From positions 1 through 64,000 of the forward strand of contig NZ_LOHP01000060.1 in assembly GCF_001482305.1 (NCBI RefSeq): a stretch of DNA of 64,000 nt. Direction: 5' to 3'. Below are positions 1 through 64,000 of this stretch, piece after piece. Numbering within the stretch: the stretch's first letter is position 1; each line of letters opens with the position of its first letter. Both the position numbers and the translations under genes were made by a program. Source of the stretch: Leucobacter sp. G161. GTDB taxonomy: Bacteria; Actinomycetota; Actinomycetes; Actinomycetales; Microbacteriaceae. The notes under the pieces are model-generated. The model had not been told where the DNA came from. It did not search any database and saw only the letters and a program-made list of their open reading frames with translations.

Positions 1-371
1 GTGACCTGCGCTTTGTCGGCCGCGCCGTACCCGGTCACCGCCGCCTTCACTTCGTTCGGCGTGTACATCGCGACAGGAATACCGCGGGCCTGCGCCAGGT
101 ACACGACGACCCCGCTGATCTGGGCGACGCCCATCCCACTTGGCAGGTTCCGCCGCGCGAACACGCGCTGGATCGCAATGGCGTCGGGGCGACCGCCGTC
201 AAACAACCGCTCAAGTGAGGTTCCGAGCTGGTGCAGGCGCTGCGGCAGCTCCCCGCCGGCCGGGCTCGTGAGTACCTCGACGTGTTCGAAGGTGAGCTTT
301 CGGGATCCCTCTGAGCTCACCACACCGACGCCAAGACGTGTCAGCCCGGGGTCTATTCCGATTACACGCAT
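1..371 (-). CDS. ruvC: Holliday junction endodeoxyribonuclease RuvC, N-terminal 123 residues (partial)
   Basis: RuvC resolves Holliday junctions with RuvAB during recombinational repair. The N-terminus reads MRVIGIDPGLTRLGVG, giving the first catalytic Asp at residue 7, and the later stretch NEVKAAVTGYGAADKAQV is typical of actinobacterial RuvC. The C-terminal third, with the last acidic residues, lies beyond position 1. Odd point: at residue 68, where the family has the second catalytic residue (Glu, as in AIEQVF of Escherichia coli or AIERVF of mycobacteria), the codon is CAG, giving AIQRVF. The gene follows yebC on the same strand, the usual actinobacterial order, with ruvA and ruvB expected next. 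The family call is firm; whether the enzyme is active is open. Confidence 0.93.
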   Translation of the reverse strand, partial: MRVIGIDPGLTRLGVGVVSSEGSRKLTFEHVEVLTSPAGGELPQRLHQLGTSLERLFDGGRPDAIAIQRVFARRNLPSGMGVAQISGVVVYLAQARGIPVAMYTPNEVKAAVTGYGAADKAQV

Positions 372-450
372 GTCGGCTCCCTCCGGCTCCCAGAGTCTGA
401 CGTGTGGAGACGCGAAGGGCCCGGGGTTGCCCGGGCCCAAACGCAACTAC

Positions 451-1215
451 TTACTCGTCGTTTGCGAGTTCCGCCTGGACCTCGTCGGAGAGGTCGAAGT
501 TCGCGTAGACGTTTTGCACGTCATCGCTGTCCTCGAGAGCGTCGATGATGCGGAATACCTTGCGCGCGGTGTCTGCGTCGATGTCGACCTTGAGGTTCGG
601 CACGAACTCGGCCTCGGCCGAGTCGTAGTCGATCCCGGCGTCGACGAGCGCGCCACGGGCCGCTGCGAGCTCGGAGGCGTCAGTGATGACCTCGAAGGCC
701 TCGCCGTTCGGGGTCGCGTTGACCTCTTCGGCTCCGGCTTCGAGTACGGCCATGAGCACGTCATCCTCGGTCGTGCCCTCTGCGGGAACGGTGATGACGC
801 CCTTGCGCTCAAAGTTGTACGCAACGCTGCCGGGGTCGGCCAAGGTTGCTCCGTTGCGGCTGAGCGCCGTGCGCACCTCAGCTGCCGCGCGGTTCTTGTT
901 GTCCGTGAGGCACTCGACCATGAGGGCTACGCCGTTCGGGCCGTAGGCCTCGTACATGGTGCTGAAGTACTCGATCGACTCGCCGGTGAGGCCAGCGCCG
1001 CGCTTGATTGCGCGATCGATGTTGTCCCCGGGTACCGAGTTCTTCTTGGCCTTGTGTACGGCCTCCGACAGTGCCGGGTTGCCAGCCATGTCGGGCCCGC
1101 CGATGCGAGCGGCGACCTCGATCACCTTGATGTACTTTGCAAACGCCTTCGCGCGACGCGAGTCGAGAATTGCCTTCTTGTGCTTAGTGGTTGCCCACTT
1201 GGAGTGTCCGGCCAC
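451..1215 (-). CDS. YebC/PmpR family regulatory protein
   Basis: The protein has 254 residues and is full length for the family. It starts with the diagnostic [20 protein letters not shown] and carries the internal [18 protein letters not shown] segment. The family is cytoplasmic; members have been described as DNA-binding transcription factors and, more recently, as ribosome-associated factors easing polyproline stalling, so the role here is not settled. The start is GTG, preceded at good spacing by GAAGGAG. It lies between the HIT-family gene (71 bases upstream) and ruvC (79 bases downstream), probably within one thrS-to-ruvC transcription unit. Confidence 0.95.
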
Positions 1216-1286
1216 GGGTGCTCCTTCTTCCTACGAGATGTCTCTACGATCCTATTGTTTTGGGCGGCTGCGGGTGCGCAGCGCGT

Positions 1287-1856
1287 TCACGCAACGTCGG
1301 GTGGATCAGCCCACGCGGCGGCAATGAGGTCGCGGACCTCGCCGAGCAGCTGCGGCATCGCCTTCGTCTGCGCGATGATGGGAAAGAAGTTCGAGTCTGA
1401 CGCCCAGCGCGGCACGATGTGCTGGTGCAGGTGCGCAGCGACGCCCGCCCCGGCGATCTCACCCTGGTTCATGCCGAGGTTGAAGCCGGCGCAGTTCAGC
1501 GCTGTGCGCGCTGCCCGCATGCCAGCCTGCGTGAGGGCGCCGATCTCGGCGACTTCCTCGGGCGTTGCGTCTTCGTAGCTGGCGACGTGCCGATACGGGC
1601 AGACGAGCATGTGCCCGCTGTTGTACGGGAACAGGTTGAGCAGCACGAAGGCGGTCTTGCCGCGGTGCACGATGAGCGACGATTCGTCGTCGTGCTCGGG
1701 CGCCGCGCAAAACGGGCAGTCGGTGTGGTCAGCCTGCTTGTGATCGGCAACGTACGCCATGCGGTGCGGCACCCAGAGGCGCTGCAGCTGGCTGGGCACC
1801 CCTACGGTGCCCAGCTCTCCTGGCGCCTCTGCGCGCTCGTCTCCGACGGTTACCAT
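1287..1856 (-). CDS. HIT domain protein, AP4A phosphorylase-like
   Basis: The protein has 189 residues with the histidine triad HLHQHIVPRW (His142, His144, His146). A CPFC pair at residues 47-50 may bind metal. Overall layout, including LQRLWVPHRMAYV near the N-terminus and FNLGMNQG before the triad, resembles mycobacterial Rv2613c, a diadenosine tetraphosphate phosphorylase that also lies beside thrS. The likely role is hydrolysis or phosphorolysis of dinucleoside polyphosphates, which aminoacyl-tRNA synthetases produce as by-products. The ATG at 1856 starts 4 bases after the thrS stop, so the two are probably translationally coupled. Longer upstream starts would run into thrS. Exact substrate is inferred. 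Confidence 0.88.
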   Translation of the reverse strand: MVTVGDERAEAPGELGTVGVPSQLQRLWVPHRMAYVADHKQADHTDCPFCAAPEHDDESSLIVHRGKTAFVLLNLFPYNSGHMLVCPYRHVASYEDATPEEVAEIGALTQAGMRAARTALNCAGFNLGMNQGEIAGAGVAAHLHQHIVPRWASDSNFFPIIAQTKAMPQLLGEVRDLIAAAWADPPDVA

Positions 1857-1860
1857 CGGA

Positions 1861-3828
1861 CTACTCCGACCACGCCGTCGACACCTGCTCGTGGCTCTGG
1901 ATCGCCGCCGTGATGCGCGCGATCGCCTCGTCGACGGGCACCCCATTGAGCTGGGTGCCGTCGCGGAAGCGGAAGCTGACTGCGCCCGCGGCGCGATCCT
2001 CTTCGCCTGCGATGAGTTGGAACGGCACCTTCAGTTTCGTGTGGGTGCGAATCTTCTTCGGCATGCGGTCGTCTGAGTGGTCGACGCGGGCGCGCACGCC
2101 CTCGGCACGGAGCCTGCTGATGATCTCGTCGAGATAGTCACCGTACTCGGCGGCGACCGGGATCCCGACGACCTGCTCGGGGGCGAGCCACACTGGGAAT
2201 GCGCCGGCGTAGTGCTCGAGGAGGATCGCGAAGAACCGTTCGATCGAGCCGAGCAGGGCGCGGTGGATCATGATCGGCTGCTTGCGCGTACCGTCTGCCG
2301 CCGCGTACTCGAGTTCGAAGAGCTCTGGCTGGTTGAAGTCGAGCTGCACGGTCGACAGCTGCCACGTGCGGCCGATGGCGTCGCGCGCCTGCACGGAGAT
2401 CTTCGGGCCGTAGAAGGCGGCTCCGCCCGGATCGGCGACGAGCTCAAGGCCCGACTCTTCGCCGACCTCGCGCAGCGTCTGCTCTGCGTCTGCCCACTGC
2501 TGCTCGGTGCCGACCGACTTCTCGGGATCGCGCGTCGAAAGCTCAAGGTAGAAGTCGTCGAGGCCGTACGCGCGCAGCGTCGCAAACACGAACTCGAGCT
2601 GCTTCTTCAGCTCGTCCTTCACCTGCTCGTCGGTGACGTAGATGTGCGCGTCGTCCTGCGTGAGGCCGCGCACGCGGGTGAGGCCCGAGAGCGTGCCCGA
2701 CTTCTCGTAGCGGTACACCGTGCCGAACTCGGCAAGGCGCAGCGGCAGCTCGCGGTAGCTGCGGGCGCGCGAACGGAAGATGAGGTTATGGAACGGGCAG
2801 TTCATGGGCTTCAGGTAGTAATCCTGGCCCTGCTTCGTGACGTTGCCCTCGGCGTCCGTGACCTCGTCGAGGTGCATCGCCGGGAACATGCCTTCCTTGT
2901 ACCAGTTGAGGTGCTGACTGGTCTCGAAGAGTGTGCCCTTGGTGATGTGCGGGCTGTTCACGACCTCGTAATCGTTCTTCAGCAGCTCGCGACGCATGAA
3001 GTCTTCGATCTCGTGGCGGATGATGCCGCCCTTCGGGTGGAAGACCGCGAGGCCCGATCCGATCTCGTCGGGGAACGAGAACAGGTCGAGCTCGACGCCA
3101 AGCTTGCGGTGGTCGCGCTTCGCCGCCTCCTCGAGGCGGGTCTGGTACGCGCGCAGCTCGTCCTTGGTGGGCCAGGCGGTGCCGTAGACGCGCTGCAGCA
3201 TCGGGTTCGCCTCGCTGCCGCGCCAGTACGCGCCGCTCGAGCGCATGAGCGCCCAGCCGTTGCCGATCATCTTCGTGTTCGGCAGGTGCGGGCCGCGGCA
3301 CAGGTCGCTCCACATCACCTCGCCCGTCTTCGGGTCGACGTTGTCGTAGACGGTGAGCTCGGCACCCCCGACCTCGACGTTCTCATTGTCGGAGCCTGCG
3401 TCAGCCCCGCCCTTGAGCCCGATGAGCTCGAGCTTGTACGGCTCGTTCGCGAGCTCTGCGGTTGCGTCGTCGTCGCTCACGACCCGGCGCACGAAACGCT
3501 GGCCCTGCTTGACGATCTTCTGCATCTCTTTTTCGAGCGCCTTGAGATCTTCGGGGGTGAACGGCTCGCTCGTGTCGAAGTCGTAGTAGAAGCCGTCGGT
3601 GATGGGCGGTCCGATGCCGAGCTTCGTCTCGGGGTTCACGCGCTGCACGGCCTGCGCGAGTACGTGCGCGGCTGAGTGGCGGAGAATGCTCAGCCCATCT
3701 TCGGAGTCGATGGTGACCGGCTCCACTGTGTCTGTGTCAGTGACCTCCCACGCGAGATCGCGGAGTTCGCCGTTGACGCGCATAGCGACAACGGAACGGT
3801 CAGTGAACAGTGAAAAGCCGTCGGCCAC
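1861..3828 (-). CDS. thrS: Threonine-tRNA ligase
   Basis: ThrRS charges tRNA-Thr in the cytoplasm. Domains in order: N-terminal TGS domain beginning near [17 protein letters not shown], editing domain with HSAAH (His51, His55 counted from this start), class II catalytic core with zinc ligands in [17 protein letters not shown] and [10 protein letters not shown], and a C-terminal anticodon-binding domain. Length is 655 residues, normal for actinobacteria. I chose GTG at 3828 because AAGGGA sits 6 bases upstream and family proteins start here. The TTG at 3849 lies inside a good -10 hexamer. The HIT gene follows with a 4-base gap. Confidence 0.96.
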
Positions 3829-3847
3829 TGCGGTTCCCTTCGGAGAC

Positions 3848-3853
3848 AATATA
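3848..3853 (-). promoter_or_regulatory. Predicted -10 element of thrS
   Basis: Reading the minus strand gives TATATT, about 20 bases before the GTG start, so transcription would begin near 3841 with a leader of roughly 13 bases carrying the ribosome binding site AAGGGA. No clear -35 is visible. No T-box-like leader fits in this short space. Confidence 0.5.
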
Positions 3854-3915
3854 AAGACTCCGCAATTCTATCGGGTCGCAGTGGCCGGCGGCTCACTGAA
3901 CAGGATTCTCAGCCG

Positions 3916-4638
3916 TTATGCGCCTGCGCCGCCCGACTTCAGCTGCGCGAGACGCGCGTCGACCTCGCTGAGCGCGCCAAGATCGTCGAGCTCATTGAAC
4001 TGTGCGTCGAGCGTCGACGCTGCAAGCTCTGCCTGGCCGCGCACCATCGCCTCCTGGCGCTTCACCTTCTCCTCGAAGCGGCCGAGCTCGCTCGTTGGGT
4101 CGAGCACGTCGAGGTTCTTCACCGCGTCCTGCACCTGCGACTGCGCATCGGCGACCTTGCCGCGCGAGACGAGCTCGTCGCGCTTCGCCTGCAACTGCAC
4201 GAGCTTCTCGCGCATCACCTGGAGACCGGTCTTGAGCTGGTCGACTACCTGCTGCTGAGCAGTGACGCTCGGCTCGGTCGCGGAGACCTCCTTTTCAAAG
4301 GAGATCTGCTTCGAGAGTGCGACGCGTGCAAGGTTGTCGAACTTGTCGGCACCAGCGGCGTCACCCGACGTGCGAAGCTTCTCAGCCTGCGCCGAGGCCG
4401 CAGCGGCCTTCGAGCCCCACTCGGTGACTGCCTTGCGATCCTCTTCGAGATCAGCTTCCATGAGACGCAGGTTGCCGATGGTCTGGGCGACCGAGCTCTC
4501 CGCGTCGGCGATGCTGTTCTTGAAATCGCGCTCCATCTGGTTGAGCATCTTCTCTGGATCCTCGGCGGAGTCCAGGAGCGCGTTGATGTTTGCCTTGGCG
4601 AGCTGCGTAATACGGCCAAGGATGGATTGCTTTGCCAT
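3916..4638 (-). CDS. pspA: PspA/IM30 family envelope stress protein
   Basis: A 240-residue, almost wholly helical coiled-coil protein. It begins MAKQSILGRITQLAKANINALLDSAEDPEKML, the amphipathic N-terminal helix and DPEKMLNQ motif of PspA/IM30 (ESCRT-III-like membrane remodelling proteins), followed by long Ala/Glu/Lys/Gln-rich helices. Such proteins bind the inner face of the cytoplasmic membrane under envelope stress. The start has AAAGGAAAGG upstream. The TPM-domain gene lies 114 bases upstream in the same orientation, a pairing common in actinobacteria, suggesting a shared envelope role. Confidence 0.93.
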   Translation of the reverse strand: MAKQSILGRITQLAKANINALLDSAEDPEKMLNQMERDFKNSIADAESSVAQTIGNLRLMEADLEEDRKAVTEWGSKAAAASAQAEKLRTSGDAAGADKFDNLARVALSKQISFEKEVSATEPSVTAQQQVVDQLKTGLQVMREKLVQLQAKRDELVSRGKVADAQSQVQDAVKNLDVLDPTSELGRFEEKVKRQEAMVRGQAELAASTLDAQFNELDDLGALSEVDARLAQLKSGGAGA

Positions 4639-4752
4639 GTTGGCTTCCTTTCCTTTTGTTCCACCGAATCAGCTCGGAGGAGGTGTTCCCGCTGCCCCGG
4701 ACGGGGAGCGAAGTCTGTGATGCCCTACGGGTATTGCAAGGGAGTTCGCGAG

Positions 4753-6725
4753 CTAAAAACGGCCGCCTCCCCCGCGGCGTCCGCCACCGCCGCCACCGAT
4801 GGATCCGCCGCCGCCCCAGCCGCCGGTGAAACCGCCGTTCGAGCCGCTCCAGCCACCGCTGGATTGTCCGCCTCCCCCGCCGCCGAGCAACCCGCCAAGG
4901 ATCCCGCCGAGCACGGCTCCACCGAAGCTCCCGTTCGATCCGCCACCGTAGCCGCCGCCGTGACCGCCGCCACCGCCCCAGCCAGAAACGTCATTCACGG
5001 CGAGCTGGTACGCGGCGCGCGCATACTGGGTGGCCTGCTGCGCGGCTTGGTAGGACTGCATGGGATCCAGCTGCGCATAGTGCTCAGCCAGCTGCAGTTG
5101 CCGCTTTGCTTCAGCGAGGCGCGTGCGAGCTGGGGTGCCGACAGCGCCGCGCCTGGTCTCGATGAACTGCTCGGCCGCGAGTACCTCGCTGCGCGCAGGC
5201 ACGAGTGCCTCATCACGCGCAGCGACCGCACGGCGGAGCCGCTCGGAGTTCTCGCGGGCGGATCCAATCGCGGTATCGATCTGCACGTTGGCTGCAGCCG
5301 CTGCCGTGAGCGCGGAGACTGGGTCCCCCTGGGCGCCCTGCGTCAGCACAGCATTCACCTGGTCGGCAGCACGCTGGAGGGCTTCGCGGTCGGCTGCACT
5401 TGCCGACCCGAAGAGTTGCGCGACAACTTCGAGGTCCCCGCGCAGGTCTGCCGCCGCCGCTTCAAACTGCTGGACGCTCTCCGCGAGCTCGCCAGCAAGC
5501 ACTTCGGGAGACTGCGCCAGTGTGCGAGCTTGGTCGAGTGCGGCCTCGCCCGCGCGAAGCGAAACCGCGGCTGCTGACTTCTCTCCCGCGGCGAGCTCTT
5601 GCGCCGCGGAATCGACGCATTCGGCAACGAAGGTGAGCCGAGCCTCCGCCTCCTCGAGGTTGGCTTGCATCTGAGCGACGATCGCTGGAGCGTAGGTGGC
5701 AGCCAGTCCTGTCGCGCTCAGACGCGCGGCTTCGAGTTCCTGCTGCACCTGCGGCAGGAGCGAGCGAAGCTGTTCGAGCACCTCGGGCCCACGGTGCTCG
5801 ACTTCGCGCAGCTGTGAGAACGACTCGGTGTGCTCGTCGAGGGAATTCTTCGCCCCTGAGCACCGCTGAATGATTTCAGCAAGCCAGGCACGGCGATCCG
5901 CGTCGGTGTCAGGGACGTTGTCGTCGAGTTTCTGTCGCAGTGCGAACGCTGCAGCAAGTTGGTCGCGTGCATCGCTGATGGCTGCCGCAAAGGGTTGAGC
6001 AGCTGCCGCACCAAACTGGGCCTCGGCAAAGCCGAGCTCCTGCTCGCTACTGCGGAGGTCGTCGTCAACGCGAACGAGGAGGGCACTCGCTTGGGCCTCG
6101 AGCTCCTCGATAGTCGGCTCTGAGTCGGCGGCTGCTTCCTCGCGATCCTTTTTGCGCTTCCGAGATATCGCTACGCCGGCGGCGACTCCCCCGACCACAA
6201 CGATGCCCCCCACCACAGCAACCGCAATCCCAGTGCCGTTGGTGCTCGGGTTGAGTACGGTCTGATCGATTCCCGTCAGCGTGGCCCGACGAGCCCCTTC
6301 CAGTCGCTGCTCTTCAGCGCAGGCAGCACGTGGTCGCTCACGAGCTTGCCGTACTCTGCGTCGGTCATGAGCGCCTCGGGCGCGTTCAGATCGTACAAGC
6401 GGTCTTCCACCGCGACGCTCAGGAGAATGCCGTCATCGCCGAGGAAGTTCTTCTGCGCCGTTGCTGCGCCCCACTCCACGGGGTCCGCCGGCGCACTGAA
6501 CGTGTCGACGTAGACGACGAAGAGTTGCACACCGTGTTCAGCGGCGAACTCGCGTACGTCGTCTTCAAGCGCTGCGACGTCGGAACCAATAACAGAGTCA
6601 CTGGTTCCGTCAAGCACATACTGGCCGGCAAAGGCGGGCGGTGGCGTCGCAATTGCGGCGGCGGGCGCGATCCACGCCAACGCGGCGACTGCTGCACTCA
6701 CAAGAATCGTTCCGACCCGCTTCAT
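4753..6725 (-). pseudogene. TPM-domain membrane protein, broken by a one-base deletion
   Basis: Two reading frames together make one protein. The first (6276-6725) has a signal peptide (MKRVGTILVSAAVAALAW, then an Ala-rich cleavage region) and a TPM domain (TLP18.3/Psb32/MOLO-1 type), ending abruptly at DWKGLVGPR. The second frame contains the expected continuation: a membrane segment rich in Gly and Val, a Lys/Arg stop-transfer, a long Ala/Gln/Glu-rich helical region and a Gly-rich tail. One extra G in the GGGG run (plus strand CCCC, 6294-6297) restores DWKGARRATL and a 657-residue protein, normal for the family. If the break is a sequence error, the gene is intact; if real, it is a pseudogene or recoded. 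Its pspA neighbour suggests a membrane maintenance role. Confidence 0.85.
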
Positions 6726-7015
6726 TCACGATCCCCTGTCTGCAAGGCCGCGCGGCAAGCCGCGCGTCTGAGTTAGCCACAGTTTATGAGGCGGTGCCGA
6801 CCAAAGCCAGTGGTTTCCATGTGTTCCGTATGAAATCAGGCATTGCGTGGCGCTGCCAGCAGTGCAACGTCGCTCGTTCGACCGATCATATGGACTCTGC
6901 GGAACATAGGCCGCTGCGGAGGGATCCGGCACTATCTACGGGAAATCTCAGATCTCACGTGTCGGCAGTGGGCTTCGAGAGCGTCCCGCTGCGGGAAGCA
7001 CTCGGCCGAATGCAA
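6726..7015. other. Intergenic region without a supported gene
   Basis: This stretch lies between the start of the TPM-domain gene (minus strand) and the terminator of the tRNA cluster. It must hold the promoter of the TPM gene. Open frames here are short and show no family features. I see no further repeat or RNA structure in it. Confidence 0.5.
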
Positions 7016-7041
7016 AAAACCCCCGGTTTCCCGGGGGTTTT
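7016..7041 (-). terminator. Rho-independent terminator of the tRNA-Gly/Cys/Val cluster
   Basis: An 11-bp stem (AAAACCCCCGG pairing with CCGGGGGTTTT) closes a 4-base loop. Read on the minus strand it is followed by two more T, giving a run of six T. It ends 6 bases past the tRNA-Val gene. Confidence 0.9.
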
Positions 7042-7046
7042 GTCTG

Positions 7047-7118
7047 TGCGCGATACTGGGATCGAACCAGTGACCTCTTCCGTGTCAGGGAAGCGCGCTA
7101 CCGCTGCGCCAATCGCGC
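7047..7118 (-). tRNA. tRNA-Val (anticodon GAC)
   Basis: A full cloverleaf of 72 bases: acceptor stem GCGCGAT with ATCGCGC, D stem GCGC, anticodon stem CTTCC/GGAAG around loop CTGACAC, T arm ACTGG-TTCGATC-CCAGT, discriminator A. The 3' CCA is not encoded. It is the last gene of a three-tRNA cluster. Confidence 0.97.
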
Positions 7119-7149
7119 CTACTAGTGAGGCTATTCAGTTTTGGTTTCG

Positions 7150-7220
7150 AGGTGGCGACGGGATTCGAACCCGTGTATACGGCTTTGCAGGCCGCTGCCT
7201 CGCCTCTCGGCCACGCCACC
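7150..7220 (-). tRNA. tRNA-Cys (anticodon GCA)
   Basis: The 71-base cloverleaf has acceptor GGTGGCG with CGCCACC, an anticodon loop holding GCA, T arm around TTCGAAT, and discriminator T. CCA is not encoded. It lies 31 bases from tRNA-Val and 48 bases from tRNA-Gly; the Gly-Cys-Val grouping is frequent in actinobacteria. Confidence 0.97.
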
Positions 7221-7268
7221 GTATTATGTTTGCCACCAAAAGCGGCCGAGATTACTCTCGGCCACTAG

Positions 7269-7341
7269 AGCGGATGACGAGATTCGAACTCGCGACCCCA
7301 ACCTTGGCAAGGTTGTGCGCTACCAGCTGCGCCACATCCGC
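7269..7341 (-). tRNA. tRNA-Gly (anticodon GCC)
   Basis: The 73-base cloverleaf has acceptor GCGGATG with CATCCGC, anticodon stem CAACC/GGTTG with loop TTGCCAA, T arm around TTCGAAT, and discriminator T. It is the promoter-proximal gene of the cluster. Confidence 0.97.
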
Positions 7342-7366
7342 ATTTTCGCCGCCGTGTTGGCGACGT

Positions 7367-7380
7367 GTATAACTTTATAC
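7367..7380 (-). promoter_or_regulatory. Predicted promoter region of the tRNA cluster
   Basis: The minus strand reads GTATAAAGTTATAC, two overlapping TATA-like -10 candidates that together form a 6-bp inverted repeat with a 2-base centre. It lies 26-39 bases upstream of tRNA-Gly. A TTGCGC-like -35 is about 16 bases further upstream. The AT-richness stands out sharply in this GC-rich region. Confidence 0.6.
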
Positions 7381-7496
7381 AGGCCGACGCCCAGGCGCAA
7401 ATTCGGCCCCTACAGCCGGGCGCGTCGCCGCATCGTTACCGCTTGGAAACGTTGTATCCAGGCGGTTTTTCGGGCTTCGAAGATACGATGACCTGT

Positions 7497-8519
7497 ATGG
7501 CAGGAACCATTGGGAAGCGCATCGGTCAAGGTGTAGCGATCGCGCTGACGCTCGCAGTGGCCGCCGGTGGGATCATCGCTTACTCGTACCGCGAAGATAT
7601 TCGAGACCATTTCCTCGCGTCGTCGTTTGCGCCCTCAGCCCGAGTGCAGCAGGTTCAGGAAGAGATCGAGCTCAACCCGAGCGGCGACCGGATCTTCCTC
7701 GCGTCGCAACCGACAATTGGTGGCCGTGAGGAATTCAATCGCTGGTGCGCGGGGGTAGACCACACAGAGGAGGGTCACGTCCTCGGCTGCTTCGCTGATC
7801 GGCGCATTCGCCTCTTCGAGGTCACCGACGAGCGACTGAACGGTGTTGTCGAGACCACCGCTGCCCACGAGCTGCTTCACGCAGCGTGGGTTCGCCTCAG
7901 CCAAGACGAGCGAGCATCGCTCTCACGCACACTCATCGCCGAGTATGACGAACTCGCTGCGCAGGACGAGTCCTTCAAGCAGCGAATGAGCGTCTACGAG
8001 AGCCTGCCCCGCTCGGCTTTCGCGAATGAGCTGCATTCGGTGTTCGGCACCGAAGTGCGCGAGCTCTCCCCCGTGCTCAGCGAACACTACGCGCGATGGT
8101 TCGTGGATCGGTCAGCCATCGTCGACCTCTACGAGGGGTACCATGGCGTCTTCGTCGAACTCAAACAGGAGGCTGACCGCCTGAGCGCGGAGCTTGAGGC
8201 GCTCCGCGCAGACATCGAAACCCGGAGCGCGAACTACGACGTCGCAGTGCAGCAGTTCAATACCGACGCTGCGGACTTCAAACAGCGCAACGAGCGGTAC
8301 GAGTTCTCCGGAAAGAAGGACCTGTTCGACTCGATACGGGCACAGCTTCTCGACCGGCAGGCAGGCCTCGATCTCGTGCGCCAGGAAATCCAGGCGGACA
8401 CGGATCGCTTCAATGAGATCCGCGCACACCTTCTGGAGCTCAACGACGTCAGCCTCGAGCTCAACGACGTGCTCGACAGCACACTCTCTGAGCCCACAGC
8501 CCCAGTGGAGACTGCGTAG
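7497..8519 (+). CDS. Membrane-anchored protein with HExxH motif, function unknown
   Basis: A 340-residue protein. Residues 12-29 form one N-terminal membrane segment. Residues 124-128 read HELLH, the zinc metallopeptidase signature, set in VVETTAAHELLHAAW. Two cysteines (84 and 98) precede it and could form a disulfide if the domain is outside the cell. The C-terminal third (about 225-335) is a charged coiled coil. I do not recognise the family; peptidase activity is inferred from the motif alone. The ATG at 7497 is chosen because TACGAT lies 7 bases upstream, implying leaderless transcription. The gene sits between the tRNA cluster and a second tRNA-Val. Confidence 0.8.
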   Translation: MAGTIGKRIGQGVAIALTLAVAAGGIIAYSYREDIRDHFLASSFAPSARVQQVQEEIELNPSGDRIFLASQPTIGGREEFNRWCAGVDHTEEGHVLGCFADRRIRLFEVTDERLNGVVETTAAHELLHAAWVRLSQDERASLSRTLIAEYDELAAQDESFKQRMSVYESLPRSAFANELHSVFGTEVRELSPVLSEHYARWFVDRSAIVDLYEGYHGVFVELKQEADRLSAELEALRADIETRSANYDVAVQQFNTDAADFKQRNERYEFSGKKDLFDSIRAQLLDRQAGLDLVRQEIQADTDRFNEIRAHLLELNDVSLELNDVLDSTLSEPTAPVETA

Positions 8520-8623
8520 TCGACGACTCCCGATCGCCTGTGGCGGCTCGCCATGGGCGGATCGATGTGCGTTCGAACCTGACACTGTGTATGCTTATCG
8601 AGTCGCCGCAGCACTTGCGGATC

Positions 8624-8696
8624 GGGCGTTTGGCGCAGTTGGTAGCGCGCTTCCTTCACACGGAAGAGGTCGTCAGTTCGAGTCTGGCATCGCCCA
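8624..8696 (+). tRNA. tRNA-Val (anticodon CAC)
   Basis: The 73-base cloverleaf has acceptor GGGCGTT with ATCGCCC, D stem GCGC, anticodon stem CTTCC/GGAAG with loop TTCACAC, T arm around TTCGAGT, and discriminator A. CCA is not encoded. The sixth acceptor pair is a T-T mismatch, which is unusual. Confidence 0.95.
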
Positions 8697-8701
8697 CAAG
8701 T

Positions 8702-8727
8702 AAAACCCCCGGATATCCGGGGGTTTT
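8702..8727 (+). terminator. Rho-independent terminator of tRNA-Val(CAC)
   Basis: A perfect 26-base palindrome of four A, five C, GG, ATAT, CC, five G and four T, starting 6 bases after the tRNA. It closely resembles the terminator of the other tRNA cluster. Confidence 0.9.
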
Positions 8728-8858
8728 CTGGTTTGCGATGGCAAGCACTCAAGCAGGCTTCCGGTCCAGTGCCGGTGCGGAACGCTCTCGGGCAGGTCGG
8801 CCCAACGGTACAGACCTGACCCTGGACAATCGCGACCACAGCTGCATATGCTTTCCAC

Positions 8859-9719
8859 ATGGAAAGTAAAGATCGTTTGGCCAACGCTTCTGAGCAGCTC
8901 GACGAACTCGCTCGAATGCAAGGAGGCGTCCGGCGACGCAGCCCTGCGCGCGGGTACTGGCTACTCACGCTGTGGTCGGCGGTCTTCATGGCTGCGTATT
9001 TCGGTGCCTTTCTGTTGCTGCACGGCGGGTTCACGCCGGCGGAAGCTGGCTCGCGGGCTGGTGGCTACACGGGCGCGTGGGCGTTCATCGCTCCGGTGCT
9101 GCTCTTCAGTTCGCTTGCGAGCGGGGCACGTGAGCGATTCAGCATCCAGGCCAAGCCCTCCCGCGTCCAACGCCTGGGCTATCTCTGCATGATGCTGGGC
9201 TTCGTCGTTCTGATTGGGCTGAGCTTTGCAGACATCAGCTATCCCAGCTGGCTCAACGCTGCACTCCCGCTCGTGATGCTCCTCATCCTCGCGACAGGAC
9301 CTGTCCGCAACCTTCTGGCAACACCTCGGGACCCCGCTGAGGTTTGGGGCAATGCACCGCTCCCGAAAGAAGTCAGGATCATGACTGCGGGCGTCGGGCT
9401 CGTCATCGGCGTATTGCTTGCCACTGCGAGCGCTCCTCTGGCGGCCTCGATTACGGGTTTCGTGGTCTTCCTCTGCCTGTCGTTCGTCCTGCTCGCGCGA
9501 AACTCACGGTTCGGCCTCCCGCGAGTCGGCTTCGAATGGGGTTCCATCCAGTGGGCCGCATTTGGGGTGTGCGCCGCGATCGCCTTTCTGAGCATCACCC
9601 TCGGCGACATCGCGTCGTGGTTCTCACCGGGATTCAGCGTGGCCGCGGGCGCGACGGTCCTCGTCATCATGTGTGGGGTAGCAGTCTTTCCGCGTGGCCG
9701 CTCAGACTGGGATGCGTGA
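8859..9719 (+). CDS. Multi-pass membrane protein, function unknown
   Basis: A 286-residue protein with a short charged N-terminus (MESKDRLANASEQLDELARM) and about seven hydrophobic segments, starting near residue 33. No catalytic motif is visible. ATG at 8859 is supported by TATGCT placed 6 bases upstream, so the message is probably leaderless. It overlaps the downstream winged-helix regulator by one base (TGATG), a sign of translational coupling. Such membrane protein plus regulator pairs often respond to membrane or drug stress, but that is inference. Confidence 0.82.
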   Translation: MESKDRLANASEQLDELARMQGGVRRRSPARGYWLLTLWSAVFMAAYFGAFLLLHGGFTPAEAGSRAGGYTGAWAFIAPVLLFSSLASGARERFSIQAKPSRVQRLGYLCMMLGFVVLIGLSFADISYPSWLNAALPLVMLLILATGPVRNLLATPRDPAEVWGNAPLPKEVRIMTAGVGLVIGVLLATASAPLAASITGFVVFLCLSFVLLARNSRFGLPRVGFEWGSIQWAAFGVCAAIAFLSITLGDIASWFSPGFSVAAGATVLVIMCGVAVFPRGRSDWDA

Positions 9720-10024
9720 TGGCTCATCCTCGCCACGAATTGGATTCGGCGTTTCAGACACCGCTGCGGTTTTCACTGATGGCAGCGCTGGGTGGCAGTG
9801 CTGTCATCGACTTTGGCACACTCAGAGACCTTCTTGAGTCCGAAGATTCGCCGCTGAGTAAGTCGATTGCGCACCTTGAAGCGTCAGGCTACGTTAAGGC
9901 AACCAAGGGGTACGTTGGCAAACGTCCACGCACGTGGGTCGAAGCAACACCGAGGGGCGAGCGGGCTTTCGCGCGTCACCTTGCTGCGCTCCGCGCGATT
10001 GCGGCCGGGGAGGTTGCTGGCTGA
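9719..10024 (+). CDS. Winged-helix transcriptional regulator, MarR/HTH_34-like
   Basis: A small 101-residue protein containing a single winged helix: TPLRFSLMAAL, then LRDLLESEDSPLSKSIAHLE as the helix-turn-helix, and a wing around GYVGKRPRTWVEATPRGE. This layout is that of small regulators binding DNA as dimers. It is coupled to the preceding membrane protein gene by a 1-base overlap and probably regulates that operon. The target is not shown by the sequence. Confidence 0.85.
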   Translation: MAHPRHELDSAFQTPLRFSLMAALGGSAVIDFGTLRDLLESEDSPLSKSIAHLEASGYVKATKGYVGKRPRTWVEATPRGERAFARHLAALRAIAAGEVAG

Positions 10025-10038
10025 CGCAGGTGGCTCGG

Positions 10039-10872
10039 TCATTCGCATGCGAGCCCATCGCCATCACCGTCACCCCGGTGCCCGGTGCCGTGCGCAAACC
10101 ACTCGTACGCCGCTGCTTCTTCAGCGACAGTGACATTGAACGGGCCGGCAGGGTGCCCGACCGTATTGCGCTTCAGTGCGGCGCAGGAAGGATACTGTCG
10201 CCACCAATCCCCCGAGGAGCTATGCGCGATCTCGGGCAGATCGTCGCTACCCGCATGTGGTCGCACTGATCCGCCATCGCTATTGCATCGGGTGCTGACC
10301 ACGGAACCTGTCTCATCGAGCGTCGCGAGTTGCGCTGCGTGGTAGGCGGCTTCGCGGGGGTGCGCAGGGTAGCCGTCGGTGGAATCGTAGCGGGCGACCG
10401 CGTGCCCCGCCTCGAGCTGCGCGAGTCCAAGGTCAGTGGTGTCGTCCGTGTGGACGTATCGGAGGAGCCGCTGATAGCGGTCGGTGTCCCGCTGCCCTGG
10501 CGGCAGCGTGAGCGTGACGCTATCGCCCGCCGCGAGGAGCGAGCGAACAGCGGCGCTCGCGTCCGCATACCCGCATTCGCCGCGCTCCGGAGTGTCGATG
10601 CCGATGAGCCGCACGGTCCCGAGGTCGGTGCGGATCGTGTCACCGTCCACCACCGAACGAAACACGGTCTGCTCCCCCACGGCAGGTTCGGGGCTGGGTT
10701 GCTGCGTCTCCGAGCTGGGCGGATCCGTGGCCCCTGGGATCACCGCGGCGCCGTCGACAGACTCGTCTGAACCGAGCACTGCGGACCACAGCGCCCAGAG
10801 GCCTACACACGCAATGAGCAGCGCCAACCATCCCTTACCGCGGCGATGCATTCCGCGAGCAGATCTCCCCAT
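10039..10872 (-). CDS. Secreted or anchored thermonuclease (SNase-like) with excalibur tail
   Basis: A 277-residue protein: an N-terminal membrane segment (about 13-34), a Pro/Ser/Thr-rich linker, a staphylococcal-nuclease fold with VVDGDTI, RLIGIDTPE and DRYQRLLRYV carrying the expected Asp, Arg and Glu residues, and a C-terminal excalibur calcium-binding motif ending DGDGDGLACE. It should cut nucleic acids outside the cell in a calcium-dependent way. ATG at 10872 is chosen because TATGAT lies 6 bases upstream and because longer starts would collide with the divergent oxidoreductase gene. Confidence 0.9.
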   Translation of the reverse strand: MGRSARGMHRRGKGWLALLIACVGLWALWSAVLGSDESVDGAAVIPGATDPPSSETQQPSPEPAVGEQTVFRSVVDGDTIRTDLGTVRLIGIDTPERGECGYADASAAVRSLLAAGDSVTLTLPPGQRDTDRYQRLLRYVHTDDTTDLGLAQLEAGHAVARYDSTDGYPAHPREAAYHAAQLATLDETGSVVSTRCNSDGGSVRPHAGSDDLPEIAHSSSGDWWRQYPSCAALKRNTVGHPAGPFNVTVAEEAAAYEWFAHGTGHRGDGDGDGLACE

Positions 10873-10933
10873 ACGCACATCATATGGACCAGGCGGCCCG
10901 GCCCTGCACTGACGAGCGACTACGCTTGACGAC

Positions 10934-11965
10934 ATGCCGCAGCTCTCAACATCCCAAGTGATCATTGTTGGTGCGGGAGTACTTGGCGCCTCGATTGCCT
11001 ATCACCTTGCGGCATCGGGTCGGGCGGTGACCATCGTCGAACGCGGCACCGTCGCCTCGGGAGCAACGAGCGCCTCGTTCGGCTGGGTCGGGCTCGCCAA
11101 AAGCGCTGCGCACGCGTACCAGGATCCGTTACGTGCGGAAGCTGCGGAGCACTTTGCCAGGCTTCGCCGCGACCTCTCGCACGAGATCAGCGTGGTCGGC
11201 GATGGCGCGATCTCGTGGGAGAACTCCCCTGCCGAGACGCGTGCCTTCGTCGAGGAACACCGATCGATTGGTCACGACCTCGAACTTGTCACCAGGGCTG
11301 AAGCGTTGGAGCGTGAACCCATGCTGTGCGATGCCCCCGAAGTGGTGGCGCTCGCCCGAGGTGATGTCGCTGTCAACGCTGCGGATCTCACGCGGGGCCT
11401 GCTGCGTGCCGCTGCCTCGCACGGCGCACGCCTGCTCCAATCCACGGAGGTCACCACGCTCATTCGGGACGAACGGCGCGTGACCGGGGTGCGAACCGCC
11501 GCGGGCGACATCGCCGGTTCGACCGTGGTGCTCGCCGCAGGAACTGCAACCGCAGCACTCGCTGCGCCGCTTGATGTCGCAATTGAGGTCGAGGCCTCGC
11601 CAAGCTGCTTGCTCACGTTCACCGCCCCGGGCCCGATACTGCGTGGCATTCTCTCCACGCCTGAGTTTGAGATTCGTCAGCCTGCCCCGCACCTACTGCT
11701 CGGCGCCGAGGATGTGCCGATCGGCTTTGCTGGCTCGCCGCGCGACCTGGCTGCTGAGACACTCGCCGCGATCGGCTCCGGCCTGCGTGGAGGAGATCGC
11801 GTTGCACTCCTCGACGCACGGATTGGCCGTCGACCGGTGCCTCACGGCGGGGCACCACTGGTTGGCTTCGCGGAGCGGATCGACGGCCTGTACCTTGCAG
11901 TCGCGCATCCGGGGGTCATCTTGGCTGGGGCAATTGGTGCACGCGTCGCGGGAGAACTCGCCTAG
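10934..11965 (+). CDS. FAD-dependent oxidoreductase, DAO family
   Basis: The 343-residue protein starts with an FAD Rossmann motif, VIIVGAGVLGASIAYHLA, followed by VERG, and has the DAO layout typical of D-amino acid oxidase, glycine oxidase and sarcosine oxidase. It oxidises an amine or amino acid, but the substrate cannot be read from sequence. TACGCT placed 7 bases before the ATG suggests a leaderless start. A PLP-dependent dehydratase follows 103 bases downstream, so both may act in amino acid breakdown. Confidence 0.87.
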   Translation: MPQLSTSQVIIVGAGVLGASIAYHLAASGRAVTIVERGTVASGATSASFGWVGLAKSAAHAYQDPLRAEAAEHFARLRRDLSHEISVVGDGAISWENSPAETRAFVEEHRSIGHDLELVTRAEALEREPMLCDAPEVVALARGDVAVNAADLTRGLLRAAASHGARLLQSTEVTTLIRDERRVTGVRTAAGDIAGSTVVLAAGTATAALAAPLDVAIEVEASPSCLLTFTAPGPILRGILSTPEFEIRQPAPHLLLGAEDVPIGFAGSPRDLAAETLAAIGSGLRGGDRVALLDARIGRRPVPHGGAPLVGFAERIDGLYLAVAHPGVILAGAIGARVAGELA

Positions 11966-12037
11966 CTGACTCATCCGTGTCGGCACGGCCTGTCCCGAGC
12001 GGAGCACCGCTTTGTAGACTGGAGAAACATCCGTCCA

Positions 12038-12050
12038 GCGGACCGTCCGC
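12038..12050. promoter_or_regulatory. Inverted repeat in the leader of the dehydratase gene
   Basis: GCGGAC and GTCCGC are perfect arms around one C. The repeat lies after a -10-like TAGACT (12015-12020) and just before the ribosome binding site AAAGGAG. It could be an operator or a small hairpin controlling translation; neither is shown. Confidence 0.4.
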
Positions 12051-12068
12051 CGAGCAAAGGAGTGTCGC

Positions 12069-13028
12069 ATGCTCACCCTCGCCGATCTCGAAGCGGCGCA
12101 GCACCGCACCGCCGGATACGTGCGCCGCACTCCCCTGGTTCCGGCAGACCCGGCGCGCGGCGCGGACGTATGGTTCAAAGCCGAATACATGCAGCGGTGC
12201 GGTGTCTTCAAGACACGCGGCGCGTTTAACCGTCAACTCCGAGCGCAAGAACTCGGCGAGCTCGACCCCGAGGTGGGCATTGTCGCGGCATCAGGCGGCA
12301 ATGCTGGGCTCGCGAACGCGTATGCGGCTTCCGTGCTGGGTGTGCCAGCCACCGTGTTCGTGCCCGAGAACGCGCCGGCGGTCAAAGTGAATCTGCTCCG
12401 TGGCTACGGGGCCACGGTCGTGCAGCAGGGCACCGAATATGCGGAGGCATACGAAGCTGCCCAGCAGCATGTCGCTGACAGCGGGGCGCTGTTCTGTCAC
12501 GCATACGACCAGCAGGAGATTGTCGCGGGCGCCGGCGTCATTGGTCTCGAGATCATCGAAGATCTGCCGGACGTCGACACCATCATCGTCGCCGTCGGCG
12601 GTGGCGGACTGTATGCGGGCATCGCCGCGGCCGCCCGCGCGCACGGCGTCAGCGTCGTGGCGGTTGAGCCGCGAACGATTCCGACGCTCCGCTCTGCGCT
12701 GGAAGCGGGCCGACCGGTCGACATCGCCGTTTCCGGCATTGCACAGGACTCCCTCGGCGCTCGCCGCATCGGCGCGCAGGGCTGGGAGGCCGCGGAGGCG
12801 ACCGCACCGGTGAGCGTACTCGTCGAGGACGAGGACATCGCCCATGCGCGACGGGCGCTGTGGCAGGAGTACCGCATACCTGCGGAGATGGGGGCGGCTG
12901 CGGCCTATGCGGCGTTGGCCTCCGGCGCATACGCCCCGGATGCGGGCGAGCGAGTCGCCGTCATCCTATGCGGGGCGAACACCGACCCGGCGACGCTGGA
13001 TCGTCTCCCGGCTACGGTGCTCCGGTAA
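12069..13028 (+). CDS. Serine/threonine dehydratase-like PLP enzyme
   Basis: A 319-residue fold-type II PLP enzyme. Lys48 in FKTRGAFN binds the cofactor, SGGNAG (75-80) holds the substrate carboxylate and VGGGGLYAGIAAA is the phosphate-binding glycine loop. The length matches single-domain dehydratases that lack an ACT regulatory domain, as in catabolic threonine/serine dehydratases or serine racemase; which of these is not clear. A good AAAGGAG site supports the ATG. Confidence 0.88.
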   Translation: MLTLADLEAAQHRTAGYVRRTPLVPADPARGADVWFKAEYMQRCGVFKTRGAFNRQLRAQELGELDPEVGIVAASGGNAGLANAYAASVLGVPATVFVPENAPAVKVNLLRGYGATVVQQGTEYAEAYEAAQQHVADSGALFCHAYDQQEIVAGAGVIGLEIIEDLPDVDTIIVAVGGGGLYAGIAAAARAHGVSVVAVEPRTIPTLRSALEAGRPVDIAVSGIAQDSLGARRIGAQGWEAAEATAPVSVLVEDEDIAHARRALWQEYRIPAEMGAAAAYAALASGAYAPDAGERVAVILCGANTDPATLDRLPATVLR

Positions 13029-13034
13029 CCAGAC

Positions 13035-13075
13035 AGCGGCCTCGTGCTCCCCGCGAGGGAGAGCACGAGGCCGCT
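13035..13075. terminator. Hairpin between convergent genes, likely bidirectional terminator
   Basis: A 15-bp perfect stem (starting AGCGGCCTCGTGCTC) with an 11-base loop lies 7 bases after the dehydratase stop and before the stop of the small convergent gene. No T run follows, so termination may be weak or factor-assisted. Confidence 0.65.
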
Positions 13076-13110
13076 GCCGTTCGATCGGTTGCCCGAACTG
13101 AGAGGTGGTA

Positions 13111-13383
13111 CTACTTCTCGTTGCCGAAGGAATCGTCGAGCTTCTGCTTGATCTCGTCGACCTTGTCAGCGTGCGAGCCGCCAGTGATCTTGTTGGCGAC
13201 GTCCGCAAGCGAACCGAGCACCTTGTCGCTGAGCTCCTCAGCCTTGTCGCTGCTGAGTGCTTCCTTGACCTTGTCAGCGTTCTCAGCCATGAATTCCTTG
13301 GCCTTGCCGGCGCTGTCAGTGACGAAATCCTTCGCCTTGCCAGCGGCTTCGGACGCCTGCTTACCCAAATCTTCGTTCGCCAT
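13111..13383 (-). CDS. Small Lys/Asp/Ala-rich amphipathic helical protein
   Basis: A 90-residue acidic-basic protein built of repeated amphipathic units (GKQASEAAGKAKDFVTDSAG and similar). Repeats of this type occur in CsbD-like and Rv0909-type (annotated antitoxin) stress proteins and in LEA-like proteins, but I cannot assign one family. ATG at 13383 has GGAAGAG at ideal distance. An in-frame ATG 18 bases upstream has no such site. It is transcribed divergently from mgtE. Confidence 0.75.
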   Translation of the reverse strand: MANEDLGKQASEAAGKAKDFVTDSAGKAKEFMAENADKVKEALSSDKAEELSDKVLGSLADVANKITGGSHADKVDEIKQKLDDSFGNEK

Positions 13384-13677
13384 ATGCTCTTCCTTCCCCA
13401 AGAAGCACTGAGCAGTTCAGCGCTTTGATTGAATTATGCCTCTAGATTCATAGCAACTTCAAGCTTTTGGTTGCCTCTGGGCCTGCCCGAAGCCATTACC
13501 CTGTGCTCTGATAGCGTTAACCGTGTTCAGCTGCGTCGCTGCTCTCACTCCACGCCGGGCAGTTCGGCGGGCGCCCAGCGCGGAGGATCAGCACACACGC
13601 TCACCCATGATGCATCGCCCGCGGTGCGACGTTACGGAGCTGTCGACGACGGCACTCCTCGGAGAAGGGACAGTGCA
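13384..13677. other. Divergent intergenic region with long mgtE leader
   Basis: 294 bases separate the small helical protein from mgtE. An AT-richer segment (13420-13465) probably carries promoters. The rest is GC-rich and could form an mgtE leader. The conserved core of the M-box (ykoK) magnesium riboswitch is not recognisable. GGAGAAGGG at 13661-13669 is the mgtE ribosome binding site. Confidence 0.5.
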
Positions 13678-15030
13678 GTGCAAGAGACAGTCGACCAGCA
13701 CGAACTGGAAAGCCGCATTGTGAAGCTGCTCGCTGAGGAAGACCTCAAGGAGCTCGGCCACACGGTGCAGGACGTCGCTCCCGAGGACATCGTGCTCATC
13801 ATTGAGCGGCTGACCGCGAAGCAGCGGGCGATCGTGTTCCGTTTGCTGCACAAGGACGAAGCGCTCGAGGTCTTTGAGGCGCTCGATCCTTCCGTGCAGA
13901 GTGATCTCGTCCGAAGTCTCCGCGATACCGAGGTTGCCGAGATCTTCGAGGGGCTCGATCCAGATGACCGCGTGTGGCTCCTCGACGAGTTGCCTGCGAC
14001 CCTCACCCCGAAGTTGCTCCACGGCCTCTCCGAACGCGAACGCCGACTGACCTCGGTTGTACTGGGCTACCCACAAGCCTCAGTCGGCCGGCGCATGACG
14101 CCGGAGTACGTCACGACCCGCATGGACTACACCGTGGCGGACACGATGGCGCGGCTCCGCGACCGGATCGAGGACGCGGAGACGATCTATCTCCTTCCCG
14201 TGCTGGACGACGCGCGTCGCGTCGCCGGGGTGGTGAGCTTGCGCGATCTCATCGCTGCCGAGCCTGAGACGATCATCGCCTCGATCATGAACGAGGCGCA
14301 GAGCGTCCAGGCGAGCGACGACGCCGAGCGCGCTGCGCGTAAGCTCACCGAGGCCGGTTTCGTGGCGATCCCGGTCGTCGACCGCGAGCGCAGGCTTGTC
14401 GGCCTCCTCACCTTTGACGACGCGATGCGGATCATCGAGCACGAGGAGAGCGAAGACTCCGCGCGACAGGGCGGCGTGGAACCCCTGCGCCGGCCGTACT
14501 TCGCGACTCCCATCATGCAGCTTGTCCGCTCTCGGGTGGTGTGGCTGCTCGTGCTCGCTGTCGGCGCGACCCTCACGGTGCAGGTGCTTGACGTCTTCGA
14601 GGACACACTTGCGCAGGTGACGGTGCTCGCACTGTTCGTACCGTTGCTCATCGGCACAGGTGGCAACACTGGCAACCAGGCTGCGACGACCGTCACCCGC
14701 GCGCTCGCACTCGGGGACGTCCGGGCGCGTGATATTGCGCGTGTGTTGGGCCGTGAGGCGCGCGTCGGGCTCATGCTCGGCCTGTTGCTTGGCACGCTTG
14801 GCTTCGGCATTGCGGGCCTCGTCTACAGCTGGGAGATCGGCGCAGTGATCGGGCTCACGCTGGTAGCAATCTGTACGGTCGCGGCAACCATCGGGGGCAT
14901 CATGCCGCTCATCGCCCGCTGGGTGAAGGTCGACCCCGCTGTCTTCTCCAACCCGTTCATCTCAACGTTTGTCGATGCGAGCGGCCTCATCATTTACTTC
15001 CTCATTGCCCGAGCCATCCTCGGGCTCTAA
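13678..15030 (+). CDS. mgtE: Magnesium transporter MgtE
   Basis: Counted from GTG at 13678 the protein is 450 residues, the usual MgtE length. Order: N-terminal helical superhelix domain (EALDPSVQSDLVRSLRD type repeats), a pair of CBS domains, a connecting helix, then five membrane helices with the signature GTGGNTGNQAATTVTRALA. It imports magnesium and is gated by magnesium bound between the cytoplasmic domains. GTG is preferred over upstream in-frame ATGs because GGAGAAGGG lies 8 bases before it and the family starts here. Its stop overlaps that of the convergent TetR gene. Confidence 0.94.
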   Translation: MQETVDQHELESRIVKLLAEEDLKELGHTVQDVAPEDIVLIIERLTAKQRAIVFRLLHKDEALEVFEALDPSVQSDLVRSLRDTEVAEIFEGLDPDDRVWLLDELPATLTPKLLHGLSERERRLTSVVLGYPQASVGRRMTPEYVTTRMDYTVADTMARLRDRIEDAETIYLLPVLDDARRVAGVVSLRDLIAAEPETIIASIMNEAQSVQASDDAERAARKLTEAGFVAIPVVDRERRLVGLLTFDDAMRIIEHEESEDSARQGGVEPLRRPYFATPIMQLVRSRVVWLLVLAVGATLTVQVLDVFEDTLAQVTVLALFVPLLIGTGGNTGNQAATTVTRALALGDVRARDIARVLGREARVGLMLGLLLGTLGFGIAGLVYSWEIGAVIGLTLVAICTVAATIGGIMPLIARWVKVDPAVFSNPFISTFVDASGLIIYFLIARAILGL

Positions 15031-15692
15031 GCACCGCCAGCGACGAGGTCTCGCAGCCGAGCGCGCACCGCGCGATGGCTGTCTGCAGGAGATTCCTGTT
15101 GCCCGCCAGTCGGCTGACCGGTCCATCGCACCCAGCCGTGCCGCCAGGTCGTCACGCCCAGGTCGGCGATGAGCTCGAGCTCGTTCATCGGCTGCCCAGG
15201 CATGAGCTCGGCGAGGCGATCACGCAGCACATCCGCAATGTCGCGATCCTGAGCGACGGCGTACGATCGGATCGCTGGGTCTCCCGCGATGAGGGCCTGG
15301 ATCCGGCGATGCTCGGCCAGGTCGGGCTGCGCGTCCTCCGCGAGCACCGCATCGCCAACGGCTTCAATCGCTGCGAGTGCGTCCGCGGGGCTGCTGACCC
15401 GCAGCGGATGGGCCTGGACCGCTTCGTAGTAGCGGGTGTGGCCCGCGAGCACCGCGTCCTCCTTGTTGCGGAAGTAGCGAAAAAACGTGCGTCGTGACAC
15501 GGCGGCTGCGGCAGCGACCTCGGATACCGTCACGGCCGAGCAGCCTCGAGACTCCGCCAGCTCGAGCGCGGCAAGGTGAATGCGCTGACGGGTCTCGCGC
15601 AGATGGCGCTCGCGCACCCCGGTCTCGCATGCCAAGGCTCCGGTACCTGCGTCTCTGGACACACTCTTCCCTTCATCGAGCGCCATCACCAC
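15027..15692 (-). CDS. TetR family transcriptional regulator
   Basis: A 221-residue protein with a classic N-terminal TetR helix-turn-helix (VSEVAAAAAVSRRTFFRYF followed by NKEDAV) after about 40 extra residues, and a variable helical ligand domain with conserved Trp and Arg near the end. It is divergent to an MFS exporter gene with a palindrome in between, the standard layout for an efflux pump repressor. ATG at 15686 is an alternative start. Confidence 0.92.
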   Translation of the reverse strand: MVMALDEGKSVSRDAGTGALACETGVRERHLRETRQRIHLAALELAESRGCSAVTVSEVAAAAAVSRRTFFRYFRNKEDAVLAGHTRYYEAVQAHPLRVSSPADALAAIEAVGDAVLAEDAQPDLAEHRRIQALIAGDPAIRSYAVAQDRDIADVLRDRLAELMPGQPMNELELIADLGVTTWRHGWVRWTGQPTGGQQESPADSHRAVRARLRDLVAGGA

Positions 15693-15748
15693 TGCGAGGC
15701 GCTTCCCCGGTTCGACGATACCGGGAGAAGAACCGAATTACGAAATAC

Positions 15749-15763
15749 TGGCACTGTGTGCCA
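15749..15763. promoter_or_regulatory. Predicted TetR operator
   Basis: A perfect inverted repeat, TGGCAC-TGT-GTGCCA, lies in the 89-base divergent gap between the TetR gene and the MFS gene. Its position would block transcription in both directions. Confidence 0.65.
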
Positions 15764-15781
15764 CAATCTACTGTTGGCCAA

Positions 15782-17263
15782 ATGTCGCCGACCGGAAAGC
15801 GATTACCCCACGTGACTTCTCCCCAGACCGGCAGCATCCCCGTGCCGCCCCCCGCAAGCGATCAGCCCGAAGAGCCGAGCACCCGGACCATTACGGCGGT
15901 TATTGCGATCCTCGCGATTTCTGCGTTTGTCATGATCCTGAACGAGACCGTGCTGAGTGTTGCCCTGCCACCCCTCATGGCTGAGTTCGGCGTTGGCGCC
16001 ACGACGATCCAGTGGCTCACCACCGGCTTCCTGCTCACCATGGCAGTGGTGATTCCCACCACGGGCTACATGCTCAGTCGCTTCTCAGTCCGCACACTCT
16101 TCATCGCGGCGCTCGTCCTGTTCCTCATTGGCACCGCCATCGCAGCGATCGCGCCGAACTTTGGGGTCATGCTTGCAGCCAGAGTGATTCAGGCCGGCGG
16201 CACCGCGATCATCATGCCACTGCTCATGACCACGACGCTCACCCTCGTGCGGCCGCAGTATCGCGGCACCGTGATGGGGCTGAACTCCATCGTCATCTCA
16301 GTCGGGCCAGCAATCGGCCCCACCCTGTCGGGCGTCGTTATCGAGGCGCTGAGCTGGCGGTGGGTCTTCGGCCTCATGGTCCCCGTTGCGATGATCGCTC
16401 TCGTAATCGGACTGTTCCTCATGCCCAAGTTGGGTGGCGGCACACGTGTGCGGCTCGATCTGCCCTCGGTCGCGCTCTCGGTGCTTGGCTTTGGCGGCGT
16501 GATCACCGCGGTTTCCTCGGCCTCGGAACTTGCTCACGGTTCACTCGTGCCGCCGGCGGCGCTTGCCATCGGCGTTGTGTCGCTGGTGATCTTCACGCTG
16601 CGTCAGAAGAAGCTCCAGGCGGCCGGTGATGCAGCGCTGCTCGATCTCTGGCCGTTCAAGGAACGAAACTTCAGCCTGTCCGTGACAATCCTCACGATCG
16701 CCTTCGGCGTGATGCTTGGCTCCGTCGTCGTGTTGCCGATCTACGCCCAGTCGGGGCTCGGGCTCACCGTGCTAGCGACCGGATTGATCATGCTGCCTGG
16801 CGGCATCACGCAGGGCGTTCTCTCACCCGTTGTCGGGCGTCTCTACGACTTGCTTGGGCCGAAACTGCTGGTGATTCCAGGCGTACTCATCCTCTGTGGA
16901 GCGCAGTGGTGGCTGAGTACAATCTCGGCGGACACAACCACGGGGCAGCTCATCGCGATGCACGTGACCTTCTCGGTTGGCATGGCGCTCGTGCAGACTC
17001 CGATGATGACCCATGCCATGAGCTCGCTCCCGTTGCCGCTCTATGGGCACGGCAGCGCGATCCTCAACACCCTGCAGCAGCTTGCTGGCGCGGCGGGCAC
17101 GGCCGCCCTGATCGGAGCGCTCGCCATCGGTGCAGCGTGGGCGGGCACCGGAGATGCCGCGGCCCAGGTAGCTGGGGCAAAGCTGGCATTCGCGGTCGGT
17201 GGGGCCATCATGGTGGTGGCGGTCGTGTGCGCCCCGTTCCTCACCAAGATTCCTCGTCGGTAG
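15782..17263 (+). CDS. MFS multidrug exporter, DHA2 (EmrB/QacA) type
   Basis: About 493 residues with a Pro/Ser-rich cytoplasmic N-terminus then roughly 14 membrane helices. The DHA2 features LNETVLSVALPPLMAEFGV, QWLTTGFLLTMAVVIPTTGY and motif C around GPAIGPTLSGVV are present. It should pump drugs or toxic compounds out in exchange for protons. Control by the divergent TetR protein is inferred. The exact start is uncertain: ATG at 15782 is used, and GTG at 15812 is an alternative; neither has a strong ribosome binding site. Confidence 0.9.
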   Translation: MSPTGKRLPHVTSPQTGSIPVPPPASDQPEEPSTRTITAVIAILAISAFVMILNETVLSVALPPLMAEFGVGATTIQWLTTGFLLTMAVVIPTTGYMLSRFSVRTLFIAALVLFLIGTAIAAIAPNFGVMLAARVIQAGGTAIIMPLLMTTTLTLVRPQYRGTVMGLNSIVISVGPAIGPTLSGVVIEALSWRWVFGLMVPVAMIALVIGLFLMPKLGGGTRVRLDLPSVALSVLGFGGVITAVSSASELAHGSLVPPAALAIGVVSLVIFTLRQKKLQAAGDAALLDLWPFKERNFSLSVTILTIAFGVMLGSVVVLPIYAQSGLGLTVLATGLIMLPGGITQGVLSPVVGRLYDLLGPKLLVIPGVLILCGAQWWLSTISADTTTGQLIAMHVTFSVGMALVQTPMMTHAMSSLPLPLYGHGSAILNTLQQLAGAAGTAALIGALAIGAAWAGTGDAAAQVAGAKLAFAVGGAIMVVAVVCAPFLTKIPRR

Positions 17264-17272
17264 CGCGTACCG

Positions 17273-17905
17273 CTAGTTACTGAGGCGATGGTAGGCGAGC
17301 ACACCACGCACGGCTTCGGTGAAGCGCTCGCGGGCGACGACTGCGCCCTCGCGACGCATCCCGCCGTGCGTGACTCGGAGGATCCGCTCGGGCGAAACGA
17401 AGCTCTCTCGGCCTTGGGAATCCCACGCTCCGCTCCCGATGGAGATAAAGTCGCGGTGGAATTTCGAGCTGACGTAGCAGCCGAAGACGGTCGTGGCGTC
17501 GATCCGCCCGATGATCAGCACGGGTCGGTCTTTGCCGCGGCCGTCGTTCTCAACGTACGGCACCCAGGTCCAGACGATCTCGCCCGGATCGGGGTCGCCG
17601 TCCATGCTCGGCGCGTATTCGAGTTTCGCACCGCGCAGTTCACTCGCCGCGACGTCGCGCGTCGCCCCCTCGCCAAACTGGCCAGGGCTTGATTCGTACC
17701 CGCGGTCGCCGCCCGAGGACTGCGACCCGGCTGTGGGCCGCGCGGAGTCGACGCGTGGGCCGCCGGGCCTGGGGCCAACCTTCGGCTTGAGCGTTGCCGT
17801 CGGCCCCTGCGCCCGCGGCGGCGCTTGTGCCCCGCCCCGCTTGTCGAGCCCAAGGATCGACCGAAGCGCGACGCCGATCTGATACCAAATGCTGTTGTTG
17901 GCCAC
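17273..17905 (-). CDS. PemK/MazF-fold protein with disordered N-terminal extension
   Basis: A 210-residue protein. Residues 1-20 form a short hydrophobic helix, about 21-100 are Pro/Gly/Ser-rich and disordered, and the C-terminal half has the PemK/MazF fold: GEIVWTWVPY, then KDRPVLIIGR with the conserved Arg, and the strand CYVSSKFH. Such domains are usually endoribonuclease toxins, but no antitoxin gene is adjacent, so a toxin role is doubtful. It starts 2 bases after the zapE stop, so the two are cotranscribed. Confidence 0.82.
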   Translation of the reverse strand: MANNSIWYQIGVALRSILGLDKRGGAQAPPRAQGPTATLKPKVGPRPGGPRVDSARPTAGSQSSGGDRGYESSPGQFGEGATRDVAASELRGAKLEYAPSMDGDPDPGEIVWTWVPYVENDGRGKDRPVLIIGRIDATTVFGCYVSSKFHRDFISIGSGAWDSQGRESFVSPERILRVTHGGMRREGAVVARERFTEAVRGVLAYHRLSN

Positions 17906-17907
17906 GG

Positions 17908-18972
17908 CTACCCGATTTCGTGCGAGGTGAGCGCATTCAGTCGTGATTGGCAGCGCTGATACTTCTTCCGGTAGCCGCCGTCGATCATCCCGCCACCGAA
18001 GATCTCGGTGAGCGGCAACCCAGTGGACCGGATCGGAATCTGCGCGTCGTAGACGCGGTCAATGAACGCAACGAATCGGAGGGCCGCCGACTGGTCAGTG
18101 AGCTCGTGCACACCTCGCAGGCCGATGGTCTGCACGCCCTCGAGCAGCCCGATGTAGCTCGACGGGTGCACCGTCGCAAGGTGAGCGATGAGCTCGTCAA
18201 AGCCGTCGTCGGTCATGCGCAGACCGGAAGCAGCGACGTCGGCAAGTGCGAACTGGTACTCCTCATCGGACAGGGCGACTGCCTCGCCCTGCAGATCGCG
18301 CTGGCGGTAGTCCACGCCGTCGATGCGGATCGTCGTGAACCGGTCGGACATCGCCTGAATCTCGCGCATGAAGTCAGCGGCGGCGAAGCGGCCCTCGCCG
18401 AGCGCGTTCGGTGGCGTGTTCGACGTCGCGACGAACTTCGAGCCGGTCTTCGTCAGATCCCCGATGAGGCGTGTCATGAGCATCGTGTCGCCCGGGTCGT
18501 CGAGCTCAAACTCGTCAATGCAAATAAGCTTCGCGCCCTGCAGCACGCTCACTGCGCCCGCGTATCCAAGCGCCCCAACGAGCGCGGTGTACTCGATGAA
18601 CGTACCGAAGTACTTCCGGCCCTGCTGTGCGTGCCACGCTGCTGCGAGCAGGTGGGTCTTGCCAACTCCAAAGCCGCCGTCGAGATAGACGCCCGGCTTC
18701 GAGGCTGCAGCGGGGGCCGCTTCGGCTTTCTTACGGCCGAAGCCGAAGAAGCCGCCGCTCTTGCCGTTGCCGTTGCCGCGCGGTGACACGAAGGCCCGCA
18801 GCAAGTCGCGGGCTTGGGCCTGCGAATCATAGTTCTCATCGGGCACGTACGAGTCGAAGCTTGCGTTCGCGAACTGGGGCGGGGGCACGAGGGTCGCAAC
18901 GAGTTCGGTGCCCGAGATCCGCGGATTGCGGTCGACAAGGCTCGCGAAACTGTGCGTTTGGGTAGCAGACAT
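17908..18972 (-). CDS. zapE: Cell division protein ZapE, AFG1-like ATPase
   Basis: A 354-residue P-loop ATPase. Walker A is GGFGVGKT (99-106) and Walker B lies in LICIDEFELDD. DRFTTIRIDGVDYR and the Afg1-type C-terminal part follow. The family associates with FtsZ in proteobacteria; in actinobacteria the role is less well defined. There is an insertion of Gly/Lys/Ala-rich low-complexity sequence (about 64-92) before Walker A. ATG at 18972 fits TAGACT 7 bases upstream (leaderless). Confidence 0.92.
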   Translation of the reverse strand: MSATQTHSFASLVDRNPRISGTELVATLVPPPQFANASFDSYVPDENYDSQAQARDLLRAFVSPRGNGNGKSGGFFGFGRKKAEAAPAAASKPGVYLDGGFGVGKTHLLAAAWHAQQGRKYFGTFIEYTALVGALGYAGAVSVLQGAKLICIDEFELDDPGDTMLMTRLIGDLTKTGSKFVATSNTPPNALGEGRFAAADFMREIQAMSDRFTTIRIDGVDYRQRDLQGEAVALSDEEYQFALADVAASGLRMTDDGFDELIAHLATVHPSSYIGLLEGVQTIGLRGVHELTDQSAALRFVAFIDRVYDAQIPIRSTGLPLTEIFGGGMIDGGYRKKYQRCQSRLNALTSHEIG

Positions 18973-18982
18973 CCGCTCTAGT

Positions 18983-20194
18983 CTAATGCCCTCGCCAGCC
19001 CGGCTGAGGGAGTGCCGACACGAAGGTGAGCACGGTCTGTTCCCAGCGCTCAGGGTCGGCGTTCCACAGTCGCACATGCCCGCCCTCCGGGATGCTCACC
19101 AGCTGCACGAGATCGGGCTGTTCGGCTGCGATGACCTGCGAACCGTGCCACGGTACGAAGCGGTCGTTCGGGCTCGCGAGGACAAGCACAGGGACGTCGA
19201 TCCCCTGCGCGAGGACCTCTGGCCGGAGGTCCTCGAAATCGACGCCCTCAGCTTCGCCCGAAGCAACGACACCGCGTGCGAGCAGCTCCATGCCGACGTC
19301 GGCGATGAGGCGCGGCAAGCCCGCCTGCCGCGCTTTGTCGCGGAGGATCCCTGGCCAGTCTGCGCCGGGCGACTCGAGAATCACGCCGTCGATGATGTCC
19401 CGGTGTGTGCCGCGCGCCAGACTGATGAGGCTCGCAGTGCCACCCATCGACCAGCCCATGAGTGTGACGCGTTCCGCACCGCGAGCCCGGGCAGCAGCGA
19501 TCGCGGCATCGACGTCGCGGCTCTCGGAAATTCCCATGCCGTAACGGCCGTTGAGGCCGGCTGGCTGGCCGAGGTCGTTGCGATACTGGATGATCATGCT
19601 CGTCACGCCTGCGCGTGCGAACGGCTCTATGCCGCGGAAGGTTTCAGCGGGTGATGCCCCGCGACCGTGGACGTGGATCGCCCAGCGCTTCTTGCGTTTC
19701 CGCTTGGGATGCACGATCCAGGCGTCCATCGGGCCGTGCTCAGACTCGTATGTCGTCTGTTCGACGCGGTACCCAAGCTCCTCGGGTGACGTGTACCACC
19801 AGCCGACCATGCGGCCGGAGGCGCCAGGCACGAGTTCGCCGCTGTCGACGCCCACAACGGCGCGCAACACGTCTCGTCCGTTGCGGCCGATCACCGGCCC
19901 GAGACGGGCATGGCCCGTCGGGATCGCGCCGGTGCCTCCCCCAGGCGTGGCGCCAGGGGGATCAAAGAGCAACGAGTGCTGACCGCGGGCGCCCGATCCC
20001 TCGCCGCTGATCCACACGAGCGGCGTCTCCCCTGGCACCACGCGGCGTACCTGCACTGGGCGTTCGAGCCCTCGATCCACAGTGACCGAGAGCCGCGCCA
20101 GCATCGCGGCAAGTCCGGCGGAGATAGCCACCGCCCCGACCGCGACTCCGACAGCAGTAGCCCCCGCCACAGCGAGTGCCTGTCTCGTTTTCAT
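18983..20194 (-). CDS. Membrane-anchored alpha/beta hydrolase
   Basis: A 403-residue protein. An N-terminal hydrophobic segment (about 5-32) is probably a membrane anchor. The hydrolase core carries HVHGRG (oxyanion region), nucleophile elbow GWSMGG with Ser249, an acid in VLASPNDRFVP and the His in EGGHVRLW. The substrate is unknown; peptidase S9-like or esterase activity is plausible. ATG at 20194 starts just before the hydrophobic segment, and the gene is divergent to DUF3000. It ends 10 bases before the zapE start. Confidence 0.88.
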   Translation of the reverse strand: MKTRQALAVAGATAVGVAVGAVAISAGLAAMLARLSVTVDRGLERPVQVRRVVPGETPLVWISGEGSGARGQHSLLFDPPGATPGGGTGAIPTGHARLGPVIGRNGRDVLRAVVGVDSGELVPGASGRMVGWWYTSPEELGYRVEQTTYESEHGPMDAWIVHPKRKRKKRWAIHVHGRGASPAETFRGIEPFARAGVTSMIIQYRNDLGQPAGLNGRYGMGISESRDVDAAIAAARARGAERVTLMGWSMGGTASLISLARGTHRDIIDGVILESPGADWPGILRDKARQAGLPRLIADVGMELLARGVVASGEAEGVDFEDLRPEVLAQGIDVPVLVLASPNDRFVPWHGSQVIAAEQPDLVQLVSIPEGGHVRLWNADPERWEQTVLTFVSALPQPGWRGH

Positions 20195-20281
20195 CCCGAC
20201 TCCGTTCGAGGGTGCGCGTATATTTCGGCTGGCCCGGCGTGGCAGCACGTCAGGGCACAACGGAAACTCTAGTCTTCGGAT

Positions 20282-20902
20282 GTGTCCACACCGCCCACGG
20301 CGCTCCCCGCCGAATTTGCTAGCGCAGCCGAAGAGCTTCGCGGCGCAACGCTGCGTAGTGACCTCGCAGTGCGCGAAATTGCCCCGCCCGACCGCATCGC
20401 ACCGCACTCCATCGCGTTTGCTGCGGGGGTGCGTGAGGCGACCGGCCCCGATCCGGAGTCGGTGCTCGACTCCCCCGCCGGCGCCGGTCGATTCGTGTTG
20501 ATGCACGACCCAAACTCAGCTGACGAGTGGGGTGGTGACTTCCGCATCGTCTGCTACGCGCAAGCGCCGCTCGAGCTCGAGATCGGTGTCGATCCGTTCA
20601 TCTCTGACGTCGCCTGGTCGTGGCTTGTCGACGCACTCGAATCGCGCGAGGCAACCTACAGCTATATCTCTGGCACCGCCACCAAGGTGCTGTCGAGCAG
20701 CTTCGGGGCGTTAGAAGCGCGCGGTGACGGTGCGCAGATCGAACTGCGGGCCTCGTGGACCCCGCTCGGCGGCAGCTTCGCCGCCCATGCCGAAGCTTGG
20801 TCAGAATTGTTGTGCTTGCTCGCAGGCTTGCCGCAGCAGGAGGGTGTCGCATCATTAACCCAACAGCGAGTCCGCGCGCAGCGCAGCGCGGTGACCTCAT
20901 GA
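20282..20902 (+). CDS. DUF3000 family protein
   Basis: A 206-residue actinobacterial protein of unknown function. The conserved core includes IAPHSIAFAAGV and the strand pattern around DEWGGDFRIVCYAQAP and GTATKVLSSSFG. It overlaps rnd by 4 bases (ATGA), the usual partner in Microbacteriaceae. GTG at 20282 is supported by TAGTCT (20270-20275) with 6 bases between, so the message is probably leaderless. Confidence 0.88.
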   Translation: MSTPPTALPAEFASAAEELRGATLRSDLAVREIAPPDRIAPHSIAFAAGVREATGPDPESVLDSPAGAGRFVLMHDPNSADEWGGDFRIVCYAQAPLELEIGVDPFISDVAWSWLVDALESREATYSYISGTATKVLSSSFGALEARGDGAQIELRASWTPLGGSFAAHAEAWSELLCLLAGLPQQEGVASLTQQRVRAQRSAVTS

Positions 20903-22065
20903 GCCCGGACAGCTGGACGCTCGTTACGGACGACGCGGGGCTCGCACAGGCGAGCGCCCTCATCGCCGCGGGTGACGGCCCGTTCGGCGTCGACACCGAG
21001 CGTGCCTCAGGCTTTACGTACAGCAACCGCGCCTACCTCGTTCAGGTGTTCCGGCGTGGCTCAGGCACCTTCCTCTTCGACCCCGTCGACATCACCGATT
21101 TCTCGCCGCTCGCGGCGGCACTCACCGGCGACGAATGGGTGCTGCACGCCGCTGATCAGGATCTTCCGAGCCTCGCGGAGATCGGACTCATCCCAGCACG
21201 GCTATTTGACACCGAACTCGGTTCGCGTCTACTCGGACTTGATCGAGTCGGGCTCGGCTCGGTGACCGCGGAGCTGCTCGACGTTGAGCTCGCGAAGGCG
21301 CACTCCGCGGCAGACTGGTCGACGAGGCCACTGCCCGAGCCGTGGCTCGAATACGCGGCCCTCGACGTAGCGTTGCTGCCTGATCTGCGTGACGCTGTCG
21401 CTGCGCGTCTGCTTGAGGCGGGCAAGCTCGATTTCGCCGAACAGGAGTTCGAGGCCGTGCGCGTGCGCCCGCCGAAGCCCAAGGCGCTTGAGCCGTGGCG
21501 CAAGCTGTCCGGCGGGAACCGAATGAAGGCCCCGCGGCAGCTCGCGATGCTGCGGGAGCTGTGGATTGCCCGCGACGAGCTCGCGCAGGAACTCGATGTC
21601 GCGCCAGGCCGACTCCTGCCGGACTCGTCGATCGTTGCGGCAGTGACCGCGAACCCGCGTTCGGCTGGTTCCCTCGCATCGATGAAGACATTCCGCGGCC
21701 GAGCGAGCCGCACTGAGCTCGACCGTTGGTGGCGCGCGATCCTGCGCGGGAAAACCACGGAGGATCTCCCCGGGCCAAAGAAGCGCGAGCCGGGCACGAT
21801 CCCGAGCCATCGCGGTTGGTCGCAGCGCCATCCCGAGGCCGCGGATCGCCTTGCCGAGCTGCGCGCTGTGGTCACCGCGGAGGCGGAGCGGCAGCATATG
21901 CCTCCTGAGAACCTCATCGCCCCGGCGCTCGTGCGCGAGCTCGCGTGGCAGCCACCCGCAGATCCCTCTCCCGAGGGCGTCGCGAATCGGCTCGCGGACC
22001 TCGGCGCCCGGCCGTGGCAGCTTGCACTTGTTGCACCAATTCTCTCAGTCGTTTTTGTAGACTAA
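20899..22065 (+). CDS. rnd: Ribonuclease D-like 3'-5' exonuclease with HRDC domain
   Basis: A 388-residue protein with an N-terminal DEDDy exonuclease domain: FGVDTERASG (first Asp and Glu), LHAADQDLPSL, and YAALDVALLPDL with the last Tyr and Asp. An HRDC domain (RQLAMLRELWIARDELAQEL region) follows. It trims RNA 3' ends, such as tRNA precursors. It is translationally coupled to DUF3000 by ATGA. Confidence 0.93.
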   Translation: MSPDSWTLVTDDAGLAQASALIAAGDGPFGVDTERASGFTYSNRAYLVQVFRRGSGTFLFDPVDITDFSPLAAALTGDEWVLHAADQDLPSLAEIGLIPARLFDTELGSRLLGLDRVGLGSVTAELLDVELAKAHSAADWSTRPLPEPWLEYAALDVALLPDLRDAVAARLLEAGKLDFAEQEFEAVRVRPPKPKALEPWRKLSGGNRMKAPRQLAMLRELWIARDELAQELDVAPGRLLPDSSIVAAVTANPRSAGSLASMKTFRGRASRTELDRWWRAILRGKTTEDLPGPKKREPGTIPSHRGWSQRHPEAADRLAELRAVVTAEAERQHMPPENLIAPALVRELAWQPPADPSPEGVANRLADLGARPWQLALVAPILSVVFVD

Positions 22066-22181
22066 CGCCAAGTTTTTGGAAACCTCGCGCCCCGCAGCGC
22101 GCGATCCGCGCACCCGAACTGCGCTCCCAAGGCTGACTTCGTAGGATGAGAGCATCCAACACACCACATGATGGAGGCGAA

Positions 22182-23384
22182 GTGGCCACAATGAGAGAAG
22201 TCGTATTCGTAGACGGGGTACGAACCCCATTCGGACGCGCCGGAGAAAAGGGCATGTACGCGGGAACCCGCGCCGATGACCTCGCCGTTAAGGCGCTCCA
22301 GGGACTTGTCGAGCGAAACCCAGAGGTTCCGCTTGACCGGATCGACGATGTTGGCATCGCAGCAACGACGCAGCAGGGTGACCAGGGGCTTACGCTCGGG
22401 CGCTCCGTTGCCATCCTTGCGGGCCTCCCGAACACCGTGCCGGGCTTCGCGCTCGACCGAATGTGCGCGGGAGCTATGACCACCGCATCGTTTATGGGCG
22501 CAGCAATTGGCGCGGGCCAGTACGACCTCGCGGTCGCCGGCGGCGTCGAGCACATGGGCAGGCACCCGATCGGTGAGGGCGCGGATCCCAACCCGCGCTT
22601 CGTCGCCGAGAAGATGGTGAGCCCCGACGCACTGAACATGGGCATGACGGCGGAGCGGCTCCACGATCGCTTCCCGCAGCTCACCAAGGAGCGCTCGGAC
22701 CGATTCGGCATGCTCAGCCAGCAGAAGGTGCAGGCTGCATACGATCGCGGCGACATCCAGCCGGATCTCGTTCCGGTCGCGGTGCAGTCCGCGGCAGGCT
22801 GGGGCCTCGCTACAGAGGACGAGGGTCGTCGACCCGAGACCACGCTTGAGGGCCTCGCGACGCTGAAGACCCCATTCCGCCCGCACGGCCGCGTCACCGC
22901 CGGCACTGCATCCCCGCTCACCGACGGCGCAACGATGTCGCTGCTCGCCGGGGGCGACACCGCGAAGGAGCTCGGCCTGAAGCCGAAGATGCGCCTCGTC
23001 TCGTTCGCCTTCGCTGGCGTCGAGCCAGAGGTCATGGGCCTGGGCCCGGTCCCCTCGACGGAGAAGGCTTTGAAGAAGGCCGGTCTCTCGATCGCTGACA
23101 TCGGGCTCTTCGAGCTCAATGAGGCGTTCGCCGTGCAGGTGCTGTCGCTGCTTGATCACTTCGACATTGCTGACGATGATCCCCGCGTCAACATGTGGGG
23201 CGGCGCCATCGCGGTCGGGCACCCGCTCGCGGCGACTGGCGTTCGCCTGATGATCCAGCTTGCTCGCCAGTTCGAGCAGCGCCCCGACGTGCGCTACGGC
23301 GTCACTGCAATGTGCGTTGGTCTCGGCCAGGGCGGCACCCAGATCTGGGAGAACCCCCACTACAACGGCAAGAAGGGTAAGTAA
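22182..23384 (+). CDS. Acetyl-CoA acyltransferase (thiolase)
   Basis: A 400-residue thiolase. Cys95 in DRMCAGAM is the nucleophile, NEAFAVQ and GHPLAATG carry the other catalytic residues, and the second Cys lies in MCVGLGQGG. It performs the last step of fatty acid beta-oxidation, releasing acetyl-CoA. GTG at 22182 follows GGAGG by 4 bases. ATG at 22191 is an alternative. fadB starts 5 bases downstream, so the two form a FadA-FadB pair. Confidence 0.94.
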   Translation: MATMREVVFVDGVRTPFGRAGEKGMYAGTRADDLAVKALQGLVERNPEVPLDRIDDVGIAATTQQGDQGLTLGRSVAILAGLPNTVPGFALDRMCAGAMTTASFMGAAIGAGQYDLAVAGGVEHMGRHPIGEGADPNPRFVAEKMVSPDALNMGMTAERLHDRFPQLTKERSDRFGMLSQQKVQAAYDRGDIQPDLVPVAVQSAAGWGLATEDEGRRPETTLEGLATLKTPFRPHGRVTAGTASPLTDGATMSLLAGGDTAKELGLKPKMRLVSFAFAGVEPEVMGLGPVPSTEKALKKAGLSIADIGLFELNEAFAVQVLSLLDHFDIADDDPRVNMWGGAIAVGHPLAATGVRLMIQLARQFEQRPDVRYGVTAMCVGLGQGGTQIWENPHYNGKKGK

Positions 23385-23389
23385 CCGAT

Positions 23390-25525
23390 ATGACTGACTA
23401 CTCGAAGATCGACTTCTCGCCGATCGTAAGCGCTTCCGACGACGAGGTTGTTACCGAGTCCTTCGTTCGCGACGTGAAGCTCCCCTCTGGCGGCACACTC
23501 GCGCTCATCACGCTCGACAACGGGCGCGACTACACGCGCCCGAACACCTTCGGGCCGCGCACCCTGCAAGGCCTCGGCGAGGTGCTGGATGCGCTCACGC
23601 AGCGCGCAGCAGCTGGCGAGATCCAGGCCGTAGCGGTGACCGGGAAACAGTTCATCTTTGGTGCAGGCGCAGACCTCTCAAAGGTGTCGACGCTTGCCAC
23701 CGCTGAAAACGCACGCCTGATGGCACAGGCGGGGCACTTTGTGCTCGGCAAGTTCGGCAAGATCGGCGTTCCCTCGTTTGCGTTCGTGAACGGCCTCGCG
23801 CTCGGTGGCGCACTGGAGATCGCACTGAACTGCGATTACCGCACGCTCGACTCGTCGACCGCAGCGATCGCCTTCCCCGAGGTCTTCCTCGGCATCATCC
23901 CCGGCTGGGGTGGCGCGACACTGCTCCCGAACCTCATCGGCATCGAGAACGCGCTGAAGGTGATCGTCTCGAACCCGCTGCAGAACAACCGGATGCTCAA
24001 GCCCGAGCAGGCATACGAACTTGGTATCTTCGACACGATGTTCGGCGCGGCGAGCTTCCTCGAGCAGTCCATTGCCTGGGCCGACAGCGTCCTCACGGGC
24101 AAGACGAAGGTCGAGCGCCCGAACGAGCCAGGCAAGATCGAGCGCATGACGAAGTGGCCCATCGCGATCAAGGTCGCACGGGACACCGTAAAGTCACGGC
24201 TCGGCACTGCAGCGAAGTCGCCGTACGCGGCGATCGATCTGCTCGCCGCCGCAAAGGACAACGACATCGAGGCTGGCTTCGCCCGTGAGGATGAGGCGCT
24301 CGCCGAACTCATCTCCGGCGATCAGTTCGCTGCGTCGATCTACGCATTCGACCTCGTCCAGAAGCGCGCCAAGCGTCCGGCCGGCGCACCCGACAAGGCG
24401 CTCGCAAAGCGCGTGCAGAAGGTCGGCATTATCGGCGCGGGCCTCATGGCAAGCCAGTTCGCCCTCCTGTTTGCGCGCAAACTGCGCGTGCCCGTCGTCA
24501 TCACTGATCTCGACCAGGGACGCGTTGACAAGGGCGTCGCCTACATTCACGGCGAGATCGACAAGATGCACGAGAAGGGCCGTCTGTCGACGGACGACGC
24601 GAACCAGGTTAAGGGGCTCGTGACCGGCACCACCGACAAGTCGCTCTTTGCTGATTGCGACTGGGTCATCGAGGCCGTGTTTGAGGAGCTCACGGTGAAG
24701 CAGCAGGTCTTCGCAGAGATCGAGCAGATCGTCTCCCCCGAGGCGATCCTCGCAACGAACACCTCCTCGCTGTCCGTCGAACAGATTGGGTCGAAGCTTG
24801 CGAACCCCGAACGGCTCGTTGGCTTCCACTTCTTCAACCCGGTCGCGGTTATGCCGCTGCTCGAGGTCGTGAAGAGCCCTGCAACGAGCGACGAGGCGCT
24901 CTCGACCGCGATGATCATCGCGAAGCAACTCGGCAAGAGTGCCATCATCACGGCAGATCGTCCGGGCTTCGTCGTGAACCGCCTGCTCGCGAAGGTCATG
25001 GGCGAGGCTGCGCGCGCGCTCGACGAGGGCACTCCGCTGCCCGTTGTCGAGCAGTCGCTGGCTCCCATCGGCATCCCGATGGGTCCGTTCGAGCTCATTG
25101 ACCTGGTGGGATGGAAGGTCGCCGCCCACGTGCAGGACACGATGGTGGCCGCGTTCCCCGAGCGCTTCTACGCGTCACCGAACATGCACGCCATGTCGGA
25201 GCTCGAGGAGCCGCTCGTGAAGAACAAGATCGGCAAGGTCGAGGACCTCTCGAAGGCAGCAAAGAAGGCCCTCAAGTTTGGCAAGACCCCGGTCGCGCCA
25301 GAGGAGATCCTGCGCCGCGTCGAGGACGAACTCGCCAACGAGATCAAGATCATGCTCGACGAGGGTGTTGTCCACGCCGCCGAGGATATCGACCTTGGTC
25401 TCATCCTGGGTGCCGGCTGGCCGTTCCAGGCAGGCGGCGCGACACCGTACCTGGACCGCGTCGGCGCATCCGAGCGTGTCTTCGGCGGAACGTTCCACGA
25501 TCCCCGGATCGCTGCGAAGAGCTAG
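23390..25525 (+). CDS. fadB: Fused enoyl-CoA hydratase / 3-hydroxyacyl-CoA dehydrogenase (FadB-like)
   Basis: A 711-residue two-domain enzyme. The N-terminal crotonase half has FGAGADLSKV and the catalytic glutamates in ALGGALEIALNCDYR and FPEVFLGIIPGWGG. The C-terminal half has the NAD motif GIIGAGLMASQFA, then GFHFFNPVAVMPLLEVV with the catalytic His and Glu, and a second dehydrogenase domain. It performs hydration and oxidation steps of beta-oxidation, feeding the thiolase encoded just upstream. Confidence 0.95.
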   Translation: MTDYSKIDFSPIVSASDDEVVTESFVRDVKLPSGGTLALITLDNGRDYTRPNTFGPRTLQGLGEVLDALTQRAAAGEIQAVAVTGKQFIFGAGADLSKVSTLATAENARLMAQAGHFVLGKFGKIGVPSFAFVNGLALGGALEIALNCDYRTLDSSTAAIAFPEVFLGIIPGWGGATLLPNLIGIENALKVIVSNPLQNNRMLKPEQAYELGIFDTMFGAASFLEQSIAWADSVLTGKTKVERPNEPGKIERMTKWPIAIKVARDTVKSRLGTAAKSPYAAIDLLAAAKDNDIEAGFAREDEALAELISGDQFAASIYAFDLVQKRAKRPAGAPDKALAKRVQKVGIIGAGLMASQFALLFARKLRVPVVITDLDQGRVDKGVAYIHGEIDKMHEKGRLSTDDANQVKGLVTGTTDKSLFADCDWVIEAVFEELTVKQQVFAEIEQIVSPEAILATNTSSLSVEQIGSKLANPERLVGFHFFNPVAVMPLLEVVKSPATSDEALSTAMIIAKQLGKSAIITADRPGFVVNRLLAKVMGEAARALDEGTPLPVVEQSLAPIGIPMGPFELIDLVGWKVAAHVQDTMVAAFPERFYASPNMHAMSELEEPLVKNKIGKVEDLSKAAKKALKFGKTPVAPEEILRRVEDELANEIKIMLDEGVVHAAEDIDLGLILGAGWPFQAGGATPYLDRVGASERVFGGTFHDPRIAAKS

Positions 25526-25548
25526 TCCCTCTCGCTGAAACCACGAAA

Positions 25549-25584
25549 CGCCCTGCAGCCTCTCACACGAAAGGCTGCAGGGCG
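25549..25584. terminator. Terminator between fadB and dxs
   Basis: A 12-bp perfect stem (CGCCCTGCAGCC with its complement) around a 12-base loop is followed by TTTT on the plus strand. It separates the convergent genes fadB and dxs and probably serves both. Confidence 0.88.
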
Positions 25585-25603
25585 TTTTACGTGACGGCTG
25601 GCG

Positions 25604-27535
25604 TTATTCGGGACGTGCAGTCGGTACGCGCTCTCCCCGCACCTGCTCAGCAACCTCCGCTGCGATCTGAGGTGCGGTCAGCCCCGCGTCCTCGAGCAGC
25701 TCTTCGCGCGTGGCGTGCTCGAGGAACTCATAGGGCGTGCCGAGCTCGCTGACGCCGGTGTCAACGCCGGCCTCGCGCATTTCTTGCCTGATCGTCGTGC
25801 CGACACCACCAACCCGAAGGCCGTCCTCGATACTCACAACAAGCCTGTGCGTTGCAGCGAGTGCGACCACGGACTTCGCGACGGGAATGACCCAGCGTGG
25901 ATCGACCACTGTCGCGGTTATCCCCTGCTCGGCTAGCAGCGCAGCCGCTTCGAGCGCGATGCGGGTCATGGGGCCGACTGCAACGAACAGGACGTCCTCG
26001 TGCACGTCAACGGCACCGCCTGCCGGTTGCGATGTTGCCGCTCCGGCGTGGAGCACGTCCACCCCGTCCGCCGTGCGCCACAGCTGAGGAAGCGGCTCCC
26101 CCACGGCGCCCTTCGGATACCGGATCGCAGTGGGTGCATTATCGACAAGGACGGCCTCGCCAAGCGTTTCGCGGAGCGTCGCCTCGTCGCGAGGCGCGGC
26201 AATTCGGATGCCGGGAACGATCTGCAACATGGCCAGATCCCAAACCCCGTTGTGACTCGCACCGTCTGGGCCCGTAATGCCCGCACGGTCGAGCACGAGG
26301 GTGACGCCCGCGTTGTGCAGCGCGACGTCCATAAGGAGCTGATCGAAGGCACGGTTCATGAAGGTCGCGTAGATCGCGACGACGGGGTGGAGGCCGCCGT
26401 ATGCGAGCCCGGCGGCGGTAGTGACCGCATGCTGCTCCGCGATCCCGACGTCGTAGACCCGCTGCGGGAACGCCTCAGCAAAGCCGTCGAGTCCTGTCGG
26501 GCGGAGCATGGCCCCGGTGATTCCGACGAGCTTCGGGTGTGTGTGCGCGAGCGCAACGATTTCCTCCCGGAAGACTGACGTCCAACTGCGCTCAGAAGAC
26601 TTCGACAGCGGGACTCCGCTCCCGGGATCGATCTGACCGATCGCGTGGAACTGATCCGCCTCGTCATTGACCGCAGGGGCGTAGCCGCGCCCCTTCTCGG
26701 TGATGACGTGCACGAGCGCTGGGCGACCGTACCCCTTTGCCTGCTTGAGTGCGGTTTCAACCGCAGCCAAGTCGTGCCCATCGACGGGGCCAACGTACTT
26801 AATGTCAAGGTTGGCATAGAGGTCTTGGTTGCCCGAAGCGCGGCTCACGAAGCCACGGAGCGCGCCTCGCGCGGCACGGTAGACCGTGCGCCCGGCGGTG
26901 CCGAAGTTGTTAAAGAGACGCTCGCTGCCCTCCTGCAGGTCGCGATAGCCTCCCGTGACGCGCACACCGTTGAGGAAGCGGGCCATGCCGCCGATCGTCG
27001 GAGCGTACGAGCGCCCGTTGTCGTTCATGACAATGATGAGGTTACGGTCGTTGTCGTCCGTGATGTTGTTGAGCGCTTCCCACGTCATCCCGCCGGTGAG
27101 GGCACCGTCACCGACAACGGCAACAACGTGCCTGTCTTGCTTGCCCGTAGCGCTAAAAGCACGGGAGATACCGTCTGCCCAGCTCAGCGAGCTGGAGGCG
27201 TGCGAACTCTCGACGACGTCGTGCTCACTTTCCGAGCGCTGTGGGTAGCCGGCGAGACCACCGCGCTTTCGGAGGTCGGTGAAGTCTTTACGCCCGGTGA
27301 GGAGCTTGTGCACGTAGCTCTGATGACCCGTGTCCCAGACGATCGGGTCGTTGGGTGACTCGAACACGCGGTGAAGCGCGATCGTCAGCTCGACGACGCC
27401 AAGGTTCGGGCCCAAATGCCCGCCCGTCTTCGACACCTCGGCGATCAGGAACTCACGGATATCAGCCGCGAGCTCAACGCATTCCTCGAGGCTTAGCGCG
27501 TCGAGATCGCGCGGTCCAGTAATTCGCTCAAGCAC
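25604..27535 (-). CDS. dxs: 1-deoxy-D-xylulose-5-phosphate synthase
   Basis: The 643-residue thiamine diphosphate enzyme has SKTGGHLGPNLGVVELTIAL at the N-terminus, the ThDP motif VGDGALTGGMTWEALNN, the Glu of GIAEQHAV and TGPDGASHNGVWDL. It condenses pyruvate and glyceraldehyde 3-phosphate, the first step of the MEP isoprenoid pathway. GTG at 27535 directly follows a purine run, but TAGACT six bases upstream points to a leaderless start instead. Confidence 0.96.
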   Translation of the reverse strand: MLERITGPRDLDALSLEECVELAADIREFLIAEVSKTGGHLGPNLGVVELTIALHRVFESPNDPIVWDTGHQSYVHKLLTGRKDFTDLRKRGGLAGYPQRSESEHDVVESSHASSSLSWADGISRAFSATGKQDRHVVAVVGDGALTGGMTWEALNNITDDNDRNLIIVMNDNGRSYAPTIGGMARFLNGVRVTGGYRDLQEGSERLFNNFGTAGRTVYRAARGALRGFVSRASGNQDLYANLDIKYVGPVDGHDLAAVETALKQAKGYGRPALVHVITEKGRGYAPAVNDEADQFHAIGQIDPGSGVPLSKSSERSWTSVFREEIVALAHTHPKLVGITGAMLRPTGLDGFAEAFPQRVYDVGIAEQHAVTTAAGLAYGGLHPVVAIYATFMNRAFDQLLMDVALHNAGVTLVLDRAGITGPDGASHNGVWDLAMLQIVPGIRIAAPRDEATLRETLGEAVLVDNAPTAIRYPKGAVGEPLPQLWRTADGVDVLHAGAATSQPAGGAVDVHEDVLFVAVGPMTRIALEAAALLAEQGITATVVDPRWVIPVAKSVVALAATHRLVVSIEDGLRVGGVGTTIRQEMREAGVDTGVSELGTPYEFLEHATREELLEDAGLTAPQIAAEVAEQVRGERVPTARPE

Positions 27536-27541
27536 CTCCCT

Positions 27542-27547
27542 AGTCTA
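27542..27547 (-). promoter_or_regulatory. Predicted -10 element of dxs (leaderless)
   Basis: The minus strand reads TAGACT, then 6 bases, then the GTG start. The same hexamer at the same spacing class precedes zapE. Confidence 0.5.
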
Positions 27548-27561
27548 CTGAAGAAAGCGAA

Positions 27562-27605
27562 GACCCCCTCCGCTTCCCGAGTGTTCGCGGGAAGCGGAGG
27601 GGGTC
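27562..27605. terminator. Terminator of acnA
   Basis: An 18-bp perfect stem (27562-27579 with 27588-27605) and an 8-base loop, located 24 bases after the acnA stop on the minus strand. The following minus-strand sequence is T-rich (TTCGCTTTCTT). Confidence 0.85.
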
Positions 27606-27628
27606 TCTAGGCAGACGCCGGGCGTGTG

Positions 27629-30301
27629 CTACTTCGCGAGCGAGCGAAGCACGTACTGCAGGATGCCACCGTTGCGGTAGTAATCTGCCTCACCCGGGGT
27701 GTCGATACGCACCACGGCATCGAAGGTGACGACGCTGCCGTCCTCCTTCGTAGCCTTGACCGCGACGGTCTTCGGCGTGACGCCCTCGTTGAGCTGTGCG
27801 ACACCTGAGATGTCGAACGTCTCGGTGCCGTCGAGGCCGAGCGAGTCAGCGCTCTTGCCGACGGGGAACTGCAGCGGCAGCACACCCATACCGATGAGGT
27901 TCGAGCGGTGGATCCGCTCGAAGCTCTCGGTGATGACTGCCTTCACACCGAGCAGGCTCGTGCCCTTGGCTGCCCAGTCACGCGACGAACCTGAGCCGTA
28001 CTCCTTGCCGCCGAGCACGACGAGCGGGGTACCGGCTGCCTGGTAGTTCTGCGACGCGTCGTAGATGTACGACTTCGGGCCGCCCTCCTGGGTGAAGTCG
28101 CGGGTGAAGCCACCCTCGACGTTGTCCAGGAGCTGGTTGCGCAGACGAATGTTCGCGAACGTACCGCGGATCATGACCTCGTGGTTACCGCGGCGTGAGC
28201 CGTAGGTGTTGAAGTCACGGACAGCGATGCCGTTCTCAACGAGGTACTGACCTGCGGGGGTCTCGGCGCGGAAGCTGCCAGCAGGGCTGATGTGGTCGGT
28301 CGTGACCGAATCGCCAAGCTTTGCGAGTACGCGCGCGCCAGTAATGTCCTCGACGGGAGCGGGAGTAACCTGCATGCCGTCGAAGTAGGGAGCCTTGCGC
28401 ACGTAGGTCGACTTCTCGTCCCAGGCGAAGGTGTTGCCCTCGGGCGTCGGAAGCGACGTCCAGTGCTCGTCACCGTCGAAGACCGTTGCGTACTTCTCGC
28501 GGAACATATCCGAGTCGATCGAGGCGTCAGCAATCTTCTGCACCTCGGTCGGATCGGGCCAGATGTCGCGGAGGAACACGTCGTTGCCCTCGGAATCCTC
28601 GCCGAGCGACTCGGTGTCGAAGTCGAAGTCCATCGTGCCGGCAAGCGAGTACGCAACGACGAGCGGGGGGCTCGCGAGGTAGTTCATCTTGATGTCCGGG
28701 TTGATGCGACCCTCGAAGTTACGGTTACCCGAGAGCACAGCGGTCACTGCGAGGTCGTGGTCATTGACCGCGGTCGAGATCTCGTCGTTCAGCGGGCCGG
28801 AGTTACCGATGCAGGTCATGCAGCCGTAGCCAACCAGGTAGAAGCCGAGTGCTTCGAGGTCGGTGTTCAGGCCCGACTTCTCGTAATAGTCGGTAACAAC
28901 CTTGGAGCCCGGCGCGAGCGTGGTCTTGACCCACGGCTTTGCCTTGAGACCCTTGGCGACCGCGTTGCGTGCGAGCACGCCTGCCGCGAGCATCACCGAG
29001 GGGTTCGAGGTGTTCGTGCACGACGTGATCGACGCGAGCGTGACTGCGCCGTGATCGATCTCGAACTCGCGCCCCTGATCGTCCTTCACCTTGGCGGGAT
29101 TCGATGCCTCGGTGTAGTTCTTCAGGTCGACCTCGAACTGCTCCTTGGCGGAGGTGAGCTCGATACGATCCTGCGGGCGCTTGGGCCCAGCGATCGACGA
29201 CACCACGGTGCTGAGATCGAGCTCAAGGTACTCCGAGAAGACGGGCTCGACGCTGGGGTCGTGCCACATGCCCTGGGCCTGCGTGTAGGCCTTGACAAGC
29301 TCGACCTGCTCCTCGGTGCGGCCGGTGAGGCGCATGTAGTCGAGGGTGACCTCGTCGACGGGGAACATTGCAGCGGTCGAGCCGAACTCGGGGCTCATGT
29401 TGCCGATGGTTGCACGGTTCGCGAGCGGCACTGAGCCGACACCCTCACCGTAGAACTCAACAAACTTGCCGACAACGCCGTGCTGGCGGAGCAGCTGGGT
29501 GATCGTGAGTACGACGTCCGTAGCTGTGACGCCAGCGGGGATCTTGCCGGAAAGCTTGAAGCCGACGACGCGCGGGATCAGCATTGAGATGGGCTGGCCG
29601 AGCATGGCAGCCTCTGCCTCGATACCGCCGACGCCCCAGCCGAGCACGCCAAGACCGTTCTGCATGGTCGTGTGCGAGTCGGTACCGACCGAGGTGTCCG
29701 GGTACGCCTGAGTAACGCCGTCAACCTCGCGCGTGAACGTCACGCGAGCGAGGTGCTCGATGTTCACCTGGTGCACGATGCCGGTCCCCGGGGGGACAAC
29801 CTTGAAGTCGTCAAATGCGCCCTGGCCCCAGCGGAGGAACTGGTAGCGCTCCCCGTTACGCTCGTACTCCATGGCGACGTTCTTCGCGAACGCCTCCTTG
29901 TTGCCGTACGAGTCCGAGATCACCGAGTGGTCGATGACGAGCTCTGCCGGCGCGAGCGGGTTGATCTTTGCGGGGTCGCCGCCAAGATCGGTGACGGCCT
30001 CGCGCATGGTAGCGAGGTCGACGATGCAGGGCACGCCGGTGAAGTCCTGCATGATGACGCGCGCCGGGCTGAACTGGATCTCGGTGTCAGGCTCAGCTGC
30101 AGGATCCCAGTTGCCAAGCGCCTCGATGTGCTTGGTTGTAACGTTTGCGCCGTCTTCAGTGCGGAGCAGGTTCTCGAGCAGCACTTTCAGGCTGTACGGG
30201 AGCCGCTCGCTTCCAGCGACTTCTGAAATCTTGAAGATTTCGTAGTTCTTGTCTCCGACTGCAAGCGTGTCGCGTGAGCCGAAGCTGTTGATCGATGCCA
30301 T
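27629..30301 (-). CDS. acnA: Aconitate hydratase
   Basis: The 890-residue AcnA/IRP-type enzyme has 4Fe-4S cluster cysteines in [15 protein letters not shown] and [12 protein letters not shown], and the C-terminal swivel domain with [13 protein letters not shown]. It isomerises citrate to isocitrate in the TCA cycle. ATG is preceded by GGAGGGACC. The length is normal for the family. Confidence 0.97.
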
Positions 30302-30364
30302 GAGGTCCCTCCAAAGTCTCTCGATGTCAAGATAAATCCTACACCCTCACGGCGTTCGCCGCTG

Positions 30365-31150
30365 TCACCCGGACGGGGTGTTCTCCCCCGAGATTACGCC
30401 CTTTTTGCCTGGCGAATCATCTGATGAAGATTGCAGACGGCGCACGACGAACCATGTCACAACGATGATCACTGCGAAGAGTGGCACCCCCATCACGATC
30501 CGGGCCACCCCGAGCGCCTCGACGCGTTCCGCCAAATACATCGGAAGCTGCACGGCGAGGCGCGCAACGAAGAGGCCGAGCCACATGACGGTGAGCCAGA
30601 GTGCTGTTCGCCGAACCTTCGGACTCTTCCGCCAACCACGCATGTCGCCGTTGAGCATGCCGATCAAGAGGCCCACAGCAGGCCAGCCAACGAGGATAGA
30701 GATGAGGAGCCCGGCTCCCCACGCGATGTTGACGATGAACCCGGAGAGAAAGTAGTCAACGCCGCGCCCGGTGATGAGCGTGATGATGACGGCAATGCCA
30801 ACGCCCAACACTCCTGAAAGCGCCGAAACGATGGTCTCGCGCTGCACAAGCCGCATGATGACGAGCAGCAGAGCAAGACCACCGGGAACGAGCGCGGACA
30901 GCCGCGCATCCTTCGTGATGACGAACAGGACGACGAAGAGCAGACTGGGAACGACGGCTTCCATGACGCCGCGGACACCGCCGATCGCGTTGAAAACGCT
31001 GGCCGCAGAGAGATCCTCCCCCTCGGCACCCGCCCGAACAGCGCGAGCAATCCCGCCGTTGAGTGCCGCGAGACGCGGGTGAGGCGCACCCTCAGGCTGC
31101 TCGGGAGCGTGCTGCTCGTCGGCTGGCTCGTCGGGGCGCACGGTACTCAC
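30365..31150 (-). CDS. DUF3159 membrane protein
   Basis: A 261-residue protein with an acidic, Pro-rich cytoplasmic N-terminus (about 1-50), then roughly six membrane helices and a charged tail. The DUF3159 signature region around FNAIGGVRGVMEAVVPSLLF is clear. The function is unknown. The ATG overlaps the DUF3710 stop by 4 bases (ATGA), so the two are coupled, and dut lies upstream on the same strand. Confidence 0.9.
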   Translation of the reverse strand: MSTVRPDEPADEQHAPEQPEGAPHPRLAALNGGIARAVRAGAEGEDLSAASVFNAIGGVRGVMEAVVPSLLFVVLFVITKDARLSALVPGGLALLLVIMRLVQRETIVSALSGVLGVGIAVIITLITGRGVDYFLSGFIVNIAWGAGLLISILVGWPAVGLLIGMLNGDMRGWRKSPKVRRTALWLTVMWLGLFVARLAVQLPMYLAERVEALGVARIVMGVPLFAVIIVVTWFVVRRLQSSSDDSPGKKGVISGENTPSG

Positions 31151-31806
31151 GCCTCGGTCACGCCTGGGTTCTGCGCTCCCGGCTGCACGCCAGCCGGAAC
31201 TTTCAGCGGCAAGAGGTCGCCGGGAGGCATGGGCAGGTCGCCGCGCACAACGACGATCTCGCGGAAGAGCTCAATGAGCTGTTCGCGCGCGGCCGCGTCG
31301 ACCGCGGCCTTCCCCATGAGGATCCCGCGCAGGATCCAGCGGGGGCCGTCCACGCCAATGAACCGTGCTGCGCGCGTGCCACCGCCCTGTTCCGCTGGCA
31401 CAGGCGTTGCCGTCACGATCTCCTGACCGAGCACTCCGGCTTCTTCACTCACCTCGGCGCCTTGCGACGCGAGCTGGGTCGTGAGATCACGCCGGATCTG
31501 GTTCCACATGCCGCTGGACTTCGGTGCGGAGAACGCCTGCACCTGGAGCAGCGATTCCGCATATTCGAGGGACACCGCGACCACGCGCTGGGCCCGTTCG
31601 TCAACCTCCAGGCGCATCTGCAGCCCCTCACGCGGGGCGATCTTGATGCCCCCGAGGTCGACGTATGGGCGCATCGCGGGCACCTCAGCGAAGTCGAATG
31701 GGCCCGCCGTCTCGCGATCCGCGGGGGCAGACTTCGCCGTGTCCACGGGCTCTGCGCTCTCCGCCGATTCTGCCGACGGGGTTTCGTTCAGCTCTTGCTC
31801 GCTCAT
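31147..31806 (-). CDS. DUF3710 family protein
   Basis: A 219-residue soluble protein. The first 45 residues are acidic and low complexity. The conserved part includes PFDFAEVPAMRPYVDLGGI and DGPRWILRGILMG. The function is unknown. It lies between dut and DUF3159, a conserved actinobacterial order. AAGGAG lies upstream of ATG. Confidence 0.9.
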   Translation of the reverse strand: MSEQELNETPSAESAESAEPVDTAKSAPADRETAGPFDFAEVPAMRPYVDLGGIKIAPREGLQMRLEVDERAQRVVAVSLEYAESLLQVQAFSAPKSSGMWNQIRRDLTTQLASQGAEVSEEAGVLGQEIVTATPVPAEQGGGTRAARFIGVDGPRWILRGILMGKAAVDAAAREQLIELFREIVVVRGDLPMPPGDLLPLKVPAGVQPGAQNPGVTEA

Positions 31807-31842
31807 GTTCCTAGTCTCCTTGATTCTTGCGCTGCGGGCGAC

Positions 31843-32289
31843 TCAGGCCGCGCCGCTGACTCCGGTCGAACCGAATCCTGCTGCACCGCGAACGCTGTCG
31901 CTCGGCAATTCCTCAACGGGCACAAATACTGCTCGGCTCACCGGCATGACAATGAGCTGAGCGATGCGATCGCCGACCCGCACCTCGAAGGGCTCCGCAA
32001 GGTCGGTGTTCAGGAGCGTGATCTTGATCTCACCGCGGTAGCCAGCGTCGATGGTGCCCGGTGAGTTCACGACGGTGATCCCCCGCTTTGCGGCGAGGCC
32101 ACTGCGCGGCACAACGAAGGCCGCATAGCCCTCGGGCAGGGCTATCGCTACACCGGTGCCAATGAGCGCACGGTGCCCGGGTGCAATCGTCAGCGCCTCG
32201 GCAGCGCAGAGATCTGCTCCCGCGTCGTCGGCATGGGCGTATTGCGGCATCTGCTCCGCAACGATGGGTACACGTACTACGTCAGTCAC
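31843..32289 (-). CDS. dut: dUTP diphosphatase
   Basis: A 148-residue trimeric-type dUTPase with the five motifs, including DAGADLCA, RSGLAAKRGI, NSPGTIDAGYRGEI, GDRIAQLIV and the C-terminal GFGSTG. It hydrolyses dUTP to dUMP, keeping uracil out of DNA. GTG at 32289 is preferred because TAGCCT lies exactly 6 bases upstream (leaderless). The GTG at 32295 would abut that hexamer. Confidence 0.95.
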   Translation of the reverse strand: MTDVVRVPIVAEQMPQYAHADDAGADLCAAEALTIAPGHRALIGTGVAIALPEGYAAFVVPRSGLAAKRGITVVNSPGTIDAGYRGEIKITLLNTDLAEPFEVRVGDRIAQLIVMPVSRAVFVPVEELPSDSVRGAAGFGSTGVSGAA

Positions 32290-32395
32290 CAGCACAGGCT
32301 ATCGGATGAGAACACGAACGCGCGCGGACTCGCGAGGCGGGAAGCAAGTGGCGATTCACACAGCTTCCCCCGCCGATCCGCGAGATAATAGGGGC

Positions 32396-32851
32396 ATGAC
32401 CGCACAGACTACGGCAGTTCGCTATCGCGAGCGCCTACTTCCCGGGTTCGGATTCTTCGGCGCCTGGCTGCTTCTCATCCCTGCGACGGCACTCATCATG
32501 ATGCCCATCAACAAGCAGGCTGCGATCCCCGTGGCGATCGGCATGTATCTGCTCGTCGCGCTCATCTTCGTAGCGCTCAGCCCGGTGGTCGAGGTGCGAG
32601 ACGGAACGCTGCGTGCCGGTCGGGCGAGCATTCCAGTCGATTTGGTCGGCGACATCACGCCGTTGGGTTCAGACGCGCTCCGGGACGCTATTGGCCCCGG
32701 AGCTGACGCCCGAAACTACATGGTGGTGCGTGGGTGGATCCATCGCGGGCTCAAACTCGAAATCACTGATGTGGACGATCGGACCCCGCACTGGATCGTG
32801 ACGAGCCGAAAGCCTCTTGCGCTCGCAGAAGCACTGAAGGCCGGCGCGTAG
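32396..32851 (+). CDS. DUF3093 membrane protein
   Basis: A 151-residue protein with two adjacent membrane helices (about 18-62) and a C-terminal soluble domain containing VEVRDGTLRAGRASIPV. It belongs to DUF3093, of unknown function, usually found divergent to dut. GATAAT 6 bases before ATG supports a leaderless start. Its stop lies 6 bases from that of the convergent DUF4193 gene. Confidence 0.88.
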   Translation: MTAQTTAVRYRERLLPGFGFFGAWLLLIPATALIMMPINKQAAIPVAIGMYLLVALIFVALSPVVEVRDGTLRAGRASIPVDLVGDITPLGSDALRDAIGPGADARNYMVVRGWIHRGLKLEITDVDDRTPHWIVTSRKPLALAEALKAGA

Positions 32852-32857
32852 GCCTGG

Positions 32858-33151
32858 TTAGGCGTCGCACTCCACGCAGATGGGGCCGAGGTCGGTGTCG
32901 CGTGAACGCTGCGAACGGTGTCGCACCAGGAAGCAGCTCACGCATGTGAACTCATCCGCCTGCTGCGGGAGTACGACGACGTCTAGCTCGACATCCGAGA
33001 GGTCAGAGCCGCCGAGATCAAAACTCGGGTTGTCTGCATCCTCGGAGTCAAGTGACGACGTGCCCTTAGAGGGGCCACGCTCTTTGAGCGCTTCAATCGA
33101 CTCGGCTGTTTCGTCGTCATTCTTACGAGGGGCGTCGTAATCGGTTGCCAT
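32858..33151 (-). CDS. DUF4193 zinc-ribbon-like protein
   Basis: A 97-residue acidic protein beginning MATDYDAPRK with a C-terminal CVSC...CVEC pair that likely binds zinc; the LxxVELPQQADEFTC-type core is present as VVLPQQADEFTC. The family is restricted to actinobacteria and its function is unknown. Confidence 0.92.
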   Translation of the reverse strand: MATDYDAPRKNDDETAESIEALKERGPSKGTSSLDSEDADNPSFDLGGSDLSDVELDVVVLPQQADEFTCVSCFLVRHRSQRSRDTDLGPICVECDA

Positions 33152-33338
33152 GTTTCTCCTGCATTTCGTCGCGGCTGGCTTGGGGAGCGGCCATAGTCTG
33201 CCCGATAGATCGTTCGAACGCAAACCAATCTTGCTGAGAGCGGACAGCAATCCTGATTATCCGCCCACTCGCCAGTCTCAATACCCGCGCCGCTGCTGAA
33301 GCTGTGGCACGCTTGAGCGAACATCGAAGGGATCTGCA

Positions 33339-34661
33339 ATGGATGAACTGCGCGTACTACGGCGCGAGGAGGGTTCCCTCATCCTCGCGAACGAGCTCGG
33401 TGAGGAGTTCCGCCTCGTCGTCGACGAGGGGGTCACCCAGGAAGTCAGGCTCGCGACGCCGCGCGCCGCGAGCGCGGTCAAGGTGCGCCCGCGCGAGATC
33501 CAGGCGCTGTTGCGTGCCGGGAAGAGCCGCGCAGAGGTCGCCGCTGAGACTGGTCTCGAAGAGGCCGACGTCGAGCGCTTCGAGGAGCCTGTTCGCGCCG
33601 AGCAGCGCTACATGCTTGACCTGGCGCACGCCATCACCGTGCGAACGGATCCAACGCAGCCTGCGTCAGGCACCGCATCAGCAGACGACGAGCAGCGGTT
33701 CGGCCAGGTCGTCTCTGAGCGACTCATCGGCCTGGGCAACAGCACGAGCTCCTGGCGTTCCTGGCGGGACGAAGAGGCTGGCTGGCTCATTGGGCTGACG
33801 TTTGATTCTCGCGATGGTGACCACGACGCCGTCTGGAGCTTCGATCACAAAAAGCGTGTTCTCAGCCCGCTCACGCCCGACGCCACCAACCTGTCAAAGC
33901 TCGGCGAAATTGGCGACCGCCTCATTCCCAAGCTCCGGGCAGTCGACAACGACCAGCGTGAGCGCTCGGACTCGGAAGCATTCGATCCCGACGGCCTCTT
34001 GGCTCCGACCGCCGAGGTACAGCCGCTCCCCTCCCAGATCTCCAGCGACAGCCCGCTCGTTGACGAGCCAACCGACAATCCCGACGCAGAGTACGAGCGC
34101 CGACGCGAGATCGACCAGCTCGCGGTGAACACTCCGATCGACGGGGAGGAAGACCTCAGCCAAACTGCGGATCTTCTTGACGCACTGCGCAGGCGGCGCG
34201 GCGAACGCTCGCTCGAGGCCGAAACCGCGGCAGACTCGGGCGAGGCAGCTGGCGAAGCAGCCCCGAACACCGACTCAGTGCGGTCTCCGGCCGCAGAGCT
34301 TGGGCTCGCACCGCGCCCCGCTGAGAAGCGTCGCACGGGCGCAGCAGCGAATATCTGGGGAACGAGTGGCGTTTCTGGGGACGGTGACAGCGCGTCGAAG
34401 TCACCGTTGTTGGACGACACCGCCCAGCTGCGCGTCGTTCCGCAGCGCCCGCCGCAGGATCGCCGCGATGACGGCCAGGCCCCAGCAGGCAAGGACAATC
34501 GTGGCGCCGATTCCGCGGGCGAAAGGGCGGAGGATCGCTCAGCGAAGGCTCGAGAGTCTGCACCCCAGCGCGATGCGAAGGGCGCAAAGCGTGGCCGCTC
34601 GTCGATCCCCAGCTGGGACGACATCCTGTTTGGGACGCGCAGCGACGACGACCCGGCCTAG
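33339..34661 (+). CDS. sepH: Septation protein SepH
   Basis: A 440-residue protein. The N-terminal DUF3071 domain includes MDELRVLRREEGSLIL and a helix-turn-helix (VRPREIQALLRAGKSRAEVA). The C-terminal 230 residues are acidic, Ser/Ala/Pro-rich and disordered, ending in a short conserved basic and Trp-containing segment. In Streptomyces SepH binds FtsZ and stimulates its assembly. GAAGGGA precedes ATG. It ends directly against the convergent phosphodiesterase gene. Confidence 0.93.
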   Translation: MDELRVLRREEGSLILANELGEEFRLVVDEGVTQEVRLATPRAASAVKVRPREIQALLRAGKSRAEVAAETGLEEADVERFEEPVRAEQRYMLDLAHAITVRTDPTQPASGTASADDEQRFGQVVSERLIGLGNSTSSWRSWRDEEAGWLIGLTFDSRDGDHDAVWSFDHKKRVLSPLTPDATNLSKLGEIGDRLIPKLRAVDNDQRERSDSEAFDPDGLLAPTAEVQPLPSQISSDSPLVDEPTDNPDAEYERRREIDQLAVNTPIDGEEDLSQTADLLDALRRRRGERSLEAETAADSGEAAGEAAPNTDSVRSPAAELGLAPRPAEKRRTGAAANIWGTSGVSGDGDSASKSPLLDDTAQLRVVPQRPPQDRRDDGQAPAGKDNRGADSAGERAEDRSAKARESAPQRDAKGAKRGRSSIPSWDDILFGTRSDDDPA

Positions 34662-35903
34662 CTACCGCCGGGCCTCTGCCACGAGCTCGACGGCGCGACC
34701 GAAACCGGACCCGGCAAGCGCGCCGCCAAGCAACAGCGGGATCCCCCGCTCTTCGTCGGTCCAGGAGCCATGCTGCCCCACCAGGTCGAACGAGGCCGGT
34801 TCGTCGTCGGTCGTGTAATACGCACACTGCCCTCGAGCGGCGATGATCACGTCACCGATGCGTTCGCGAACCCCTGGCCCGTAGACGTCGCCAAAGACAC
34901 CGGCCGCGAACGCTTCGTCTCGGGTCGCAACCCACGCCCGTTTTCCCTGTGTGACATCGAGCCATGCAGCGAAACGCTGTGGATCCGCGCCATCCTCAAG
35001 AAAGAACGTGCGGAATCGTGGCTCGCCCGCGACTGCAACAACGTCGTGAAATTCTGGCGTGGTGAGGTCGAAGACGATCTGCTGGTGAGCTTCGACGTCG
35101 ACCATCCCGTGATCGGCGGTGACGATCACGCCCACATCGGCCGCGAGCCCCGTGAGGAAGTCCGCGAGCGCGCCGTCCAGCTGCTCGAGTCGCCTCGACC
35201 AGGCGTCACTCTGCCAACCACTCTGATGTCCCGCCCGATCCAGCTCGTCCACGTACACGTATGCGAGCGTGGGCTCCCCCGAGGCGAGGTCTCGATGTGC
35301 GGCCGCGAAGCGGTCCGCTATGCGATCCCCTCCCCGATAGTCGGCGCCAGTGAGGATCGCGCGAGTGAGCCCGCTCGTGGCGTGTGCGGGCCGACCGTAG
35401 GCGCGTGCCCGCACGCCGAGCTGCTCAGCCAGGGCGAACAACGGCTCCGCGAGCTGCCAGTCACGAGGATTCTCGATGCCGTCCCAATCACGCAGCGGTG
35501 AAATAATGCCCTGCGTTGGGTGCTTGATGCGGTATCCGATGAGGCCATGCTCGGCAGGAAGTCGGCCCGTCGTCAGCGAAGTGAGAGCGGCGCCGGTCGT
35601 CGACGGCGTAACCGTCGTGATGCGTCGCTGTGCGAGCGACGAGAGCGTCGGAGCGTGCCCGCGCCTGGCCTTAAGGTTCGAGCTGCCGAGCCCGTCCACG
35701 ACGAGAATCACGAGTGAGCGAAGTGGCGGCAGCAGAGAGATCGCCGGCTTGAATCGCGACGCTGAATCTTCGGAAATGGCGGCACCAGTGGCGGTCGCAA
35801 GCACAGATTCTGCGGAATGGTCGTGGCCGAGCGCGAGCGCGGCGAGCCCAGTCGGGATTATCGCGGCAAGCCTCCCGCCGTTGTCGGTGGCAGTCGGTAG
35901 CAT
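34662..35903 (-). CDS. Alkaline phosphatase superfamily / nucleotide pyrophosphatase-like protein
   Basis: A 413-residue protein of the type I phosphodiesterase/nucleotide pyrophosphatase fold. Metal and catalytic residues are visible in VVDGLGSSNL (Asp), TPSTTGAALTSL (Thr nucleophile), YVDELDRAGHQSG (Asp and His), TADHGMVD (Asp-His) and GQHGSWTDEE (His). The substrate is not evident. No signal peptide is clear. It shares a very short divergent region with parC. Confidence 0.9.
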   Translation of the reverse strand: MLPTATDNGGRLAAIIPTGLAALALGHDHSAESVLATATGAAISEDSASRFKPAISLLPPLRSLVILVVDGLGSSNLKARRGHAPTLSSLAQRRITTVTPSTTGAALTSLTTGRLPAEHGLIGYRIKHPTQGIISPLRDWDGIENPRDWQLAEPLFALAEQLGVRARAYGRPAHATSGLTRAILTGADYRGGDRIADRFAAAHRDLASGEPTLAYVYVDELDRAGHQSGWQSDAWSRRLEQLDGALADFLTGLAADVGVIVTADHGMVDVEAHQQIVFDLTTPEFHDVVAVAGEPRFRTFFLEDGADPQRFAAWLDVTQGKRAWVATRDEAFAAGVFGDVYGPGVRERIGDVIIAARGQCAYYTTDDEPASFDLVGQHGSWTDEERGIPLLLGGALAGSGFGRAVELVAEARR

Positions 35904-35915
35904 GAACCCATTATG
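35898..35915. promoter_or_regulatory. Overlapping divergent promoters of parC and the phosphodiesterase gene
   Basis: On the plus strand TAGCAT (35898-35903) is a -10 for parC, 9 bases before its ATG. On the minus strand CATAAT (35915-35910) is a -10 for the phosphodiesterase gene, exactly 6 bases before its ATG at 35903. Each hexamer contains the complement of the other gene's start codon. Confidence 0.6.
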
Positions 35916-38384
35916 GCCGACGTAACCGATATGGATACTCCCGGAGCAGCACACGAGGCGCCCGGTGAACGCATTGAAGACATTGACATCTCGCAAGAGA
36001 TGGAGGGTTCCTTCCTCGAGTATGCCTATTCGGTGATCTATTCACGCGCGCTTCCCGACGCGCGCGATGGCCTGAAGCCCGTACAGCGACGCATCCTCTA
36101 CATGATGACCGATATGGGCCTGCGCCCCGACAAGGGCCATGTGAAGTCAGCCCGCGTCGTTGGCGAAGTCATGGGCAAACTGCACCCGCACGGCGATTCA
36201 TCGATTTATGATGCACTCGTTCGACTCTCGCAAGACTTTGCGATGCGTCTGCCGCTCGTTGACGGCCACGGAAACTTCGGCTCCCTCGACGACGGTCCCG
36301 CTGCCTCTCGGTATACCGAGGCGCGGCTCGCCGGCGCCGCCCTCGGGATGACCGAATCACTCGAGGAAGACGTCGTCGAGTTCGTCCCGAACTATGACAA
36401 CCAGCTCTTGCAGCCGGAGGTCCTGCCGTCTGCGGTTCCCAACCTGCTCGTCAACGGCGCCAGCGGCATCGCGGTCGGCATGGCGACAAACCTCGCACCC
36501 CACAACCTCATCGAGGCTGTCGAGGGCGCGAAGCACCTCCTGTACCATCCAGACGCTACCGTCGAAGAACTCATGGAGTTCATTCCGGGGCCCGACCTCC
36601 CTGGCGGTGGCACCATCGTCGGATTGGACGGCGTCACCGACGCGTACCGCACCGGGCGCGGCGCGTTTCGCACGCGGGCCAAGGTGTCCGTCGAGCAGAT
36701 CGGGCCGCGGCGCACCGGACTCGTCGTGACCGAGCTGCCGTACCTGGTTGGCCCCGAGCGAGTGATCGACAAGATCAAGCAGGGCGTCGAAGCCAAGAAG
36801 ATCACCGGGATCACGGACGTTGTCGACCTCAGCGACCGGAAGAACGGCCTGAAACTCGTCATCACGCTCAAGACAGGTTTCTCCCCCGAGGCCGTGCTCG
36901 AGCTCCTGTACAGGTACACGCCGCTCGAGGATTCGTTCAGCATCAACTCCGTCGCTCTCGTCGACGGCCAGCCGCAGACCTTGAGCCTGCGCGAAATGCT
37001 CAGGGTGTTCCTCGACCATCGGATCTCGGTGGTTACCAGACGCAGCGAGTTCCGACTCCGCAAGCGGCGTGAACGGCTCCACCTCGTTGAGGGCCTGCTC
37101 ATCGCGATCCTCGATATCGACGAGGTGATCCAGGTCGTCCGCACGAGTGACGACGCTGACGAGGCGCGCACGCGGCTGCAGCAGGTGTTTGATCTCTCCG
37201 AGTTGCAGGCCGAGTACATTCTCGAGCTCAGACTACGGCGCCTCACGAGGTTCTCCCGGGTCGAGCTCGAGGCCGAACGCGACGAGCTGCAGGCCGAGAT
37301 TGCTGCACTGCTCGAGATCCTTGGCAGCAAGGAGCGCCTGCGCGGCGTCGTCTCGACCGAGCTCGACGCTGCCGCGGCGGCCTACGGTACGCCACGCAGA
37401 ACGCTGCTCACCGGTGCGGTGGCTCGTCCCGCCCGCACCGCGACCACCCCAGACGCCTTGCAGGTTGCCGACAGCCCCTGCACGGTGCTGTTCTCGGCAA
37501 CCGGACGCGCGCTGCGTGTCGATCGTGACCCCGACGCGCCGGAGGGAACCCGAGCCGCACCACGGGCCACCAAGCATGGAGCTGTCGCCTCACGTATCGC
37601 GACCACCGTCCGTGGCGAGCTTGGCGCGATTCTCTCGGACGGCACACTGCACCGCTTCACCCCGGTGGATCTTCCGCTGGTTCCCGCAGCTTCCATTGCC
37701 TTCTCGGCTGGCGTGAAGCTCGCCGAGTACATCGGGCTCACGAACAAAAAGCTTCGAATTGTCGGCATCGTTCCGCTGGACTCAGAGGTTCCCGTTGGCC
37801 TGTTTACCGCCCAGGGCGTCGTCAAGCGTGTCGTGCTCACGGATCTTCCGGCCCGGCCCGAGTTCGAAGTCATTTCACTGAAACCGGGCGACACGCTCAT
37901 GGCTGCCTTCCCGGCCCCTGATGGGACCGAGTTCGCCGCTGTTTCAAGCGATGCTCAGCTGCTTCGTTTCTCGGCAGACCTCGTGCGGCCGCAGGGCCGT
38001 CCGGCCGGGGGCATGGCCGGAATGAAACTTGCCGCGGGCGCTGCGGTGATCTTCGCCTCTGCAATTGCGGAAGATGCGGAAGCTCGGGTCGCGACCGTCG
38101 CCGAGGGCTCCGATGAGAACGCACTCCTGTCCGCGCTCGTGTCCTCGGCGAAGGTTTCCGACTGGGCCGAGTTCCCCGCCAAAGGCCGCGCGACAGGCGG
38201 CGTCCGCGCGCAGCGCTTCCTGCGTGGTGAGGACCGGCTGGCGGCCGCCTGGGTCGGCTCCGGTGAGCCGCGAGCGCTGGCGGCGGATGGCGCTGCACGC
38301 AAACTCCCTGAGGAGCTGGGCAAGCGCGACGGCTCGGGCACCCCGCTCGAGAGCGCAATCGTACACATTGGTGAGGCGCCGTAA
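35913..38384 (+). CDS. parC: DNA topoisomerase IV (gyrase-like) subunit A
   Basis: The 823-residue type IIA subunit has [20 protein letters not shown], the quinolone region [17 protein letters not shown] and the catalytic Tyr134 in SRYTEARL. Ser96 and Asp100 correspond to GyrA Ser83 and Asp87 of E. coli, the susceptible form. A beta-propeller C-terminal domain follows. Pairing with the parE-like gene at 45634-47727 and absence of dnaA/gyr context suggest topoisomerase IV, though actinobacterial ParC/GyrA naming is not absolute. Confidence 0.93.
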
Positions 38385-38415
38385 CGCGACACCACGGGCA
38401 GTCTCGGGTGCGGCG

Positions 38416-39891
38416 TTACAGCTCGTCTGCGGCGCGAATGGCTTCCCGACGGCTCGCGACGCCGAGCTTTCGGTAGATGGACCTGATGTGGGTCTTCACC
38501 GTGGGGTAGGCAATCTCCAACTGGCCGGCGATTTCCTGCGCCGTGAGCGTCGTGCGGAGCTGTGTGAGAATCTCGCGCTCCCGGTGCGTCAACAGGCCCG
38601 ACACAAGCTGCGCGTGGGCGTCGCGCGCCGCAAAGATCGCCCGGAGGAATGTGTCGTGCGGTGAAGCACGTCGGGCGTGTGCCGAGAGCAATTCGCCGAT
38701 GGGGCCCTCTGTCGAGAGGAACGGTGCAAGCACGTGTTCCCCCGCCGCGTCGCCCAGTGCGCGGTCGAGGAATTCGTGCGCCTGCGGCCCGCGACCAGCC
38801 ATCGCGCTCAGACTGGCAGAAGTCACCAGGGTGCTCACCCGGGCATAGCGCGGCGCGGTCGTGACTGCGACGAGCTGCAATGCTTGGCCAGCAAGTTCGG
38901 GTTCGCCGAGCCGCTGGAAGAGCTCAGCAAGCAGTGCATGGGCCACGGGCGCCCCACTTCGCATGAGCGCGGGAGCCGCGACTCGCCTCGCGGCATCATC
39001 CTTGCCCTCCGCATGGGCGAGAATCCCCAGCGAGACGCTGCGCAGCGTGCCCCAGGGCACCCCGTGTTTATCGTCTGCGCTGATCCCGAGGAGGAGTTGC
39101 TGCGCTTCGCGATACCGGCTCTTCCGCTGCAGGGCGACGAGCGACAGGACGAGATAGAGGCGGGCGTAGGCGGCGAAGTTCGTTCCGGTTCCGCCGGCGG
39201 CAACGCCTCCATCGAGTACGCTGACTGCCCCTGCAAAGTCTCCTCGCCAGTACGCAATCGAGCCGCGTGTCGACTCGGGGAGGCCGCCCTCGAATCGGTC
39301 CCAGTCGCTCGCTTCAGACGGGTACGGGAGCTCGTCCAACAGCTCCTCGGCTTCGGTGAACCCGCCGGCCTGGGCGAGCGCGAAGGCGAGATTCGCCTGG
39401 GCGAGGCGGAACGTTTCGGCCCGCCCGTGAAGCCGGGACTCCTCGCTTGCAGACCGGAGGAGCGCGATCGCGTCGGGCAGGTTTCGGCGCAGCCGCACCT
39501 CGGCCCAGCCCAGCAAGAACAGCGCCGACGGGTAGTCGTCTTCTGGCCCGCAGGAGGCGAGCGCCAGGCGCGCCTCGTCCGCGATCGCTGACTTCGTTGG
39601 CGTGTCACGAGCAAGCAGTAGGTTCGCGAAGCACGCAACAAATTGGCCGCTCTCACCGAGCGAGCCCTGTCCGCGCAGGAACTCGGCGCCGTGCTGATCT
39701 CCTGCGAGGTCACGGCAGCATGCACGGATGAGCAGCAGGTTCGCGTCGCTCGGCTCAGGAAACGAGACGCAGAGCTGCTCAAGCTCGGCTGTGCGGGAGT
39801 CGAGAATCAGGGTGAGCCAGTGCCTCCTGAGCAACCGACGAGCCTCCTCGTGATCGCCCCCTGCGAGCGCTCGTTGGATGGCATCGATCAT
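38416..39891 (-). CDS. LuxR-type transcriptional regulator with TPR-like sensor region
   Basis: A 491-residue protein. Most of it is helical repeat (TPR/MalT-like), without the ATP-binding module of LAL regulators. The C-terminal LuxR helix-turn-helix is clear: GLLTHREREILTQLRTTLTA, then AQEIAGQLEIAYPTVKTHIR and SIYRKLGV. It is divergent to the SulP-GAP-DUF1254-phosphatase run and is the natural candidate for its regulator, by position only. Confidence 0.88.
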   Translation of the reverse strand: MIDAIQRALAGGDHEEARRLLRRHWLTLILDSRTAELEQLCVSFPEPSDANLLLIRACCRDLAGDQHGAEFLRGQGSLGESGQFVACFANLLLARDTPTKSAIADEARLALASCGPEDDYPSALFLLGWAEVRLRRNLPDAIALLRSASEESRLHGRAETFRLAQANLAFALAQAGGFTEAEELLDELPYPSEASDWDRFEGGLPESTRGSIAYWRGDFAGAVSVLDGGVAAGGTGTNFAAYARLYLVLSLVALQRKSRYREAQQLLLGISADDKHGVPWGTLRSVSLGILAHAEGKDDAARRVAAPALMRSGAPVAHALLAELFQRLGEPELAGQALQLVAVTTAPRYARVSTLVTSASLSAMAGRGPQAHEFLDRALGDAAGEHVLAPFLSTEGPIGELLSAHARRASPHDTFLRAIFAARDAHAQLVSGLLTHREREILTQLRTTLTAQEIAGQLEIAYPTVKTHIRSIYRKLGVASRREAIRAADEL

Positions 39892-40014
39892 GTCTCACAG
39901 AATACTGCTGGGCGGGCCAAAGGACTACGCTTCAGTCGCGAACAGGTTGGGCTCCTCATCCGAAAGGGATGAGAGCACCGCACGTACTCCTCGCTGTCGG
40001 CGACGATAGCGGTA

Positions 40015-41767
40015 ATGAACCAGCTACTGGCCGGCCTGCACCGGCGAAACATTGGACGCGAACTCCTTGCGGGGGTCACGCTGATTGCGATCGCGATCCC
40101 GCTGAACATCGGGTATGCCCAGATCGCCGGACTGCCAGCGACTGCGGGGCTCTACGCGCTCATTGTGCCCACGCTCATCTGGGCGTTCATGACGTCATCA
40201 CGACAGCTCGTCGTCTCTCCCGACGCCGCTGTCGCAGCGCTCGTCGCGTCCTCCCTTCGGCGGCCTCGCAGCAGCCGGCTCTGAGAACTACGCGACGATG
40301 GCGCTCGCCCAAGCGATCCTGTGCGGCGCGCTATTCGCAGCGATGTCCGTGTTCAAGCTCGGATTTCTTGCGAACTTTCTTTCCAAACCGATCCTCGTGG
40401 GCTTTGTTGGCGGATTGGCGCTTGACATCCTCGTCTCCCAGATTGCTAAAATGCTCGGCATCTCCATCCCGGCAGGGGCTGAGTTCACGGAGAAAGTGGT
40501 GGGTGTGGTCGCTGCCGTCGGCCAGATCAATGTGGCCTCGACACTCATCGCAGCGGGTGGCGTCGCTGTCCTGCTCCTCGGAAAGCGACTGGCGCCCGCA
40601 GTTCCGTGGGCGTTGGGAGTTATGGTCCTCGCAACCGTCATCGTCGTGCTCACCCACGCAGACGCTGCCGGGGTGAGAGTCCTCGGGGAGATCCCGGGTG
40701 GTCCTCCCGTGGTGACCTGGCCCGTGCTCTCCTGGCACCAGTGGCTTGCGCTCGTGCCGTCAGCGCTTGCGCTCACACTCGTCACGTCGGCAGAGGGGCT
40801 CCTCGTAGCACGATCGTACGGCGAGACACGCGGGTACCAGACCAAGCCGAACCGCGATCTGCTCGCCCTCGGCGCCGCGAACCTCGCTGCCGGTGCAAGC
40901 GGATCGTTTGCCGTTGGTGCCTCGACGAGTCGCACCGCAGCGATGGATCAGACCGGCTCACGCACCCAGCTCCCGTCGCTCGTGTTGGCCGGAGGAACAC
41001 TGCTCTTTCTGCTGTTCGGCACGGGTCTCCTCGCCAGCATCCCGATGCCAGCCATCGGCGCAATCGTCGGCGTCGCCGTGCTGCCGCTCCTCGGGATCGG
41101 TGAGTTCCGTGGCCTCTGGAGGCTGTCCCGCAGCGAATTCTGGATCGGGATCGTCTGCTTCGTCGTCACGCTTGTCGTCGGGGCAATCGCCGGGATCCTC
41201 GTCGCGTTTGTGCTCGCGCTCATCAACCTTGCACGCCGCGCCGCACGCCCGGCCATTGATGTGCTCGCGCACACCAGCAACCCCGCCGAGTCGTTACTCG
41301 ACGGGCTGCCCGTGGAGCTGCTCACGTCCGATCACGGCGGCGACCCTGAGTCCTCGCGTACGGCAACCCTGCTGGGGAGCACTGGCACGCTCGTCGTGCG
41401 TATGGCGGCTCCCCTGTTCTTCGCAAACGGCGTGGTGTTTGTCACAGCCGTGAAGCAGGCAGTGGGTGAGGCTGGCGGCGCCGGCACTGTCAGGCGGCTC
41501 ATCATCGATATGGAAGCCGTCACCGACGTCGACGTCACGGGAGCCGAGGCGTTCGCTGGGCTTCGCTCTTGGCTCAGCGCGGAGGGCATCGCCCTCGAGT
41601 TCAGCCGGGTCCGTGCCGGGGCGCGTGCTCGGTTCACGCGACTCAACGTGATTGACATCACCGATCGTGTCTCGGCGACGAATCGCGGGGCCGTTGCCGA
41701 ACCAGCAGACGCAGCACCGGTTCCCGGCGCACGGCCCTCCCATGATCCTCGACCAGAAGGGGCCTAA
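40015..41767 (+). pseudogene. SulP family anion transporter with STAS domain, broken by a one-base insertion
   Basis: Two frames together encode a SulP transporter. The first (40015-40284) starts MNQLLAGLHRRNIGRELLAG and covers the first helices to SPDAAVAALVASSL. The second frame resumes with GGLAAAGSENYATMALAQAI and continues through the membrane domain and a C-terminal STAS domain (IIDMEAVTDVDVTGAEA). Removing one base near CCCTTCGG (about 40253-40259) joins them into 583 residues, normal for SulP. If intact it would carry sulfate, bicarbonate or similar anions. GAP follows after 1 base. The break may be a sequence error or a recent mutation. Confidence 0.85.
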
Positions 41768-41768
41768 C

Positions 41769-42446
41769 GTGCTCACCACCATCATCGGCGACATCCTGCC
41801 GCTCACCCTCGGGATCGCCATCAGCCCGCTCACAATCGTCGCGGTCATGCTGATGCTGCTCTCGCCGCAGGCCCGGCGCACCGGGCCCGGGTTTCTCGTC
41901 GGCTGGGTGGCAGGCACAGCCATCCCCGTGAGCCTGTTCGTCTTCTTCGCTGGGCTGCTCCCGCCGCATGCTGACTCCACCGGCCCAAACGTCGTGCAGG
42001 CGGTGATCCACTTCGCACTCGCCCTGCTGCTCATCCTGCTTGCCGTGAAGGAATGGCGCGGGCGTCCGCAGCACGGTGAGGCAGCTCCGTTGCCAAAGTG
42101 GATGGCGGCGATCGACTCGTTCACCTTTGGCCGAGCGCTTGGCCTTGGCCTGGTGCTGTCGGTACCACGCCCAAAGAATCTGCTCATCGCAGCAAGCGCG
42201 GGCGTGCTCATTGGAGGCGCCGGGCTCTCAACCGGAGCCGAGGTCGCGGCCGTCACGGTATTCGTGCTGTGTGCCGTGTCGACGGTGCTCGTGCCGGTGG
42301 TCGCGTTCTTCGCCGCCGCGGATCGCCTCCGGGCTCCACTCGAGGCCGCACACCAGTGGCTCGCACGGGAAAACGCGGTGATCACCACTGTGCTCCTCAC
42401 CGTGATCGCCGTCATCATGCTCGGCAAGGGCATCTCAGCACTCTAA
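41769..42446 (+). CDS. GAP family (sulfolipid-1-addressing protein type) membrane protein
   Basis: A 225-residue protein with about six membrane helices, beginning LTTIIGDILPLTLGIAISP and containing PRPKNLLIAASAGV, hallmarks of the GAP/Sap family linked in mycobacteria to transport of surface glycolipids. GTG at 41769 has AGAAGGGG upstream and lies 1 base after the SulP stop. ATG at 41742 is an alternative. The substrate here is unknown. Confidence 0.85.
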   Translation: MLTTIIGDILPLTLGIAISPLTIVAVMLMLLSPQARRTGPGFLVGWVAGTAIPVSLFVFFAGLLPPHADSTGPNVVQAVIHFALALLLILLAVKEWRGRPQHGEAAPLPKWMAAIDSFTFGRALGLGLVLSVPRPKNLLIAASAGVLIGGAGLSTGAEVAAVTVFVLCAVSTVLVPVVAFFAAADRLRAPLEAAHQWLARENAVITTVLLTVIAVIMLGKGISAL

Positions 42447-42494
42447 CTTCCGTCGCAGGCACCGTGCTTGCGACCACAGACAAAGGAACAACAC

Positions 42495-42869
42495 ATGGAT
42501 TTCTGGGCAATTCTCACCTCAATGCTCTGGGCGGTCGTCTTCATCAGCTACCTCTTCGCGCTCTTCGCAATCATCACTGACCTGTTTCGTGACCATACGC
42601 TCAGCGGCTGGTGGAAGGCCCTGTGGGCGCTGTTCCTGATCTTCCTCCCGTTCGTCACCGCACTGGTCTACCTCATCGCTCGCGGCGAGGGCATGGCGGC
42701 CCGCAGCCAAGCAGCCGGCCGCGACGCCGAGGCAGCCGCAGCGACCTACATCCGCGAGACCGCAGGCAAGAGTCCCGCGGCAGAAATCACTGCGGCCGCT
42801 GAACTCCTCACCGCGGGCTCGATCACGCACAGCGAGTTCGAGGCAATCAAGGCGAAGGCTCTCGCCTAA
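42495..42869 (+). CDS. PLDc_N / SHOCT small membrane protein
   Basis: A 124-residue protein. Two membrane helices (about 5-28 and 39-60) form a PLD-nuclease N-terminal type domain (WWKALWALFLIFLPFVTALV). After a linker a SHOCT segment ends the protein (AAELLTAGSITHSEFEAIKA). Such proteins often act as small membrane partners or cardiolipin-synthase-like anchors; the role is unknown. AAAGGA lies before ATG at 42495. Confidence 0.85.
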   Translation: MDFWAILTSMLWAVVFISYLFALFAIITDLFRDHTLSGWWKALWALFLIFLPFVTALVYLIARGEGMAARSQAAGRDAEAAAATYIRETAGKSPAAEITAAAELLTAGSITHSEFEAIKAKALA

Positions 42870-42919
42870 CCAGTCAGCAGCCCCGTCGTCGCTACCCCAT
42901 CGTTTGAAAGGACACCCCC

Positions 42920-43861
42920 TTGTCTCAGATCCCCGTTAACGTCATGAACTTCAACCGCGCCGAGAGCGACGTTATGTTCTCCCGCCTCTCCGCAGGTCGT
43001 AACCTCGGCGAGTGGAACCACACGTACGAGCTGAAGCCGCTCGATGATCAGCCCATCATTCGGCAGAATCGGGACACGCTTTACAGCAGCGTTGTCGTCG
43101 ACGTGCGTGACGGCGTCACGGTAACCCTCCCCGATGCCGGTGAGCGCTACATCTCGGTGTGGGTGATCAACCAGGACCACTACGGGCCGTTGATCCTCCG
43201 TGAGAGCGGCGAGCACGTCCTGACGCGGGAGATCGTGGGAAGCGACTACGCGGTGCTGGTTGCACGCATCCTCGTGGACCCCGCGAACGCCGCAGATATT
43301 GCCGAGGTGAATCGGCTCCAGAACGCGTTGGCGGTTGCCGGCGGCGGTACTGGCCAGTTCCAGCTCCCAGAGTATGAGGAGCACTCCCATACGGAGACTC
43401 GGGAGGCGATCCTCACGCTCGCGCGTGGCGTCAGCAAGTACGATCATTCCTTCGGAACCGAGGCTGAAGTCGATCCGATCATGCACCTCCTCGGGACTGC
43501 ATCGGGCTGGGGCGGCCTGCCTGAGTATGAGGCGACGTACATCAGCGTGAACGAGAACCTGCCCGTCGCCGAGTACGCGCTCACGCTCACCGACGTTCCC
43601 GTTGACGCGTTTTGGTCAGTGTCCCTCTACAACGCAGCCGGCTATTTCGAAGAGAATGACCTCGGCGTGAACAGCATCAACAGTCTGACCGCGCACAAGG
43701 ACCAGGACGGCGGCGTCACCGTCCGCTTCGGCGAGCAGGTTGGCGACGCCCCGAACGCGCTCCCGATCATGCCGGGCTGGAACTACGTGCTTCGGCTGTA
43801 CCGCCCCCGCCCCGAGGTGCTCGACGGTAGCTGGGTCGCGCCGCGACCGGTGCAGCTGTGA
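42920..43861 (+). CDS. DUF1254/DUF1214 domain protein
   Basis: A 313-residue protein with IIRQNRDTLYSSVVVDV (DUF1254-like) and a C-terminal DUF1214-like part (VDAFWSVSLYNAAGYF and WNYVLRLYRPRPEVLDG). Function is unknown. It is shorter than common 450-residue members and shows no signal peptide, so it probably acts in the cytoplasm. The start codon is TTG, with GAAAGGA well placed upstream. It overlaps the phosphatase gene by 4 bases (GTGA). Confidence 0.85.
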   Translation: MSQIPVNVMNFNRAESDVMFSRLSAGRNLGEWNHTYELKPLDDQPIIRQNRDTLYSSVVVDVRDGVTVTLPDAGERYISVWVINQDHYGPLILRESGEHVLTREIVGSDYAVLVARILVDPANAADIAEVNRLQNALAVAGGGTGQFQLPEYEEHSHTETREAILTLARGVSKYDHSFGTEAEVDPIMHLLGTASGWGGLPEYEATYISVNENLPVAEYALTLTDVPVDAFWSVSLYNAAGYFEENDLGVNSINSLTAHKDQDGGVTVRFGEQVGDAPNALPIMPGWNYVLRLYRPRPEVLDGSWVAPRPVQL

Positions 43862-44640
43862 GCGATGGGTTGGTGGTGCGGAGCGCACCCAATCTGCGTG
43901 ATCTCGGCGGGATTCCCACCGCTTCCGGCTCGGTGAAGCACGGCGAACTCTACCGCTCCGCGACCCTCGCTGGGCTCTCTGACGCAGACGCGGTCGAGCT
44001 CGGCTCGCTCAGCGTTCGGACCGTGTACGACCTGCGTACCGCCGACGAGGCTGCACAGTCCCCCGATCGCCTGCCGACGGGCGCGCAGGCTGTCGCCCTC
44101 GATGTGCTCGCCGACAGCTCACTGAGTGTCGCCGCCACGCTCGGCGATCTCGAAACCGATCCACAGGGGTTCGCGGCCAACCTCTCGGGCGATACGGCCG
44201 TGCGGTTATTCGAGGACACCTATCGCGACCTGGTTCGCCTTCCCTCGGCGCTTGCCGCCTACCGTGCGTTCCTGCTCGGGATCGTGGACGAACGCCGTGA
44301 GGGCGCCGCGCTCTTCCACTGCACCACGGGCAAAGACCGGACGGGCTGGGCGGCGGCACTCGTCCTGTCGCTGCTCGGAGCCTCAGAGCAGGAGATCTAC
44401 GCCGACTATCTGCGGACCAACGCCGATTTGTTGCCGGCCTTGGCGCCGGTCTTTGCACGGCTCGAACAGCAGGGTCTCAGCCGCGAGTCGTTGCTGCCGG
44501 TCCTCGGCGTCCGCGAGAGCTATCTCACGGCAGCGTTCGAGCAGATGCGTGCACAGTTCGGCAGCGTTGAAGACTACGCCGTGGTGGGACTTGGCTTGTC
44601 ATCGGGTGAACTTGCTGCCCTGCGTGAACGTCTGACGTGA
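43858..44640 (+). CDS. Tyrosine/phosphoinositide phosphatase, MptpB/LipA type
   Basis: A 260-residue protein with the active-site loop HCTTGKDRTG (Cys nucleophile, Lys, Asp and Arg), the HCxxGKDR form characteristic of bacterial triple-specificity and phosphoinositide phosphatases such as MptpB and LipA. The N-terminus NLRDLGGIPTASG and LYRSATL are typical. GTG overlaps the DUF1254 stop, so it is translationally coupled. No secretion signal is seen. Confidence 0.92.
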   Translation: MSDGLVVRSAPNLRDLGGIPTASGSVKHGELYRSATLAGLSDADAVELGSLSVRTVYDLRTADEAAQSPDRLPTGAQAVALDVLADSSLSVAATLGDLETDPQGFAANLSGDTAVRLFEDTYRDLVRLPSALAAYRAFLLGIVDERREGAALFHCTTGKDRTGWAAALVLSLLGASEQEIYADYLRTNADLLPALAPVFARLEQQGLSRESLLPVLGVRESYLTAAFEQMRAQFGSVEDYAVVGLGLSSGELAALRERLT

Positions 44641-44668
44641 AGGTGAGCCAGACGGCGCCGGGCGGACG

Positions 44669-45622
44669 TTACATACCGATGAGGACAACACCACAGACAA
44701 CGACCACGGCTGCGGTAAGCCGCAGCCCTGGGTTGTTCTCGTGCGAGCGAAACGCGCCGTAGAGACCGACGAGAACAACGCTGAGCTCGCGCATTGGAGC
44801 GACCAGAGAGAGCGGCGCCATGGTCGCAGCGGTAAGGACGAGGATGTAGGACAGGGGCGACAGCACACCAAAGACAAGTAACCTGCGCCAACTGACACGC
44901 AGTTCTCCGCGCAGACGGCGGATCGCCCCAGCGCCGTCCGCATCGCGGCCCGCATCGCGGCCCGCATCGCGGCCCGCTCGAACGCTTTGGGCGCCCAGCA
45001 TTCCACCAAATACCACTGCCTGTGCCAAGCTCGTGCCCACCATGAATGCAACCGGTGCCAGGCCGAAGCTGTTCACCATATAGACGTCCCACAGTGTGTA
45101 CACAGCGATGGCCACGCCCGTGAGAAGTCCGAATACAATTGCGGGATCCCATCTGCGGGCGCTACCAGCACGTGGTGGGGCTGCAGCGCCCGCTGCTCGG
45201 CGGCGCCCAATGAGCCCAAACGCGACGACCCCCGCTATGACGAGCGCAACCCCGCCGAGCGACACCGCACCGGGTCGCTCTCCAAACAGCACGATTGACA
45301 CGAGGACGGTCAACACGGGGCCGCTCCCCCGGGCTGTCGCATAGACAGTGCTGAGCTCTCCCGAGCGATAGCCCCGTTGCAGCACGAGCATGTACAACAC
45401 ATGCAGCAGGCCGGAGACGACGACCGCGAGGAGGAACGGGCCGGGCCCCGAGCTTCCGATTCCCCCAGTGAACGGGACCGCAACGCCCCAAATGAGGGTG
45501 CTCAATACGGCGCCCCAGAAGAGGAACGGTACGCCCGATCCGCTGGACTTCGCTGCGACGATGTTCCAGATCGAGTGCGCGACAGCTGCCGCGAGAACGA
45601 GGACGAGCGCTGTGAGCGTCAT
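44669..45622 (-). CDS. EamA/DMT family transporter
   Basis: A 317-residue protein with about ten membrane helices in two EamA halves. A Gly-Arg-Asp-Ala repeat in a loop is encoded by a 12-bp tandem repeat. It probably exports a small metabolite. It starts 11 bases after parE ends on the same strand, and faces the phosphatase gene. Confidence 0.88.
   Translation of the reverse strand: MTLTALVLVLAAAVAHSIWNIVAAKSSGSGVPFLFWGAVLSTLIWGVAVPFTGGIGSSGPGPFLLAVVVSGLLHVLYMLVLQRGYRSGELSTVYATARGSGPVLTVLVSIVLFGERPGAVSLGGVALVIAGVVAFGLIGRRRAAGAAAPPRAGSARRWDPAIVFGLLTGVAIAVYTLWDVYMVNSFGLAPVAFMVGTSLAQAVVFGGMLGAQSVRAGRDAGRDAGRDADGAGAIRRLRGELRVSWRRLLVFGVLSPLSYILVLTAATMAPLSLVAPMRELSVVLVGLYGAFRSHENNPGLRLTAAVVVVCGVVLIGM
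44941..44976. repeat. 12-bp tandem repeat, three copies, inside the EamA gene
   Basis: The unit CATCGCGGCCCG is repeated three times without a mismatch, encoding repeated Gly-Arg-Asp-Ala on the minus strand. Copy changes keep the frame, so loop length may vary among strains. Confidence 0.85.
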
Positions 45623-45633
45623 GCCGTAAGGGG

Positions 45634-47727
45634 CTAAGCGTCGATGCGCTCGCGATCGAGATCATCGGCGTTCTCGATGATGAACTCTTTCCGGGGCGCA
45701 ACCTCGTTGCCCATGAGGAGCTCAAACATCTGCGCCGCTGCGTGCGCGTCTTCAAGACGCACACGCCTGAGCGTGCGATGCTCACGATCCATGGTGGTCT
45801 CAGCCAGCTGATCCGCATCCATCTCGCCAAGACCCTTATAGCGCTGGATAGGCTCCTGGTGCTTCTTGCCGCGCTTCCGCAGATCAGCGAGGAGCGTCTG
45901 CAATTCTCGTTCGCTGTACGTGTAGATCACGTCGTTGGGTTTCCGGCCCGCATTCTGCACGATCACACGGTGCAGTGGCGGCACGGCGGCGTACACGCGG
46001 CCGGCCTCGAGCATCGGTCGCATGTATCGGAAGAACAGCGTCAGCAAGAGGGTACGAATATGTGCGCCGTCGACGTCAGCATCGCTCATCAGGATCACCT
46101 TGCCGTACCTGGCCGCATCGAGGTCGAAATCACGGCCTGATCCGGCCCCGATCACCTTGATGATCGCGCCGCACTCGGCGTTCGAGAGCATTTCGGCCAG
46201 AGAGGCCTTCTGTACGTTGAGAATCTTGCCGCGGATGGGAAGCAGTGCCTGGTATTCGCTGTCGCGCGCGGGCTTGGCAGTGCCGAGCGCGCTGTCACCC
46301 TCGACGATGAAGAGCTCGGAGTTCGCGACGTCTTTCGAGCGGCAGTCAATGAGCTTTGACGGCAGCGAGGAGCTCTCAAGGGAGCTCTTGCGTCTAGCAG
46401 TGTCCCGCTGCGTTCGCATTGCAATCCGAGACTTCATCTCGGACACCATCTTCTCAAGCAGCGTCCCGGTCTGCGCCTTGTCGTGCTTCTTCGGTGACTC
46501 ATAGCGCTCAGCGAGCGCCTTCGTCACCGCCTTCGACACGATCTGACGTACGGCCGCGGTGCCGAGTACTTCCTTAGTCTGACCCTCAAACTGGGGCTCG
46601 GGCACCCGCACGGTCACGACCGCGGTGAGCCCCGTCAGGATGTCGTCCTTCTCAGGCTTGTCGGACCCGGCCTTCAGCTTGCGAGCGTTCGTTTCGATCT
46701 GCTTGCGGAAGAACTTGGTGAGCCCCTGCTCAAAGCCCGCAAGGTGCGTACCACCCTTGGGCGTCGCGATGATGTTGACGAAGCTCTGAATCTCCGTGTC
46801 ATAGCCGGTGCCCCATCGCAGCGCGATGTCGACCTCGCATTCACGCTCCACCTCGCGAGAAACGAGGTGCCCGGTCTGCTCATCCATGACGGGAACCGTC
46901 TCGGAGAACTTGCCGGAGTCATTCACGCGCCAGGTGTCTGTGACGGGAGCATCGACGGCGAGGAAGTTCACGAACTCCGCGATACCGCCCTCATAATTGA
47001 AACTGTGGATCGTCGGGGCGCCCGACTCGTCGAGCGACTCGGGCCGCTGATCCTCAATGTCGATGGTGAGGCCGGTCACCAAGAAAGCAGTCTGGCGCGC
47101 GCGGGCAACCAACGAGTCCGCCTCGAAGCGCGCGGTGGGCAGGAAGATCTGCGGATCCGCCCAGTAGCGCACGCGGGTTCCCGTGACACCCTTCTTGACC
47201 TTGCCGATCGACTGGATGCCAGTCGCGCGATCAAACGGCGTAAAGTCGCTGTCCGGCCCCTCGCCGGCGAAGACTCCCGGCTCACCGTGCCGGAAGGACA
47301 TGGCCCATGTCTTGCCGTCACGGTCAACTTCAACATCAAGACGGGACGACAGTGCGTTTACCACGGAAGCGCCGACACCGTGCAGCCCGCCCGACGAAGC
47401 GTAGCCGCCGCCGCCAAACTTACCGCCAGCATGCAGCTTCGTGAAGACGAGTTCCACGCCACTCAAGCCACTGCGTGGCTCAATGTCAACGGGGACACCA
47501 CGCCCATCATCGGCAACGGTGACGCTACCGTCTGCGTGAAGAATGATTCGGATACTGCTGCCATGGCCCGCAAGCGCTTCATCGACCGAGTTATCGATAA
47601 TCTCCCAGAGACAGTGCATGAGCCCGCGTGAATCGGTCGTGCCGATGTACATGCCGGGTCGTTTGCGGACTGCTTCAAGCCCCTCGAGGACAGTGAGGTG
47701 CCTGGCAGAGTAACTGGATTCAGCCAC
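45634..47727 (-). CDS. parE: DNA topoisomerase IV (gyrase-like) subunit B
   Basis: The 697-residue protein begins VAESSYSARHLTVLEGLEAV and has the GHKL ATPase motifs (EIIDNSVDEALAG, DDGRGVPVD, GGLHGVGASVVNAL) and TOPRIM residues (VEGDSALGTAK, SDADVDGAH). It drives ATP-dependent decatenation with the A subunit encoded near 36 kb. GTG at 47727 is chosen to match family length. Longer in-frame starts add unrelated sequence. Confidence 0.94.
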   Translation of the reverse strand: MAESSYSARHLTVLEGLEAVRKRPGMYIGTTDSRGLMHCLWEIIDNSVDEALAGHGSSIRIILHADGSVTVADDGRGVPVDIEPRSGLSGVELVFTKLHAGGKFGGGGYASSGGLHGVGASVVNALSSRLDVEVDRDGKTWAMSFRHGEPGVFAGEGPDSDFTPFDRATGIQSIGKVKKGVTGTRVRYWADPQIFLPTARFEADSLVARARQTAFLVTGLTIDIEDQRPESLDESGAPTIHSFNYEGGIAEFVNFLAVDAPVTDTWRVNDSGKFSETVPVMDEQTGHLVSREVERECEVDIALRWGTGYDTEIQSFVNIIATPKGGTHLAGFEQGLTKFFRKQIETNARKLKAGSDKPEKDDILTGLTAVVTVRVPEPQFEGQTKEVLGTAAVRQIVSKAVTKALAERYESPKKHDKAQTGTLLEKMVSEMKSRIAMRTQRDTARRKSSLESSSLPSKLIDCRSKDVANSELFIVEGDSALGTAKPARDSEYQALLPIRGKILNVQKASLAEMLSNAECGAIIKVIGAGSGRDFDLDAARYGKVILMSDADVDGAHIRTLLLTLFFRYMRPMLEAGRVYAAVPPLHRVIVQNAGRKPNDVIYTYSERELQTLLADLRKRGKKHQEPIQRYKGLGEMDADQLAETTMDREHRTLRRVRLEDAHAAAQMFELLMGNEVAPRKEFIIENADDLDRERIDA

Positions 47728-47926
47728 GTGAAAGTACCTGCTTTCTAGGAGACTCCCCCACTGTATGGCACACCACCGACACGGCGTGCGACCCGGCCCG
47801 GCGAGTGAGAAACCCCAGGCCATTCGCGCCGGCAACGTACGCGGTCAGCGAAACAGTGGTGGCAAACAGCGAATTATTGCAGGAGTGATGATTGGATGGA
47901 ACCAATTGAACTACCGGGAGGTGGCC

Positions 47927-48151
47927 ATGAGCACACTCGAACACACCGCTGAAGCAGCGGAAGCGTCTGCAGCGGATCGCCCGCTGAGCGGACTTGACCG
48001 CTGCGACAGCTGCGGTGCACAGGCGTATGTACGCGCCACGCTGAGCGGCAGCGAGCTGCTGTTCTGCGCACACCATGCGTCAAAGCACGAGGAAAAGCTT
48101 CGCCCTATGGCTGAGGCGTGGCACGACGAAAGCCACAAGCTCTCGGTGTAA
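47927..48151 (+). CDS. DUF7455 small zinc-ribbon-like protein
   Basis: A 74-residue protein with CDSC and CAHHASKHEEKL, resembling a small zinc-binding finger. It is conserved next to parE and sigA in actinobacteria; function unknown. ATG at 47927 follows GGGAGGTGGCC. It is divergent to parE. Confidence 0.88.
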   Translation: MSTLEHTAEAAEASAADRPLSGLDRCDSCGAQAYVRATLSGSELLFCAHHASKHEEKLRPMAEAWHDESHKLSV

Positions 48152-48166
48152 GTCTTCGTCACTCAA

Positions 48167-48208
48167 ACTCAGGGGTGTTATCGGCAAGTGCCGATAACAC
48201 CCCTGAGT
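48167..48208. terminator. Strong hairpin after DUF7455, bidirectional
   Basis: A 20-bp perfect stem with only 2 unpaired bases at the centre lies between the stops of the DUF7455 gene and the convergent lipoprotein gene. T-rich sequence follows on both strands (GTTGTT and TTTGAGT), weakly. Confidence 0.8.
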
Positions 48209-48213
48209 CGTTG

Positions 48214-48822
48214 TTAGCCCCCGAGAGGTTCTTCTCCGGGGGCCGCAGGCGGATAGACCCTGTTGTATGCGTCGAGCCACTGGGGAAGATCTGCCTTGCA
48301 GAGGTAGCTGACTCCGGCAACCATTTTCGCGGCACTGTTGCGTTCTCCGGTCCGGCGCTGCTCGCCGACGACTTCGTCGGGCACAAGAGCAGCAAAAAGC
48401 GGACTCGTTGCCAGGTGCAACATGAATAGCTCAGCGGTGATCTCGTGACCCTGCAGAATGGAGGCCTCACACGCGTCCAGGGCCAACGCGAGGTACATGG
48501 TCTCCGCTTCCTGTGACCACGCGAGCCCGTTCGACTCCACGAACTCCTTCTCGCTCAAGATGAAAGCCTGCTGCTCGTCCGTCTGGGCGGTAAGCGGACT
48601 TCCATCAAGTGGCTGCATTTGATCCGCAAAGAACTGGTCTCGCTCAGCAAACGCCGCTTCCAGGTCGACGCTTTCATCGGCCTGCCCTGTGGCCGGAGGG
48701 GACGTCACCGCCGGAGGCAACGACGTCGCCTCCGGCCGCGTCCCGGGCGAGCAGGCGGCCAACAGCAACGCTGCGATCAGAAGCACTCCACAGGACCCAG
48801 TCACCCGTTTGACGACGTTCAT
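48214..48822 (-). CDS. Putative lipoprotein, function unknown
   Basis: A 202-residue protein with a lipoprotein signal: MNVVKRVTGSCGVLLIAALL, then the lipobox LLAAC. A Pro/Thr-rich linker follows, then a helical domain with no recognised family. A Cys pair (ALDACEASI and VSYLCKADL) could form a disulfide on the outer face. ATG at 48822 is firmly supported by GGAGGAG upstream. Confidence 0.82.
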   Translation of the reverse strand: MNVVKRVTGSCGVLLIAALLLAACSPGTRPEATSLPPAVTSPPATGQADESVDLEAAFAERDQFFADQMQPLDGSPLTAQTDEQQAFILSEKEFVESNGLAWSQEAETMYLALALDACEASILQGHEITAELFMLHLATSPLFAALVPDEVVGEQRRTGERNSAAKMVAGVSYLCKADLPQWLDAYNRVYPPAAPGEEPLGG

Positions 48823-49141
48823 GCCTATCTCCTCCGCATTCGGCGTACCCACGCACCCTGCGGCAACGAGAAGACGCGGCGACCCACCAAGCATACACCT
48901 GTCGCCCAATGCGTGCGCGAAACCTGCAACACAAGGCCGGACAACAAAGGACCCGTGGTCCGACATGAATGTCGGACCACGGGTCCTCGCAACCGGCCGG
49001 CCTCCGACTCCTTGCCTCCTTCGGTACTCAGGCGAGGCTGCTGACCCCGCTACCTTCCTTGCCAGCACAACTCACGACCCCGCCTAGCGTCGGATATGAT
49101 CTCCTACACAAGCACATAGAAAGAGCATAGGAGCAGTCCAC
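48823..49141. other. Intergenic region with strong inverted repeat
   Basis: 319 bases between the divergent lipoprotein and coiled-coil membrane protein genes. It holds promoters for both and the hairpin described separately. The last 60 bases are AT-rich (CACATAGAAAGAGCATAGGAG), and GGAG at 49130-49133 is the ribosome binding site of the next gene. Confidence 0.5.
48949..48986. repeat. 18-bp perfect inverted repeat (hairpin)
   Basis: The arms 48949-48966 and 48969-48986 are perfect complements, separated by 2 bases. On the minus strand the stem is followed by TTTGTTGT, so it would work as a terminator for leftward transcription, yet no leftward gene ends here. It may block antisense transcription or mark an insertion edge. 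Confidence 0.75.
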
Positions 49142-50104
49142 TTGACGAGTGAGCCCAACAACGATCTCCATGACAGGAGCACTGTCCCATTTGTGCCCGA
49201 GGGCAATGTCCTACAGACGCCGCCTGCCGGCCTTAGCGGCAAGCGCCCTAGACGGCAGATGGGTCCGTCAAAGCGCGTGTGGATCGTTGCAGTTTCACTA
49301 GTCTCGACACTCCTAATTGTTGCCGCCATCGTAATAGTTTCAACCCTGATGCAAGAGGCGGCCGCAGAAAGAGAAGCCCTCGAAGCGCATTACTTACAGG
49401 AAGTCGAAAAACACGACGCTGCGCTACGTGATCTCGAGGATGCCATCAGATCGTCTAACAAGTACCTTCTGACCCTGGACGAGGCAGATGTCCCGGCGCC
49501 TTACGATCGACGGGAGTTCGCAATGCTAGCAAGTGTCGCCACAGGTACTCGAGATAAATTCTCATTCGATTCGCCTCCAGTTGCCGAGCTCACCAACGAA
49601 GAAACTACTCGATGGATTTCCAAACTCGAGAGAGGCTTCGCATCGCTGTCTCGCGCCAGCTCCGAACTGCAGACTACTCAAGACGAGCTAGAAGAAGCCG
49701 TGCAGACAAAACGCGAGGCCGACGAGCTTGCAAAACGCGAGGCCGAAAACGCCGCGAAAAAGGCATCTGCAAAACCCATCTCTTTCGAGGAACTATTCCG
49801 TGCCGGCAACTCGCTCTCCGGAACGTACTTTCAGTTCGAGGGCAAGATTATTCAAGATGCAGGCTCAGGGACATACCGTGTCAGCATCACGAGAACTCCG
49901 GGGTACTCTCGTGACTTCTGGGAGGACCCCATCCTCCTAGTAGTTGAGGGTGACACAGAATTGCGTCTTCTGGAGGACGACATCATTACATTCGTGGGGG
50001 TCTCAGCCGGAGTGCAGAGCTACGAGTCGATTTTCAAGCAAACTATCGAGCTACCCTTGATCATGGCCAGTTCAGAGGACACCACAGTAACAGGGCGAGA
50101 CTAG
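49142..50104 (+). CDS. Membrane-anchored coiled-coil protein with C-terminal OB-like domain
   Basis: A 320-residue protein of unknown family. Residues 1-45 are cytoplasmic and basic near the end, about 46-68 form one membrane helix (VWIVAVSLVSTLLIVAAIVI), then charged coiled coils (about 70-100 and 155-205) and a beta-rich C-terminal domain (LSGTYFQFEGKIIQDA and LLEDDIITFVGV) resembling OB-fold tRNA_anti-like domains seen in phage and mobile elements. The start is TTG with GGAG upstream. Its base composition and use of TTA, ATA and CTA codons differ clearly from neighbours, suggesting recent gain. Confidence 0.78.
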   Translation: MTSEPNNDLHDRSTVPFVPEGNVLQTPPAGLSGKRPRRQMGPSKRVWIVAVSLVSTLLIVAAIVIVSTLMQEAAAEREALEAHYLQEVEKHDAALRDLEDAIRSSNKYLLTLDEADVPAPYDRREFAMLASVATGTRDKFSFDSPPVAELTNEETTRWISKLERGFASLSRASSELQTTQDELEEAVQTKREADELAKREAENAAKKASAKPISFEELFRAGNSLSGTYFQFEGKIIQDAGSGTYRVSITRTPGYSRDFWEDPILLVVEGDTELRLLEDDIITFVGVSAGVQSYESIFKQTIELPLIMASSEDTTVTGRD

Positions 50105-50127
50105 AAAAGTCCGCTAATGCCAAAAAA

Positions 50128-50162
50128 GTGGGTGCCGACAGAGAAAATCTGTCGGCACCCAC
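50128..50162 (-). terminator. Rho-independent terminator of sigA
   Basis: A 15-bp perfect stem (GTGGGTGCCGACAGA and its complement) with a 5-base loop. On the minus strand it is followed directly by six T after one C. It lies 17 bases beyond the sigA stop. Confidence 0.93.
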
Positions 50163-50178
50163 AACCGCTGTCTAGCCC

Positions 50179-51552
50179 TTAGTCGAGGTAATCTCGCAGC
50201 TGCTGGCTGCGCGACGGATGACGAAGCTTCGCCATCGTCTTCGACTCAATCTGACGGATTCGCTCGCGCGTCACACCGAAGGTATCGCCGATCTGGTCGA
50301 GCGTCTTCGGCATGCCGTCTCCGAGGCCGAAGCGCATCTTGATGACGCCTGCCTCGCGCTCAGAGAGCGAATCGAGGAGCTGCTCGAGCTGCTGCTGCAG
50401 CATCGTGAAGCCAACGGCATCCGCAGGAACAATCGCCTCGGTGTCCTCAATGAGGTCACCGAATTCGCTGTCGCCGTCCTCGCCAAGCGGGGTGTGCAAC
50501 GAAATCGGCTCGCGGCCGTACTTCTGCACCTCGATGACCTTCTCGGTGGTCATGTCGAGCTCGCGGCTCAGCTCTTCAGGAGTCGGCTCCCGGCCGAGAT
50601 CCTGCAGCATCTGGCGCTGCACACGTGCGAGCTTGTTGATGACCTCGACCATGTGCACCGGAATGCGGATGGTGCGCGCCTGGTCAGCCATTGCGCGGGT
50701 GATCGCCTGACGGATCCACCAAGTCGCATAGGTCGAGAACTTGAAGCCCTTGGTGTAGTCGAACTTCTCGACAGCACGGATCAGGCCCAGGTTGCCCTCC
50801 TGGATGAGGTCGAGGAACTGCATGCCTCGCCCGGTGTAGCGCTTCGCGAGCGACACCACGAGACGGAGGTTCGCGCCGAGCAAGTGGCTCTTGGCTCGCT
50901 GGCCGTCACGGGCAACCCACTTGAGCTCGCGCTCAAGCTTCTTGGGAAGTCCCTTTTCGGTGCCGAGCTTCTCTTCCGCGAAGAGACCGGCCTCGATACG
51001 CATCGCAAGCTCGACCTCCTCGGCGGCGTTGAGGAGCGCTACCTTACCGATCTGCTTCAGGTAGTCCTTCACAGGATCCGCTGTCGCCCCGGGAATCGCC
51101 GTCGTTACCGTCGGCACATCTTCTTCGTCCCCGGCCTTGAGAACGATTGCACCCGTCGGGAGCGGCTCTCGCTGCTCAGTTGCGGGTTGATCTTCCTCGG
51201 GCTGGTCGTCGGCGTCGGCCACGTCGGGCTCGTCGATAATTTCTTCGACGACCTTCTTCGCGCGTGTTGCGGGCTTCTTCGCAGGAGCCTTCTTCGTTGG
51301 GGCCTTCTTCACAGGGGCCTCAGCTGCGGCCGACTCAGTTGTCGCCGTCGTCGCCGAAGCTTTCTTGGCCGTTGTTTTCGCTGCGGTGGCCTTCGCCGCC
51401 GTAGCCTTCTTTGCAGGGGCCTTTTCTGCGGTGGTCTTCGCTGCTGCGGCCTTTTTTGCGGGAGCCTTCTTCACGGGCGTTTCGGCCGCGTTCTGCTCTT
51501 CGCTCTCAGCCGTCTTCGCCGCGGGAGTCTTGGTCGTTGTCGCTGCTGCCAC
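50179..51552 (-). CDS. sigA: RNA polymerase primary sigma factor SigA/RpoD
   Basis: The 457-residue protein has an Ala/Lys/Pro-rich, histone-like N-terminus (about 1-105), then [13 protein letters not shown] (region 1.2), [19 protein letters not shown] and [18 protein letters not shown] (region 2), region 3, and the -35 recognition helix in [20 protein letters not shown] (region 4.2). It recognises housekeeping promoters. GTG start with GAGAGGAAG upstream. Confidence 0.96.
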
Positions 51553-51665
51553 GCAACTTCCTCTCAGATCTCGTCGGTATGCGTCCTAAAAACTGCGCAC
51601 ACCATGAAAACCCATGTCAAGCCCGCAGTATTCCCGCGACGATTGAAATGGGTTCGTAGGGTCTA

Positions 51666-52598
51666 TTATTGCACGGCTGGGCCGTCGTTCGGTTCAGGTC
51701 CCTGCTGACGCTCCGCGAGGAAGCGCTCGAGCTCGCTCGCCAGCTGGTCTGCCGTTGGCATTGTGCCGTCTTCTCCCAGCAGGGAGACTCGCTCCCCCTG
51801 GGCTTCGACGTACTGGTCGAAGCGTCGCTCAAGATTCACCAGCATCTCTTTCGAGTCTTCGTTCTCGGCGATCTGACGATCCACCTGCGCCCGGAAGTCC
51901 CTGGCTCGCTCACGGGCCTCGTCTGTCGCGAACAGCAGCCCTGTGGCTGCCATGATGTTGTCAAGTGACGCCGTCAATAGCTCTGGGTATTCGTTGTTCG
52001 CCAGGTAGTGAGGGACGAGGTGGGCGAACCCAACAACTTCCTCGCCCACGCCGTGCAGGCGATACTCCAGCAGGTGGACCACGCTCGCGGGGAGACGCGT
52101 CGTTGGCTTCCACACTGAGCGCTCCAGGAGATCGTCCCGGGAACCGCTGACGGTACCGACGATGGGGCGGGTATGGGGCACGGGCCTTGGTACTGCCTGC
52201 ACCCAGGTAGTTATGGACACCTCGAACTCGTGCACGAGCAACAGGACGGTGTCAACGAATACCTCCCAACGAAAGTCGGGCTCAAACCCAGACAGGAGCA
52301 GGAAGGGCGCTCCGAGTTCGTCACACGCGAGACTCAGAATGAGTTCTTCGGGGCTGTAATCAGTGAAGTGATCTTCACTAAACGTGATGAGGGGTCGACG
52401 GGCACGGTAGTCGAGCAACTGGTCTGCGTCGAAGCGGATGAGCTCCTCCGGCTTACACCGTTCCCAGAGGTACTGTTCAAGTTGCGAGACCGCATTACCC
52501 GCATCACTCGAACCTGAAAGCGCTACAACGAGCGGGAGCCCCTTCGCGACACTCGCGCGGCGCTCCTCGTACACGGCAGAGAAGAGAGAATCGGTCAC
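51666..52598 (-). CDS. PAC2 family protein (proteasome assembly chaperone-like)
   Basis: A 310-residue protein with the PAC2 layout: VVALSGSSDAGNAVSQLEQ, LLLSGFEPDFRWEVFVDTV and a C-terminal coiled coil (REQVDRQIAENEDSKEM-like). Actinobacterial members sit next to sigA; function is not firmly known, with roles near ATP-grasp or proteasome proteins proposed. GTG start. It is divergent from lpd. Confidence 0.88.
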   Translation of the reverse strand: MTDSLFSAVYEERRASVAKGLPLVVALSGSSDAGNAVSQLEQYLWERCKPEELIRFDADQLLDYRARRPLITFSEDHFTDYSPEELILSLACDELGAPFLLLSGFEPDFRWEVFVDTVLLLVHEFEVSITTWVQAVPRPVPHTRPIVGTVSGSRDDLLERSVWKPTTRLPASVVHLLEYRLHGVGEEVVGFAHLVPHYLANNEYPELLTASLDNIMAATGLLFATDEARERARDFRAQVDRQIAENEDSKEMLVNLERRFDQYVEAQGERVSLLGEDGTMPTADQLASELERFLAERQQGPEPNDGPAVQ

Positions 52599-52759
52599 CG
52601 TTCCATTGTACGAAACTCACCGCTGAACGGGCTGAAATGCGCGAAGAGCGAACACCCCAGGATCCGCACCTGGAGATTCCCATAAGTAGTAGGCTAAAAG
52701 ATGCGCACCGCAATACCGCGCGGATCAGGCACAGTTATGAGAACCGAGGGAGACCCCAC

Positions 52760-54133
52760 TTGGCCGAGCACCAGTTTGACATCGTAGTTCTTGGTGGCGG
52801 AAGCGCCGGTTACGCCACCGCAGTCCGAGCAACACAACTTGGGATGACCGCGGCGATTATTGAGAAGGACAAACTCGGCGGCACGTGTTTGCACCGTGGC
52901 TGCGTCCCGACGAAGGCACTTCTCCATTCAGCCGAGGTTGCCGATGTCGCCCGCGAGGGTGCAACGTACGGCATCAACTCCAGCGTTGAGTCAATCGACA
53001 TCACCGCAGTAACGGCGTTCCGCGAAAAGCTCGTTTCGAGCAAGTTCAAGGGACTGCAGGGCCTCATCAAGGCCAACGGCATCACCGTATTCGCCGGCGA
53101 AGGCCGCCTCACCGCCACCAACACCGTTCAGGTCGGTGACGACACCGTCGTTGGCAAGAACGTCGTTCTCGCCTCGGGTTCGTACTCCCGCTCACTGCCC
53201 GGTCTTGAGATTTCCGGTCGCGTGATCACCAGCGAGCATGCACTCGAGCTCCAGGAGATTCCGAGCAAGGTCCTCGTGCTGGGCGGCGGCGTCATCGGCG
53301 TCGAGTTCGCGAGCGTATGGCGTTCGTTCGGCGCAGATGTGACAATCATTGAGGGCCTGCCCCACCTCGTGCCCAACGAGGAAGAGTCAGTCTCAAAGCA
53401 GCTGGAGCGCGCTTTCCGTAAGCGCGGGATCAACTACAAGCTCGGCATCCGCTTCCAGGGCGTCACGCAGGACGATTCGAGTGTCACTGTGACGCTCGAA
53501 GATGGCACCACGCTTACCGCCGACTATCTCCTCGTTGCCGTCGGCCGTGGCCCGGCAACGCAGGGTCTCGGCTACGAAGAAGCGGGCATCGAGATGGATC
53601 GCGGCTTTGTCCTCACCAACGAGCGCCTCGCAACCAACGTCCCCGGTGTCTACGCTGTCGGGGATATCGTTCCAGGCTTGCAGCTCGCGCACCGCGGTTA
53701 CCAGCAGGGCATTTTTGTTGCCGAGGAAATCGCAGGCCTCAACCCCGTCGTGGTTGCAGACGTGAACATTCCGAAGGTCACGTACTGTGACCCCGAGATT
53801 GCTTCTGTTGGTCTCACCGAAGCAAAGGCCGCTGAGCAGTACGGCGCAGAGAACATCACAGCTTACGAGTACAACCTCGCCGGCAACGCCAAGAGCTCGA
53901 TCCTCGGCACCGCGGGAACCGTCAAGGCTGTCCGCGTGAACGACGGCCCGGTCGTTGGCGTGCACATGATCGGTGCCCGTGTCGGCGAACTCGTCGGCGA
54001 AGCCCAGCTCATCGTGAACTGGGAGGCATACCCGGAGGACGTCGCACCGTTCATCCACGCCCACCCGACACAGAACGAAACGATCGGCGAAGCGATGCTT
54101 AAGCTTGCCGGTAAGCCCCTCCACGCCATCTGA
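52760..54133 (+). CDS. lpdA: Dihydrolipoyl dehydrogenase
   Basis: The 457-residue flavoprotein has the FAD motif VVLGGGSAGYATAVRA, redox disulfide GGTCLHRGCVPTK, NAD motif VLGGGVIGVEFASVW, FAD-binding YAVGDIVPG and the His-Glu dyad in HAHPTQNETIGEAM. It is the E3 component that reoxidises lipoyl groups of 2-oxoacid dehydrogenase complexes. TTG at 52760 is chosen since GAGGGAG lies 7 bases upstream and the family starts with this segment. sucB follows 52 bases downstream. Confidence 0.95.
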   Translation: MAEHQFDIVVLGGGSAGYATAVRATQLGMTAAIIEKDKLGGTCLHRGCVPTKALLHSAEVADVAREGATYGINSSVESIDITAVTAFREKLVSSKFKGLQGLIKANGITVFAGEGRLTATNTVQVGDDTVVGKNVVLASGSYSRSLPGLEISGRVITSEHALELQEIPSKVLVLGGGVIGVEFASVWRSFGADVTIIEGLPHLVPNEEESVSKQLERAFRKRGINYKLGIRFQGVTQDDSSVTVTLEDGTTLTADYLLVAVGRGPATQGLGYEEAGIEMDRGFVLTNERLATNVPGVYAVGDIVPGLQLAHRGYQQGIFVAEEIAGLNPVVVADVNIPKVTYCDPEIASVGLTEAKAAEQYGAENITAYEYNLAGNAKSSILGTAGTVKAVRVNDGPVVGVHMIGARVGELVGEAQLIVNWEAYPEDVAPFIHAHPTQNETIGEAMLKLAGKPLHAI

Positions 54134-54185
54134 GCGCGGCGTTACAAGCTAGTTACAGAAGAATCTTTTTAGAAGGAGAATCACG

Positions 54186-55874
54186 ATGAGTGAATCGGTA
54201 GTCCTCCCCGCGCTGGGCGAGAGCGTCACCGAGGGGACGGTGACCCGCTGGCTGAAGCAGGTCGGCGAGACCGTGGCGGTCGATGAACCGCTACTCGAGG
54301 TCTCGACTGACAAGGTGGACACCGAGGTGCCTTCACCGATCGCAGGCGTTGTCGAGGAGATCCTGGTCCAGGAAGACGAAACCGCTGAGGTCGGCGCAGT
54401 GCTCGCAGTGATCGGCGATGGCAGCGGAGCTGGGGCGGCGCCCGCTACCCCAGCAGCCGAGCCTGCAGCGGCTGAGCCCGCTGCGGCACCGGAGCCCGCT
54501 GCGGCACCGGAGCCCGCTGCGGCACCGGAGCCCGCCGCGGCACCTGCAGCAGCTGCACCCGCCGGCGATTCGCAGGACATCGTGTTGCCGTCGCTCGGCG
54601 AGTCCATCACTGAGGGCACCGTCACCCGGTGGCTCAAGGAGATCGGCGACACCATCGAGGTCGACGAGCCGCTGCTCGAGGTCTCCACCGACAAGGTCGA
54701 CACAGAGGTCCCCTCACCTATCGCTGGCGTCCTGCAGGAAATGCTTGTTGCTGAAGACGAGACCGTTGAGGTTGGCGGCGTGCTCGCTCGTGTCGGCAGC
54801 GGCGCTCCGGCTCCCGCAGCAGCTCCCGCTCCTGCAGCAGCCCCGGCTCCTGCAGCAGCTCCCGCTCCGGCTCCTGCAGCAGCTCCCGCTCCGGCTCCTG
54901 CAGCGGCTCCCGCTCCCGCAGCAGCCCCCGCTCCCGCAGCAGCCCCGGCACCTGCAGCAACTCCTGCACCGGCAGCTGATGCTGGCGGCTACGTCACTCC
55001 GATCGTCCGCAAGCTTGCGAACGAGAAGGGCGTCGACCTCGCTCGCGTCACTGGCACCGGTGTGGGCGGCCGCATCCGCAAGGAAGACGTGCTTGCCGCT
55101 GCGGCTCAGGCAGTTCCGGCGGCAGCGGCTCCCGCTCCCGTCGAGCTCGTGGTCTCGGAACTGCGTGGCACCACGCAGAAGATGACTCGTCTTCGCAAGG
55201 TTATTGCTGAGCGCGCAGTTGCTTCGATGCAGCAGACCGCACAGCTCACGACGATGGTGAAGGTTGACGTGACTCGCGTCGCGCAGCTTCGCCAGGCGAA
55301 GAAGGACGAGTTCCTTGCCAAGACCGGTTCGAAGCTTTCGTTCCTGCCCTTCTTCGCTGTTGCTGCCGCAGAGGCGCTCCAGACCCACCCGGTCATCAAC
55401 TCGACCGTGGAAGGCGACCAGATCGTCTACCCCGCGACAGAGAACATCAGCATCGCGGTTGACACCGAGCGAGGCCTGCTCACGCCGGTCCTCCGAGATG
55501 CGGGCACGAAGAACATCGCCCAGATCTCGGGTGAGATTGCTGACCTCGCGGCACGTACGCGCGATAACAAGCTCACTCCTGACGAGCTGAGTGGCGGAAC
55601 GTTCACACTCACCAACACGGGCTCGCGCGGAGCGCTCTTCGACACTCCGCTGGTGTTCCTGCCGCAGTCTGCGATCCTCGGAACCGGAATCGTGTTCAAG
55701 GAACCCGCTGTAGTGTCAACGCCCGAGGGCGATTCGATCGCGATCCGTTCCTCGGTCTACCTTGCACTGTCGTACGATCACCGCATCGTTGATGGGGCAG
55801 ACGCCGCACGTTTCCTTACGCAGATGAAGTCGCGGCTTGAGGCGGGCAACTTTACGGGAGACCTCGGCATCTAG
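54186..55874 (+). CDS. sucB: Dihydrolipoamide acyltransferase E2 with two lipoyl domains (SucB-type)
   Basis: A 562-residue protein: lipoyl domain 1 (Lys43 in [11 protein letters not shown]), Ala/Pro/Glu linker, lipoyl domain 2 (Lys170), long Ala/Pro linker, peripheral subunit-binding domain ([15 protein letters not shown]), and catalytic domain ending with [14 protein letters not shown]. Two lipoyl domains are typical of actinobacterial SucB/DlaT, shared by the pyruvate and 2-oxoglutarate complexes, so the exact complex is uncertain. AGAAGGAG precedes ATG. Confidence 0.94.
54477..54530. repeat. 18-bp tandem repeat in the first sucB linker, three copies
   Basis: The unit CCCGCTGCGGCACCGGAG occurs three times without mismatch and once more in diverged form after 54530. 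It encodes Pro-Ala-Ala-Ala-Pro-Glu. The second linker (about 54805-54975) is a longer imperfect Ala-Pro repeat. Confidence 0.9.
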
Positions 55875-55899
55875 TACGAGGCTTTCACCGCAGAGCATG

Positions 55900-55936
55900 G
55901 GCGGGTCGGTGGTGCGTGAAGCGCCACCGACCCGCC
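55900..55936 (+). terminator. Rho-independent terminator of sucB
   Basis: A 16-bp stem with one G-T pair and a 5-base loop, followed by TTTTCCTTTCT. It lies 25 bases after the sucB stop. Confidence 0.9.
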
Positions 55937-55985
55937 TTTTCCTTTCTGTAGGCGGCTGACACTCACCCGTCATCCGGGCGCTGGA

Positions 55986-56519
55986 TCAGTGAAAGACAGA
56001 TTCGATTGCCTCTCGGCTCGGCACCCTGGGAGTAATTCTTGCGCTGACCACTTGTTCGAGACCAGCACCGGCTGCCGGTCCCGGTGCTCCGCCGCCACTC
56101 ACTAACTCGGACACCGCCTGATCAAAGACATCCAGCAGAAACTCGGCGGCATCACGAGGCGCCCACGCATGTGCAAGGGATGCAAGCTCGGCCTCAGACA
56201 CGCCCAACGCCACACAGTAGCGATCATGCCCGTGGCGGGCGTGTTCGACGGCGTGCGCTAGATCTCCATAGGCTTGGCGCCGACTCCTGGGGCTGCGCTC
56301 AACCACACGCAGCTCACGGGAACCGGGACTGTGTCTGGCGTATCTTCCCCCACCATCAAAGGCCAGGGAGATTCGACTGAGCAAAGCGCTCCCCAGGCAC
56401 GCGCCCTGCAACCGAGCGGTTCGCGCCACACCGCAGACCGCGAGTAGGGAGTACGCGAGTTCTGCGGCGTTGAACCTTGACTGCTGGCTGTGCCGATGGT
56501 TCGTGATGTTCTGGCGCAT
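55986..56519 (-). CDS. Hypothetical protein, no recognised family
   Basis: A 177-residue frame. Its codons look coding (mostly G or C in third position, sensible amino acid mix). The middle contains hydrophobic helical stretches (NAAELAYSLLAVCGVARTAR) and the C-terminal half has a helical segment (DAAEFLLDVFDQAVSELV). I do not recognise any motif. ATG at 56519 has no strong ribosome binding site. The frame extends further upstream but reads poorly there. It is convergent with sucB and divergent from DUF4191. Confidence 0.55.
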   Translation of the reverse strand: MRQNITNHRHSQQSRFNAAELAYSLLAVCGVARTARLQGACLGSALLSRISLAFDGGGRYARHSPGSRELRVVERSPRSRRQAYGDLAHAVEHARHGHDRYCVALGVSEAELASLAHAWAPRDAAEFLLDVFDQAVSELVSGGGAPGPAAGAGLEQVVSARITPRVPSREAIESVFH

Positions 56520-56739
56520 GCACACATACTTCGCGTTCTCAGGCCGGATGCACGGTTGTGCACACTGCGTGAACCGCCAGAACCCGATTTCACCCTTGTC
56601 GCGGGCCTGTGAAGGAACCTTCACCGGGCCGGTACAGATACCCCACGCGCCGCGTCCACTCCGCTCCGTTTCGCTCCGCTCACCGCGAACGCTGCCCGGT
56701 TTGTCATCTGAGCCCCGCGGACGCGGTACGATGGAAGGT

Positions 56740-57429
56740 ATGGCAGAGGCGAAGCAGAAGTCCCCGGGTCGCATCAAGCAGATGGTGCAGGTGTATCACA
56801 ACACCCGCAAACATGATCGCTTGTTGACCCCGCTCATGCTGCTCTCATTTCTCGGCCCGGTCGTCGTAGCAGCGCTCCTTGCTTGGCTACTGCCTGGCAA
56901 CTGGTTCAGCTGGATCCTGTGGCCGCTCACCGGCGTTCTCGCTGGCCTCCTCATCGCCATGATTGTGCTTGGCCGACGCGCTGAGGCCGTCGCGTACAGC
57001 CAGATCGAGGGCCGCCCGGGCGCCGTCGGCGCGATCGTGCAGAGCGCGCTCCGCCGCAGCTGGCGTGGCTCAGAGGTCCCGGTAGCCATGACTCGTCAGC
57101 AGGATGCCGTCTACCGCGTCATCGGCCGAGGCGGCGTTGTGCTCATCTCCGAGGGCTCGCGCCAGCGCACACAGCGCATCGCACAGGACGAAGAGCGCAA
57201 GCTCAAGCGCGCTATCTCGAACGTCCCGATCTCGCACTTGTATGTTGGACCCGATGAGGGAGCCGTTGCGTTGCCGAAGCTCTCCAAGGAACTGCAGAAG
57301 CTGAAGCGTTCGCTCAACCGGAACGAGATCGCAGCGGTCTACAACCGTCTGTCTTCGCTGCAGCAGAGCCCGGTCGGCATCCCGAAGGGCATCGACCCCA
57401 ACCGCGTTCGCGCACAGCGCCCGCGCTAA
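56740..57429 (+). CDS. DUF4191 membrane protein
   Basis: A 229-residue protein with a basic N-terminus, two membrane helices (about 33-80) and a soluble C-terminal domain with VYRVIGRGGVVLISEG and HLYVGPDEGAVALPKL. The DUF4191 family is actinobacterial, of unknown function, and sits near sucB and glnA. ATG at 56740 is chosen because TACGAT (56727-56732) lies 7 bases upstream, implying a leaderless message. ATG at 56731 would lie inside that hexamer. Confidence 0.9.
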   Translation: MAEAKQKSPGRIKQMVQVYHNTRKHDRLLTPLMLLSFLGPVVVAALLAWLLPGNWFSWILWPLTGVLAGLLIAMIVLGRRAEAVAYSQIEGRPGAVGAIVQSALRRSWRGSEVPVAMTRQQDAVYRVIGRGGVVLISEGSRQRTQRIAQDEERKLKRAISNVPISHLYVGPDEGAVALPKLSKELQKLKRSLNRNEIAAVYNRLSSLQQSPVGIPKGIDPNRVRAQRPR

Positions 57430-57440
57430 GCCGTCTCGAC

Positions 57441-57857
57441 ATGTCGCAAAAGTTTGGCGATCTCGCCCCGAGCGATTTTCCCGGCGAGCGGCTTGGCCTT
57501 CCAGAAGACGGGCCCCGCTCAGTAGCACGCGTCGGTCGTAGGCTGCTTGCGGTCTGCATCGACTGGGCACTCGCGTCGATTCCGGCATACGTGCTGCTCG
57601 ACACGCCGAACGCGATGTGGTGGCACCTCCTGTTCTTCGCTGTGCTGCAGATGATCTTTATTCCAACGATCGGTGGCTCACTTGGGCATCGAATTGTCGG
57701 ACTCCACGTCGTGCCCATCGCTGGCGGCTGGGTGGGTATCTGGCGCCCGATCGTTCGCAGCGTACTCGTCGCGCTTGTTGTCCCCGCTCTCGTGTGGGAC
57801 TCTGACCAGCGCGGCTTCCACGACAAGATTGCTGGGACGGTGTTGATTCGCGCGTAG
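57441..57857 (+). CDS. RDD family membrane protein
   Basis: A 138-residue protein with RLLAVCIDWALASIP (the Arg-Asp positions that name the family), about three membrane helices, GGSLGHRIVGL and a final DQRGFHDKIAGTVLI. It is likely a small transporter or transporter-like protein. It starts 11 bases after DUF4191 ends and is probably cotranscribed with it, as often seen upstream of glnA. Confidence 0.92.
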   Translation: MSQKFGDLAPSDFPGERLGLPEDGPRSVARVGRRLLAVCIDWALASIPAYVLLDTPNAMWWHLLFFAVLQMIFIPTIGGSLGHRIVGLHVVPIAGGWVGIWRPIVRSVLVALVVPALVWDSDQRGFHDKIAGTVLIRA

Positions 57858-57924
57858 CGCGACCACGGGATGATACGAACAGACGATGTCAACGGTGACA
57901 GCGTAGTTCCACGCGCCGCAAGAC

Positions 57925-57940
57925 GTAACACGCCTGAAAC
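57925..57940 (+). promoter_or_regulatory. Predicted GlnR binding site upstream of glnA
   Basis: GTAAC, six bases, GAAAC matches the actinobacterial GlnR consensus (gTnAC-n6-GaAAC). The -10-like TAGGCT at 57973-57978 puts the transcript start near 57985, so the site is centred near -52, a position suited to activation. GlnR itself is not in the window. Confidence 0.6.
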
Positions 57941-58023
57941 AGTGCTTCCATGCGCTCGAAATGCTGGAAGCATAGGCTTGACCTACGAAGCGGCAGCCTG
58001 CCGCACCGAAAAGTGAGGATCCC

Positions 58024-59448
58024 ATGTTCAAGACTCCCCAGGAAGTCATCGACTATATCCGCGAAACCGATGTCAAGTTTCTCGACATTCGGTTCACCGA
58101 CCTCCCCGGCGTGCAGCAGCACTTCAATATCCCGGCGAGCACGGTAGACCTCGACTTCTTCGAGGTCGGGCAGATGTTCGACGCCTCCTCGATCCGCGGC
58201 TTCGCGACGATCGCAGAGTCCGACATGCAGCTCATCCCCGATGTCACGACCGCCTACATCGACCAGTTCCGTGCGGAGCGCACACTGATCATGGTGTTCG
58301 ACATCTACAACCCCCGCACCGGTGAGATCTACTCGAAGGACCCGCGGCAGGTGGCGAAGAAGGCCGAGCAGTTCCTCGTCGCCACTGGCATTGCGGATAC
58401 CGCCTTTTTTGCCCCGGAAGCGGAGTTCTACATCCTAGATTCTGTCCGCTACGAGACGACCCCGCGTCGTACGTTCTACGAGATTGATTCGGAGGAGGCA
58501 CACTGGAACTCTGCGACGAAGTACGAGGGCGGCAATCTCGGCAACACTACTTCCGAAAAGGGCGGCTACTTCCCCGTCTCCCCCGTCGACAAGCAGGCTG
58601 ATCTGCGTGACGATATCTCGATGCGCCTGATCGAGGCCGGGTTGCACCTGGAACGTGCCCACCACGAGGTCGGCGCTCCGGGTCAGGCAGAGATTAACTA
58701 CCGGTTTGACACCATGGTGTCGGCAGCCGACGACGTACTGAAGTTCAAGTACATCGTGAAGAACACTGCAGAGCTTTGGGGCAAGTCCGCGACCTTTATG
58801 CCCAAGCCTGTCTTTGGCGATAATGGTTCAGGCATGCACACCCACATGTCGTTGTGGGCGAACGGCGAGCCGCTGTTCTACGACGAGAACGGGTATGCCG
58901 GTCTGTCTGACATGGCGCGCTGGTTCATTGGTGGCGTTCTCAAGCACGCACCTTCACTGCTCGCGTTCACCAACCCGACAATTAACAGCTACCGTCGTCT
59001 CGTCAAGGGCTACGAAGCTCCGGTCAACCTCGCGTACTCGGCGGGCAACCGCTCTGCCGCGATCCGCATCCCGCTCACGGGGTCAAACCCGAAGGCGAAG
59101 CGCATCGAGTTCCGTGCACCGGACGCGTCAGGTAACCCGTACCTCGCCTTCGCTGCGCAGCTCATGGCCGGCATTGACGGGATTCGGAACCGCATTGAGC
59201 CCGGCGAGCCCATCGATAAGGACCTGTACGAGCTTCCTCCTGAGGAAGCGGCGAACATCCCGCAGGTTCCCGGCTCGCTCGCCGAGGCACTCGCCGCGCT
59301 CGAAGCGGATCACGCCTACCTCCTCGAGGGGGGCGTCTTCACCGAGGAACTCATCCAGACCTGGATCTCGCTGAAGCACGAGACGGAGATCTTGCCCATG
59401 GCAATTCGCCCGCATCCGTACGAGTTCGAGCTCTACTACGGCGTATAG
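58024..59448 (+). CDS. glnA: Glutamine synthetase type I
   Basis: The 474-residue enzyme has DASSIRGF near residue 53, the metal and ATP site [29 protein letters not shown] and the adenylylation site Tyr402 in [11 protein letters not shown]. It makes glutamine from glutamate and ammonia. The Tyr and length place it in the GSI-beta class, normally controlled by GlnE adenylylation. GTGAGGA precedes ATG. Confidence 0.97.
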
Positions 59449-59451
59449 CCA

Positions 59452-59484
59452 GTTCGGTGGGCGGGGCTGCCCCGCCCACCGAAC
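59452..59484 (+). terminator. Hairpin after glnA
   Basis: A 15-bp perfect GC-rich stem with a 3-base loop begins 4 bases after the glnA stop. There is no T run, so it may act as a factor-assisted terminator or an RNA end protector. Confidence 0.75.
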
Positions 59485-60508
59485 GCGGTTCCCGCAACGA
59501 CTGCTCAACGACGAGCACGGTTGAATTTGCGTCCAAATTGGTTTTCTTCCGAACGCGGAATGGTATCGTCAAAGTGGTGGCGGCTGCCCGCTTCGACAGA
59601 ACCAATTCTTCCGGTCGTGCAGCATGGGATCAGGACGTGTGCACCTGCCCACGCCGTGCCTCCGATGGCGATAAAGATCCTTCATCGATGACTCATCGGC
59701 TCCAACTGATTGTAGGTTTTGGCCGGTAGCTTCGCAGACGTATTGAGCTCAGCACACGTCCGCACGGCCGTGATTCTCGCTCCGATGTGAGGAGGGTGCC
59801 GCCGGCGCTATAGCGACTACCCGAGGGCACGCGCTCCCGCTGCACCCCGTCGAGGTCCACCGTCCTGTGCTCGGCAATCCACTCTACGCACCCCCACACA
59901 GCGGGCAACCCCGTGTTGACCAATGCCTGAGCCAATTTCAGCGCCAGCAGCATGCACTCCGCCCGGGGATTCCCCACCGGTGCTCGGCTTCGTGCGGTCG
60001 CGTTCTCCCCGATTCCGACATTCCAGTGCCTCGCTGAGTAGCGGGCGATCCGGCTCGGCACTCGCGGGGAACGTTCGGTGTTGTTTACCTACGCGCCCGT
60101 GCTTCCGTTCTTCCTTGTCGCGTCGCGTTCCGGCTGACACGGTGCTGAGCGGGCGAGACTCAGCCCCGTTGCACTCGCCCGAACGTCGCGGGCCATGCCC
60201 TTGGCCGGGGCTTCCCTGGCTCTCTGTTGCATCGAAAATGGCGAACGAACACACACACAAAGCCCTGGCCGTACTCATTATTTGCCCGATTTCCGTGGTT
60301 TTGGGGCGGAGTACACTGTGGGGAGTTCTGCTGCACCTCTGTTAGTTCTCTTGTTCCTATACGCACTCACAGCGCGGAGCGACGCCAATCCCAGGCACTG
60401 CTGAAACTTTTAGCTAGCTATGTATCCTTCTCAGGCTCAATAATTGAGGGCAACATACCAAGCACGGTGGGATCTGGGGGCCGTGTCGCACTACGTTTGG
60501 GGGGAAGA
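59485..60508. other. 1-kb region without a supported gene
   Basis: Short frames exist on both strands, but none has both a start with a site and a plausible composition. Less GC-rich spots (59520-59575, 60225-60300, 60405-60450) may be promoters; the first has TATCGT as a possible -10. CTCAAT-A-ATTGAG (60436-60448) is an inverted repeat about 60 bases before the LuxR gene. CGGGCGAG and CTCGCCCG (60150-60157 and 60174-60181) form a weak stem. A minus-strand stretch near 59830-59960 looks protein-like and could be a gene remnant. The region could also hold a non-coding RNA. Confidence 0.5.
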
Positions 60509-61972
60509 ATGCTCGAGGCATACTCGGATTCACTGTTTGAGGCAGCTCACGTGCTCGTAGACTCCTCGCTCCGCAATAGCGAGCAACCCGGGCTTCGTGA
60601 GCTCGAGCTGCTGCGTACGCTGTCTTTCGCTGACGTGCGGCGGCTGGCGCACCCGCAACGGAAGCTCCTGCTCGCGGGCATGCTGATGGCGCGAATACGC
60701 GCGGACGACAACATCGCAGCATTCGAGCTGGCAGAGGTCACCGCTGAACGCGGGTTCAACAGGCTGCTCACTCCTGATCCGGCGAGTGAGTTCCACGCGC
60801 TGGAGGCCGCACTTGCAGAAGCTTACCTCGCCACCGGATACTCCACGAAGGCGGTCTTGCACGCACACCGACTTCTCGAGTCCGTTGAGGAGGGCGCATC
60901 CCCGGAATGGGAGTTACGGACTTACGGAATCTGCGCTGCCGCCCACGCAATCGACGGCGATCACCGGACTGCGCAGAGTTTTCTCGACAGAGTCGCACGC
61001 CTCAAAACCCAGCAGGGATGGCCCAGTGATCAAGTCGAGTTCATGGATGCGATCGCCGAGATCGTCATCGCGTTCACCAGCATGGATGGAGCACGAATTC
61101 GGTTGCTTCGTGATGCCACCACTCGTCTCCCGGAACGCGAACCGACAGCGCTGTCGCTCGTCCACCTCATCCAAGCCTTGGCGTTGTTCGCAGATGGGGA
61201 TGTCACTGGGACGCTCGCGGGCTCGGCAATCGTCGCGCACGGCAGCGATCTACCCACTGGTCCGTCATTCATACGCATGTGTGCACTCGCAATCGAGGCA
61301 ATTGTGCTCATCCAGCGCGGCACTCCCGCGCAGGCGCTCGCGTTGCTGCATGACGTCCCAGCCTTGCACGATCACTACGTGTGCTTCGACGTCGTACGCG
61401 CCTCTGCGTTCATCCTCTTGGGCGACTATCGGGCAGCGCTTCAGGTAACCGATGGCTGCATGCGTGAGCGCGCAACGCATAGCCGGTGGATGATGCCAGC
61501 TACCCTGCTGCGCCGCGCCATCGCAAACATGCGTCTGGGCAATCCCGAGGAAGCCGCGACAGACGGGGTCGACGCATTGGATTTTGTGGAGAGCGTAAGC
61601 CCGCAGCTGGGCCTCATAATGTTGCCCACGAGAGATCTGTTGTCGCTGGGGGTGCGAATCTTCGCGGAACAGCCCCGACTACTTCCTCGCCTCGGCAAGC
61701 TCCAGCACGACATCCGGCGGCTGCCCAAGTTCATCACGCCATCTTTTCCGCTCCCCAGCCTGTCTCCGAGGGAACGCATCATCGCGATCCAGTTGCGCGG
61801 AGACAAGAGCTACGCGGAGTTAGCGGCAGATTTGCACGTGTCGCCGAGCACAGTGAAGTCACAGGCGAACGCAGTCGCGAAGAAACTCGGGGCACACACC
61901 CGCGAGGAGGCGGTGGAGCGGCTCGAGCAGAGCGGCTTTTACACCATCTATGGGGAAACACCCGCGGCGTAG
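60509..61972 (+). CDS. LuxR-type transcriptional regulator next to the pilus locus
   Basis: A 487-residue protein. About 400 helical residues (TPR-like) lead to a C-terminal LuxR helix-turn-helix: SLSPRERIIAIQLRGDKSYA, ELAADLHVSPSTVKSQANAV, AKKLGAH. No P-loop is seen. It resembles the regulator at 38.4-39.9 kb in general design. ATG at 60509 follows GGGGGGAAGA. It faces the sortase gene 46 bases away and could regulate the pilus genes, by position only. Confidence 0.85.
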   Translation: MLEAYSDSLFEAAHVLVDSSLRNSEQPGLRELELLRTLSFADVRRLAHPQRKLLLAGMLMARIRADDNIAAFELAEVTAERGFNRLLTPDPASEFHALEAALAEAYLATGYSTKAVLHAHRLLESVEEGASPEWELRTYGICAAAHAIDGDHRTAQSFLDRVARLKTQQGWPSDQVEFMDAIAEIVIAFTSMDGARIRLLRDATTRLPEREPTALSLVHLIQALALFADGDVTGTLAGSAIVAHGSDLPTGPSFIRMCALAIEAIVLIQRGTPAQALALLHDVPALHDHYVCFDVVRASAFILLGDYRAALQVTDGCMRERATHSRWMMPATLLRRAIANMRLGNPEEAATDGVDALDFVESVSPQLGLIMLPTRDLLSLGVRIFAEQPRLLPRLGKLQHDIRRLPKFITPSFPLPSLSPRERIIAIQLRGDKSYAELAADLHVSPSTVKSQANAVAKKLGAHTREEAVERLEQSGFYTIYGETPAA

Positions 61973-62018
61973 TTTCCCAGGGCAGACAAGCCCGGAGCTG
62001 GTCTTGAAGACCTAGGAA

Positions 62019-62974
62019 TTACTGCTTGTCGTGCTCTCCCGATGGCTCGCCAGCCGTCCTTCCAGAGCGCCAATACCACACGGACACCGCGCCTACACCT
62101 GCTGCGAGCACCACGATCCACCAAGGAAAGCCTGGCACTAGCGGCCGGGACCCAGCGGCGTCCAGATCAGCCGAGGGGTCGGGGTCATGCGCTCTCCGGT
62201 CACCAGAATCCGGTGGGTGTTCAGGCCGAGTGGCGTACATGTCACAAGCGTCATGAGGTCTTTGCCCACGACGGGTCGAATCTCCTCAGTCTTGTCGGGA
62301 TCGACGACTTGCACCTGAGTCACCCGGTACGTGAAGACCGTCCCTAGCACTTCGACGTTGAAGGTGTCACCCTCATTGACTTCGTCAAGGCGTGTGAACA
62401 TTTCTGCGTTAGCAAGCCCCCGATGGCCGGTCAGCACTGATCGAGTACCCTCGCCACCAACAGGCAGGGACGTTCCTTGCAGATGCCCAATTCCTTTTAA
62501 CAGCGTCGCGTCGCTTGTGCCATGGTAGACCGGCAAGTCAAGATCGATGACTGGTATGCGCAGCCTAGCCATCGTCCCAGTGGGAGAAGCACTCAACGTG
62601 GTCCAGTAATCATGTAGTCCGCCCGGTACCCCTGTCCCCTCGGCAACATTTTGGCCGCCCTCGAACAACGCGCCTGACTGGAGGAGGTCGTTGTACTCTG
62701 CAGCATCACTGAGCATTTGTTCGAGCTCTCCGGCAGCGCGTTGCGAATTCGCCAGCGCCTGATCAAACACGATATTGGATTGGTTAAATTGTGAGATCCA
62801 CGCTGCTCCGTGCGGGTAGCCAAGGAGCCCAAGCCCGAGCAGTAACGAAAGCGCGATCATCAGGTTCAGACCGCCAAAACGCCAGTGTTTTTCTGGGGCA
62901 GCATGGGCCCCAGACTGAGTCGTCCGGTGATTGTCGACGAGCGACGTAATCCCGTCGTTACGTGTTGGCTCCAT
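62019..62974 (-). pseudogene. Class C sortase, broken by a one-base deletion near the C-terminus
   Basis: Two frames form one pilus-type sortase. The main frame holds a cytoplasmic tail, a membrane helix (LNLMIALSLLLGLGLLGY), the catalytic His in TGHRGLANAEMFTRLD and Cys and Arg in TLVTCTPLGLNTHRILV. It then runs out as PTPRLIWTPLGPGR. The next frame contains the expected end: ADLDAAGSRPLVPGFPWW, a second membrane helix and a basic tail. One extra G in the GGGG run at 62175-62178 (plus strand) joins them into 318 residues, normal for class C. The catalytic part is intact even if the shift is real, but the C-terminal anchor would be lost. Confidence 0.88.
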
Positions 62975-63060
62975 TGTGGAGTGCGCCTCTCGGTGAAGAT
63001 GGTTCTGAAACCTGGCGGTTCTGCTGAGCAGACGCACGCCAGGTGCTCGGGTGTGCAATA

Positions 63061-63101
63061 CCCCGGTGTGCTGCCGCTCATTGAGCAGCAGCACACCGGG
63101 G
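63061..63101. repeat. Inverted repeat between pilin and sortase genes
   Basis: CCCCGGTGTGCTGC pairs with its perfect complement (63088-63101) around a 13-base loop. It lies 58 bases after the pilin stop. With no T run it may be a partial terminator or an RNA-stabilising hairpin that keeps pilin message above sortase message. Confidence 0.7.
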
Positions 63102-63158
63102 CGACAGATCCCTCGCGGGATGGAGCACACGTGTGCCTACGTGTGCATCCGTGTCACA

Positions 63159-64000
63159 CTATGCAGAGATCTTTCCCTTACGCGCACGCACGATCACAAG
63201 GGTCGCACCGAGCACGAGCAGGGCAGCTCCACCTGCGAACATCAACACGCTGCCAGCGGCACCGGTGAGAGGCAGGTTCGGGAGATCCCCCTCGTCTGCA
63301 CCAATCTGAGTGTTGAGCACGACGAGCTCAGCATCAGCACCGCTCACCTTAAATGCCATGCCGCCTTCGAGGCCCTTGTAGCCAGCAGGTACCTTTGTCT
63401 CGTAGACGCAGTAGTCTCCCTCTGCGAGCACCATGTTCGGGGTGGTGCCATCTGCACGCGAGGTCTGGCCAGCAAACACGACGTTCTCTGCCGGGTCCTG
63501 AACAGTCGGGCAAGTTGTGGTGCCAGCGGGCGCAGTCAGAATAGAGAACTCTGCACCTGCAAGCGCGACCTCAGCTGCAGCACCCTTGTTGCGTGCTTGC
63601 TTCAAAAGGTGTGCACCTGCCCAGAACTTTTCGGGATCGATAACTTCGGGGCCCTTGCCGGTCTTACCGTTCACGGTTACGTCGACCGAGTTCGAGGTGT
63701 CGCCAGAGGCAATCGCATCGGCCTGAACGTTCAGCAGCAGCTTGCCACCAATGTTGCTGTCGAGCTTTGCTAGGCCAGCGGCCTGAAAGCTCAGGACTAC
63801 CGTATTGCCACCGGTCGCGGGTGACTGCGGAGAGGTCAGCGTGTAGTCGGTGCCAGCTACGAGCGACACCTCAGCGTTCGTCTTCGAGAACAACTGGACC
63901 GTGCCGCCAGTGTAGGCAAGCCCGGAGCTCAGCGCGTCGGTGAGGGTATATTCGCTATACGTCTCGCCCGGTGCAAGCGCCTTGATGGGCATCGTGATGT
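63159..64000 (-). CDS. LPXTG-anchored major pilin, SpaH/EbpB type, C-terminal part
   Basis: At least 280 residues; the N-terminus lies beyond the window. Two immunoglobulin-like domains are visible: one ending near GKLLLNVQADA and a CnaB-like one with AAAEVALAGAEFSILTAPAG and DYCVYETKVPAGYKGLEGG. The protein ends with the sorting signal LPLTG, a hydrophobic helix and RARKGKISA. Sortase C would polymerise it into a pilus on the cell surface. In-frame codons continue to the window edge without a stop, so the internal ATG at 63992 is not the start. Confidence 0.9.
   Translation of the reverse strand, partial: ITMPIKALAPGETYSEYTLTDALSSGLAYTGGTVQLFSKTNAEVSLVAGTDYTLTSPQSPATGGNTVVLSFQAAGLAKLDSNIGGKLLLNVQADAIASGDTSNSVDVTVNGKTGKGPEVIDPEKFWAGAHLLKQARNKGAAAEVALAGAEFSILTAPAGTTTCPTVQDPAENVVFAGQTSRADGTTPNMVLAEGDYCVYETKVPAGYKGLEGGMAFKVSGADAELVVLNTQIGADEGDLPNLPLTGAAGSVLMFAGGAALLVLGATLVIVRARKGKISA

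Follow-up and report, generated by a model that had tools for sequence, protein, structure and literature searches.

A glutamine codon at the catalytic glutamate position of a ruvC fragment at a contig end of Leucobacter sp. G161

The window, the whole stretch of 64,000 nucleotides that was analysed, starts at base 1 of contig C60 (309,229 bases) in a draft assembly of 109 contigs and 3.55 Mb. At its very edge lies a ruvC reading frame that runs off the contig past codon 123, and upstream of ruvC stands a gene that we take to be of the YebC type. The features discussed here are as follows.

3..371, minus strand: ruvC fragment, codons 1-123, with its ATG at 371 and a match to PF02075, truncated by the contig end
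168..170, minus strand: codon 68, CAG (Gln), Glu in all relatives read
150..155, minus strand: codons 73-74, CGG CGG (Arg Arg), Gln Gln in the five closest relatives
135..137, minus strand: codon 79, GGG (Gly), Val in 98/98 genus and family sequences read
102..104, minus strand: codon 90, GTG (Val), Met in 53/53 other genus sequences, variable in the family
39..41, minus strand: codon 111, GCG (Ala), Ser in the five closest relatives
1..194, no strand: contig tip, holding seven of the eight window-specific nonsynonymous changes (against five relatives)
451..1215, minus strand: upstream neighbour gene, 95-96% protein identity to three relatives
C60:144387-144863: RuvB, profile match over the cut-off
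C60:145355-145534: RuvA, profile match over the cut-off
C60:130237-130638: RuvX, profile match over the cut-off

The fragment matches the PF02075 profile at 100.5 bits (cut-off 22.2) over profile positions 1-119 of 148, and a PDB search returned matches to seven sequences named RuvC. Against the NCBIfam equivalogs NF000711 and TIGR00228, the protein, truncated by the contig end, reaches 99 bits (cut-off 163) and 64.5 bits (cut-off 100.65), respectively. Neither a stop nor a frameshift was found within the 123 codons. The first catalytic carboxylate, Asp7, is present, as is the motif NEVKAAVTG, and the C-terminal catalytic pair (D141/D144 in the numbering of the relatives; D138 and D141 in E. 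coli) falls beyond the contig end. The second catalytic carboxylate, a Glu corresponding to E. coli E66, is Gln in the deposited sequence.

The initial annotation had claimed both this Gln and its placement on the catalytic Glu, and both are borne out. Window positions 170-168 read CAG, and translation of the minus strand in the frame of the ATG at 371 gives AIQRVFARRN for residues 66-75. In the PDB alignments, codon 68 falls on the catalytic Glu, which is Glu in native Thermus RuvC (4ep4) and Gln in 4ld0; passages in PMC3864405 and PMC3834835 name E. coli E66 as one of four catalytically critical residues. The genus set comprised 54 genomes, the window's own included, with one RuvC match each; the alignment with relatives, which the annotation had put forward for its own refutation, returned Glu in all 53 others, five of them at 86-89% protein identity. 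A modified active site shared by the lineage, as the annotation had also proposed, is thus excluded at genus level as far as the aligned sequences go. Glu likewise occupies the position in 45/45 other family genomes read (249 searched and 245 with a match; those read were the 30 top-scoring loci plus 15 others chosen from the hits) and in 80/80 wider records (the best 80 of 363 confirmed in the species collection). Both of these sets are biased toward well-scoring sequences, and the wider records, which include four from Leucobacter, overlap with the genus set. By RuvC, the named relatives nearest to the window belong to Leucobacter. A strict-pattern motif scan missed 5/61 loci, and the Glu counts were not taken from it.

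The substitution at codon 68 has company. Relative to the five closest relatives (86-89% identity over 123 residues), Q73R, Q74R, V79G, M90V and S111A are found in the window only, and at the variable codons 40, 44 and 60 the window also differs from all five. Q73 occurs in 98/98 genus and family sequences read, and residue 74 is variable; residue 111 is Gln in 48/53 genus sequences and Ala in 43/45 family sequences. Among the best 80 of 363 wider records, residue 74 is Arg in 10/80 and Lys in 39/80, Gly stands at residue 79 in 3/80, and Ala at 111 is common. Fifty-six columns are invariant in the 53 genus members, and the window breaks four of them (68, 73, 79 and 90), all within codons 68-90, the changed bases spanning window positions 170 to 104. 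When each of the 53 members was left out in turn, 46 broke no invariant column, six broke one and one broke two. When the family sequences read are added to those of the genus, 27 invariant columns remain, three of which are broken in the window. The split between 0/20 invariant columns broken before codon 68 and 4/36 from codon 68 on is not significant alone (p 0.29).

This cluster bears on the claim that the rest of the visible protein is normal and that the gene is therefore not decayed. Asp7 and NEVKAAVTG are indeed intact, but Q73R, V79G and M90V break three further invariant columns within codons 68-90, and with four genus-invariant columns broken in that stretch the conclusion drawn from a normal remainder is unsupported. 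Against three relatives, ruvC has 10 window-specific nonsynonymous codons to 37 synonymous ones, and this ratio of 0.27 is ordinary among 27 window genes (range 0.07-1.59). Its synonymous divergence is high, with 37/116 conserved codons compared with 37/251 in the upstream neighbour gene. In the first 20 ruvC codons (window 312-366), we noted many synonymous codons absent from the five closest relatives, which largely agree there.

The changes also share a direction. Where the five relatives agree, the window has eight nonsynonymous changes, of which six are A/T to G on the coding strand, the strand that points out of the contig; four of these six are A to G. The codon 68 change, G to C on the coding strand, lies outside this pattern. 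Against three relatives, 7/16 window-specific nonsynonymous changes in ruvC are A/T to G on the coding strand, compared with 113/901 in 26 other window genes; the binomial p values against the latter, about 9e-5 (6/8) and 0.002 (7/16), overstate the case, the test having been framed after the pattern was seen. In the first 180 bases, the A/T to G share is 5/6 at the window tip and 5/34 at seven other contig tips (Fisher p 0.002). The window tip has nonsynonymous and synonymous changes in a ratio of 6:2 over these bases, against 2:8 over the next 180 (p 0.054).

For the control tips, 40 tips or short contigs were fetched, of which 34 were readable; for ten that carry a long open frame, the first 240 bases were searched in three relatives. 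Comparison was possible for seven, with three relatives in four cases and with two in the others; the three left out comprised one without a match, one matched in a single relative and one with short matches in two. Lower-scoring further matches to the control tips were set aside as likely paralogues. Among conserved codons, genome-specific nonsynonymous ones numbered 22/286 in bases 0-180, 15/339 in bases 180-360 and 61/1032 in bases 360-900 of the seven control tips, and 6/57, 0/49 and 4/139 in the matching bins of the window tip, there against five relatives. A general proneness of contig tips to error is unsupported by these figures, the seven controls having no clear excess of changes; since control tips are not error-rich as a rule, the window tip would have to be special if errors are the cause, and in its A/T to G share it does stand apart. 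One control, the tip of contig C1 (G000:C1:1-180), has specific nonsynonymous changes in 4/11 comparable codons near its end, with two relatives compared.

In relatives, ruvC is followed by recO. The gap between them measured 5 to 972 bases in 8/12 loci in which recO was located by script; among close relatives, it was 41, 68, 193 and 273 bases, and 2,192 bases in G018, and the longer gaps may hold other genes. The great variation of this stretch among close relatives, from 68 to 2,192 bases (L145, L148, L166, L142), is an observation in its own right, as are the short direct repeats seen by eye in that of G003 (L145). In the window's genome, recO is on contig C88, which ends 343 bases before the recO start, and the outer 315-333 bases of that end do not align to relatives; local alignment of this outer end with the ruvC end of six relatives was no better than with shuffles. 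Searches of the assembly for the C-terminal half of RuvC, with G018 DNA from the yebC end to past recO and with the 75-residue C-terminal part of G019 RuvC (best E 0.26), did not find it; C53:8048-8097 gave a weak match in the DNA search (E 3e-4) and does not recur in the protein search, which had five hits. Six short contigs consist of N in the assembly and could contain the lost C-terminal end, so that little follows from the failure to find it. An insertion in ruvC, considered when the outer C88 end gave only short weak matches, was set aside, since relatives also differ from one another in the stretch before recO. No 31-mer from the first 300 bases of C60 recurs in the other readable tips, which suggests that the contig starts at a dead end of low coverage and not at a repeat boundary.

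Most probably, we consider, the fragment represents an ordinary Leucobacter ruvC with several base-call errors in the outermost 190 or so bases of a contig that breaks off within the gene. Assembly would have stopped at codon 124, shortly before a recO spacer that differs in length and sequence among relatives; coverage of the tip would then come from a small number of low-quality reads in one direction, and A or T bases may have been miscalled as G on the outward-pointing strand. The observations behind this account are the contig end, the Glu shared by every relative read, the clustering at invariant sites and the A/T to G bias, and from the clustering and direction of the odd changes in the sequence, base-calling errors appear the likeliest cause. 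Two-colour Illumina chemistry is described, in a passage of PMC13218037, as giving an excess of T>G calls (an artefact of the T>G/A>C type). This is a precedent for part of the A/T to G pattern only, and four of the six changes, being A>G, count against the error account, as do the G>C change at codon 68, the lack of a clear excess at the seven other tips and the open frame over 123 codons. Some of the changed residues are, moreover, normal elsewhere (Arg-Arg at 73-74, Arg or Lys at 74, Gly at 79, Ala at 111), and the Arg-Arg pair, which recurs in the aligned Deinococcus RuvC, is an instance of a change that does not look like damage. Among the three readings offered by the initial annotation, a base error at codon 68 fits best, as one of several clustered changes at the contig tip and not as the lone G-to-C error that had been envisaged.

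It is unlikely, in our estimate, that the changes are real and that ruvC is losing its function in this strain, by neutral decay or by a disruption near the contig break, with other routes handling the junctions. The clustering at invariant sites speaks for this reading, and both the C-terminal 75 residues not found in the assembly and the unalignable C88 end before recO are consistent with it. Decay would, however, have spared the frame of any stop or frameshift, kept the nonsynonymous to synonymous ratio within the range of the other window genes and left every invariant column intact in codons 1-67, and it leaves the A/T to G bias unexplained. The variable length of the stretch before recO and the N-only contigs weaken what the missing end and the C88 tip might say in its favour.

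We regard as improbable a real and stable RuvC in which Gln and the nearby Arg, Gly and Val changes leave an enzyme that binds junctions without cleaving them, another nuclease doing the cutting. Such a protein has been made, the Thermus E70Q variant with Gln at the homologous position being inactive yet still forming the junction complex according to a passage in PMC3834835 (4ld0, compared with native 4ep4). Deinococcus RuvC E67A has likewise lost cleavage, as stated in part of PMC9601230, and from the two mutants a real Gln would predict a binding-only enzyme. Gln, however, was found in none of the relatives read, and a RuvC of this kind beside RuvA and RuvB would be expected to hinder repair. 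Of the second resolvase that the annotation had suggested seeking, RusA gave no match in the window's genome, and the candidate found, RuvX/YqgF, also matched in all ten bacteria among 14 control genomes; the search covered these two.

The gene order ruvCAB is known from other actinobacteria. Here, about 144 kb separate ruvC (window 3-371) from ruvB and ruvA (G000:C60:144387-145534), and ruvC and ruvB are also more than 100 kb apart in 14 single-contig genomes of the genus. Loss of the partners of ruvC, considered when recO was seen to follow it, was dismissed, RuvA and RuvB both being present on C60 about 144-145 kb away.

Least credible of all is a catalytically active RuvC in which Gln, aided by the nearby changes, replaces the Glu ligand: passages of PMC9601230 describe His as tolerated at another of the four catalytic positions in Thermus and Deinococcus, and Arg-Arg at 73-74 has its Deinococcus counterpart, but E67A abolished activity in Deinococcus, E70Q is inactive in Thermus, and all sequences read have Glu.

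A literature search for RuvC E66Q returned no report, which does not prove that none is in print, and the best 10 of 35 literature matches contained no natural inactive or pseudogene RuvC, likewise no proof of absence. As far as the consulted portions of PMC12691675 and PMC4224334 go, these papers report selection on ruv genes and not a Glu-to-Gln change. When a catalytic residue appears to be lost within a few hundred bases of the end of a draft contig, relatives and reads should be compared first. If the Gln is real, nature would have produced an equivalent of the engineered inactive RuvC, and one would have to ask by which nuclease junctions are resolved in the strain.

Among known systems, RuvC of the five closest genus genomes resembles the window protein over its whole visible length, including Asp7 and NEVKA.VTG, and the yebC-type neighbour is common to the window and the three of them that were checked; unlike the window, all five have Glu68, Gln73, Gln74, Val79, Met90 and Ser111. 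Thermus thermophilus RuvC E70Q (PDB 4ld0) shares the Gln at the catalytic position, but, as a passage of PMC3834835 indicates, it is an inactive variant engineered for the junction complex, unlike the window's deposited sequence. According to the same source, Thermus R76, the Arg aligned with residue 74, lies near the exchange point and may extend into the opening of the junction, so that Arg at 74, too, need not look like damage. The best PDB match, Deinococcus radiodurans RuvC (7w8d), has Arg-Arg at positions 73-74 like the window RuvC and, unlike it, keeps the catalytic Glu.
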